Assembly (NCBI GenBank): GCA_017617635.1
Contig: JAFZVW010000020.1
Span: 1-40,294 of the forward strand
Direction of reading: 5' to 3'
DNA: 40,294 nucleotides
From: Bacteroidaceae bacterium
GTDB lineage: Bacteria; Bacteroidota; Bacteroidia; Bacteroidales; Bacteroidaceae
In this document: positions 1-40,294 of the stretch, one piece after another
How positions within the stretch are numbered: position 1 is the first letter of the stretch
Layout: every line of letters starts with the position of its first letter
Notes under the pieces: model-generated
The model's database searches: none
Told to the model about the DNA's origin: nothing
What the model saw: only the letters and a program-made list of their open reading frames with translations
Translations under genes and position numbers: made by a program

Positions 1-35
1 CGTTCATCCTGAGCCAGGATCAAACTCTTCACTGT
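1..35 (-). rRNA. rrs: 16S ribosomal RNA, 5' end only
   Basis: The reverse complement of the first 29 bases reads AAGAGTTTGATCCTGGCTCA followed by GGATGAACG, the universal start of bacterial 16S rRNA (the 27F primer site). The mature 5' end is placed near position 35 by comparison with E. coli, where six bases precede AAGAG. The rest of the gene lies off the left edge. It is transcribed leftwards from the promoter at 220-251. Confidence 0.96.
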
Positions 36-219
36 AGAATATCATCTGAAGTCTGACCTGACTGTAAATAAAAGAATAAACGGTTCTCGTACTTTACTTC
101 TTCTCTTGTACTACATCTTTTCTATTTGTCTATGGAAATATATCAAAGATCGATCGCAATTCGAGCCGTAATATTACACGACCCGCTGAAACAGGGGGCC
201 TATCGCTCGTTTGCGAGTG

Positions 220-251
220 CAAAGGTATGCCAAATTTGCGAAATGACCAAA
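220..251 (-). promoter_or_regulatory. rRNA operon promoter, Bacteroides type
   Basis: On the minus strand there is a TTTG (-33) at 251-248 and TACCTTTG (-7) at 227-220, separated by exactly 20 bp. This matches the known Bacteroides primary-sigma consensus (TTTG / TAnnTTTG). Transcription should start near 213, giving a leader of about 180 nt before 16S. No gene is supported in 36-395; the short ORF at 126-317 lies inside this leader and promoter DNA. Confidence 0.8.
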
Positions 252-332
252 TGTTTTCAAAACTTTTTTTGCACGAATCATCTTTCATCTCACGCGTATG
301 ATATATATAATGTATAAAAAAGTGCCTGAAGA

Positions 333-364
333 TTTGGTCGAATCATCCATAAATATTATCTTTG
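333..364 (+). promoter_or_regulatory. lpxK operon promoter, Bacteroides type
   Basis: TTTG at 333-336 and TATCTTTG at 357-364 are separated by exactly 20 bp, a full match to the Bacteroides -33/-7 consensus. The predicted transcript starts near 371, leaving a 5' leader of about 25-37 nt before lpxK. Confidence 0.75.
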
Positions 365-395
365 TTTCGCTGAAGACCATTTAATCTGCAATACC

Positions 396-1490
396 ATGGA
401 AGGTGATATGATTCATATTGACAAGCGACTTATTCCGCTTTCGTGGCTATATGGTATTGCTGTAGGCATTCGTAACTGCATGTTCGACTGGGGCATAATC
501 AAAAGCACCAGATACGACATACCCATAATAAGTGTCGGGAACATTACGGCCGGAGGCACAGGCAAGACACCTTTTGTCGAATACCTTATCAGGCTGTTGA
601 GAAAAGAATACCGTGTGGCAGTTCTGAGCAGAGGCTATATGAGACGCTCACGCGGCTACATCCTGGCAAAGAAGAATACACCGATAGAGAGAATCGGAGA
701 CGAGCCGTGGATGATAAAGCAGAAATTCCCCGATGTATATGTCGCTGTCGACTCGAACAGAAGGCGTGGAATAACGAGGTTGATGAATGACAAGGAAACA
801 AGTGATGTGGATGTCATTCTGCTGGACGATGCCTTCCAGCACAGATATGTGAAAGCCGGACAGGACATTCTTCTGATAGACTACCACCGGATGATCAACT
901 ACGACTACATGCTGCCGGCCGGACGTCTGCGCGAGCCATGGACCGGAAAGGAAAGGGCAAACATTGTAATCGTGAACAAATGTCCCGAGGTAATGTCGCC
1001 CATAGAGTACCGCATTGTCAGTGAGTCCCTTCAACTGCGTCCCTTCCAAAGCCTGTTCTATGCCTCACTGAAATACGGCAAGCTGGTCCAGATGTACGGC
1101 AACGACGAATTCCGAAGCCTGGATACAGTATCACACATACACACACTACTGGTATCCGGAATAGGAAACCCCTGGCAAATAGAGATGGACATGCGAATGT
1201 ATATAAGGGATGTGCGCCCCATAACATTTACAGACCATCACTACTACAAGGCGGATGACATACGCAATATTACACGACGATTCCGCGAGATGCCGGAGCC
1301 TAAGATGATAATCACGACCGAGAAGGATGCCACCAGGTTGCAGATAATGAGGAATATACCCGATGACATAAAGGAAGCAATCTGGGTCCTGCCGATAAAA
1401 GTAACCATAAAGCAAGATAAAGGCGATATGTTTAATAAAATAATAACAGATTATGTACAGCAAAATCTTAGAAACCGCCAATTGGATTAA
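396..1490 (+). CDS. lpxK: Tetraacyldisaccharide 4'-kinase (LpxK)
   Basis: LpxK phosphorylates the 4' position of the lipid A disaccharide precursor at the inner membrane, the sixth step of the Raetz pathway. The protein has a hydrophobic N-terminal segment (about residues 12-25, SWLYGIAVGIRN) and a Walker A motif GGTGKTP at residues 53-59 following VGNITA, both typical of the family. The length of 364 aa is normal. An ATG at 408, preceded by AAGGTG, gives a protein four residues shorter and fits family N-termini equally well. The gene leads a run with the PNP gene and thiL, and its 3' end overlaps the PNP start by 38 bp. Its own promoter lies at 333-364. Confidence 0.95.
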   Translation: MEGDMIHIDKRLIPLSWLYGIAVGIRNCMFDWGIIKSTRYDIPIISVGNITAGGTGKTPFVEYLIRLLRKEYRVAVLSRGYMRRSRGYILAKKNTPIERIGDEPWMIKQKFPDVYVAVDSNRRRGITRLMNDKETSDVDVILLDDAFQHRYVKAGQDILLIDYHRMINYDYMLPAGRLREPWTGKERANIVIVNKCPEVMSPIEYRIVSESLQLRPFQSLFYASLKYGKLVQMYGNDEFRSLDTVSHIHTLLVSGIGNPWQIEMDMRMYIRDVRPITFTDHHYYKADDIRNITRRFREMPEPKMIITTEKDATRLQIMRNIPDDIKEAIWVLPIKVTIKQDKGDMFNKIITDYVQQNLRNRQLD

Positions 1491-2262
1491 ATCCAAAATG
1501 ACGACACAGCCCGAAACCGCCATAATTCTGGGTACTGGTCTGGGCGAACTGGCTTCAGAAATTGAAAAAATAACTGAAATGCCTTATAAAGACATACCTA
1601 ATTTCCCTGTCAGCACCGTAGAGGGACACACCGGCTGCCTGATTGAGGGCAAACTGGGCGGCAAGCCCATTCTTGCAATGGAGGGCCGTTTCCACTATTA
1701 CGAGGGCTACTCGATGAAGGAGGTTACATTCCCTATCCGCGTTATGTACGAACTCGGAATCAAGACCCTGTTCCTGAGCAATGCTGCAGGCGGCACCAAT
1801 CCCAGTTTCCGTATAGGCGACCTGATGATTATTACCGACCAGATCAACAACATGCCCGAAAATCCACTGCGCGGTGCCAATATTCCACAAGGTCCGCGAT
1901 TCCCCGATATGGGACATGCCTATGACCCGGATTTGATTGACCTTGCCGACAGGATTGCCCACGAAAAGGCCATCAAGGTCCGCCACGGTGTATATCTGGC
2001 AACACAAGGTCCCACATACGAGACACCGGCAGAATACCGCATGTTCGCACATTGGGGCGCAGATGCAGTAGGCATGAGCACTGTACCTGAGGTAATCGTA
2101 GCCCGCCACGTAGGCATCAAATGCTTTGGCGTGAGCATCATTACCGACTTGGGAGGTCATGCGCAGATAATGAAGGTTACACACGAAGATGTTCAGAAGG
2201 CTGCTGCCGAAGCACAGCCCCGCATGGCGGACATCATGCGTGAAATGATTGCACGTTCATAA
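1453..2262 (+). CDS. Purine nucleoside phosphorylase, trimeric class
   Basis: This enzyme cleaves purine nucleosides with phosphate to free base and (deoxy)ribose-1-phosphate for purine salvage. The 269-aa length fits the low-molecular-mass PNP/MTAP family. Visible motifs are the phosphate loop GTGLGELA (27-34), EGHTG (57-61), GRFHYYEGY (78-86), SNAAGGTNP (109-117), YETPAEYR (189-196, with Glu194 at the base-binding Glu position) and GADAVGMSTVPEVIVARH (202-219). The residue matching human Asn243 is Asp232 (IITDLGG), a position that influences 6-oxo versus 6-amino purine preference, so the exact substrate range is uncertain. The start lies within lpxK, implying translational coupling, and thiL follows 7 bp downstream. 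Confidence 0.93.
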   Translation: MYSKILETANWIKSKMTTQPETAIILGTGLGELASEIEKITEMPYKDIPNFPVSTVEGHTGCLIEGKLGGKPILAMEGRFHYYEGYSMKEVTFPIRVMYELGIKTLFLSNAAGGTNPSFRIGDLMIITDQINNMPENPLRGANIPQGPRFPDMGHAYDPDLIDLADRIAHEKAIKVRHGVYLATQGPTYETPAEYRMFAHWGADAVGMSTVPEVIVARHVGIKCFGVSIITDLGGHAQIMKVTHEDVQKAAAEAQPRMADIMREMIARS

Positions 2263-2269
2263 GGGCAGT

Positions 2270-3352
2270 ATGGAAATATCTGAACTGGGTGAATTCGGTC
2301 TAATCAACAGACTGACCGGCAACCTTGAATACAGGAACGCCTCCACGCTGAAAGGCGTGGGGGACGATTGTGCTGTAATAACCCCCGAAGCCAACATGCA
2401 GACCGTAGTGACAACCGACCTGCTGATGGAGGGAGTTCATTTCGATCTCACATACATGCCCCTCAAGCACCTTGGATACAAGGCCGTAATGGTTAACCTG
2501 AGCGACATCTATGCAATGAATGCCACTCCGCGCCAGATTACAGTTAGTATTGCATTGGGCAAGAGATTTCAGGTCGAGGACATCGAAGAACTGTATAGCG
2601 GCATGCGACTGGCATGTGAAGAACACAGCGTAGACATTGTCGGCGGAGACACCACAAGCAGTATGACCGGCCTTGCCATAAGTATCACAGCAATCGGTGT
2701 AACAAGCAAGGAGGACATCACATACAGGAGCGGAGCCAAGGAAACAGACCTCGTTTGCGTAAGCGGAAACCTAGGTGCCGCATATATGGGGCTTAAACTG
2801 CTGGAACGCGAGAAGGCAGTGTACAGCCAACAGGTACGGGAAGCAGAGGAAAAGGCGAAAACCAATGGAACAAGTGCAAAAGAAGCAATAGACGCTATTC
2901 CACAACCCGACTTTGCCGGACGCGAATACCTGCTGGAAAGACAGATGAAGCCCGAAGCCCGAAGGGATATCATCCAGAAACTGAAGGAGGCTGGCATAAA
3001 GCCGACATCCATGATGGACATCTCGGACGGGTTGAGCAGCGAGCTTCTGCATATATGCAGCGAGAGCAAATGCGGTTGCCGTATCTATGAGGAGCGCATC
3101 CCTATTGACTATCAGACCGCAGTAACTGCCGAGGAGTTCAATCTGAACGTCAGCACGTGTGCCCTGAACGGAGGCGAAGACTACGAACTGCTTTTCACTG
3201 TTCCGCTGACAGCCAATGATGTCATCTCGGAAATCGACGACATTAAGATAATCGGATACATCACACAGGAATCACTGGGTAAAGCCCTGATTACACGTGA
3301 CGGACAGGAGTTCGAATTAAAAGCCCAAGGGTGGAACCCGCTGAAGGGATAG
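2270..3352 (+). CDS. thiL: Thiamine-monophosphate kinase (ThiL)
   Basis: ThiL phosphorylates thiamine monophosphate to thiamine diphosphate with ATP, the last step of cofactor synthesis. It belongs to the PurM/AIRS-like superfamily. The N-terminus reads SELGEFGLINRL, followed by GVGDDCAVI (about 29-37, Mg/ATP ligands), TTDLLMEGVHFD, the AIRS-type segment VNLSDIYAMNATP, and GGDTTSS. The C-terminal half has MMDISDGLSSELLHI and ALNGGEDYELLFTV. The longer possible start at 2249 lies inside the PNP gene. ATG 2270 is chosen because AAGGG sits just before it and the N-terminus then matches the family. The stop is only 5 bp from the stop of the convergent gene at 3358. Confidence 0.93.
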   Translation: MEISELGEFGLINRLTGNLEYRNASTLKGVGDDCAVITPEANMQTVVTTDLLMEGVHFDLTYMPLKHLGYKAVMVNLSDIYAMNATPRQITVSIALGKRFQVEDIEELYSGMRLACEEHSVDIVGGDTTSSMTGLAISITAIGVTSKEDITYRSGAKETDLVCVSGNLGAAYMGLKLLEREKAVYSQQVREAEEKAKTNGTSAKEAIDAIPQPDFAGREYLLERQMKPEARRDIIQKLKEAGIKPTSMMDISDGLSSELLHICSESKCGCRIYEERIPIDYQTAVTAEEFNLNVSTCALNGGEDYELLFTVPLTANDVISEIDDIKIIGYITQESLGKALITRDGQEFELKAQGWNPLKG

Positions 3353-3357
3353 CTGTT

Positions 3358-4242
3358 CTATTTGAATTCTATATAAGGAGCAAGGCGTTGTATGTCGCTT
3401 TCGGAAAAGTGCTGAAGGCCGTACAACGCCTGAATATTGTCCAGCCTGCCATGAATCCTGCGATATGCAGCTATCTCTGATGCACGATAATATCCCATAT
3501 ACGGATGTTTCATCATCTTCCTTTCGCTCAAGTGATTCACATCCAGTTTTTGTATTGCGGGAGCAGAACTGACTGTTATCCAAGCCAGGGCATCGGCAGG
3601 AAAATCCTCAATCTCCAACAACTGTTCAGCCGAGACAAAACCACCCAGACGGTTGCGATAGCGCACAATACGCGAGGCATAATATTGACCTATTCCCGGA
3701 ATCCGGCACAACATTGCGCTGTCAGCCGTATTTACGTCAACCGTCTCATCCCCCTTGATCTTCTGCGGAAATGTCCCGCGGATACTGTCACGCACAATTC
3801 CTGCGCTGTCACGTTTGGGCTGAACTGAAACCAACTGGTATTTCCTCCCGATAACTATATACGGAGCAAGACGTTCCCACTGTCCGTTGGTCAGCCTGTA
3901 CACCCTGCGAAAATCATCAGGCGTGCTGAACACACCTCCCTTGGCCCTGAAACGGTATATGCTGCGAACCTGGAACGGAGCAAGCCCCAAACGCAGAAGC
4001 TGGCTGCTGTCAGCCTCGTTGGGATCAAAGCTGAATGTCTCGACCTTGCGTTCGTCAGTCGCATAATACCCTTCCCCGGGTGTCTTGTTCCCCCTTACAA
4101 TATCCCCGAACACCTCGTCTGCACTGTTTTTGTTTCCATTCCTATAGTCCGACAGCATTATCAAGGCTGCCACACATACAATGACAGCCAACAGTATATA
4201 GATGTAACGCAGATGACGTCCGTAAGGATTATGACTTGACAT
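3358..4242 (-). CDS. Membrane-anchored helix-hairpin-helix (ComEA-like) protein
   Basis: This 294-aa protein has one N-terminal membrane segment (about residues 11-29, YIYILLAVIVCVAALIML) and then three helix-hairpin-helix units resembling ComEA. These begin near EADSSQLLRLGLAPFQV, VDVNTADSAMLCRIPGIGQY and LDVNHLSERKMMKHPYMGYY, each followed by a conserved Y-R/F-R...GG/GR F pattern. The middle unit with IPGIG is the most canonical. HhH motifs bind DNA backbone non-specifically. Anchored outside the inner membrane, such a protein could hold DNA during uptake, but no competence genes are nearby, so that role is inference. It abuts the SNF transporter gene at 4243 and is probably the last gene of that run. 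Confidence 0.82.
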   Translation of the reverse strand: MSSHNPYGRHLRYIYILLAVIVCVAALIMLSDYRNGNKNSADEVFGDIVRGNKTPGEGYYATDERKVETFSFDPNEADSSQLLRLGLAPFQVRSIYRFRAKGGVFSTPDDFRRVYRLTNGQWERLAPYIVIGRKYQLVSVQPKRDSAGIVRDSIRGTFPQKIKGDETVDVNTADSAMLCRIPGIGQYYASRIVRYRNRLGGFVSAEQLLEIEDFPADALAWITVSSAPAIQKLDVNHLSERKMMKHPYMGYYRASEIAAYRRIHGRLDNIQALYGLQHFSESDIQRLAPYIEFK

Positions 4243-5604
4243 TTACAGTATTTCTACAATTCCACGAATAAAGATAACGGCAATTGCCGCAGGCACTATC
4301 CATCGCACCAGGAAGATGAATATCCCGAACACATGCGAGGATATTGTTCCATGATTGGTAATCTCGTCCCTTACCAGATTCCTGTCCAGGTACCATCCGG
4401 TAAAGATGACCAGCAGAAGACCGCCCAGAGGCAGCAGGACCTTGGACGAAACAAAGTCAAAGACATCAAATATCGTCAATCCCATTACCGTACAGTCCCG
4501 CAGTGGACCGAAACTCAAACAGCAAAGGACACCGAGGCTCATATACGATACGGCAACCAGAAACGACGCCTTCCTGCGCGACATTCCCAGACTTTCATGA
4601 ACGTATGCCGTAACGGATTCGTGCAAGGACATCGCACTTGTCAACGCTGCCAGGAACAGCAGGATATAGAACAGGCTGCTGAACACATATCCCAATATGG
4701 GAATTGACTGGAATGCCATGTTAAACACGCTTGGCAATGTTATGAACACAAGACCCGGGCCCGCGTCAGCTTCCACCCCAGGTACGGAAAAGACCGCCGG
4801 AAATATGATGAAACCGCTCAAAACTGCAACTATCGTATCAATGACAGCCACACTCATTGCCGACGAAACAAGCTTTGTCCTCGGGCTGAAGTAACTGGCA
4901 TAGGTACACATGCATCCCATTGCCAGAGACAGGGAGAAGAAAGCCTGCCCCATGGCACTCAACACCACGGAAACCGTAAGCTTCGAGAAATCAGGCTTTA
5001 GCAGGAACCTTAATCCGTCATCTATGCCCGGCATCGAAAATGCACACACAACCAAAACACCGATAATCAGCAACAGCATCGGCATCATTACCTTCGAGAA
5101 TTTCTCTATACCCTTCTGTACCCCCCTGGATATAACCACATGTACTATGGCCATGAAGATGACAGCATACAGGATACTCATCCACGGGTTGGAAACAAAC
5201 GCCTGGAAGTATTCATCATACTTATGGTTCCTGGTCAGTGAACCTGCCACGCTCTCAACCGAATAATACAGGGTCCACCCGCTTACAACGATATAATAGC
5301 TGAGGATGATAAAGGCAACGATAACACCCTGATACCCGATGATGCACCACCATTTCCCGGGAGCAAGCTTACGGAAGCCGTCAATCATATTGCTCTGGGT
5401 ATGCCGTCCGATGACAAACTCACTGACCATAATCGGGATTCCCACGATTACGATACACAATATATATATCAGGATGAATGCCGCGCCGCCATTGTTACCT
5501 ACCTCAGTAGGAAAGCGCCATATATTGCCCAGCCCGACAGCGCTTCCTGCCGCAGCAAATATGGCACCCATCCTGCTGCCGAAATTAGCATGATTCCCTT
5601 CCAT
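4243..5604 (-). CDS. Sodium-dependent transporter, SNF/NSS family (copy 1)
   Basis: This inner-membrane secondary transporter couples Na+ to uptake of a small substrate, usually an amino acid (the LeuT fold). The N-terminus has the unmistakable TM1 region GSAVGLGNIWRFPTEVGNNG, and about 11-12 hydrophobic segments follow over 453 aa, the usual size for prokaryotic members. TM6-TM8 sequences such as LSAMGQAFFSLSLAMGCMCTYASYF are typical. The substrate cannot be read from sequence. The start overlaps the stop of the neighbouring paralogue by one base (TAATG), so the two are probably translated from one message. Confidence 0.92.
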   Translation of the reverse strand: MEGNHANFGSRMGAIFAAAGSAVGLGNIWRFPTEVGNNGGAAFILIYILCIVIVGIPIMVSEFVIGRHTQSNMIDGFRKLAPGKWWCIIGYQGVIVAFIILSYYIVVSGWTLYYSVESVAGSLTRNHKYDEYFQAFVSNPWMSILYAVIFMAIVHVVISRGVQKGIEKFSKVMMPMLLLIIGVLVVCAFSMPGIDDGLRFLLKPDFSKLTVSVVLSAMGQAFFSLSLAMGCMCTYASYFSPRTKLVSSAMSVAVIDTIVAVLSGFIIFPAVFSVPGVEADAGPGLVFITLPSVFNMAFQSIPILGYVFSSLFYILLFLAALTSAMSLHESVTAYVHESLGMSRRKASFLVAVSYMSLGVLCCLSFGPLRDCTVMGLTIFDVFDFVSSKVLLPLGGLLLVIFTGWYLDRNLVRDEITNHGTISSHVFGIFIFLVRWIVPAAIAVIFIRGIVEIL

Positions 5605-6935
5605 TATCTATCCATTAGTTCATAAACGAAAACAATGCCAATGCCTATCGGGGCAACCCAGCGGAACAGGAACATCAGCAGCGGAGTGAAACGCGAACCT
5701 AGCTGCCGGCGCACCGTCGAATGCTTCAAGTCCCAACCGACGAAGGTACATATCAGTATACCCCCCAGAGGCATACAGAACTTGGCAACGAAATAGTCAA
5801 ACAGGTCAAAGAAACCCATCCCGAATACATGTATTCCGCTCCATATGCCGAATGACAAACTGCAAACAACACCGAAAACCATGCAAATTGCAGTTACAAT
5901 GCGTGCTGCCACCCGACGCTCCAGATGAAACGTCTCGGTAATATACGCCGTACTTATCTCATGCATACTGATACTGCTTGTCAGCGCAGCGACAAACAGG
6001 AGCAGATAGAACAGCGACGAGAATATATAGTTCAGTACCGGCAATGCACCGAATGCACTGTTGAACACATTAGGCAAGGTTATGAACACAAGGCCGGGGC
6101 CTGCATCAACCTGCGCCCCGCTGACGCTGAATACAGCCGGGAATATTATCAGCCCCGCAGAAACAGCAACCAAGGTATCAATAAGACATACGTTAAACGC
6201 CACACGCACCAATGGTGTGTCATCGCTGAAATAACTGGCATAGGTCGCAAGACACCCGATTCCGACACTCAGCGTAAAGAATGCCTGCCCCATAGCACTC
6301 AGCACCACCTGAGTGTTGACTTTCGAAAAGTCCGGCTTGAACAGGAATTCCAAGCCCTTTTCAGCCCCGGGCATACTCAGCGAGCAGACAATCAATACCA
6401 ATATAATGCAGAACAGCAGCGGCATCAGAATCTTGCTGAAACGCTCTATTCCCTTCTCCACGCCACGTGCCACGACAAAGTGAGTTGCAGCCATGAATGC
6501 CGCCATAGCCAGTACCGGCCGCCAGGGATTCCGGACAAAACTGTCAAAATATCCCCCGTAATCCATCGGTTTCATCAATGACGCAGAAAAAGACACCACC
6601 GTATAATCCAACGTCCACCCTGCCACGACACTGTAGTACGAAAGCACCAGGAATCCCGCCACAACACCGATAAAGCCCGAAACAACCCAAGGCTTGCCGG
6701 GAGCAAGTACGCGATAGGAATCGACCGTATTGGCACGACTCGCCCTTCCTATGACAAATTCCCCTATCATCACCGGCATTGCCAGTAGAAGCACACATGC
6801 CAGATACAGCAGAATGAAGGCAGCACCTCCGTTACGCCCTGCCTCGGTAGGGAAACGCCATATATTACCCAGACCTACCGCCGAACCTGCCGAGGCAAGC
6901 ACCATACCTATCTTGCTGCCGAAACTAGACCTCAT
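5604..6935 (-). CDS. Sodium-dependent transporter, SNF/NSS family (copy 2)
   Basis: This is a second LeuT-fold Na+ symporter, about 443 aa, clearly paralogous to the gene at 4243. It shares GSAVGLGNIWRFPTE, GGAAFILLYLACV, LSAMGQAFFTLSVGIGC and DAGPGLVFITLPNVFN. The start is placed at ATG 6935 (MRSSFGSKIG...), because the longer reading frame to 7010 runs through the CYTH gene and adds an Arg/Cys-rich extension unlike the family. With this start it overlaps the CYTH gene by 11 bp. The tandem arrangement suggests either local duplication with divergence or transporters that work on related substrates. Confidence 0.92.
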   Translation of the reverse strand: MRSSFGSKIGMVLASAGSAVGLGNIWRFPTEAGRNGGAAFILLYLACVLLLAMPVMIGEFVIGRASRANTVDSYRVLAPGKPWVVSGFIGVVAGFLVLSYYSVVAGWTLDYTVVSFSASLMKPMDYGGYFDSFVRNPWRPVLAMAAFMAATHFVVARGVEKGIERFSKILMPLLFCIILVLIVCSLSMPGAEKGLEFLFKPDFSKVNTQVVLSAMGQAFFTLSVGIGCLATYASYFSDDTPLVRVAFNVCLIDTLVAVSAGLIIFPAVFSVSGAQVDAGPGLVFITLPNVFNSAFGALPVLNYIFSSLFYLLLFVAALTSSISMHEISTAYITETFHLERRVAARIVTAICMVFGVVCSLSFGIWSGIHVFGMGFFDLFDYFVAKFCMPLGGILICTFVGWDLKHSTVRRQLGSRFTPLLMFLFRWVAPIGIGIVFVYELMDR

Positions 6936-7413
6936 CCTTCCACAGTTTATACGGATTCTGCCGCAAATGGCTATTGTAGAAACGCCTGTCACCCGTAACC
7001 TCACGTCCAATGAAATCCGGTTTCAGGAAACTCTCGTTTTCATCGTCCAGTTCAATCTCAGCCATTACCAGACCCTCGTTTTCACCATAGAACTCATCCA
7101 CCTCCCACACATGACGGCCGTCTGGCGACTTGACCAGATAGCGCGTCTTGTCTATTATCCCGGGCTCGCAGATACGCATCAGCTCATTCGCATCCCCGAC
7201 CGTAATTTCCTTCTCCCACTCAAAGCGCGCCAAACCTGCACGGTCACTCGGACCCTTGATTGTCAGATACCCCTTTTCGCCACGGACACGTACACGCACG
7301 GTACGCCCCCTGCCGCTGGCAATGTATCCCTGCTGAATCCTGGTTGCATCATACGCCTTGTCCTTGAACGGACCCGTTACCAGGAACTTCCTCTCAATCT
7401 CCAGATTATTCAC
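6925..7413 (-). CDS. CYTH-domain protein (triphosphate tunnel metalloenzyme family)
   Basis: The 162-aa protein starts with the signature ExExK motif (LEIERKFLV, Glu5, Glu7, Lys9). It continues with alternating charged strands expected of the CYTH beta-barrel: TVRVRVRGEKGYLTIKG, RFEWEKEI, KTRYLVK, WEVDEFYGENEGLVMAEIEL. Members hydrolyse inorganic triphosphate or thiamine triphosphate, or act as class IV adenylate cyclases; small stand-alone bacterial versions like this are mostly triphosphatases. It overlaps prfB by 8 bp upstream and the SNF gene by 11 bp downstream, so it is inside a tight operon. Those neighbours do not identify the substrate. Confidence 0.88.
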   Translation of the reverse strand: MNNLEIERKFLVTGPFKDKAYDATRIQQGYIASGRGRTVRVRVRGEKGYLTIKGPSDRAGLARFEWEKEITVGDANELMRICEPGIIDKTRYLVKSPDGRHVWEVDEFYGENEGLVMAEIELDDENESFLKPDFIGREVTGDRRFYNSHLRQNPYKLWKDEV

Positions 7414-8515
7414 CGCCGAATTCCATTAAATAAGCCTTGATAAACGCATCTATCTTGCCGTCCATCACACCACCCACGTCGCTTGTCTGGTAATTGGTAC
7501 GATGGTCCTTGACACGGCGGTCGTCAAACACGTACGAACGAATCTGGCTGCCCCACTCTATCTTGCGCTTGCCTGCCTCGACCTTCGCCTGCTCCTCCAT
7601 ACGATGCTGCAGCTCCTTGTCATACAGCATCGAACGCAACAGACGCAAGGCATTCTCCTTGTTCTTCGGCTGGTCACGCGTTTCGGTATTCTCAATCAGG
7701 ATTTCCTCCTCCTCACCTGTGTACGGATCCTTGTACTGATAGCGCAGACGCACACCCGACTCCACCTTGTTCACATTCTGACCGCCCGCACCGCTGGAAC
7801 GGAAAGTATCCCACGATATGCGCGACTGCTCGATATTGACCTCGATGGTATCGTCCACCAACGGAGTCACAAACACCGAAGCAAAGCTGGTCATGCGCTT
7901 GCCCTGGGCATTATACGGAGACACACGTACAAGACGGTGGACGCCGTTCTCGCTCTTCAGGTATCCGTATGCAAAATCACCCTCAATCTCCAAGGTACAC
8001 GACTTGATACCGGCATCATCGCCGTCCAGCACGTTGGCAATGCGCACCTTGTATCCGTTGCGCTCTGCCCACTGGATATACATACGCATCAGCATCTGTG
8101 CCCAGTCCTGAGCTTCCGTACCGCCTGCTCCCGAATTTATCTTGAGCACGGCATCCATCGAATCCTCCTCCTTGCGAAGCATATTCTTCAGTTCCAGGTC
8201 CTCGATGGCCGCCCTGGTACGCTCGTACAGGGCATCCACCTCCTCCTCCGTGACCAGTTCCTCCTTGAAGAACTCAAAAGCCGTCGCCAGCTCCTCGCTC
8301 AACGTATATATCTCCTCGTAGGCCTTAATCCACTTCTCCAGCTCCTTGACCAGCTTCATCTGAGCCTCCGCCCTCTTCTGGTCTTCCCAGAACTCTGGCG
8401 CCTGGGTACGGAGCTGTTCCTCCTCGTACTGCATCTTCTTTGCCGGGATATCCAGATACTTGTTCAGCTGTTCGGTTCTTGTCTGGATATCCTTAAGTTG
8501 ATCCTGTGTTATCAT
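7406..8515 (-). CDS. prfB: Peptide chain release factor 2, uninterrupted frame
   Basis: RF2 reads UGA/UAA stop codons and triggers peptide release on the ribosome. The protein has the catalytic GGQ motif (SSGAGGQNVNK) and, at the stop-recognition tripeptide site, SPY rather than SPF (LVRVSPYNAQGKRMTS). In most bacteria prfB needs a +1 frameshift at a CUU UGA C site near codon 25. Here the matching place (residues 20-22, Tyr-Leu-Asp) reads TAT CTG GAT and the 369-aa frame is continuous, so the usual autoregulatory frameshift is absent. The C-terminal half has an acidic insertion (DPYTGEEEEILIE) after the GGQ domain strand. The acyl-CoA ligase gene lies 12 bp upstream. Confidence 0.95.
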   Translation of the reverse strand: MITQDQLKDIQTRTEQLNKYLDIPAKKMQYEEEQLRTQAPEFWEDQKRAEAQMKLVKELEKWIKAYEEIYTLSEELATAFEFFKEELVTEEEVDALYERTRAAIEDLELKNMLRKEEDSMDAVLKINSGAGGTEAQDWAQMLMRMYIQWAERNGYKVRIANVLDGDDAGIKSCTLEIEGDFAYGYLKSENGVHRLVRVSPYNAQGKRMTSFASVFVTPLVDDTIEVNIEQSRISWDTFRSSGAGGQNVNKVESGVRLRYQYKDPYTGEEEEILIENTETRDQPKNKENALRLLRSMLYDKELQHRMEEQAKVEAGKRKIEWGSQIRSYVFDDRRVKDHRTNYQTSDVGGVMDGKIDAFIKAYLMEFGGE

Positions 8516-8527
8516 CTGTCTGTATTG

Positions 8528-10336
8528 TTATTCTTCGTACATCTTGTCTATCAGGTCCCTGTAATTCTCGTTCAGTACCGGCCTTCTGACCTTCAGCGTA
8601 TTAGTCAACTCGCCCCTTTCCACGCTCAGCGGCTCGGGCAGCAGAGTAATCTTCTTCACCTGCTCGTAATGTGCAAACTCCTGCTGCATGGTATCTATGC
8701 GATATTTCATGAACCTGACTATCTCGGGATGCGAGCACAATTCAGCATTCGTCCTGCAATCCAACCCCTTTTCTGCAGCAATCTCGCGCAGCAGATCATA
8801 TTGAGGGATAATCAGAGCCGAGACGAACTTACGCCCCTCGGCAATCACCACTATCTGGTCAATGAACCTGTCCACACACAGTTTCGACTCTATCAGCTGA
8901 GGAGCAATATACTTTCCGTTGCTCGTCTTGAACATATCCTTGATACGGTCCGTCAGGAACAGCTCGCCATCCTTCATATACCCCGCGTCGCCAGTATGGA
9001 ACCACCCGTCCCTGTCAATGGACAGCTCGGTAACCTCCGCCTTGCGGTAATAACCCTTAGTTATCGTGTCACCACGCAGCAGCACCTCGTTGTTTTCGCC
9101 GAACTTTATCTCCACGTTGTCCAGCACACGACCCACGCTGCCCAATGCTATCGTCCTGTTCCATCGGTCACAGCTCACTGTAGCCGTACTCTCGGTCAGG
9201 CCATATCCTGCAATCATCACTATGCCGGCCGCATGGACAAACTCCTCGACCTTTGGCGGAATTGCCGCCCCTGCCGTCGGGAAGAAATGTGCCCGCTCCA
9301 GTCCCAGTTCCTTCTTCATCAAGGCAATGACCGTCTTCTCGTAGAAAGCATACTTCACGCGCAGCGGCACAGGCGGAAGCAAGCCCTTCATACGGTACTT
9401 GACATTACACAGGTAACCCACTTCCAGAGCATCCTGCAGCAACCGCCTTTGCATCGGCGAGCTCTTCTCTATCCGCTCCTGAACGCCCGCATATACCTTC
9501 TCCCAGAAACGCGGAACGGCACACATACACGTCGGATGTATCTCGCGCATCGACTGCAGCACATCCTCGGGATGCCTGTTGACTGCCAAGGTACAGCCGT
9601 TGGCAATGCACAGGTAAGCCCATCCGCGCTCGAACACATGCGTGAACGGAAGGAAATTGAGTATAACATCCGTGTCCGTCAGCGGCAACACCCCCTCGTG
9701 CGCCTTAATCGCACTCGAGTACATCAGATGCGTAATCATCACCCCCTTGGACAAGCCCGTTGTACCGCTCGTGTACAGGATATTAGCCAAATCCCCCGGA
9801 ACAACCGCCGCCGTACGCCGCTGCACCTCCACCTGACGGGGAAGCCCACAGCCCAAATCCAGGAATTCATCAAAATAAATACTGACCTGATCCTCGGGAT
9901 TCCTGACCACATTACGGTCAAATATTATCAGCTTCTCCAGCTTCGAGCCCATCTTCAGCACACGGAATGCCGTATCGTACTGATACTGCTCGCCCACAAA
10001 TATGATACGTATGCTGGCATCACTAACCATATACTTGACCTGCATCTCGCTGCTCGTGGCATAGAAGGGAATCGTCACCGCCCTGATGCCATACGCACCG
10101 AAATCCACAAACATACCCTCGGGCATGTTCTGCGAGAATACGGCCATATTCTCCTGCTCCTCCACTCCCAGAGCAAGCATGGCATTCGATGTCTGATACA
10201 CCCGCTGGGAAAAAGTATTCCAGGATATATCCCTCCACTCCTGGCAGGAATCATCCCTATAACGCATGGCCACCCTGTTGCCGTAACGGCGGGCCTGGTC
10301 GTGTATCAGAACAGGTAACGGACTTTTGTTCAGCAT
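8528..10336 (-). CDS. Long-chain fatty acid-CoA ligase (AMP-forming)
   Basis: This adenylate-forming enzyme activates fatty acids to acyl-CoA via acyl-AMP. The 602-aa protein has the ATP-binding loop YTSGTTGLSKGVMITH, the adenine motif YGLTESTATVSC, and the hinge/core motifs GWFHTGDAGYMKDGELFLTDR and DMFKTSNGKYIAPQLIE. These place it among FadD15-type long-chain ligases common in Bacteroidetes. It is located in the cytosol or at the inner membrane face. It lies 12 bp downstream of the BspA-like gene and 12 bp upstream of prfB, in one transcriptional direction. The role in phospholipid turnover or use of exogenous fatty acids is inferred from the family. Confidence 0.93.
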   Translation of the reverse strand: MLNKSPLPVLIHDQARRYGNRVAMRYRDDSCQEWRDISWNTFSQRVYQTSNAMLALGVEEQENMAVFSQNMPEGMFVDFGAYGIRAVTIPFYATSSEMQVKYMVSDASIRIIFVGEQYQYDTAFRVLKMGSKLEKLIIFDRNVVRNPEDQVSIYFDEFLDLGCGLPRQVEVQRRTAAVVPGDLANILYTSGTTGLSKGVMITHLMYSSAIKAHEGVLPLTDTDVILNFLPFTHVFERGWAYLCIANGCTLAVNRHPEDVLQSMREIHPTCMCAVPRFWEKVYAGVQERIEKSSPMQRRLLQDALEVGYLCNVKYRMKGLLPPVPLRVKYAFYEKTVIALMKKELGLERAHFFPTAGAAIPPKVEEFVHAAGIVMIAGYGLTESTATVSCDRWNRTIALGSVGRVLDNVEIKFGENNEVLLRGDTITKGYYRKAEVTELSIDRDGWFHTGDAGYMKDGELFLTDRIKDMFKTSNGKYIAPQLIESKLCVDRFIDQIVVIAEGRKFVSALIIPQYDLLREIAAEKGLDCRTNAELCSHPEIVRFMKYRIDTMQQEFAHYEQVKKITLLPEPLSVERGELTNTLKVRRPVLNENYRDLIDKMYEE

Positions 10337-10348
10337 AGCGGTTAATGT

Positions 10349-11500
10349 TTAGTTGCCACCGGCCATAATCGTCAGTATCGTTGTTATGTCACCAATCTCG
10401 ATATTTCCGCTCTTGTTTGCATCGGCAGCCTTGTTGTTATAGCCTGTAGCGTCCGGTGTAGCCATCAATGTCAGCACGGATGTAATGTCACCGATTTCAA
10501 CCCCGCCGCTGTTGTTTGCATCGCCAAGGATGTATTCAGGCTTTTTTGAGAAATAGCCAGGGCTTGCTGTACCACCGTCAAGACGGGCGTAGGTGCCGTT
10601 GATAACATTGCTGTCGAATGGCGTTCCCTCTCCTCCGACAAGCTTCTTGCAGCCGCTGAACATGACATACATATTGTCCATATTCTCCATCTCGTTGTTT
10701 GGAGGAACGATTTGGCTCCAGTCATCATTGCAATAGATGGTGGTCAACTCATAGCAGCTGCCGAACATCATTCGCATGTCCTTTACTTTGCTGACATCGA
10801 AGGAGGTCAGGTCGAGTGTCTGGAGCTTGTTGCATCCCAAGAACATGCCGTTCATGTCCGTCACTTTGGAGGTGTTGAAGCTGCTGACATCTATCGATGT
10901 CACTAATGGATACATAAACATCGAGTTCATGTCCGTCACAATCTCTGTATTCAGGTTCTCCAGTCCTTCGATAGCTGTCACATTAGACAAGGTATACATT
11001 GTGAATGTTTCCGAATCAAATCCTCCGTATGACATATTCCTGAACGAGGTAAGAGTAGCCTGCTTCATCGACGGGTCGATGGCAACCTTGGTTACCTTCT
11101 TATTGTATCCGGCAAAGCGCACTGCATCCGGATTGCCGACAGGGTCGTATAGCTCCGTTGGGCCTGTACGTTCCTCACGTTGGTCGTCATAATAGTATGT
11201 CAGGGTACCTGTTTCTTCCACAAACTCGGTATAGACCTCATCATCATACTCTACCAGGAGCACTAAGTTGTAGGCGGGCATAGAGGGCAATGTCCACGTA
11301 CCGTCACCGTTGTCCGTGAGTTCGATGGCATCCGCAGGAGTGACATCCTCGTACTCCACCTCCATCCTGACGTTGTATCCGAGCATGGACGGAAGTGTCC
11401 ACGTTCCGTCGCCATTGTCTGTAAGGACTGTCGTCTGTCCCCACACCATGACGGAAGTGCAGAACAACGCCAGCAGCCAAAAGATTCTATTCTGTCTCAT
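10349..11500 (-). CDS. Secreted BspA-like (DUF285) protein with dockerin-like C-terminus
   Basis: The 383-aa protein begins with a signal peptide (residues 1-22, ending VMVWGQ). Two copies of a 14-residue stretch, LTDNGDGTWTLPSM, follow (about residues 26-39 and 61-74). The centre holds DUF285/BspA leucine-rich units, seen as VTDMNSMF, SSFNTSKVTDMNGMF and TSFDVSKVKDMRMMF. The last 58 residues contain two EF-hand-like loops, DANNSGGVEIGD and DANKSGNIEIGD, as in type I dockerins. BspA-type proteins are surface or secreted adhesion-like proteins. The dockerin-like tail could bind calcium or a partner, but no cohesin is visible here. No conserved sorting domain is evident. Confidence 0.86.
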   Translation of the reverse strand: MRQNRIFWLLALFCTSVMVWGQTTVLTDNGDGTWTLPSMLGYNVRMEVEYEDVTPADAIELTDNGDGTWTLPSMPAYNLVLLVEYDDEVYTEFVEETGTLTYYYDDQREERTGPTELYDPVGNPDAVRFAGYNKKVTKVAIDPSMKQATLTSFRNMSYGGFDSETFTMYTLSNVTAIEGLENLNTEIVTDMNSMFMYPLVTSIDVSSFNTSKVTDMNGMFLGCNKLQTLDLTSFDVSKVKDMRMMFGSCYELTTIYCNDDWSQIVPPNNEMENMDNMYVMFSGCKKLVGGEGTPFDSNVINGTYARLDGGTASPGYFSKKPEYILGDANNSGGVEIGDITSVLTLMATPDATGYNNKAADANKSGNIEIGDITTILTIMAGGN

Positions 11501-11525
11501 ATCCTATCACAGTCCTATGGGTACT

Positions 11526-12359
11526 CTATTCCTTAATAACCTTGACGCTCTTTATCTTCTTGCCTGGTGGGATGTTTACGGGTGTGAATACTATTGATCC
11601 GCCCTTTGTCATTTCGTACGAGCCGGTAGTTGTTGTACCGTTCGCTTGCCATCCGTTAGGAATATTGGAGATGATGTATGCCACTGGATTGCGTACCGGG
11701 CGGACGCTGTAACCATGACAACGAATAGTGTTCATTACTTCATAACTTCCTCCTTGACCGGCAGAAAAAAGGTGCGCTCTGCGACAATCGGCCAAACTCA
11801 AAGAACGTGACCAATAGAAGCCATTGTATTTAACATAATCAATTGACGAACTGTTTTGATAACCGCCTGCAAAGGGCAGGAATATACTGTTGCCATTGAT
11901 TTTGCTTGTTATTTTACATCCACCTACATAGTTTTTGACTGCCACTTCCACAGTTGTGTAGTCACTGTTTATCAGTTCTTCGAATTGAGATGCGGAAGGC
12001 ATCTGCCAGCCTGCGCCCCATAGTGCAGTTGCTGCATCATCCACAGGCTGAAGTTCGGTCAAATCATCGGTATATTGATCTTTACCATAACGTGAATTAT
12101 TACAATATTTTTTTATAAAAGGGTCATAATTAAATTGATAACAATACAAATATGAAGCCCACGTATAATTGGATTTATCCTCTATCTCGCCCCAGGCAAA
12201 GTATTTGCCGTATTCTTCGGGGGCGTTGGCACCCACATTGCAGGTTGCCCAAAGTGTGCCGCTGGGTAAGCCCAGGTCAACATAATCGTGCTGTGCTTTA
12301 GCCGTTTGTGCGCCGAAGAATGTCATCATCGCACCCAAAAGAAGGAATAGTTTTTTCAT
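11526..12359 (-). CDS. Secreted FISUMP-domain protein
   Basis: The 277-aa protein has a signal peptide (MKKLFLLLGAMMTFFGAQTA, cleavage after about residue 22). Its domain resembles the Fibrobacter succinogenes major paralogous (FISUMP) domain: YVDLGLPSGTLWATCNVGA, then YGKYFAWGE, GWQMPSASQFEEL, FLPFAGGY and a terminal GYSVRPVR. The C-terminal 60 residues (VAYIISNIPNGW...IKSVKVIKE) form a small beta-rich extension. Biochemical function is unknown; such proteins are exported and abundant in Prevotella and Bacteroides. It reads toward the BspA-like gene 25 bp away and may be co-transcribed with it. The 82 bp upstream (12360-12441) show no clear promoter match. Confidence 0.8.
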   Translation of the reverse strand: MKKLFLLLGAMMTFFGAQTAKAQHDYVDLGLPSGTLWATCNVGANAPEEYGKYFAWGEIEDKSNYTWASYLYCYQFNYDPFIKKYCNNSRYGKDQYTDDLTELQPVDDAATALWGAGWQMPSASQFEELINSDYTTVEVAVKNYVGGCKITSKINGNSIFLPFAGGYQNSSSIDYVKYNGFYWSRSLSLADCRRAHLFSAGQGGSYEVMNTIRCHGYSVRPVRNPVAYIISNIPNGWQANGTTTTGSYEMTKGGSIVFTPVNIPPGKKIKSVKVIKE

Positions 12360-12441
12360 AATATCAAGTTTTTTAAATTATAGACATTTCATTACATAAA
12401 GCAGTGAAGGTTTGATAATATAAGCCATTATATTGTCATAT

Positions 12442-12756
12442 TTATTCCTTCACTCGTGAGGCCAAAGCTTTTGGCTCTTGGCGCGTATCCCAGAAGGCTA
12501 TAATATGAATGACATCATCGTCAACACGGTAAACCAGTTTGCTCAAACTGTTGATTATGATGCTGCGATAGGCAACTGGACGGTCGGCAAATAACGGATC
12601 GATAGCTCCGAGGTTAGGACTACGGCGCAACATCTTGGTAATCTTGCGAACCTCTTTGATGAAGCGATTCTTGTGCTTGACTCCGAAGTAGTCACGGATA
12701 TAGTCGGCAACTTGATCACGACGCATATCGGCATAATCAGTCCATTCTACTCTCAT
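12442..12756 (-). CDS. Type II toxin, RelE/ParE superfamily
   Basis: The 104-aa basic protein has the RelE/ParE pattern: an N-terminal strand VEWTDYADMRRDQVADYIRD, a helix with KEVRKITKMLRRSPNLGA, then strands AYRSIIINSLSKLVYRV and VIHIIAFWDTRQEP. The last of these is the typical C-terminal strand with aromatic and Arg residues. Members either cleave mRNA on the ribosome (RelE) or poison gyrase (ParE), and the sequence alone does not decide which. It overlaps the upstream antitoxin-like gene by 4 bp (ATGA), as expected for translational coupling of a toxin-antitoxin pair. Confidence 0.85.
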   Translation of the reverse strand: MRVEWTDYADMRRDQVADYIRDYFGVKHKNRFIKEVRKITKMLRRSPNLGAIDPLFADRPVAYRSIIINSLSKLVYRVDDDVIHIIAFWDTRQEPKALASRVKE

Positions 12757-13031
12757 AGTACCCCTATAAGTTCATGTTCTCCCTTTTCTTCGCGAACGCA
12801 TCTCTCATCGTACCTACGCCATACCTCCTCGTCAGGAATTGTCCTCCCTGCTGCAATGTCTTCTTCTGCCACATCAAGCATGGCATTGATTTCATCCATA
12901 GTGTAGGGTTTGGGAGTATGCTCCTCTTTGGTGGCTCGCTCTATCAGATGCTCACCCACCCATCGCATGTTGCTCGGCGTAAGTGTGCCGTAGAGATAAT
13001 CAAGCAGTCCTGTTAATGTAGCTGTACTCAT
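12753..13031 (-). CDS. Putative antitoxin of the RelE/ParE-like toxin
   Basis: The 92-aa acidic protein (start at ATG 13031, MSTATLTGLLDYLYG) immediately precedes the toxin. A longer frame to 13127 would cross the promoter and operator and encode a Cys-rich leader, so it is rejected. The N-terminal 50 residues (SNMRWVGEHLIERATKEE) could form the DNA-binding or dimer part. The C-terminal YTMDEINAMLDVAEEDIAAG, with its many Glu/Asp residues, looks like the toxin-wrapping helix. No named antitoxin family is confidently recognised; the assignment rests on size, charge, order and overlap. A promoter and palindrome directly upstream suggest autoregulation. Confidence 0.72.
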   Translation of the reverse strand: MSTATLTGLLDYLYGTLTPSNMRWVGEHLIERATKEEHTPKPYTMDEINAMLDVAEEDIAAGRTIPDEEVWRRYDERCVREEKGEHELIGVL

Positions 13032-13059
13032 ATTCGTTCTTATTTTATAAACTTCATTA

Positions 13060-13096
13060 CACGCGCAAAGATAGCATTTTTTTGCGCGTGAACAAA
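13060..13096 (-). promoter_or_regulatory. Toxin-antitoxin promoter with overlapping operator palindrome
   Basis: On the minus strand TTTG at 13096-13093 and TATCTTTG at 13073-13066 are 19 bp apart, a good Bacteroides-type promoter for the antitoxin gene. Perfect 10-bp inverted arms CACGCGCAAA (13060-13069) and TTTGCGCGTG (13081-13090) cover the -7 box and the spacer. Binding there would block polymerase, as expected for autorepression by an antitoxin or TA complex. A direct repeat GTGAACAAAA follows at 13088 and 13099. Confidence 0.7.
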
Positions 13097-13200
13097 ACGT
13101 GAACAAAAAATATGCAGAAAAAAACAAGAAACTGACAACCTAAATCAGCGAACCACAGACGTTGTACTTTGAAATTGCTTTTGTTTTCATGGCTTAAAAG

Positions 13201-13272
13201 ATTTTAGGATTTAAGGATTTAAGGATTTAAGGATTTTGGGATTTGATGATTTTAGGATTTTAGGATTTTAGG
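13201..13272. repeat. Octanucleotide tandem repeat, 9 units
   Basis: Nine 8-bp units of the type ATTTTAGG or ATTTAAGG run without interruption (two units are degenerate: ATTTTGGG, ATTTGATG). The tract is non-coding and lies between the TA pair and the secreted protein gene at 13966. Confidence 0.9.
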
Positions 13273-13391
13273 ACTAAACATATTGTCATGACGGTGCAAA
13301 GATAGCGTAACGAAAAAGGCGGAATTCCTGATTTTTCGCTTTTGTTACGTTTCGTTCACTTTTGTTCTCGACATTAACAAACATTAACAGA

Positions 13392-13518
13392 TGGACGATG
13401 GACGGTGGGCCCTATAGGGCGAAGGGAGATGAAAGAGAGATGAAAGAGAGATGAAAGGGTGATGTACGATGGACGATGGGCAATGGACGATGGACGATGG
13501 GCAATGGACGATGGGCTC
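13392..13518. repeat. Heptanucleotide (TGGACGA-type) and 11-nt tandem repeats
   Basis: Three TGGACGA-type heptads at 13392-13412 run into the perfect palindrome GCCCTATAGGGC (13409-13420). Three copies of the 11-mer GAGATGAAAGA follow (13426-13458, the last ending GG). Eight further heptads (TGGACGA, TGGGCAA, TGTACGA and variants) lie at 13463-13518. The same heptad family recurs at 20401-20470. No gene is present across 13032-13965; apart from these repeats, the TA promoter, the inverted repeat at 13578-13740 and the promoter for the gene at 13966, nothing else is recognised there. Confidence 0.88.
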
Positions 13519-13577
13519 CGAACTAAAGTCCGTAGAACTGGACGAAGAGTCGCGCGTTATTACTTGTTAATCTTACT

Positions 13578-13740
13578 CATCTTACTTACTTACTTAATAT
13601 TTTACTATAGGGGTTTTTTCTGAGAGAGAAGTTATATATATAAAAAGTATTTTTCTTATTTTATATAAGGTACGCGTGAGTTCTTTGTCACGGAAGAAAA
13701 ACACACCCACCCTAAAAATAGTAAGTAAGTAAGTAAGATG
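13578..13740. repeat. Inverted repeat with 19-bp perfect arms
   Basis: CATCTTACTTACTTACTTA at 13578-13596 is matched by its exact reverse complement at 13722-13740, with an AT-rich 125-bp interior. The interior ends show further partial complementarity. The arms are built of the simple unit CTTA. It could be a relic of a mobile element, a large stem-loop or an invertible segment; nothing in the interior is a clear promoter or ORF. Confidence 0.75.
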
Positions 13741-13895
13741 TTAAGACTTTATATTTAATCAATATCCGCCATTTCATCGGGATTTTTGTTGGGTTTTTGC
13801 TCTTTGTACCGAGATTATGAGTACTTTGTTGTCGAATTTACACTTATTTACCGATATTTCGTCCGAAATTGACAAACGGTGGAATTTATTAGCCA

Positions 13896-13921
13896 TACCT
13901 TTGCGCCAGGATTCAGAATCC
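13896..13921 (+). promoter_or_regulatory. Promoter -7 box and adjacent palindrome for the secreted protein gene
   Basis: TACCTTTG at 13896-13903 is a perfect -7 box. TTGAC at 13869-13873 is the best upstream element, but its 22-bp spacing is loose. GGATTCAGAATCC (13909-13921) is a perfect 6-bp inverted repeat around a central A, at the expected transcription start, and could be an operator or a 5' mRNA hairpin. The leader is about 55 nt. Confidence 0.55.
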
Positions 13922-13965
13922 ATGATAGAATTAAATAGGTATTAATTGTCTAAGGTAAAAAGATT

Positions 13966-15294
13966 ATGAAAAAATTTACTACAATTCTGACTTTGTTGCT
14001 TCTGGCAGCAACAACCGCCAGTGCCCAGTGGGCCGGCAAGGGTACTGGTATTTATAAAAACGGCCAGTGGTATGCTCTGTACGAGACATCGGAGAGCAAT
14101 TTCAGCACAATCAGCAGCAAGGATTACAATTTACAGGCCCCTGGTGCTTCACTGACATTTGATGTCAAGTGTGTTGCCATTTTGGGCATCTGGGGAGGTC
14201 CGCTAAGGGTTGCAGAGTACGTGAATGACGCATGGAACAACGACCTGTACTCCTACAACTGTGCCAATAAAAACACATATTATACCAGCGACGTGGTTTA
14301 TCTGAACCACAATGCTACGAAAATCAGCCTATATACCAAAGTCGGTGCTACCGGTAAGAAGTACTTCAAAAACGTGTTTGTTCCAATGGCACAGTATATA
14401 TATGCCCCGTCTGAGACTGCGCTGGATTTCGGCTCGGCTGACAAGGGCGAAAGTGCATCACGGACATTTACAGTTGCATGGTGTAATGTTCCCGGATTCA
14501 GCTGGACAGTAACGGGTGCCAATGCGGATGACGTGGAGGTTTCGATTGACGAGAATGCACAGGCAGGTTCGTACAACACATCGACAGTAACCGTCAAGTA
14601 CAACCGTGCTGTTGGCGGCGACCTGGATGCAGTGCTGACAATTACTAACGGGTACGACAACTATTCGCACGACATACAGCTGTCCGGTACATCGGTAGAG
14701 TCTACCGTAACTGCCAAGATGCGTATCAATGCCGAGGCTAAGTGGGGAACTTTCTGTGCTCCGTTTGACGTAGTTCTGCCCGAGGGCGTACAGGCCTATA
14801 CCGGCGAGATCCAGAGCAACGGAGGATGGATTAAAATGACAGAGGTCGAGGGTACAGTACCTGCAAACACTGCGGTAGTGGTGTATGCCCAAGAGCTGGC
14901 CGAGACGACAGAATGGCCGTTTACATCGGTTCCTGTGACAACCGAGGGTATGGAAAGCTGCTTCACACCCAACCTGACAGGTGCTGATATGGATATTGAA
15001 GCAGGCAACTATCTGCTGCAGAACAACTACAACGCCGAAAAGCAGACAAAGGTTGTCGGTTGGTATCTGATTACGGGCAATGGCTTCAAGCTGGCTCCCT
15101 ACCGCTGCTACCTGGCTCCAGCCGACAATGCACGTTCGTTCATCGGTATTGACGCAACAGACGGTGATGCAACTGGCATCAACAGCATTGCATCCGAGGC
15201 AGGTGCAAAGACTGACGGCAAGTACATGGTTAACGGACAGGTTGTAATCGTAAAGGAGGGCAAGGCTTACAATATGAACGGACAACAGCTTTAG
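13966..15294 (+). CDS. Large exported protein with abnormal-spindle/Ig-like repeat and Prevotella-type C-terminus
   Basis: The 442-aa protein has a signal peptide (residues 1-20, LLLLAATTASAQ). After a beta-rich N-terminal domain, residues about 145-245 resemble the surface Ig-like domain often annotated as choice-of-anchor D: TALDFGSADKGESASRTFTV ... ITNGYDNYSHDIQLSGTS. The next region (MRINAEAKWGTFCAPFDVVLPEGVQAYT) is common in exported Prevotella proteins of unknown role. The final 20 residues (GKYMVNGQVVIVKEGKAYNM and NGQQL) match tail sequences seen repeatedly in such proteins, though shorter than a full type IX signal. It has its own promoter and is followed by a strong terminator. The function is not known. 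Confidence 0.75.
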   Translation: MKKFTTILTLLLLAATTASAQWAGKGTGIYKNGQWYALYETSESNFSTISSKDYNLQAPGASLTFDVKCVAILGIWGGPLRVAEYVNDAWNNDLYSYNCANKNTYYTSDVVYLNHNATKISLYTKVGATGKKYFKNVFVPMAQYIYAPSETALDFGSADKGESASRTFTVAWCNVPGFSWTVTGANADDVEVSIDENAQAGSYNTSTVTVKYNRAVGGDLDAVLTITNGYDNYSHDIQLSGTSVESTVTAKMRINAEAKWGTFCAPFDVVLPEGVQAYTGEIQSNGGWIKMTEVEGTVPANTAVVVYAQELAETTEWPFTSVPVTTEGMESCFTPNLTGADMDIEAGNYLLQNNYNAEKQTKVVGWYLITGNGFKLAPYRCYLAPADNARSFIGIDATDGDATGINSIASEAGAKTDGKYMVNGQVVIVKEGKAYNMNGQQL

Positions 15295-15353
15295 GATAAT
15301 TCATAATTCTTAATTCATAATGCATAATTAAGAATTGTTCCATAATAAAATAC

Positions 15354-15383
15354 CAACACCGTTAGCGATTGCTGGCGGTGTTG
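15354..15383 (+). terminator. Rho-independent terminator after the exported protein gene
   Basis: CAACACCGTTAGC pairs with GCTGGCGGTGTTG over 13 bp (two G-U wobbles) around a GATT loop, followed by TTTGTTTATT. An upstream AT-rich inverted repeat, AATTCTTAATT / AATTAAGAATT (about 15306-15334), lies just after the stop codon and may add to termination. Confidence 0.8.
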
Positions 15384-15388
15384 TTTGT

Positions 15389-15709
15389 TTATTCTTTCAG
15401 CAAGTCTCGCCAGCCGGCTTTGTTGTCGCTGGGGCTTATCTTGCCCTGACGGACGGCATTGAGCCAGTCAACGCAGTTCTGGCGTTCCTTGGAACGGTAG
15501 CGGTAGCGCTTACGACCTATCATGATCTCGGCACGGTAGCAGTCCTTGAACACGCGCTTACCGCTTGCTGAGTAGCCCTTGGAGCCCGTATCGTGGTAAA
15601 CGGTACCGCCTGTGACAATATGGTCATGGGTGTTGCCTGCCCAGCTGCCACGGACACGCGGAGCAGCGGCAGGTGTTTCGTCGTTAGCGTTAACTTTTCT
15701 TAATACCAT
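15389..15709 (-). CDS. Small basic protein, possible AP2-like DNA-binding domain
   Basis: The 106-aa ORF is not recognised with certainty. The N-terminal half is loose and hydrophilic. The C-terminal half, KDCYRAEIMIGRKRYRYRSK followed by ERQNCVDWLNAVRQGKI, has the strand-strand-strand-helix rhythm of AP2/integrase-arm-type DNA-binding domains and is rich in Arg/Lys. It diverges from the HTH gene at 15914 across a 204-bp region full of repeat motifs, so the two may form a regulatory pair. A -7-like box (TAAATTTG) on this strand lies at 15786-15779. The ORF could be a remnant of a mobile element. Confidence 0.5.
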   Translation of the reverse strand: MVLRKVNANDETPAAAPRVRGSWAGNTHDHIVTGGTVYHDTGSKGYSASGKRVFKDCYRAEIMIGRKRYRYRSKERQNCVDWLNAVRQGKISPSDNKAGWRDLLKE

Positions 15710-15735
15710 GCTAAATAATTAGACGTTTTTATAGG

Positions 15736-15826
15736 CAATCGGGAGAGAAAACCGTATATTTGCTTTACTCAAACTACGCAAATTTACACCGCTGTGTGAT
15801 ACGGCTTCTCTCGTTGTGCCCGATTG
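15736..15826. promoter_or_regulatory. Long imperfect inverted repeat in the divergent regulatory region
   Basis: The left arm (15736-15757) begins CAATCGGG and contains GAGAGAA and CCGTAT. The right arm (15799-15826) reads ATACGG, TTCTCTC and CCCGATTG, so about 21 bases can pair, with a 6-nt insertion in the right arm. The 41-bp interior holds divergent -7-like boxes TATATTTG (15755-15762, plus) and TAAATTTG (15786-15779, minus). Confidence 0.6.
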
Positions 15827-15913
15827 TCTTTGGGTGCAAATTTAAGGAGCACTATTGAAATCGGCGTAAATTTACGTAAATTATTAAGTTAATTTAACAC
15901 AGATGCGTAAATT
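15777..15913. promoter_or_regulatory. Cluster of CGTAAATT operator-like sites
   Basis: CGTAAATT occurs within the perfect palindrome CGTAAATTTACG (15865-15876), again at 15875-15882, and at 15906-15913 directly before the HTH start codon. A one-mismatch copy (CGCAAATTTAC) is at 15777-15787. The spacing and placement suggest binding sites for the regulator encoded at 15914, acting as an autorepressor. Confidence 0.55.
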
Positions 15914-16294
15914 ATGGCGAATTTCAACCCAATGAGAACACGTTTGAAAGAGGCGTTTAATTATCTGAAAGTCGAACGAAAATTGGATCAAAAGGATGTT
16001 GCTGCATTGATGAATACGACCGAGACAACCGTCTCGCGTAACCTGAATGCTGCCGGAGAAGGCAGGGTGAATACAGATTTCCTGATACGTCTGAACAATG
16101 CTGTCGGAAACATATTCAACATACAGTATATAATCGACGGTTCGGGGAGTCTTGTTGAAAAGACGGGGCAGACTGCCGGAAAGGAAAGAAGGGGCGACGA
16201 GAGCCTTACAGAACTGGTGGCAGGGCTGATAAACGATGTGGAATCGCTCAGGAGACAGCTGAACACGCTACTGGACAAGGTACGTGGAGAATAA
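15914..16294 (+). CDS. Cro/CI-type helix-turn-helix regulator
   Basis: The 126-aa protein has a Cro/CI-like HTH at residues about 20-60 (KLDQKDVAALMNTTETTVSR, recognition helix around TETTVSRNL), followed by FLIRLNNAVGNIFNIQYII as in phage repressor-like proteins of Bacteroidetes. A charged linker and a short C-terminal coiled coil (SLTELVAGLINDVESLRRQL) probably mediate oligomerisation. It sits between the divergent small ORF and the polysaccharide operon and could regulate either. Multiple CGTAAATT sites upstream point to autoregulation. Confidence 0.8.
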   Translation: MANFNPMRTRLKEAFNYLKVERKLDQKDVAALMNTTETTVSRNLNAAGEGRVNTDFLIRLNNAVGNIFNIQYIIDGSGSLVEKTGQTAGKERRGDESLTELVAGLINDVESLRRQLNTLLDKVRGE

Positions 16295-16318
16295 AGATAG
16301 GAAAAAAATAACCGGTGT

Positions 16319-16351
16319 ATTGTTGTGTTTTAAGGATTTTTTGTAATTTTG
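16319..16351 (+). promoter_or_regulatory. Promoter of the first polysaccharide operon
   Basis: TAATTTTG (16344-16351) is a full match to the -7 box, with ATTG (16319-16322) 21 bp upstream as a 3-of-4 match to the -33 box. The predicted start near 16358 leaves a leader of about 26 nt before the acyltransferase gene. Confidence 0.6.
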
Positions 16352-16383
16352 TGACTGGGTCTTATATAAATTTGTTATAGGAT

Positions 16384-17439
16384 ATGGCACAGAAACAGGA
16401 GCGTATGGAGTGGCTGGATGCCATGCGCGGCTTTACAATGCTGATGGTGGTGGCTTATCATGTAAGCCTGGTTAGTTTCGGCGAGACGCCGAAGACTTCG
16501 GCTGCAATGTCGCTGCTGGTGCTGTTCAGGATGCCATTGTTCTTCTTTGTCAGCGGCTTTGTCGCCTACAAGGCTTCGTTCCAGTGGAGCCTGGGGAATA
16601 CTGCAGGGCTGCTGTGGAAGAAGATTCAGATACAGATTGTGCCGACGGTGATTTTCCTTGTTGCCTACCTGGTAATACGGCGCGGGAACTTCGGGACGGA
16701 ATTCATCAAGGCTATGGAGAGTCCCTACAAGTACGGCTACTGGTTTACGCTCACGCTGCTGTACATGTTTATATGCTACTACACGCTGTCGCTGCTGCTG
16801 AGGAGGGTGAAATGCCAGAACGTGATTTGGATAATAATATGGGTAGCAAGCATTGCGGTATATGCAACGGCTTATATGCCCAAGTATTTCACCTATCCCA
16901 AGGAGTATTTCTGGAAGACGAGCAGCCTGATTCAGCTGGTAATCTATTTCCAGTTCTTCCTGTGCGGCAATCTGGTAAGGCGCTACTGGGATGAGGTGCA
17001 GAGGCTGTTTGAGTCGAAGTGGTTCTTCCCTGTCCTGGCAATCCTGGCCTTTGTCTGCTGTGCGGACATACTGCGCTGGCATAATCTGCGCTTCATGTGG
17101 ACGAACCTGCCGCGTACGCTGGCAATGTATTCGACAATGATTGTGGTGCTGATGTTCTTCCGCAGCTACAAGGATTCGTTCACAAAGAACACCGTCCTGG
17201 GGCGTTCGCTGCAATATGTGGGGACGCGCACGCTGGATGTGTACCTGCTGCATTATATATTCCTGCCCGTCATGCCGTTCATGGGCGAATGGCTGAACAG
17301 CAACAGGCCCAATTTTGTACTGAGCGTATTCTGCTCCATAGCAGTCGCAATAATAGTGATAGTCTTCTGCTTGATTACAAGCAATATACTGAGAATCAGC
17401 CCGCTGTATAGCGAGCATCTGTTTGGACGAAAGAAATGA
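16384..17439 (+). CDS. Acyltransferase family 3 membrane protein
   Basis: The 351-aa integral membrane protein has about 10 hydrophobic helices. It opens with EWLDAMRGFTMLMVVAYHVS, the acyltransferase-3 signature with Arg15 and the essential His26 in TM1. Such proteins O-acetylate or succinylate surface sugars, taking the acyl group from the cytoplasmic side. It leads a three-gene run with a GT2 enzyme (4-bp ATGA overlap) and a flippase, so it probably decorates the same repeat unit. The acyl group and target sugar cannot be read from sequence. Confidence 0.88.
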   Translation: MAQKQERMEWLDAMRGFTMLMVVAYHVSLVSFGETPKTSAAMSLLVLFRMPLFFFVSGFVAYKASFQWSLGNTAGLLWKKIQIQIVPTVIFLVAYLVIRRGNFGTEFIKAMESPYKYGYWFTLTLLYMFICYYTLSLLLRRVKCQNVIWIIIWVASIAVYATAYMPKYFTYPKEYFWKTSSLIQLVIYFQFFLCGNLVRRYWDEVQRLFESKWFFPVLAILAFVCCADILRWHNLRFMWTNLPRTLAMYSTMIVVLMFFRSYKDSFTKNTVLGRSLQYVGTRTLDVYLLHYIFLPVMPFMGEWLNSNRPNFVLSVFCSIAVAIIVIVFCLITSNILRISPLYSEHLFGRKK

Positions 17440-18299
17440 TGAACACATCTCTGTTGATTGACAAGATTAAACTGGCATTGCAGAAGAGGTTAGGCAATGC
17501 AGATGAAAACCCCGAAAGAACGTACGAGGGCTGGAAGGCAAAGGGACATATAAAGGAGCCGCTGGTAAGCTTCATCATACAAAGCCATGAGAAAAGCCTA
17601 CAGGTATGCCATATACTGACAGCGCTGCGCCCGGTACCTGACAGCGAGATTATAGTGATTGACGACGGGTCGACGCTGGAGCATACGGCCAGGTTGGCAG
17701 AGGAACTGACCGGGGGCAACGAGTTTCTGGTACGTGCCAACGACCTGTACGAGAACGTGACGTATGACAAGTGCCTGCGCTTTGCCAACGGACGCTATGT
17801 CGCCCTGCTGCAGGATGATGACGACATACAGGACGTGAAATGGGTGACACGTGCCATTGAGTTGTTCCATGAGCATCCTGACATGGCAATACTGGGTGGC
17901 TGCGACGGACGTAAATTGCACTTCTATACCGATGAAAAGGGCAGGAAGTGCTATCGCAGCGAAGAAATGAGCGAGGGTGACTTCTGCTTCGTAATGAGTG
18001 TGAACCGTGCCCCGATGTGGATTAACCATGACCTGTACAAACAATATCTGAAACATCTTGACTATAGTTTCGCGCCATTCCAGAGCGATGACTACGAGCT
18101 GTGCCTGCGTGCATGGACACTGGGGTTGAAGGTGGGGTGGTACGACTTGCATTTCGGAAGCCTGAGCGTGGGAGGCATGCGTATCTACAATAACTCGTTC
18201 ACCCGTGAAATGACAGAACGGAACATGCCGCTGCTGTACGACTTGTATGCGGATAAGGAGAAATCTATCTTAGACAGCGTTGAGCAAGCCAACAAATGA
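17436..18299 (+). CDS. Glycosyltransferase family 2
   Basis: The 287-aa GT-A-fold enzyme has an N-terminal strand LVSFIIQSHEKSL, the nucleotide-binding IIVIDDGSTLEHTARL (Asp-Asp of the first motif) and the metal-binding ALLQDDDDIQDVKW. The acceptor half has DYSFAPFQSDDYELCLRAWT, typical of GT2 (ED/DD plus a catalytic acidic residue). It transfers one sugar to a lipid-linked intermediate at the cytoplasmic membrane. It overlaps the acyltransferase by 4 bp and the flippase by 20 bp. Confidence 0.88.
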   Translation: MMNTSLLIDKIKLALQKRLGNADENPERTYEGWKAKGHIKEPLVSFIIQSHEKSLQVCHILTALRPVPDSEIIVIDDGSTLEHTARLAEELTGGNEFLVRANDLYENVTYDKCLRFANGRYVALLQDDDDIQDVKWVTRAIELFHEHPDMAILGGCDGRKLHFYTDEKGRKCYRSEEMSEGDFCFVMSVNRAPMWINHDLYKQYLKHLDYSFAPFQSDDYELCLRAWTLGLKVGWYDLHFGSLSVGGMRIYNNSFTREMTERNMPLLYDLYADKEKSILDSVEQANK

Positions 18300-19743
18300 C
18301 AGCCTGAAGGACAAGGCAGCCAAGGGGTTCCTGTGGGGAGCTCTGAACAACGGGGCCATGCAGGTGCTGAATGCTGTATTCGGCATCATATTGGCGCGTA
18401 TACTGACACAGGCGGATTATGGCCTGGTGGGTATGCTGACCATCTTCACTGCAATTGCCGGCTCGCTACAGGACAGCGGATTCGTAAGCGCACTGGTCAA
18501 CCGCAGGAATGTGACGCATGCGGACTTCAACTCGGTATTCTGGTTCAACATAGGTGTCAGCGCATGCATGTACATTACTTTTTTCCTGTGTGCTCCGCTG
18601 GTGGCTGATTTCTACCACGAACCGCTGCTGACGGACCTGTTCCGCTACTATAGCCTGGGGTTCCTTGCCGCTTCGTTCTCGATAGTGCCGCGTGCAATTC
18701 TGTTCAAGCAGCTGAAGCAGAAGGAACTGGCACAGGTTACGGTACTGGCTCTGCTGGTATCAGGCATAGTGGGCGTGACAATGGCGCTGAACGGGATGGC
18801 TTACTGGGGAATTGCCACGCAGGGTATCGTCTACACTGCAACGATTTCGCTGCTGAGCTGGATAATTTCGGGATGGAGGCCTTCGCTGAGAATCACGTTC
18901 CGGCCGATTCGTGAGATGATAGGCTTCTCGAGCAAGATGCTGGTGACGAGTATCTTTACGCAGATAAACAACAATATATTCTCGATTGTCCTGGGTAAGT
19001 TCTATACCAAGAACGAGGTGGGAACATATAATCAGGCGAACAAGTGGAATATTATGGGCTCGTCCATGATTACGGGGATGGTACAGGGAGTTGCACAGCC
19101 GACATTTGTCCAGGTGGGTGATGACAATGAGCGACTGTGCCGTGCATTCAGCAAGATGCTGCGCTTTACGTGCTTCGTCTCCTTCCCTGCCATGTTCGGG
19201 CTTGCACTGGTTGCTCCTGAATTCATCGTACTGCTGATTACGGACAAATGGCTTCCTTCTGCCGAACTGATGCGGATATTGTGCATCGGGGGTGCATTCC
19301 TGCCGATTTCGACACTGTACTTCAACATGATTATCTCGCAGGGCAGGAGCAGCATATATATGTGGAACATTATCTGCCAGGGAATATTGCTGTTGATGAC
19401 GGTAATCGGGATACACCTGCTGGGAGGCGGAATCAGGGAAATGGTAATTGCCAATGTGGCTATCATTGTGCTGTGGACGGGGATATGGCACTGGTTTGTG
19501 CGTAACCTGATCGGGTTCAGCATACGTCAGGCCTTGCGCGATACCATGCCGTTCCTGATGATTGCAGCCCTGACGATGGTTGCAACGTATTTCCTGACGG
19601 CTGGAACGGACAATATGTATCTGCTGCTGTTCTCGCGCATAGCGATTGCTGCCGTCATCTATGTGGCAGCACTATGGATTTTCGGTGCAAGGATTCTGAG
19701 GGAGAGCCTGGGATTCCTGCTAAGGAGGAAAGTCAGCGACTGA
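18280..19743 (+). CDS. Polysaccharide flippase (Wzx/MOP superfamily)
   Basis: The 487-aa protein has about 12-14 membrane spans and begins AAKGFLWGALNNGAMQVLNA, which closely resembles WzxC-type lipopolysaccharide exporters. It continues with GIILARILTQADYGLVGML and the matching second half MKLLVTSIFTQ-type motif (KMLVTSIFTQINNNIFSI). It would flip undecaprenyl-linked oligosaccharide units across the inner membrane. The only start that keeps TM1 intact is a TTG at 18280, inside the upstream GT2 gene; the next ATG (18358) would cut off TM1 sequence. Its 3' end overlaps the convergent cytidylyltransferase by 11 bp. No Wzy polymerase is visible in the window. Confidence 0.88.
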   Translation: MSKPTNDSLKDKAAKGFLWGALNNGAMQVLNAVFGIILARILTQADYGLVGMLTIFTAIAGSLQDSGFVSALVNRRNVTHADFNSVFWFNIGVSACMYITFFLCAPLVADFYHEPLLTDLFRYYSLGFLAASFSIVPRAILFKQLKQKELAQVTVLALLVSGIVGVTMALNGMAYWGIATQGIVYTATISLLSWIISGWRPSLRITFRPIREMIGFSSKMLVTSIFTQINNNIFSIVLGKFYTKNEVGTYNQANKWNIMGSSMITGMVQGVAQPTFVQVGDDNERLCRAFSKMLRFTCFVSFPAMFGLALVAPEFIVLLITDKWLPSAELMRILCIGGAFLPISTLYFNMIISQGRSSIYMWNIICQGILLLMTVIGIHLLGGGIREMVIANVAIIVLWTGIWHWFVRNLIGFSIRQALRDTMPFLMIAALTMVATYFLTAGTDNMYLLLFSRIAIAAVIYVAALWIFGARILRESLGFLLRRKVSD

Positions 19744-20401
19744 AACGCTGAAGGTCCTCGGGGTATGTAATCTTGATATTGGAACTTTCTCCCGCCACTG
19801 TCTTAATGGGAACATCGGGCAGGTAGCTGCGTACTACCCCACAGTCATCCGTTGGCTGGAAACCGGGGTCTTGCAATCCAAGGTCGAATGCCTTGCGCAG
19901 GATGTGCTGGCGGAAGCCCTGCGGTGTCTGCATATTGCGCAGGGTATGACGTGGCAGGGTCTCGACAATACAGTCATCGGCATCCACACGTACAGTCGTG
20001 TCGGTACATGGAACGGCAACGCCGCATGCGTCGTATTCCTGCAACGCCCCGATACAGCGGCGGATAATATCCTGGCTGACAAAGGGACGTACTGCATCGT
20101 GGATAAGCAGTATGTCATCTGGACCGGTACAGACCTCCAATGCGGAAAGTGTGCTGTGATAACGCTCCCTGCCTCCCGGGCGGACGTGCATGACCTTGGA
20201 ATATGAGGCTGCTATCTGCCTGACTTCGTCGACGAAGTCCTGACGCGTGACGATTACGATGCTGTCTATCAGGTCACACTGCTGGAAGACACGTATGCTG
20301 TGCTCAAGGACGGTGCATCCGTCTATTTCGAGGAACTGCTTGGGCTTGTCTGACCCGAAACGGCTGCCGCTTCCGCCTGCAAGAAGAATTGCTGTTGTCA
20401 T
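19733..20401 (-). CDS. IspD/TarI-type cytidylyltransferase (copy 1)
   Basis: This 222-aa nucleotidyltransferase joins CTP to a phosphorylated alcohol. It has TAILLAGGSGSRFGSDKPKQ (CTP-binding loop, Arg and Lys), ILLIHDAVRPFVS, VPCTDTTVRVD, TPQGFRQHIL and the C-terminal GESSNIKITYPEDLQ. The sequence is close to IspD (MEP cytidylyltransferase) but also fits ribitol-5-phosphate enzymes. The start is ATG 20401; an upstream in-frame extension to 20518 would translate the heptad repeat and part of the neighbouring gene. Whether this copy is the housekeeping IspD or belongs to glycan synthesis is open; its position favours the latter. Confidence 0.85.
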   Translation of the reverse strand: MTTAILLAGGSGSRFGSDKPKQFLEIDGCTVLEHSIRVFQQCDLIDSIVIVTRQDFVDEVRQIAASYSKVMHVRPGGRERYHSTLSALEVCTGPDDILLIHDAVRPFVSQDIIRRCIGALQEYDACGVAVPCTDTTVRVDADDCIVETLPRHTLRNMQTPQGFRQHILRKAFDLGLQDPGFQPTDDCGVVRSYLPDVPIKTVAGESSNIKITYPEDLQRFSR

Positions 20402-20470
20402 GGACGATGGACAATGGACGATGGACGATTTACGATGGACGATGGACGATGGACAATGGACGATGGACGA
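20401..20470. repeat. Heptanucleotide tandem repeat, 10 units, between the two cytidylyltransferase genes
   Basis: Exactly ten 7-bp units (TGGACGA, with two TGGACAA and one TTTACGA) fill the gap. On the coding (minus) strand the tract begins at the stop codon of the upstream gene (20474-20472) and ends inside the ATG of the downstream gene (TCGTCCA-TG). Units 1-4 plus TTTA are repeated as units 7-10 plus TTTA (20401-20432 and 20443-20474), so a larger block was also duplicated. Confidence 0.95.
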
Positions 20471-20471
20471 T

Positions 20472-21206
20472 TTAAAAACCGAAGATTTGCTGGTTCTCGT
20501 GTACCTGGACCATGGCACGGAACACGAAGAAATCCGTTGGTGTCGTAATCTTGATATTCTCCACAGGACCGTTCACTATTCCCATGGTGTAGCCGTAGTG
20601 GCTCATCATTGTACATGAGTCGATAAAGTCGTTACGGCCCTGGTCAATAGCCTTGCGGTGAGCAGACAGGATATCTGTCAGGCGGAAACTCTGAGGTGCC
20701 CGTGCTATCATGGAGTCCTTGCGCGATGGTATCTGCAGGCTGTCGTCCTGCTGACGCACGACCAGTGTCTCGGTCGCAGGTACACAGGTGATGCACGAAC
20801 CGCATTCCTCTACCTTATTTATATTATCGGTAATGGTCTGTTCGGTTATAAGGGGACGCACACCGTCGTGGATGAGGACATTGACACCGTCCAGTGTTCC
20901 CTGACAGGCCAACGCGTGCTGTTCGGCAGCACACAGGGCATTGTAGATTGATTCCTGACCTGTTGCGCCTCCGGGTACGATTTTCACGACTTTGTTTATC
21001 TCGAACTTGCGTATCTGCTTCTCCAGGAAAGGTATCCATGACTGGATACATGCCACGGTAATGGCATCTATGTCGGGATGGTTGTCGAAAAGCTCGAGGG
21101 TATAGATAATGATTGGCTTGCCGTGAAGTTCAAGGAACTGCTTGGGACGGGACTTGGTGTTCATCCGTATGCCCGAGCCTCCGGCAAAGATTGCTGCTAT
21201 ATTCAT
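20472..21206 (-). CDS. TarI/ISPD-like cytidylyltransferase (copy 2), probable alditol-phosphate cytidylyltransferase
   Basis: The 244-aa protein starts at ATG 21206 (MNIAAIFAGGSGIRMNT), which overlaps the epimerase stop by 4 bp. It contains the CTP loop FAGGSGIRM, PKQFLELHGKPIIIYTLE, VKIVPGGATGQESIYNAL, VNVLIHDGVRPLI, RAPQSFRL and GPVENIKITTPTDF. The spacing and sequence are closer to TarI and mammalian ISPD (which make CDP-ribitol) than to IspD. The likely reaction is CTP plus an alditol phosphate to a CDP-alditol plus pyrophosphate. The neighbouring reductase-type SDR and LicD transferase support that reading; the exact alditol is unknown. Confidence 0.85.
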   Translation of the reverse strand: MNIAAIFAGGSGIRMNTKSRPKQFLELHGKPIIIYTLELFDNHPDIDAITVACIQSWIPFLEKQIRKFEINKVVKIVPGGATGQESIYNALCAAEQHALACQGTLDGVNVLIHDGVRPLITEQTITDNINKVEECGSCITCVPATETLVVRQQDDSLQIPSRKDSMIARAPQSFRLTDILSAHRKAIDQGRNDFIDSCTMMSHYGYTMGIVNGPVENIKITTPTDFFVFRAMVQVHENQQIFGF

Positions 21207-22219
21207 TTTGTCAGATAATTGATTAGTCTTTCGAAGATGTCGCTTAATCCGTATCGGGGTTCCCAACCAAGGGCGTTGAGCCTGCCGGTATCCAGCCGAT
21301 GGTATGTTTCGGGTGCATATCCCATATTGTCGCTAAGCTCGACACGCACCTGAATCTGCGGATTTATATTGTCACGCAGCCATTCGGCCATCCCGCGTGC
21401 CGAAATATAGGTCTGCGGATTGGCCACATTGTAGGCAGTGCCTTTCTCTCCGTAAAGGGCTATGGTAAGTAAAGCCGAAACGGCATCTGTGACGTAGCAG
21501 TACGGACGTGCCGAAAGTCCGGTTGTATGCAGGACAATGTCCTGACCGAGTGCTGCCTTACGTGCAAATGACGCTATGATACGATTGTCGTCCCGGGCAA
21601 TGCCTGCGCCTGTGGTTTGTGTCAGGCGTGCTATCATTGTCCTGGTTCCGTACTGCGATGCATAAAGGCAGCAGAGGTTCTCGGCTGCACGTTTGGCCAT
21701 GGGGTATGAACTGCGAACCTGGGCAGGATCCAGATAGCCCTGATAATCCTCGGTAAGCACTGTCCTGGAATCCTGAACCTGACCGTAAACTTCCAGAGAT
21801 GAGACATACACGAAGCCCTTGGCATTTATGTCGCGTGCATAGTCCAGAAGCCGCTCGGTGACATCGACTATGGTGCGGAATGTCTGTACAGGATATTCCA
21901 CAAAGAAGCGCGATGCAGTGGGAGCGGCGCAATGGATGATATAGTCTGCATGCCCCATGGAGGCATAGTCAGCCGTTTCGAGTTCTGTCTCGAAAAACCT
22001 CACATCATCCGGACTGCCAAGTATCCGATGTGCTTTTTCCATACTGCGTACGGGGGCAAGGATTTGAATATCGGCATCCAAGGCTGTCAGGCACCGTATC
22101 AGCGACGAGCCTATCAGTCCTGTCGCTCCGGTAATGAGGAACGTTGCTCCTCGAAACTGTTCCCTGTGCTGGAAATCACGGACAAAGTCCCATATGTCCT
22201 GTATCTGCTGTCTGTGCAT
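21203..22219 (-). CDS. NAD-dependent epimerase/dehydratase (extended SDR)
   Basis: The 338-aa Rossmann protein has the nucleotide-binding FLITGATGLIGSSL (GATGLIG at residues 31-37), a catalytic Ser pair in YVSSLEVYG (140-141) and the YxxxK dyad Tyr172/Lys176 in SSYPMAKRAAEN. This places it with extended SDRs acting on nucleotide sugars or sugar phosphates. It overlaps copy 2 of the cytidylyltransferase by 4 bp and lies 7 bp from licD. It may supply the substrate for, or modify the product of, the cytidylyltransferase (for example a reductase or epimerase on a CDP- or phospho-sugar). The exact reaction cannot be read. Confidence 0.87.
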   Translation of the reverse strand: MHRQQIQDIWDFVRDFQHREQFRGATFLITGATGLIGSSLIRCLTALDADIQILAPVRSMEKAHRILGSPDDVRFFETELETADYASMGHADYIIHCAAPTASRFFVEYPVQTFRTIVDVTERLLDYARDINAKGFVYVSSLEVYGQVQDSRTVLTEDYQGYLDPAQVRSSYPMAKRAAENLCCLYASQYGTRTMIARLTQTTGAGIARDDNRIIASFARKAALGQDIVLHTTGLSARPYCYVTDAVSALLTIALYGEKGTAYNVANPQTYISARGMAEWLRDNINPQIQVRVELSDNMGYAPETYHRLDTGRLNALGWEPRYGLSDIFERLINYLTK

Positions 22220-22226
22220 CTGGTTA

Positions 22227-23036
22227 CTAGTTGATTACGATATTATCTGCGTGGTATTCGCTGCCGGGATTCTTGGGCAGCTGCATGTAATTGCCGTACT
22301 GTGCAGTGAGCTGCTCGTGGTAATCTCCCATCACGGGGAACATGTGTCCCTCGAACTCCAGTTCCTTCAGTGGGAAGATACGCCCGGGATAGCGTTTGAC
22401 ATAGTATGGTATTCCCAGTGCGTCGTCGTAATACTGTATAGGCAGCATCCTGTTAATAAGACGCATTACGGGATAGATGACCTGGGTATTGAGCCACAGA
22501 AGCCTGCGTACCTTGCGCGATGCCGCATCGTCGGTCAAATCGGGCCTTTTCAGTATTGAATATATGTGGCCTATGGTGTCGTTGCTGAGACGATGCAGGA
22601 AGCGGCTGGTCTTTTCGACAGGGAAGATGTCGATGAAGATTCCGCGTTCCTTCCACATTCGGTCATAGCGGTTGACTTCATTTATGGTACTGCGACGGTC
22701 ACGCAGCTTGGCATACTGGAAGAAGTAGTTGGGGTCTGTTTCCATGCACTGTATGGCGAGGGTGTCCGGCAGTTCCTTCTGAAGGATGACAATCAGGCGG
22801 TCATAGTCCTCCTTGAGCATTTCGATATCCAGGTCGTCATCCCATGGAATAAAGCCGCGATGACGGACGGCTCCCAACATGGTCCCGCCTGCAAGCCAGT
22901 AACGTAGTCCGTGCCTGCGGCATATCCCGTCGACGACAAGCAGCAGTTCAAGCATACGCATCTGCATAAGCCGCAAGGTTGAACCTTCGGGGTTGAATTT
23001 GCGTCGCAGTTCCTGCTGGTCGAATGCTACTGTCAT
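22227..23036 (-). CDS. LicD-family phosphotransferase
   Basis: The 269-aa protein has the LicD core at residues 47-70 (WLAGGTMLGAVRHRGFIPWD then DDLDIEM), the nucleotidyltransferase-like metal site shared by LicD and the mammalian fukutin family. These enzymes move a phospho-alcohol from a CDP donor (CDP-choline for LicD, CDP-ribitol for fukutin/FKRP) onto a glycan. No choline kinase or choline cytidylyltransferase is nearby, whereas two TarI-type enzymes are, so a CDP-alditol is the more likely donor. It lies 3 bp from the GT2 gene upstream and 7 bp from the SDR gene downstream. Confidence 0.9.
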   Translation of the reverse strand: MTVAFDQQELRRKFNPEGSTLRLMQMRMLELLLVVDGICRRHGLRYWLAGGTMLGAVRHRGFIPWDDDLDIEMLKEDYDRLIVILQKELPDTLAIQCMETDPNYFFQYAKLRDRRSTINEVNRYDRMWKERGIFIDIFPVEKTSRFLHRLSNDTIGHIYSILKRPDLTDDAASRKVRRLLWLNTQVIYPVMRLINRMLPIQYYDDALGIPYYVKRYPGRIFPLKELEFEGHMFPVMGDYHEQLTAQYGNYMQLPKNPGSEYHADNIVIN

Positions 23037-23039
23037 AGT

Positions 23040-23942
23040 TCAGGCTTTTGTGAATATTGTACGGTAATTACTGAGCAGATATACTGCATTGCGGATTTTC
23101 TGCACAAGACTGCCGCTTTGGAAATACTGCAGCATGTGATTGAGGTAATCCGTCTGGACGGGATTCAGGTCCCCTACTCTGTCAAGGATTCCCTGTATCA
23201 TAGGCATGCGGTCGCCTGCCTTCAGTCCCAGGAGCCGTGCATAAAGCGCCTTGATGCGTGACATAGGCTGCATCTTGTCTCCCGAAGCATTGTTCCCGTG
23301 CATCCGGTACAGGCTGACAGGATGTGGGCTGTAGACAATACCTCCTGCAAAGCATGCGAGAATTGCCAGCCACGAATCGTGGAAATTGACTCCGTCGGGA
23401 AAAGGGAGCGCCTTGTCCATAAGCGTACGGCGCACCAGCATAGTTGAACCCTGATAAGGGTTTCGCCACAGTAGGATGGTCTGGGATTTGAGCATATCGT
23501 CACATGGAACGCTATCAAAAGACTGCTGCTGTGCCAGTGTCTGCCCTGTAGGCTTCAGGTTCTGGTCGGTGATAATCGAATTTGCACATGCAAGGCTCTT
23601 GTCACCGATTATATCGATAAGATGCTGCAGGTGGTCTTCGGTCCAGATGTCGTCCTGATCGCAGAGGGCTATGTACTCCGTCGGGCTGCAACACTCGATT
23701 GCATGCTGGAAATTGTACTTGAAGCCCATGTTACCCCGGTTCTGTATTACCCTGATGCGCTTGTCCTTTTCGGCATATCGATACAGGATTTCAAGGGTAT
23801 TGTCAGTCGAACAGTCGTCGCATATAACGAGTTCAAAGTCGTGATATGTCTGGGACAGGACAGACTCTATCTGTTCGCCGACATATCTCGCACCGTTGTA
23901 GGTTGCCATCACTACCGAAACCATACTTACGCCTTCTTCCAT
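23040..23942 (-). CDS. Glycosyltransferase family 2 (rhamnosyltransferase-like)
   Basis: The 300-aa GT-A protein has VSVVMATYNGARYVGEQIES, ELVICDDCSTDNTLEIL and EYIALCDQDDIWTEDHL, the DQDD metal motif typical of rhamnosyltransferase-like GT2 enzymes. The downstream half includes GSTMLVRRTLMDKALPFPDG and HDSWLAILAC. Start at ATG 23942; an alternative internal Met at about 23924 also begins before the first strand. It overlaps the upstream acyltransferase by 16 bp. It adds a sugar to the growing repeat unit at the inner membrane face; the donor is not known. Confidence 0.88.
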   Translation of the reverse strand: MEEGVSMVSVVMATYNGARYVGEQIESVLSQTYHDFELVICDDCSTDNTLEILYRYAEKDKRIRVIQNRGNMGFKYNFQHAIECCSPTEYIALCDQDDIWTEDHLQHLIDIIGDKSLACANSIITDQNLKPTGQTLAQQQSFDSVPCDDMLKSQTILLWRNPYQGSTMLVRRTLMDKALPFPDGVNFHDSWLAILACFAGGIVYSPHPVSLYRMHGNNASGDKMQPMSRIKALYARLLGLKAGDRMPMIQGILDRVGDLNPVQTDYLNHMLQYFQSGSLVQKIRNAVYLLSNYRTIFTKA

Positions 23943-24976
23943 CGTCCGCTAAGCCAGGGGGTTCCTTCGATATACGGGACGAGCCACGAGCATATCATGA
24001 AGATTGCCGGCAACAGGATTATTACATCGTCGTACCGTCCGTAAATGCTGCGACCGAACGAGATATGCACAAGACGGTAGAAGAACAGCATGGGGAAATG
24101 ACTGATGAAGTATACCATGGAGTGCTCTCCTATGAAGCTGATCCATGGAACACGGGGTACGTTTGTTGCAATCAGGAAGCCGGACAAGCCGCACAGGATG
24201 GCTGATGTATTGAACATTATGGGCAGGAAATCCCCGGTGAACTTGTTATTGCTCATTGCATAGGCCGCATCGTGGAAAACGAGGTTCCCGATGACAAACC
24301 CGATAATCAACGCCAACGAGACAGCTATAGTTATACCCGGAGACGTATGATCCATAATACGGTGCCATGTACGTCCCAGTTCGAAGAAGAATATTCCCAT
24401 GAACACGTTGTCGAGGTCAAACCACAGCGGATTGCCGTTCTTGCACAGCCAGTATCCTACAAGTGGAAACAGGGCATAGACGAGTGATGTTGCCTGGGCT
24501 GCATACGGTGGCAGTCTCCTGGCGACAATGGCAAGGCGCAGTTTCTCCAGGAAATGTATCAGGATATATGTAACGAAGAACGAAAACAGGAACCATACCG
24601 GCGGATTACCGTAGAATCCGCTGTTCTCCCATATATGCTCGACTTGTATACGGGGTATGAAATGATGGTATTTGTCGTATACAGGTATCTGCAGTGCAAA
24701 GTATATCAGGTTGCCTATGGTGCCTGCAGCCAGGAACGGCAGGAATAATCGCTTGGCCTTGTCCATGACGTATGCCTTGCTGGGCATTGCCGTTACCGAC
24801 TTGTTGAAATAGCCTGCCTTGAAGAAGAAGAAAGACATGAAGAAATAGCTCCACTGCATAACTTCGAGCCACCACTCCTCGTTGGACTTGCCACACTGCT
24901 GCATTGTATGCAGGCTGACCATGCGGATAATGCAGATTCCGCACAGAAGGTCAAAGGCATGATTTCGCTTTTTCAT
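23927..24976 (-). CDS. Acyltransferase family 3 membrane protein (second)
   Basis: The protein (about 349 aa from ATG 24976; a GTG at 24982 is possible) has around 10 membrane helices and begins RNHAFDLLCGICIIRMVSLH, with Arg18 and His23 in the family's TM1 positions. It resembles O-acetyltransferases of surface polysaccharides, such as the OatA/WecH membrane domain. It leads the five- to six-gene minus-strand block (GT2, licD, SDR, two cytidylyltransferases). A -7-like TAATTTTG lies only 5 nt upstream of the ATG, which would give an almost leaderless transcript. Confidence 0.85.
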   Translation of the reverse strand: MKKRNHAFDLLCGICIIRMVSLHTMQQCGKSNEEWWLEVMQWSYFFMSFFFFKAGYFNKSVTAMPSKAYVMDKAKRLFLPFLAAGTIGNLIYFALQIPVYDKYHHFIPRIQVEHIWENSGFYGNPPVWFLFSFFVTYILIHFLEKLRLAIVARRLPPYAAQATSLVYALFPLVGYWLCKNGNPLWFDLDNVFMGIFFFELGRTWHRIMDHTSPGITIAVSLALIIGFVIGNLVFHDAAYAMSNNKFTGDFLPIMFNTSAILCGLSGFLIATNVPRVPWISFIGEHSMVYFISHFPMLFFYRLVHISFGRSIYGRYDDVIILLPAIFMICSWLVPYIEGTPWLSGRWKKA

Positions 24977-24981
24977 TTGCA

Positions 24982-25072
24982 CAAAATTAACAATTTAATC
25001 CTTAATTCGTTATCCCTCGTTCATTATTTTATATACTGGCAAGGTATTTTTCAATTAAATTCCGTATTTTTG
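24982..25072. promoter_or_regulatory. Divergent -7 boxes directly before two start codons
   Basis: TAATTTTG (24989-24982, minus) and TATTTTTG (25065-25072, plus) both match TAnnTTTG, and each is followed by 5 nt and then ATG. Both read TTTTGTG at this point. No good -33 TTTG lies 19-21 bp upstream of either. If used, they would yield leaderless or near-leaderless mRNAs for the two glycan genes. Confidence 0.4.
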
Positions 25073-25077
25073 TGTTC

Positions 25078-26073
25078 ATGGAAGCATTAGTTGACGTCTC
25101 GGTACTGATTCTGTTCTTCAACCGCCCCGAACAACTGGGAAAGGTTTTTGACGAAGTACGCAAGGCAAGGCCTGCGCGCCTGTTCCTGTACCAGGACGGG
25201 CCCAGGGACGAGAGGGACATGCCAGGTATAATGGCATGCCGCAAAGTCGTTGGGAATATCGACTGGGATTGCGAGGTACATACCAAATATCAGGAGAAGA
25301 ACCATGGCTGCGACCCCAGCGAATTTATCTCGCAGCGCTGGGCCTTCTCGCTGACAGACAAGTGTATCGTGCTGGAAGATGACGACGTACCTAGTGTCTC
25401 GTTCTTCCGTTTCTGCAAGGAAATGCTGGACAGATACGAGAACGACCCCCGTATCACACATATCTCGGGTTTCAATACCGACGAGGTAACGAAGGACGTA
25501 ACGGATTCGTATTTCTTCTCACGCGCATTCTCGATTTGGGGCTGGGCCTCTTGGGCACGTGTGGTAAATAATTGGGACGGTGACTATGGATTTGTCAAGG
25601 ATCCAGGGCAATTCGAACTTCTGAAACAGAAGACACAGGAACACAGACTGCGCAGCGACATGCCCGCGATGTGTGCTGCCCATGCCGAACGTGGCAAGGA
25701 GTACTACGAGACTATTTTCTGGGCATACATGACACTGAACGACGGAATGTGCATAATTCCGCGCGTAAACCTGATAAACAATATAGGCATGGAAGGTGGT
25801 GTCCACTACAGTGCACAGCTCAATCTCCTGCCACGTCGTCTGCGCAGGCAATTTACGATGAAACGGCATGAAATGAATTTCCCGCTGGTTCATCCTGCCG
25901 AAGTCAGGGAGTATCCGTCATATCAGAAGCGCTATCACCTGATGAATGCCTGGGACAATCCCTGGCGCAAGGTCCAGTATTCAGTCGAGGAGTTATGGCT
26001 GAACCTGATGGCAGGGAATTTCGGCAACATTGTATCTGCAATTAAGAAGCGTATCCGCAAGACACTGAGATGA
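25078..26073 (+). CDS. Glycosyltransferase, GT-A fold (GT2/GNT-I-like)
   Basis: The 331-aa protein starts SVLILFFNRPEQLGKVF and has the metal-binding EDDD in DKCIVLEDDDVPSVSFFRFC, followed by ISGFN and SRAFSIWGWASWARVV, a pattern seen in HlpA-like glycosyltransferases of polysaccharide loci. A GTG at 25072 would add two residues; ATG 25078 is preferred. The 3' end overlaps the GT4 gene by 4 bp. The substrate is not known. Confidence 0.8.
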   Translation: MEALVDVSVLILFFNRPEQLGKVFDEVRKARPARLFLYQDGPRDERDMPGIMACRKVVGNIDWDCEVHTKYQEKNHGCDPSEFISQRWAFSLTDKCIVLEDDDVPSVSFFRFCKEMLDRYENDPRITHISGFNTDEVTKDVTDSYFFSRAFSIWGWASWARVVNNWDGDYGFVKDPGQFELLKQKTQEHRLRSDMPAMCAAHAERGKEYYETIFWAYMTLNDGMCIIPRVNLINNIGMEGGVHYSAQLNLLPRRLRRQFTMKRHEMNFPLVHPAEVREYPSYQKRYHLMNAWDNPWRKVQYSVEELWLNLMAGNFGNIVSAIKKRIRKTLR

Positions 26074-27203
26074 ATGTCCTGATTATTTCCACTACAGAGA
26101 AGACAGGTGGCGGTGCAATTGCTGCACGCCGGCTGATGGAGGCACTGAACAAAAATGGTGTCAATGCCCGTATGCTGGTGCGCAACAAGCAGACGGATTC
26201 GCCATATGTCGTAAGCTGCGGCAATATTATCCCAAAGGTTCTGGAACGGATGGAACTGATAATGAAACTGCGCTTGCCCTGGAGCAAGACGTGGCCCTAT
26301 GATACTGCAGGCTTTGGCTTGGATATAATGGATACGCCCGAATACAGGAATGCCGATGTCATTCATCTGCACTGGATAAACCAGGGTATGCTGTCACTCA
26401 GGCAGCTTGAGAGGATGGTCAGGGACGGCAAACGGATTGTATGGACATTGCACGACGAGTGGCCGTTCTCAGGCATCAAACACTATAACGGAGACATAGG
26501 GTCTGATACAGGTATCGAAAAAACTGTACGCTTCTGCCGGTTGGACGACAGGATACGCAATCTGAAGAGGCAGATATATGCATCGGGCAACATTCATTTT
26601 GTGGGATGTAGCCGGTGGATTACCGATTTGGCCGGCCAAGCTATGCCTGACCAGGAGTGTACGCATGTCAACAACTGTATTCCGCATGACATATTCCACC
26701 CAATGAACCAGAAGGAGGCACGCAGGAAACTGAATCTTCCGCCAGACAAGAAAATTGTCCTGTTCTGCAGTCAGAAGGTCACGGACAAGCGTAAGGGCAT
26801 GGCGTACCTGGACGAAGCATTGCAAAGACTTTCGGGCATTCACGTCGTGCGACTGGGAGGTGGCGGAACATACATCAGCGACGAAAAGACCATGGCTATG
26901 ATGTATGCAGCTGTTGACTGCTTTGTAACGCCCTCACTGCAGGATAATCTTCCGAATACCATTGCCGAGGCCATGTCGTGCGGAACCCCGTGCGTAGGAT
27001 TTGACACCGGCGGCATTCCCGAAATGATTCACCACAGACAGGACGGCTACATTGCAAGGTATTGTGACAGCAACGACCTGGCCGAGGGCATCAGGTTTGT
27101 GTTCAGCCATCCTGAACTGCGTCAGGCAGCAGCCTCCAGTGCACTGAAAGATTACAGCGAAAGCAGTGTCGCACAGGAATATATCAGGATATATGAACAG
27201 TAG
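26070..27203 (+). CDS. Glycosyltransferase family 4
   Basis: The 377-aa GT-B enzyme has an N-terminal Rossmann-like opening NVLIISTTEKTGGGAIAARR, then VIHLHWINQGMLS and WTLHDEWPFSG. The C-terminal nucleotide domain includes KKIVLFCSQKVTDKRKGMAY, FVTPSLQDNLPNTIAEAMSC and GTPCVGFDTGGIPEMI with the conserved E-x7-E. The sequence resembles WcaC-type colanic-acid or exopolysaccharide enzymes. It is retaining by family. The VanZ-like start overlaps its 3' end. Confidence 0.9.
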   Translation: MNVLIISTTEKTGGGAIAARRLMEALNKNGVNARMLVRNKQTDSPYVVSCGNIIPKVLERMELIMKLRLPWSKTWPYDTAGFGLDIMDTPEYRNADVIHLHWINQGMLSLRQLERMVRDGKRIVWTLHDEWPFSGIKHYNGDIGSDTGIEKTVRFCRLDDRIRNLKRQIYASGNIHFVGCSRWITDLAGQAMPDQECTHVNNCIPHDIFHPMNQKEARRKLNLPPDKKIVLFCSQKVTDKRKGMAYLDEALQRLSGIHVVRLGGGGTYISDEKTMAMMYAAVDCFVTPSLQDNLPNTIAEAMSCGTPCVGFDTGGIPEMIHHRQDGYIARYCDSNDLAEGIRFVFSHPELRQAAASSALKDYSESSVAQEYIRIYEQ

Positions 27204-27576
27204 ATATTTCTTTTCCGTACTTATTGTCCTTCTCGTTACCGGACTCAGTCTGTTTCCTGCACAGGAATTTCCCGAGGTGGATGTCCAGTTTGCAGACAAA
27301 TGGGCACATTGGATAATGTATGCCGCAGTGACATTGATAATCGGTATTGAGCAGGGATTGAAAAGACCGGTCCGGGCCTGGGGAACAAGAATTGCCGTTA
27401 TCGCAGTATTTGCCGCATTATGGGGAGCACTGATGGAACTTTGCCAGGCTTATCTTACAACAACACGTAGCGGCGACATTCTGGATGCAGCCGCCAATAC
27501 TTTCGGAGCTTTGTGTGGAGCTATGGTCCTGCTGCTTTTATACAAGACCGTTCCGCGCATGAAAAACGTGGAATAA
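27193..27576 (+). CDS. VanZ-like small membrane protein
   Basis: The protein (about 127 aa from ATG 27193) has four hydrophobic segments and the VanZ-like pattern FADKWAHWIMYAAVTL, with acidic and aromatic residues near GALMELCQAYLTTTRSGDIL. VanZ proteins are inner-membrane proteins of largely unknown role that can affect teicoplanin sensitivity or lipid handling; in Bacteroidetes they often lie beside cell-surface genes. The start overlaps the GT4 stop by 11 bp. The longer frame from 27166 adds nine residues inside the GT4 gene and is less likely. The stop is 2 bp from that of the convergent GT2 gene. Confidence 0.8.
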   Translation: MNSRYFFSVLIVLLVTGLSLFPAQEFPEVDVQFADKWAHWIMYAAVTLIIGIEQGLKRPVRAWGTRIAVIAVFAALWGALMELCQAYLTTTRSGDILDAAANTFGALCGAMVLLLLYKTVPRMKNVE

Positions 27577-27578
27577 TC

Positions 27579-28376
27579 TCAACGTTTTATCACGCTTCGC
27601 AACACGAACCACAGATGCTGCATAACGGCAGTTGTCCAGCCATAGTGTACTGCCATCAGGCGGAAACGTTCCTTGAGTGATGCACGGTGATTGCTTGTGG
27701 TCATTCCCTCGGAGAGATAATCCGTAAGTATCATGTTGGAATTGAGTACAGGCAATCTGCGGCGTGCCGCCCTCTTTAACAGGCGTATGCACCAGTCAAA
27801 ATCGGCACTGAAACGATATTTGAGATTGTATTTCTCAGAACGCGCCAAATCCGTCCGCACATAAAAGCTTTGATGGCACACGAGCATACCACTGGAAAAA
27901 CTATACCAGTTTAGCCTTTTGGGCGCCTGAAGCCGGCGGTGACGCAGAAAGTTCCCTTCGTTATCCACAATATCCGTTTCACCATATACTACAGCAGGAT
28001 TATGTGCATCGCCCTTTAGCCAGTCCATTTTACCGACCAGCTGCTCAATCGTCGTCCTGTCGTGCAAACAGTCGCCGGCATTTAGGAATACGATGTAGTC
28101 GCCTGTGGCATTCAGCAAGGCTTTGTTCATGGCATCGTACAGACCTCTGTCAGGCTCACGCAGGACATTGATATGATGCGGAATCTTTTCATGCGAGTTA
28201 CGCTCCACGTAACGCTGTACTAACAGGAACGTACCGTCCGAACTGCAGCCGTCTATAATCAGATGCTCTATATAACGGTATGTCTGACAGGCAACACTGT
28301 CGATGGTCCGCTGCAGCGTAGCCTGTGCGTTATACGTGACGGTGGCTATGGTAATAAGAGGGAACTCTCCTTTCAT
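27579..28376 (-). CDS. Glycosyltransferase family 2 (WcaE-like)
   Basis: The 265-aa GT-A enzyme has LITIATVTYNAQATLQRTID, YIEHLIIDGCSSDGTF, VLREPDRGLYDAMNKALLNA and YIVFLNAGDCLHD, the classic pattern of colanic-acid WcaE-type enzymes. The start overlaps the yfhO stop by 4 bp, so it is read after yfhO. That places this GT in the typA-yfhO run rather than with the convergent GT4/VanZ unit. Confidence 0.9.
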   Translation of the reverse strand: MKGEFPLITIATVTYNAQATLQRTIDSVACQTYRYIEHLIIDGCSSDGTFLLVQRYVERNSHEKIPHHINVLREPDRGLYDAMNKALLNATGDYIVFLNAGDCLHDRTTIEQLVGKMDWLKGDAHNPAVVYGETDIVDNEGNFLRHRRLQAPKRLNWYSFSSGMLVCHQSFYVRTDLARSEKYNLKYRFSADFDWCIRLLKRAARRRLPVLNSNMILTDYLSEGMTTSNHRASLKERFRLMAVHYGWTTAVMQHLWFVLRSVIKR

Positions 28377-30928
28377 CTTTTCCTCCTCCAGGCTGCAAAT
28401 GCCAGAATACCAATGGCAATGAGGACAAGGAATGCCATTGCCGAATATGCCACTGCCTCGGTTGTATGAACGGTCTTCGGATCAAAGAACATCGTTATCT
28501 CACATTCGCCGGCAGGCACCCTGAGTGCACGCAGCACATAGTCTACGCGTCCGACAGACACCTCTTTTCCGTTGACTGTAGCACGCCAACCGGGATAATA
28601 TATATCCGAGAAAACTATAACGCCGCCGTTTTTGCTATTGGCCCTGTATTTCAACTCCACAGGCCCGTACGATGTCAGACTGACCGTAGCCGTGCTGTCC
28701 TGTCCGGAGGTGTATCCAGACATCCAGTCCTCAGCATCACTGCATGACTCGCAGGGCGATGAAACTGCGACTTTTTGCAGGTCCACCTTGTTCAGCATAG
28801 ACAACTCGCTGTCGGCGTTCCCTACATTACGCACCTCGCCGACAAACCAGGCATTACCCATTGCAGACGGGTTCTGTACTGCAATCTTCTGTCCGCCCTG
28901 CACAGCGAGTATCACGTACTTCATGTTGAGCAGATCCAGTACGGGGAAAATACTGTCCCCACCCTGTAGGAGCAGCCCCTGCTCCGTCTGACAGACATGC
29001 TTCTGTATACGGTTCATCTCGGGAGAGATGTGAGCCTCTATCAATTCCTGATAACGGCGCAGCTTAGCTGCATGATAGCCTCCGATTGACTTGTGCCAGT
29101 AGCTTGCGTCATTACTGTTGAATGTACTGCAAGACATATCCAGGGTACGATAGTACGGAGTCCTGTCCTCAAGTATCAGGTCATCAGCCTCGGTCCTGGC
29201 AAAAGTCTGCTCGGCCGAAGTCGGGTATACGAACATGTCCTTGTTCAGGTAACGGGTATTCACTCCCCACATGTCTACAAGGCACAGAAGCGTAATGCCT
29301 ATTACCATGGAGACAGCCTTTATCTTCCTGAGGTAATACAAGAGAAGCATACCTGTACCGACTGCAATAATGACGAACGAGCGCATACAGTCTGCCTGGA
29401 ATACAGTACGGCGCATCTCGAAAAGGTTGGAGCGTATCTGTGAATAAATATCCGCAGGTATGTATCCTGCAGCAACGGCATCGTCAAACATCTGACTCTC
29501 GGCCTGACTGATGTAATTGCCGAAGAACACGTCAGGCATTAAATAGAACAGTATACATATACCTGCCGTAATACCGAAACTGAGCCATAATGCATTTATG
29601 CTCCTGTTGGTAAAAGGCAATTTGACCTTGATGCACGTCGGATCCTCGATAAACCTCTTCAATGCCATTACTGCCATCAACGGCATGGTGAATTCGGCAA
29701 TTACCAATATCGACGCTACCGTACGGAACTTGTCGTACATCGGCACATAGTCCAGGAAGAAATCCGTAAAGCCCATGAAGTTCCTGCCCCATGAGAGTGC
29801 TATTGACAGCATGGTTGCAATAAGCAGTGCCCATGACATCGGACCGCGCACAATCAACAGGCACAGGACAAACAGCATGCACACGAACGCTCCTACATAC
29901 ACCGGTCCCGACGTTCCCGGCTGGTCGCCCCAGTACTGGCCCATCTGCTGATATATCTGCAGGAACCTGTTGTCAGCCTTCTCCATAGCCTTCCGGCTGC
30001 GGGACAAAGGCATACTGGCACCGCCCTTGGTATTGGGCACCAGCAAAGTCCATGTTTCATCGATGCCATAGCTCCAGGCAGTGATATAGCTGCGTTCCAG
30101 ACCGCTTGAAGTCTGGTCTTCGGGATTCTTCGTAACGTGAGTCAGTTCGCTCTTGCCACGCATACTCTCCTTCTGGTATTCCCATGTATGATACAGATTG
30201 GACGCATTCATGGCAACACCCAGAATACAGCCTGTAGCAAAGACACATGACGACTTCAGCCATCCAAGCCCGCGGTCCCCCTTCATTATTGACTCTGCAA
30301 GCCATCCCAGTGACATAAGGCCGATTACGAACATGAAATAATATGTCATCTGTACATGGTTGGAAAGAATCTGCAGACCCATGAACAGGGCTGTAACTAT
30401 AACGCCCCATGCGTATTTGCCCCTATAGCACAGAGCCATACCGCCAATGGTGGGCGGGATGAAGGCCAGCGTGAAAACCTTCCATATATGACCTGCTGCA
30501 ATAATAATGAAGAAATAGCTGGAGAACGCCCATATCACGGCTCCCAGCGATGCCATCCAAACCTTGAAGTCGAAGCAGCGCAGCATGATATAGAAGCCCA
30601 GAAGCATAATGAATACGTATGCTGCGACATCAGGCAGGCCAAGAGTGTACCATGCCTTGATCGTTCCTAGAGTATTGGTACTGTCGTAGGACGGAGCCAG
30701 CTGGTATGTCGGCATGCCCGAGAACAGCGTATTAGTCCATCGCGGAGTCTCTCCGTTGTGCTGACTGCGGTATTCGTTGATTTCCACACCTGCGCCCACA
30801 GCTCCTGTGTGGTCGGTTCCTGTCAGCACCTTGTGCCCCTGGATGGGATTCCAGAAATATGCAACACTGATGACTACAAACAGTATGACAGGAACTGCGT
30901 CCTTGCAATACTTCAGATATTCTTTCAT
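28373..30928 (-). CDS. YfhO-family multi-spanning membrane protein
   Basis: The 851-aa protein has about 12-13 membrane segments, a large extracytoplasmic part in its second half and a final helix (MAFLVLIAIGILAFAAW). The C-terminal portion with FSDIYYPGWRATVNGKEVSV and LRALRVPAGECEITMFF is the YfhO hallmark. YfhO is a GT-C-like family; Gram-positive members help glycosylate lipoteichoic acid. Here it is followed by a GT2 gene with a 4-bp overlap, a pairing that suggests a lipid-linked sugar made by the GT2 and transferred outside by YfhO. This role is inferred from the family. Confidence 0.85.
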   Translation of the reverse strand: MKEYLKYCKDAVPVILFVVISVAYFWNPIQGHKVLTGTDHTGAVGAGVEINEYRSQHNGETPRWTNTLFSGMPTYQLAPSYDSTNTLGTIKAWYTLGLPDVAAYVFIMLLGFYIMLRCFDFKVWMASLGAVIWAFSSYFFIIIAAGHIWKVFTLAFIPPTIGGMALCYRGKYAWGVIVTALFMGLQILSNHVQMTYYFMFVIGLMSLGWLAESIMKGDRGLGWLKSSCVFATGCILGVAMNASNLYHTWEYQKESMRGKSELTHVTKNPEDQTSSGLERSYITAWSYGIDETWTLLVPNTKGGASMPLSRSRKAMEKADNRFLQIYQQMGQYWGDQPGTSGPVYVGAFVCMLFVLCLLIVRGPMSWALLIATMLSIALSWGRNFMGFTDFFLDYVPMYDKFRTVASILVIAEFTMPLMAVMALKRFIEDPTCIKVKLPFTNRSINALWLSFGITAGICILFYLMPDVFFGNYISQAESQMFDDAVAAGYIPADIYSQIRSNLFEMRRTVFQADCMRSFVIIAVGTGMLLLYYLRKIKAVSMVIGITLLCLVDMWGVNTRYLNKDMFVYPTSAEQTFARTEADDLILEDRTPYYRTLDMSCSTFNSNDASYWHKSIGGYHAAKLRRYQELIEAHISPEMNRIQKHVCQTEQGLLLQGGDSIFPVLDLLNMKYVILAVQGGQKIAVQNPSAMGNAWFVGEVRNVGNADSELSMLNKVDLQKVAVSSPCESCSDAEDWMSGYTSGQDSTATVSLTSYGPVELKYRANSKNGGVIVFSDIYYPGWRATVNGKEVSVGRVDYVLRALRVPAGECEITMFFDPKTVHTTEAVAYSAMAFLVLIAIGILAFAAWRRKR

Positions 30929-30935
30929 GGCTTGA

Positions 30936-32735
30936 TTACTTGTTGGCGCGCTTTCTTTCCAGATGATCCAGGATTATCTTGCGCATACGCATTGACTTGG
31001 GAGTCACCTCGACATACTCGTCCTCCTTGATGTATTCCAGAGCCTCCTCGAGCGAGAATATCGTTGCCGGTATTATCCTGGCCTTTTCATCGGTACCGCT
31101 GGCACGTACATTGGTCAGCTGCTTGGCCTTGCAGACATTGATGACAAGGTCTATGTCATGCACGTGCTCACCTATTACCTGACCTGCGTACACCTGATCC
31201 TGAGGCTCAATGAAGAACTTGCCCCTGTCCTGAAGGTGATCAATGGCATAGGCATAGGCATTGCCGCTTTCCAGGGCAATCAGCGAACCGTTGACACGGC
31301 GGTTTATCTCGCCCTTGAACGGCTGATACTCCTTGAAACGGTGAGCTATGATAGCCTCGCCCTGACTGGCTGTAAGCATATTGGTACGCAGGCCTATGAT
31401 TCCGCGACTGGGAATCAGGAACTCGATATTGACACGTCCGCCCTGACTCTCCATACTGGTCATCTCGCCCTTGCGGCGCGTAACCATGTCAATCATCTTG
31501 CTGGACGATTCCTCTGGAACATTGATGGTCATTTCCTCAATCGGTTCGCATTTGACTCCGTCAATCTCCTTGTATATCACCTGCGGCTGTCCCACTTGCA
31601 ATTCGTATCCCTCACGGCGCATAGTCTCTATCAGGACACTGAGATGCAGGACTCCACGTCCGCTGACAATCCAGCGGTCTGTACAACCCTCGACATTCTC
31701 AACGCGAAGGGCCAGATTGCGTTCCAGTTCCTTCTCCAGACGGTCGCCTATGTGGCGGCTGGTGCAGAATTTGCCCTCCTTGCCGAAGAACGGACTGTCG
31801 TTTATAGTAAACAGCATGGACATCGTGGGCTCGTCGATACTGATTGGCGGCAACGGCTCTGGATTCTCGAAATCACATATAGTATCGCCTATCTCGAAAT
31901 TCTCAACCCCCACAATGGCACAGATATCACCACTGGAAACCGCGTCGGTCTTCTGCCTTCCCATACCTGTGAAGATATGCAGCTCCTTGATTTTAGTCTT
32001 CTCCAGCGAACCGTCACGATGTGCAACCGTGATATTCATGCCCTCTCTCAGGGTTCCGCGGTGCACACGGCCTACGGCGATACGTCCCGTGTACTTGCTG
32101 TAGTCAAGACTGGTTATCAGCATCTGTGGGGTACCTTCCAGAATCTCCGGTTCAGGAATATACTTGAGAATACAGTCCAGAAGGTATGTAATATCGTCTG
32201 TCGGCTTGCTCCAGTCTTCGCCCATCCACCCGTTCTTGGCAGACCCGTAGATTACAGGGAAGTCCAACTGGTCCTCGGTAGCATCCAAGTCACACATCAG
32301 GTCAAAGACCATCTCATATACTTCTTCGGGACGGCAGTTGGGCTTGTCGACCTTGTTGATTACCACCACAGGCTTCAAGCCTATCTCCAGAGCCTTCTGC
32401 AAAACAAATCGCGTCTGAGGCATGGGACCCTCGAAGGCATCCACCAGCAGCAGGCAGCCGTCTGCCATGTTAAGCACGCGCTCCACCTCTCCACCAAAAT
32501 CCGAGTGGCCCGGGGTGTCGATAATGTTGATCTTCGTGTCCTTGTAAGTGATACTTACATTCTTGGAAAGAATAGTTATGCCCCTCTCCCGTTCCAGTTC
32601 GTTGTTGTCAAGCATCAACTCACCTGTCTGCTGATTATCGCGGAACAGGTTACCTGCAAGCAGCATCTTGTCGACCAAAGTCGTCTTACCATGGTCTACG
32701 TGGGCAATAATTGCAATATTCCTGATTGAACCCAT
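30936..32735 (-). CDS. typA: GTPase TypA/BipA
   Basis: This translational GTPase of the EF-G family acts on the ribosome in stress and cold adaptation and in 50S assembly. At ATG 32735 the protein (599 aa) starts [20 protein letters not shown] (G1 motif about residues 11-18). G3 is [15 protein letters not shown] and G4 is [10 protein letters not shown]. Later regions show [17 protein letters not shown] and the BipA-specific C-terminus ending [17 protein letters not shown] longer frame from 32840 adds 35 residues through the promoter and is rejected. A -7-like box TAACTTTG on this strand lies at 32775-32768, with no clear -33. The yfhO start lies 7 bp downstream of the typA stop. Confidence 0.95.
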
Positions 32736-32858
32736 ATTTCGATTTAGTCTTCCTTCAATTTCGCGCACAAAGTTATACAAATAATGTATAATGCAGCGGA
32801 TTTTGATGCAAAAACTCACTATTCCGCTGATTCTAAGCAATATTTTTTTGCATTTTAC

Positions 32859-32890
32859 TTAGTAAGTCTCATATATTTTACTTACCTTTG
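32859..32890 (+). promoter_or_regulatory. rpsO promoter
   Basis: TACCTTTG (32883-32890) is a perfect -7 box and TTAG (32859-32862), 20 bp upstream, a 3-of-4 match to the -33 TTTG. Transcription would start near 32897, leaving a leader of about 74 nt that includes the GC-rich run GACCGGAGGCGGTAACCG. That leader could serve S15 autoregulation, as in other bacteria, but no structure is demonstrated here. Confidence 0.65.
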
Positions 32891-32970
32891 CACCCGCATT
32901 TGACCGGAGGCGGTAACCGAACGTATGGAAGCTGCACGGCCGAACAAGTTACTAAAACATTAAGTACATT

Positions 32971-33240
32971 ATGTATTTGAATTCAGAAAAGAAGGTAGAG
33001 CTCTTCTCTACTTACGGCAAGGGTGCTGCTGACACAGGCAGCGCAGAGAGCCAGATTGCACTGTTCACATTCCGTATCAAGAATCTTACAGAGCACATGA
33101 AGCAGAACCGCAAGGACCACAGCACAGAGCGTGCACTGACAGGTCTGGTTGGTAAGCGTCGTGCGCTGCTCAACTATCTGAAGGGCCGCGACATCAACCG
33201 CTATCGTGCCATCATCAAGGCACTGGGTCTGCGTAAGTAA
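32971..33240 (+). CDS. rpsO: 30S ribosomal protein S15
   Basis: S15 (89 aa, the normal length) binds the central domain of 16S rRNA early in 30S assembly. The sequence contains DTGSAESQIALFTFRIKNLT, EHMKQNRKDHSTERALTGLV and KRRALLNYLKGRDINRYRAI, all family hallmarks. It is a single-gene unit: its promoter is at 32859-32890 and it is followed by a strong terminator at 33274-33313. Confidence 0.98.
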   Translation: MYLNSEKKVELFSTYGKGAADTGSAESQIALFTFRIKNLTEHMKQNRKDHSTERALTGLVGKRRALLNYLKGRDINRYRAIIKALGLRK

Positions 33241-33273
33241 GAGAGTCATCCCTCTTCTTGACAAGAGTAACAA

Positions 33274-33313
33274 AAGGGGCTGTTCCTAATGGAGCAACCC
33301 CTTAATCTTTTTT
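33274..33313 (+). terminator. rpsO terminator
   Basis: AAGGGG pairs with CCCCTT, and TG, T·G and TCC/GGA extend the stem around a TAAT loop (33274-33303), followed by a run of six T at 33308-33313. The run is preceded by AATC. Confidence 0.85.
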
Positions 33314-33335
33314 CCCGTGTTATGCCCGGAATGCA

Positions 33336-34853
33336 TCAATGCTCGGAATGCACTCCCTGCACATGGTCATATTCCTTGCTGATTTCCTGCCTGCGCTTTT
33401 CCTGACGGGCACGATCCTTGGCTTCAAGACGCTCCAGGCGCTTTTTCCTCTGTGCCTTTGTAAGCCAGAAACGCGGAATGAAATCCTTACGCTCAGTGAG
33501 CTTGTAGTGCATAATGAAGAAGAAACCGGAAATACAAATCCAGCAAACGATTTCCATCAGGTTGAATACCGTTACCAGATTCAACTGGAAAGAGAATGCC
33601 ACCCTGTAGATGAAAATCACGGTGCGCAACAGGCTGACGATTGCAGCCAATAGCGAGATACGTTGTATAGACATATAGATTATCTTGTTCAGATGATAGT
33701 AATACGCAATAAAGAATAATGTTACTGGGAACCACGTCGCGGTAATCAACAGGTTGTACATGTATATCCTGGACGAATTCTCGTTACCGTACAGCAGGAA
33801 ATACACAAGCCATCCAACAGCCATTGTCATCTTTACGATCAGCACGCCAAACACGATGAAGGACAATGTCTGCATCGGCAGGTTATAAGGCATCTGGAAC
33901 TCGTTCGTCGGGATGGTCCAGTCAAGCGACGTCAGGAAATTATTATTGACACTCTTGGTACTCTTGTAACCGTACTTCTTCAGTATGAACCGCGGAACCC
34001 ACGGCATACGGAAGCCCAGGAAGAAAAAGCTGCCGTTCCTCTGTGTCAGCCACTTTCCTTCATCATCAAACGTCGGGTATGCATCATATTGAAGGTGATG
34101 GTGATGATGTCCGCCGGACTCCGCATGACTTCGGGACACATGCCCGACATCAGACCTGTCCCTGATTCCCGGAATCCTTTTCCACCACGCCACATGTCCG
34201 TCGTGTCTCACCCTGTTCTGTTCCTCGCGTGTCGGTGCACGGGTTGCCTTTTTCTTCGGAAAGGCTATCTTCAGGAAATGTACTACATCCTCCCACGCAC
34301 CATGACCTACCTTATAATGCAGACTGCTTCCGCCACCTCCTGCCGAATGATGATGGTGGTGGTGATGATGGTCTTTGTTCTTTCTGAATGGAGCGGACAT
34401 CTTGCTCCAGGCCATGGAGAGCGGAGATATAATCCACAAATGCCAGTGCACCGCAAACCACGTACGGACTAACATCAAAAATGTCCATATACGCATCGGC
34501 AGGCCATTGGACCTGAACCTGAATCCGCTCCTACGACTCTCAATAGCCTTGACTACTCCGACCATCTGGCTACGCGTGATACCACGCTCCAGATGTGCAC
34601 GGTCATCTCCGCAAAGCCTGTAGGCGTGCGTCTTGCGTGTACGGGATATAATACGGTTGACAGTCAGGAAACCATCCCTGCGCCTGTAAAGCACCATCGT
34701 ACCGCGTTTCAGGTGCTTTCCCGGCAACGGCCCTATGATACAGATATCCTTGCGCGGATTGATTGTCGGACGCATACTGGAACTGGTAGGATAGAACCTG
34801 GCCTCACCGCAACGCTCTATCTCGTTCTGCAAAATAATCTCTTCCTGTGTCAT
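33336..34853 (-). CDS. Membrane protein with S24/S26 peptidase-like N-terminal domain and histidine-rich loop
   Basis: Residues 1-105 (505 aa in total) resemble S24/S26 signal-peptidase-like proteins: RFYPTSSSMRPTI gives the candidate Ser26, and LTVNRIIS plus LCGDD match the next family motifs. The general-base position (Lys, or His in ER-type enzymes) is Asn66, so catalytic activity is doubtful. A membrane span follows (about 122-145), then a long polar loop (about 150-275) with eight consecutive His (162-169) and five (249-253). Four more spans cover 327-448. The tail is basic and coiled-coil-like (KAQRKKRLERLEAKDRARQE). It overlaps the PqqD-like gene by 4 bp. Together the parts suggest a metal-binding membrane protein with a peptidase-like sensor or docking domain; no named family covers the whole. 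Confidence 0.7.
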   Translation of the reverse strand: MTQEEIILQNEIERCGEARFYPTSSSMRPTINPRKDICIIGPLPGKHLKRGTMVLYRRRDGFLTVNRIISRTRKTHAYRLCGDDRAHLERGITRSQMVGVVKAIESRRSGFRFRSNGLPMRIWTFLMLVRTWFAVHWHLWIISPLSMAWSKMSAPFRKNKDHHHHHHHHSAGGGGSSLHYKVGHGAWEDVVHFLKIAFPKKKATRAPTREEQNRVRHDGHVAWWKRIPGIRDRSDVGHVSRSHAESGGHHHHHLQYDAYPTFDDEGKWLTQRNGSFFFLGFRMPWVPRFILKKYGYKSTKSVNNNFLTSLDWTIPTNEFQMPYNLPMQTLSFIVFGVLIVKMTMAVGWLVYFLLYGNENSSRIYMYNLLITATWFPVTLFFIAYYYHLNKIIYMSIQRISLLAAIVSLLRTVIFIYRVAFSFQLNLVTVFNLMEIVCWICISGFFFIMHYKLTERKDFIPRFWLTKAQRKKRLERLEAKDRARQEKRRQEISKEYDHVQGVHSEH

Positions 34854-35113
34854 TCCAGTAAATCCTTTTCTTCCAACATCGAGACAATACCCTCAACAGC
34901 ATTGCGGATATCAGCCTCGTCTGCCTCGTATTCGTCCATCAGTCTCTTCACGGCATCGTCAACTGTCATGTCTTCCAGAAACATCTGCATAATCCCGGCA
35001 CCTGTATCGTTCAGCTGTATTACGCCGGGGAATGCCCTGGCATCATCACCTACCGTTATTGCCAGAGTGACCGTATGCAAAGGCTGGAACACAAAATTGT
35101 ATTTAAGTTTCAT
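34850..35113 (-). CDS. PqqD-like protein (RRE-type peptide chaperone)
   Basis: The 87-aa protein fits PqqD: a short beta-strand start (KYNFVFQPLHTVTLAITV), INLNDTGA-type motif (VIQLNDTGAGIMQMF) and a helical C-half with TVDDAVKRLMDEYEADEADI and VEGIVSMLEEKDLL. PqqD-type RiPP recognition elements hold leader peptides for modifying enzymes. Its ATGA overlap with the downstream S26-like/His-rich gene makes a two-gene unit. No radical SAM enzyme or precursor peptide is next to it, so the partner is unknown. A -7-like box (TATCTTTG, 35140-35133) lies 20 bp upstream of the ATG. Confidence 0.85.
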   Translation of the reverse strand: MKLKYNFVFQPLHTVTLAITVGDDARAFPGVIQLNDTGAGIMQMFLEDMTVDDAVKRLMDEYEADEADIRNAVEGIVSMLEEKDLLE

Positions 35114-35132
35114 CTATGCCTAAATTATGTTG

Positions 35133-35189
35133 CAAAGATACAAAATTAAATACATTATACATGAACATCTCGTTTTTTTTATATCTTTG
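35133..35189. promoter_or_regulatory. Divergent -7 boxes for the PqqD-like unit and the GH84 gene
   Basis: TATCTTTG occurs on both strands, at 35140-35133 (minus, toward the PqqD-like gene) and at 35182-35189 (plus, toward GH84). Neither has a clear TTTG 19-21 bp upstream. The 104-bp intergenic region is AT-rich and holds nothing else. Confidence 0.45.
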
Positions 35190-35217
35190 TCCCTACTAAA
35201 TATCACACATATATATA

Positions 35218-37443
35218 ATGAAAAAGTATTCCACCCTGTTCATTGCCGCAGCACTGGCAACCGTCCTGACATCGCAGACATGGGCGCAGACAGTCACAGT
35301 CTCACCCCTGCCACAAGAAATCACATGGGGCGAAAAGGCGTTTGACAACAATCAGCCAATCACCGTCAAGGGAGACAGGACGGCCGATGCAGATGCCGTA
35401 GCGATACTGAAGAAAGCCATCAATATATACGATACCAAGAAGTCGGCAAAGCCCCAAAAGGCAACACCTGTCAGTCTGGTAATCGGAGAAGCCGGGGATG
35501 CTGCCGTCAGCCGGTTTGCCAAAAAGATTCCGGCCCGGAAGGAAGGCTACTACCTGAAAATCACTCCACACGAAATAATTATAGCCGGACGCGATGCAAG
35601 CGGCACGTTCTACGGAGTCCAGACCTTGCTGCAGATTATGTCGCAGCCACAGGTCATGCAGTGCGAAATCAGCGACTATCCCAGTGTCGGCTGCCGCGGT
35701 GTCATCGAGGGCTTTTACGGTAACCCCTGGAGTCATGCCGACCGTCTGCGCCAGTTGGAGTTCTACGGGAAGAACAAGATGAACATCTATGTCTACGGTC
35801 CCAAGGACGACCCCTGGCACCGCGACCGCTGGCGTGAGCCCTATCCCGAAACACATAACGGCAAAATACGCGAACTTGTCGAGGCTGCGCATCGCAACAA
35901 GGTACAGTTTGTCTGGGCAATCCATCCCGGAGTGGACATCAAGTGGATAAAGGAAGACTCGGTCAATGTCGTAAAGAAACTGGAGAGCATGTATGACCTG
36001 GGCGTACGTACCTTTGCCGTGTTCTTTGACGACATCTGGGGCGAAGGCGCAAAAGGCGACAAGCAGGCAGGACTGCTGAACTACATAACCGACAACTTCG
36101 TGCGCAAGCACAAGGATGTGGAGCCGCTGATAATGTGTCCCACACAATACAACAAGGGCTGGAGCCATGGCGACTACCTCTCGACACTGGGAACCATGAT
36201 GTACCCCGAGGTCCGCATCATGTGGACAGGCAACAGCGTCGTCGACATGATCGGGGAGAATGACATGCAGTGGATCAACGGCCAGATCAGGCGCAAGGCA
36301 TTCATCTGGCTCAACTACCCCGTAAACGACTATTGCCAGAGCCGCCTTCTCATGGGCAAGACATACGGAAACGACCTCAACATCCACGACATGGTCAGCG
36401 GCTTCTGCTCAAACCCCATGGAATATGCCGAGGCAAGCAAGGTGAGCCTGTACAGCATTGCCGACTATACATGGAATATGCCCAAGTACGACTCCGTTTC
36501 ATCATGGGAACGTGCAATGACAGCACTTATGCCGACATGCACCGATGCTTTCCAGGCATTCTGCGAGAACAACGTCGACCTCGGCACTACCGGACACGGA
36601 CTGCGCCGCGAGGACGAGAGCCCTAACTTTACGGCGGCCAACATCGATGATATGGCTGACAGCTTCGAATATCTGGTATGGGCAGCCAACAACGTACTGG
36701 CCGACAGCATCAACCACCCCGAGATGCTCAACGAGATCGCACCCTGGGTCAACAGCATGCGCCTGCTGGGGCATCGCGGACAGCAGTATGTAAGCATGCT
36801 ATGTGCCCTGCACGCAGGCGACAGCGTGGCATTTATCGGTCACTACCGTGCGCAGGCCGAGCTTGAACGCAGGCAGAAAGCCATCGTCAGCCGCAATTAC
36901 CCCGGTTCCATCGTCAAGGCCAAGCCCGTAGTCAGCGGTGACGTCATCACCCCATGGCTTACGGAGCATATTGCCCAGACCGTCAAAGAATACAAGCAGA
37001 AACACAGCTACGGATTGGAGTATTTCCCCGTGCAGATTCTGGAAGACGGAGAATACTTCATCAAGGTCAACGGCGAATACCTTACAGACACGCAGGCCAA
37101 TGCCGACCGCACAGGCGACTGGCCCGTATTCCGTAAGGACCGCGACGTCATCAATCCCCAGCGCCAGCAGTGGGTTATCGAGCAGGACAGCAAGAACGGC
37201 CGCTACAGGATTACCAACAAGCAAGACGGCCGCTACATCAACGAACTTGGCAACTTCTGGCGCTCGAAGAACAACCCCTATTCTCCAGACTGGAACACCT
37301 ACAACCTGGCCAGGAAAGACGGCAAGTGGAGCATTCAGAACGACGGCAATGCAGGCCACGGTTTCTGGATGCGCGAGGGCGACCGCATCACCTCGGGCAG
37401 CAAGCAGCAGCAATTTGTATTCGAATTTGAGAAAATAAAGTAA
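35218..37443 (+). CDS. GH84 beta-N-acetylglucosaminidase (O-GlcNAcase-type), exported
   Basis: This exo-hexosaminidase removes terminal GlcNAc with substrate-assisted catalysis. The 741-aa protein has a signal peptide (ends QTWAQ, about residue 24), a GH20b-like N-terminal domain (about 25-155) and the GH84 barrel starting CRGVIEGFYGNPWSHADRLR, then NIYVYGPKDDPWHRDRW. The catalytic pair is Asp271-Asp272 (FAVFFDDIWGEG). A helical region and a C-terminal carbohydrate-binding-like part (about 620-741, with WVIEQDSKNGRYRITN) follow. It resembles the studied Bacteroides thetaiotaomicron GH84 in length and order. It is probably periplasmic and acts on host or dietary glycans. The C1 peptidase gene lies 10 bp downstream. 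Confidence 0.94.
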   Translation: MKKYSTLFIAAALATVLTSQTWAQTVTVSPLPQEITWGEKAFDNNQPITVKGDRTADADAVAILKKAINIYDTKKSAKPQKATPVSLVIGEAGDAAVSRFAKKIPARKEGYYLKITPHEIIIAGRDASGTFYGVQTLLQIMSQPQVMQCEISDYPSVGCRGVIEGFYGNPWSHADRLRQLEFYGKNKMNIYVYGPKDDPWHRDRWREPYPETHNGKIRELVEAAHRNKVQFVWAIHPGVDIKWIKEDSVNVVKKLESMYDLGVRTFAVFFDDIWGEGAKGDKQAGLLNYITDNFVRKHKDVEPLIMCPTQYNKGWSHGDYLSTLGTMMYPEVRIMWTGNSVVDMIGENDMQWINGQIRRKAFIWLNYPVNDYCQSRLLMGKTYGNDLNIHDMVSGFCSNPMEYAEASKVSLYSIADYTWNMPKYDSVSSWERAMTALMPTCTDAFQAFCENNVDLGTTGHGLRREDESPNFTAANIDDMADSFEYLVWAANNVLADSINHPEMLNEIAPWVNSMRLLGHRGQQYVSMLCALHAGDSVAFIGHYRAQAELERRQKAIVSRNYPGSIVKAKPVVSGDVITPWLTEHIAQTVKEYKQKHSYGLEYFPVQILEDGEYFIKVNGEYLTDTQANADRTGDWPVFRKDRDVINPQRQQWVIEQDSKNGRYRITNKQDGRYINELGNFWRSKNNPYSPDWNTYNLARKDGKWSIQNDGNAGHGFWMREGDRITSGSKQQQFVFEFEKIK

Positions 37444-37453
37444 CACTTACAAT

Positions 37454-38848
37454 ATGAAACACATCCTATCGACATTCTGTCTTTCGCTCTGTACAATATG
37501 TATGGCAGCCCAGACAAACATCACCCCCGAGGTCCTCAAGTCCTTCGAAAACCAGCCTGCATCGGCATCCGACCGTGCCATAAGCAATGCAATACAGAAC
37601 AATGCCCTGTCCGCCATGGCCAAGTTGAACAACAATCCGTCAGCCCAGGACACATACTTCAGCATAGACATACGCAACAAGGGCATCTGCGACCAGAAGA
37701 GCAGCGGCAGGTGCTGGCTGTTCACCGGTCTGAACGTCCTGCGCCACACAGCAGCCAAGAGGATGAATCACGACGGCCTCATGTTCTCGCAGGTACACCT
37801 GTTCTTCTACGACCAGCTGGAGAAATCCAACCTGTTCCTGCAGACCATCATTGACACACGCAAGCAGCCCCTGGACAGCCAGAAGGTACAGTGGCTCATG
37901 AAGAATGCCCTGAGTGACGGCGGCACATATACCGGCGTGGCAGACCTGGTAAGCAAATACGGCGTCGTGCCCAGCGACGTGAAGCCCGAGACATACGTCA
38001 GCAACGCCACCAGCGAGTTCAACACACATCTGGTACGCAAACTGCGCGAGATTGCAATCAACATACGCGAAAAGGCGGCAGCAGGTGCAAGCCAGAAGCA
38101 GCTGGAGCAGTACAAGACCGAGCAGATGAAGACCGTCTACCACATGCTCACCCTGGCCTACGGACAGCCCGTCAAGGAATTCACCTGGGCACCCCGTAAC
38201 GCCAATGGCAAATACAAGAGCGAACCGCGCAAATACACACCGCTGGAATTCTACCGGGAATGGTGTCAGGATGCCGGAAATCTGCAGACAGACTACATCA
38301 TGCTCATGAACGATCCCTCACGCGAATATAATAAGGTGTACGAGATTGACATGGACCGCCACATGTACGACGGGCACAACTGGCTGTACCTGAACCTGGA
38401 CATCCCCGACCTGGAGAAATGCGCAATAGCCTCGCTCCGCGACTCCGTCCAGATGTACTTCTCGTGCGATGTGGGCAAGTACCTGAACAAGACCAACGGC
38501 CTGCTCGATGCCAACAACTTCGACTACGAGTCCCTGCTGGGCACCAAGTTCGGCATGACCAAGAAGCAACGCATACAGACACTGGATTCAGGCTCAAGCC
38601 ACGCCATGACACTGATGGCAGTCGACCTGGACAGCGAGGGCAATGCGACAAAGTGGAAGGTCGAAAACACATGGGGTCCGTCCTACGGCCACAACGGCTA
38701 CCTGATCATGACCGAGGAGTGGTTCCGCGATTACATGTTCCGCGTTGTAGTGAACAGGAAATACATCCCACAGGACATTCTGAAGCTCACCACACAGAAG
38801 CCCGTCATGCTTCCTGCATGGGACCCGATGTTCTCCCCCGAAGACTAA
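37454..38848 (+). CDS. Exported C1-family aminopeptidase (bleomycin hydrolase type)
   Basis: The 464-aa papain-fold peptidase has a signal peptide (STFCLSLCTICMAAQ, cleavage about residue 19), unlike cytosolic PepC. The catalytic triad is Cys87 in SSGRCWLF, His383 in SGSSHAMTLMA and Asn405 in KVENTWGPSYG. The bleomycin-hydrolase family forms hexameric aminopeptidases. The cysteines near the signal peptide do not form a convincing lipobox, so it is likely soluble in the periplasm. It is encoded with the GH84 enzyme 10 bp upstream, which fits joint breakdown of glycoprotein: sugar removal, then peptide trimming. The stop lies 14 bp from that of convergent pflA. Confidence 0.9.
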   Translation: MKHILSTFCLSLCTICMAAQTNITPEVLKSFENQPASASDRAISNAIQNNALSAMAKLNNNPSAQDTYFSIDIRNKGICDQKSSGRCWLFTGLNVLRHTAAKRMNHDGLMFSQVHLFFYDQLEKSNLFLQTIIDTRKQPLDSQKVQWLMKNALSDGGTYTGVADLVSKYGVVPSDVKPETYVSNATSEFNTHLVRKLREIAINIREKAAAGASQKQLEQYKTEQMKTVYHMLTLAYGQPVKEFTWAPRNANGKYKSEPRKYTPLEFYREWCQDAGNLQTDYIMLMNDPSREYNKVYEIDMDRHMYDGHNWLYLNLDIPDLEKCAIASLRDSVQMYFSCDVGKYLNKTNGLLDANNFDYESLLGTKFGMTKKQRIQTLDSGSSHAMTLMAVDLDSEGNATKWKVENTWGPSYGHNGYLIMTEEWFRDYMFRVVVNRKYIPQDILKLTTQKPVMLPAWDPMFSPED

Positions 38849-38862
38849 AACGTCAGAACATA

Positions 38863-39591
38863 CTACCTGACAGGACACTTGAGCATGCTGCGGAACAATT
38901 CCACGGCATGCTTCTGTTTTTCCGGGGACAGAGGCGGGACATCCTTCAGCACATAGTCAATCCCCATCTTCTCGTACTTGAACTTGCCCAGGTCATGGTA
39001 AGGCAGGATCTCGACCTGCTCGATTACCGGATACCCCGACAGATACTCCGCCACAGCCTTCAGATGCACGTCGTCATCATTTATGCCCGGCGTCACCACA
39101 TGACGTATCCACACAGGCTTGCCTATTTCCTGCAGATACTGCATGAACCTGTGGTTGTTGGTACGCGCGACACCCGTCAGCCTCTTGTGCAGCTCGTCAT
39201 CCGTCGTCTTTATGTCCAGCAGGACCAGGTCCGTCTCCTCGAGCACAGCCTTGGCCGCATCGTTGAAAATCGCACCGCTCGTATCCAGTGCCGTCGGTAT
39301 GCCGTTCTCGTGACACAGCCTGAAGTACTCCCTGACAAATTCAGGCTGCACCAGCGGTTCGCCACCGGTACAGGTCACACCGCCCGACTGAATGAAACTG
39401 CGGTATTTCAGCGTCTCGGCCATAAGTTCCTCGGGCGTCCACTCCCACTGCACATTGCCGTGTATGTCCCACGTATCCGGATTGTGGCAGAACTGACAAC
39501 GCATGGGACAACCCTGCATGAAAGCAAGGAAACGTATACCCGGACCGTCAACTGTCCCGAAAGACTCTATCGAATGTATGCGACCTGTCAT
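38863..39591 (-). CDS. pflA: Pyruvate formate-lyase activating enzyme
   Basis: This radical SAM enzyme installs the glycyl radical in pyruvate formate-lyase. The 242-aa protein has the CxxxCxxC cluster at Cys28/32/35 (QGCPMRCQFCHNPDTW), preceded by IHSIESFGTVDGPGIRFLAF, a PflA hallmark, and CTGGEPLVQPEF. The length is normal. The partner pflB is not in the window. A -7-like box TATATTTG lies at 39624-39617, giving a leader of about 19 nt; no clear -33 is present. Confidence 0.93.
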   Translation of the reverse strand: MTGRIHSIESFGTVDGPGIRFLAFMQGCPMRCQFCHNPDTWDIHGNVQWEWTPEELMAETLKYRSFIQSGGVTCTGGEPLVQPEFVREYFRLCHENGIPTALDTSGAIFNDAAKAVLEETDLVLLDIKTTDDELHKRLTGVARTNNHRFMQYLQEIGKPVWIRHVVTPGINDDDVHLKAVAEYLSGYPVIEQVEILPYHDLGKFKYEKMGIDYVLKDVPPLSPEKQKHAVELFRSMLKCPVR

Positions 39592-39635
39592 AATCAGCTT
39601 TTTATGTTTTGCAGGGCAAATATAGCAATTTGTTT

Positions 39636-40214
39636 TTATATACGGCCCATCATGGACAGGAAATACTCATGAATGCGGCTGTCACCGTCCAGTTCAGGAT
39701 GAAAGGCCGTAACCAGCTGATTGCCCTGCCGCGCCGCCACGATATGTCCGTCTACGACCGACAGCACCTCCACCCCGTCGCCAGCGGATTCGATATAGGG
39801 AGCGCGGATGAAAGTCATCGGGACCTCCCCCACTCCCTTGAAGTCGCCGACTGTATTGAAACTGCCCAGCTGCCGACCGTAGGCGTTGCGCCTGACCCTG
39901 ATGTCCATTGTGCCCAGGTGCCCGCCATCCAGCATGATGAGTCCCGCACAGGTCCCCAGGACAGGCAGGCCACCCAGGATGGCTTCCCTAATGGGCCCCG
40001 ACAGACCCTCGTCCTTCATAATCCGCATCATGGCAGTGCTCTCGCCTCCGGGAATGACCAAGCCACGCAGCCCCCCTCCGTCTCCCCCGATGTGTAGTGC
40101 CTTGTTCCAATCCCCAAGGTTGCGGACAAGCACCGTCTCCACGCCAAGACCTTGCAGCATCTGCTCATGCTCAGCAAACGCCCCCTGCAATGCTAGGATA
40201 GCTATCTTCTCCAT
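39636..40214 (-). CDS. pdxT: Pyridoxal 5'-phosphate synthase glutaminase subunit
   Basis: PdxT splits glutamine and channels ammonia to PdxS for one-step PLP synthesis. The 192-aa class-I-type glutaminase has [12 protein letters not shown]-like opening ([17 protein letters not shown]), LVIPGGEST (the GGES loop, about 53-60), the nucleophile Cys89 in [11 protein letters not shown] and the C-terminal HPEL of the His/Glu dyad. pdxS is not in the window and is probably just beyond the right edge. The ATG lies inside the last unit of a heptanucleotide repeat (40212-40246). Confidence 0.94.
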
Positions 40215-40260
40215 TTTTCATTTTTCACTTTTCACTCTTCACTTTTCTCCCCCTCGGGGG
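40212..40260. repeat. Heptanucleotide repeat and GC hairpin before pdxT
   Basis: Five 7-bp units (CATTTTT, CATTTTT, CACTTTT, CACTCTT, CACTTTT; 40212-40246) run into the pdxT start codon, which is formed by the first unit on the plus strand. CTCCCCC / GGGGGAG (about 40247-40260) forms a short GC hairpin beside it, followed by TTAGAGGGGGG. The rest of the window (40261-40294) is GC-rich and shows no gene. Confidence 0.8.
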
Positions 40261-40294
40261 AGTTAGAGGGGGGCTTCACTTCCCCCGCTCTGCC

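Follow-up and report, generated by a model that had tools for sequence, protein, structure and literature searches.

The closest described counterparts of the locus reported here are the clusters of the linear polyphosphorylated peptide (LPP) RiPP family. According to the available part of PMC13381572, these clusters occur mainly in Bacillota, combine a SpI peptidase, a discrete RRE, a HprK-like kinase, an NTP transferase, a MsbA-like transporter and YxxP precursors, and often sit in capsular polysaccharide loci. Furthermore, the same part of that source reports that LppB is required for leader cleavage by LppS, the RRE presenting the leader to the S26 peptidase, and that each of the changes S29A, H68A or D93A in LppS abolishes the cleavage. 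YxxP is given as a known RRE recognition motif in what is available of PMC12710340. RiPPs of Bacteroidales are treated in PMC10352776, as far as its available part goes, and the main text of PMC13381572 has no word beginning with Bacteroid. Regarding signal peptidase homologues without activity, staphylococcal SpsA is listed as inactive in the accessible part of PMC12445088, where it lacks two conserved residues and accompanies SpsB.

We liken the gene pair described here to LppB-LppS, as presented in the available part of PMC13381572, by gene content and description: it also consists of a discrete RRE and an S26-type peptidase-like protein. Unlike LppB-LppS, it has an Asn at the base position, and its S26-like domain is fused to a His-rich loop and to a membrane domain of unfamiliar type. 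Like SpsA (PMC12445088, available part), its S26-like domain is a signal peptidase homologue without the full set of catalytic residues; unlike SpsA, it keeps the Ser, has the base replaced, is fused to further domains and is paired with an RRE. SEC11A and SEC11C align with the family of this domain in the S-M-x-P and base columns, but they have neither the Asn base nor the His-rich loop and membrane domain that follow it here. In the open-access PMC literature, as far as its texts were available (PMC10352776, PMC12445088, PMC12710340 and PMC13385932 among them), we found no description of a pair made of an RRE and an inactive S26 domain, and the available texts of the same literature yielded no description of an LPP cluster in Bacteroidota.

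The reading we prefer, which we advance tentatively and as somewhat short of probable, is that the pair is a pseudo-peptidase offshoot of an LPP-type RiPP leader-processing pair and holds peptides at the membrane without cutting them. The original prediction had proposed a new system, and here we depart from it, as the pair appears to be a variant derived from an LPP-type one.

The gene pair, its setting and its distribution

The window is the whole stretch of DNA analysed, 40,294 nucleotides long, and corresponds to the entire contig C48. The genome is a draft of 2.05 Mb in 65 contigs and is 85% complete. The pair lies on its minus strand:

35133..35140, minus strand: TATCTTTG, upstream of the pair, fitting in 4/4 orthologues the consensus TAnnTTTG, which we take to be that of the Bacteroidota -7 element
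34850..35113, minus strand: PqqD-like discrete RRE protein of 87 aa, matched by PF05402, with a 4 bp overlap with the start of the 505-aa gene
33336..34853, minus strand: 505-aa gene with an S26-like domain, a His-rich loop, a membrane domain and a basic tail, 65-81% identical to its orthologues

The PqqD-like protein matches PF05402 with an E-value of 5.5e-12 and 46.3 bits, the curated cut-off being 23.4, and it has in this respect the discrete RRE of the LPP clusters. The divergent gene upstream of the pair encodes a hexosaminidase (beta-N-acetylglucosaminidase), and downstream of the pair there are the genes for ribosomal protein S15 and TypA/BipA, together with one whose YfhO match narrowly misses the cut-off. 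Unlike in an LPP cluster, no kinase, NTP transferase, transporter or precursor was recognised beside the pair among the genes scanned between 27.5 and 40.2 kb, and the same holds for a peptide-modifying radical SAM enzyme; the LPP combination of HprK-like kinase, NTP transferase and MsbA-like transporter was therefore not found there, and these absences count against our preferred reading. The precursor start MKKxYxxP, with up to one mismatch, had 0 matches in the window. One radical SAM gene alone was identified in the vicinity (38863-39591), and its match, above the cut-off of TIGR02493, is to pyruvate formate-lyase activase and not to a peptide maturase. The PqqD-like gene and the 505-aa gene look like a self-contained unit. 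Both open reading frames, the two-gene organisation, the PqqD-like nature of the small protein and the lack of an adjacent radical SAM enzyme or precursor were already part of the original prediction, and our results agree with it on these points, for the precursor as far as the MKKxYxxP start is concerned.

Full-length orthologues of the 505-aa protein were found in 4 of the 139 genus genomes searched, the window's own included, with identities of 80% (UBA6974), 81% (RUG795) and 65% (UBA3646). These carriers are four drafts, 64-85% complete. Among the 18 genus genomes with a completeness of 90% or more and a contamination of 5% or less, there was no full-length match, and this narrow distribution counts against our preferred reading. 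Another 33 genomes had weak matches (best E-values of 0.002-1), and their scores led us to discard them as chance matches or remote S26 relatives. An earlier search of 60 relatives had matched the window's own genome alone.

In 4/4 genomes the PqqD-like gene adjoins that of the 505-aa protein, the two overlap by 4 bp, and the hexosaminidase gene is present as well. The S15-TypA side is kept in 3/4, because no S15 gene is listed between the UBA3646 copy and the end of its contig. We also looked at the S15 flank of genus genomes without the pair, 13 of which were fetched, and in the four that were read the pair was absent from that place. A misassembly as the origin of the architecture was rejected, since four draft genomes carry it. 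The pair is beyond chance, because the two genes, their overlap and the hexosaminidase neighbour are kept in all four genomes and the domains are under purifying selection.

The PqqD-like protein is 77-87% identical in the three orthologues, and its gene has dN/dS ratios of 0.098-0.153 (3/6 pairs computable) against 0.056-0.081 (5/6 pairs) in the neighbouring hexosaminidase, all these ratios being rough because the synonymous sites are near saturation against UBA3646. It evolves therefore somewhat faster than the hexosaminidase, which counts against our preferred reading.

The S26-like domain and its base position

The first 107 residues of the 505-aa protein contain the nucleophile and base positions of S26 enzymes:

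34533..34853, minus strand: S26 signal-peptidase-like domain, residues 1-107, with 34/104 residues identical to the S26-like protein of locus L103, and with matches of the alignment profile A5
34776..34778, minus strand: Ser26, the nucleophile position (S-M-x-P), invariant in 35/35 aligned sequences
34656..34658, minus strand: Asn66, the general-base position, Asn in 4/4 orthologues and His in 31/31 other aligned relatives

The motif SSSMRP starts at residue 24, LTVNRI at 63 and GDD at 82. The domain alone found no match in the Pfam or NCBIfam models, and no S26 entry was matched when the protein was compared with the PDB; its assignment to S26 is therefore transitive, through its relatives. 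A profile of the four N-terminal domains of the clade had matches in 31 of 399 sampled family genomes (E-value up to 0.01, own genome included). The alignment A5 has 35 sequences, that is, the four clade members, 29 of the 31 non-own matches, and L002 and L018, which were added by hand; the second match of G395 and that of G292, both without a locus, were left out. In A5, Ser26, Met27, Asp36 and Arg67 are invariant in 35/35 sequences. The profile of A5, made mostly of sequences from outside the clade, matches SEC11C (E 3.3e-4), signal peptidase IB (1.7e-3) and SEC11A, and weakly LexA. In the printed alignments, its base column is the His of the HR in SEC11A/C and the Lys of the KR in signal peptidase IB.

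Nevertheless, most of the relatives scanned against curated models were below the cut-offs, and this counts, together with the transitive assignment, against our preferred reading. Among five S26 relatives, one was above the cut-off of Peptidase_S24 (PF00717), two were below it and two had no Pfam match; 4/5 matched archaeal-type signal peptidase I (TIGR02228) below the cut-off, and none was above any NCBIfam cut-off.

The window domain has the S-M-x-P box of the S26B (Ser-His) signal peptidases, but the His base of their HR(I/V) box is an Asn. In the same way, the Ser, His and Asp that are essential in LppS are not all there, as Ser26 is kept and the base is Asn. Column 66 of A5 holds Asn in the four clade members and His in the 31 others, and the Asn codons of the four orthologues are AAC, AAC, AAT and AAC. 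Asn66 is fixed in the clade, and we do not attribute it to a sequencing error. The original prediction had read a retained Ser26 and an Asn in place of a Lys or His base out of the window protein, and the alignment that it proposed bears this out, since column 66 coincides with the base position of both SEC11 and signal peptidase IB. It had also counted GDD as kept. This holds for the window protein, but the other three orthologues have GDN, and only G82-D83 is invariant in the clade. D83 and E89, the candidates for a catalytic acid like D93 of LppS, are each invariant in 4/4 clade members, and so are Lys74 and His76.

The dN/dS ratios of the S26-like domain, rough like those above, are 0.065-0.148 (5/6 pairs computable), and the domain is therefore constrained, somewhat less than the hexosaminidase with its 0.056-0.081, which again counts against our preferred reading. 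This is a natural, selectively maintained replacement, at a position matching the LppS residue whose mutation inactivates, in a protein that keeps its RRE partner. Therefore, the re-use of RRE-peptidase pairs as non-cutting peptide receptors can be tested.

The conserved residues may also be read in favour of an enzyme that is still active, in which Lys74 or His76 has taken over as the base and the peptides brought by the PqqD-like protein are cleaved by the membrane protein. Both residues could act as a base and do not vary in the clade, the four positions invariant in A5 include the nucleophile, and purifying selection acts on the domain. However, the base column is His in 31/31 other relatives, with SEC11 sharing this His and signal peptidase IB having a Lys, and H68A abolishes cleavage by LppS (PMC13381572, available part). 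We consider an active protease unlikely.

In our preferred reading, the pair would descend from an LPP-type cassette. In systems of that type, a PqqD-like RRE binds the YxxP leader and presents the cleavage site to an S26 enzyme of the archaeal Ser-His type. The window domain, with its Ser retained and its base now Asn, would be the product of a fusion to the His-rich loop and to a lineage-specific membrane domain of four clear spans. The PqqD-like protein would still load onto it a peptide made elsewhere in the cell, presumably from the cytoplasmic side, and the S26-like domain would hold this peptide at the membrane without proteolysis. The membrane domain would then transmit the holding of the peptide, be it for sensing, for retention or for a hand-over in export or immunity, so that the pair may serve in signalling or transfer. 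This reading draws on the conserved gene pairing with its overlap and hexosaminidase neighbour, the PF05402 match, the S26 homology, the Asn of the clade at a position of His in the relatives, the purifying selection, the PqqD and YxxP findings at the related loci and the published work on LppB-LppS; the invariant Lys74 and His76, which could act as a base, speak against it.

The His-rich loop and the membrane domain

The remainder of the 505-aa protein is organised as follows:

34389..34532, minus strand: linker, residues 108-155, with a weak hydrophobic segment at 117-135 (mean hydropathy 1.38)
34056..34388, minus strand: His-rich loop, residues 156-266, with 20 His in 111 residues
34347..34370, minus strand: run of eight His (residues 162-169) in mixed CAT/CAC codons, seen in the sequence
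34095..34109, minus strand: run of five His (residues 249-253), seen in the sequence
33882..34055, minus strand: conserved block before the membrane helices, residues 267-324, dN/dS 0.019-0.067 (3/6 pairs computable)
33495..33881, minus strand: membrane domain, residues 325-453, with four clear spans, dN/dS 0.039-0.119 (6/6 pairs)
33336..33494, minus strand: basic C-terminal tail, residues 454-505, and the stop codon

The loops of the four orthologues have 20, 14, 17 and 24 His in 107-114 residues, so that His makes up 13-21% of the loop versus 2.5-3.8% elsewhere in the same proteins (4/4 orthologues). The loop is at the same time the fastest-evolving part of the protein (pN/pS 0.23-0.48, 6 pairs). 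Six alignment columns are His in 4/4, the run lengths vary, and an insertion splits the runs in UBA3646. The runs of eight and five His had been pointed out in the original prediction, which would have been weakened by their loss in homologues; actually the loop is His-rich in all four, with runs of variable length. Metal binding by the loop is no more than plausible.

Regarding the membrane part, strong segments are found at residues 332-350, 365-383, 401-419 and 429-447, and the segment at 117-135 is weak and contains an Arg. The five spans that had been predicted are therefore not secure: four of them are clear and the fifth is the weak one. If the spans are four, the loop and the basic tail would share one side of the membrane, probably the cytoplasmic one by the positive-inside rule. 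The last span contains the motif CWIC, that is, a CxxC (C437-x-x-C440, 33534-33545), invariant in 4/4 orthologues, and may be relevant to a role with metals or in redox reactions. His387 and His449 of the membrane domain are also invariant in 4/4.

One alternative drawn from these residues is a protein that mainly handles metals or redox reactions at the membrane, to which the S26-like fold and the PqqD-like protein would contribute as a scaffold or in regulation. In favour of it are the high His content that the four loops keep despite the drift of their sequence, the place of the membrane part among the most conserved regions, with its two invariant His, and, modestly, the invariant CxxC. 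Against it, the 505-aa protein has no Pfam match at an E-value up to 1, its fragments gave no transporter-like match (the best was to an unrelated model, E 0.15), and none of the scanned neighbours is named for metals. Such a role seems to us as improbable as that of an active protease.

We found no credible relative of the membrane domain among 399 sampled family genomes and 393 sampled order genomes, a result valid for those two samples, because the larger groups were subsampled and the three known orthologous genomes were absent from them; viral contigs, plasmids and PDB sequences gave none either. All eight matches of its profile outside the own genome were put down to chance or composition: six weak ones (E 0.003-0.009) came from the family sample and two (E 1e-4 and 5e-4) from the order sample. 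The better of the two order matches, in L110, is a 538-aa protein that looks by eye like a MFS-like transporter, and the other contains 4 internal stop codons. We regard the 50 PDB matches of the whole-protein profile as an artefact, as their best stretches all overlap profile positions 156-266; the two alignments shown are, by eye, to tag sequences. In PHROGs, one of the four clade members matched a single family, an endolysin, with an E-value of 0.023, which we also took as chance.

A bolder form of our preferred reading is that a RiPP leader-peptidase pair has turned into a peptide receptor, in which the RRE would load a leader onto an S26-like domain unable to cut, and a new four-span domain with a metal-binding loop would convert the occupancy by peptide, and perhaps by metal, into a signal or into transport. 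We regard it as less probable than the preferred reading itself, yet ahead of the two alternatives above. If it were true, the pair would be a pseudoprotease receptor assembled from RiPP parts.

S26/PqqD cassettes in related genomes

The original prediction stated that S24/S26-like proteins often travel with PqqD-type proteins, and the loci of the relatives agree with this, as does LppB-LppS in the available part of PMC13381572. Of the 31 aligned relatives, 11 loci were read (L002, L018, L055-L060, L062, L066 and L073, some of them in a short or a long form), and PqqD adjoins the S26 relative in 10 of them; it was not seen in L059. In L103 (genome G248), PqqD, an HprK-like protein, the S26-like protein and an ABC transporter form one run of overlapping genes, and the PqqD protein shares 23/86 residues with that of the window, the corresponding figure for the S26-like protein being the 34/104 listed above. 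The term HprK-like rests here on matches below the cut-offs (PF07475 with E 0.026, TIGR00679 with E 8e-4), and in the other loci on a similar P-loop seen by eye.

The locus L102 (1-14564) has two radical SAM genes, two PqqD, S26, a kinase-like protein, NTP_transf_5 (PF14907) and an ABC transporter. L106 (5267-14852) and L108 (5581-14076) resemble it by eye in the genes other than the ABC transporter, the family scans of cassette genes having been made on L102, and the S26 His is intact in all three. Polysaccharide-type genes flank L059, L066, L073, L102 and L108, the five loci picked by eye for the scan.

Candidate precursors of 129-141 aa, starting with KKxYxKP or alike, adjoin the S26 loci in L102, L106 and L108. 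Ten such proteins, one of them from L058, can be aligned; K, Y, K, P, E and F are invariant within the first 15 positions and the later parts are variable. No NCBIfam match was found for the 5/10 that were scanned and no Pfam match for the 4/10 that were scanned. The DNA pattern for MKKxYxxP has 11 matches in 9/10 genomes (about 32 Mb), and some of them are chance, because this number hardly exceeds the 7 matches of a reversed control pattern. However, 5 of the 11 fall in the 158 kb around the S26 loci, in 4/10 stretches. The binomial chance of this is 1.3e-9, and 1.2e-7 if the match that had prompted the pattern is left out, although the five are not independent, because two are neighbours in one genome.

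The LPP clusters, as described in the available part of PMC13381572, and the cassettes of this family have in common HprK-like proteins, an NTP transferase (NTP_transf_5), ABC transporters, YxxP proteins and polysaccharide genes nearby. At the level of gene content, this suggests that LPP-like cassettes also occur in Bacteroidales, the clusters described in the available part of that source being mainly from Bacillota.

The window's own genome has one such cassette on contig C6 (L002, 31-1725), which also combines PqqD with an S26-type protein. Unlike the window pair, its S26 protein has VLHRI, with the His intact, a HprK-like protein is recognised by eye, and there is no membrane domain. This cassette leads to another explanation, in which the window protein would export the product of the genome's own HprK-like/S26/PqqD cassette or confer immunity to it, and the pseudo-peptidase would be the receptor for the mature or unprocessed peptide. 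Apart from the PqqD of the pair, each of the four clade genomes has a single PqqD match, and that of the window's genome belongs to this cassette; an ABC transporter ends the L103 cassette, whereas none was recognised by eye in 7 kb around the own one. Nevertheless, PqqD matches are present in 133/139 genus genomes and at least two of them in 35/139, so that the two of each clade genome are not specific to the clade. The two PqqD proteins of the window's genome are also distant (18/67 identical), and the YxxP pattern was found at neither the window pair nor the own cassette. This explanation is the least likely of those considered here.

The window's genome also encodes two small peptides with a start MKK(E/Q)YI(K/E)P and an end IWDNAW, at L084 1501-1686 (61 aa) and L085 1501-1692 (63 aa). 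As partners of the pair they are candidates only, and that they belong to it is unsupported, since both are on other contigs. Each of them follows a long open reading frame that ends in a similar GINI(I/V)NG motif. In one of the related loci (L066, 712-1866), a single 384-aa open reading frame appears to fuse the HprK-like and the S26-like proteins.
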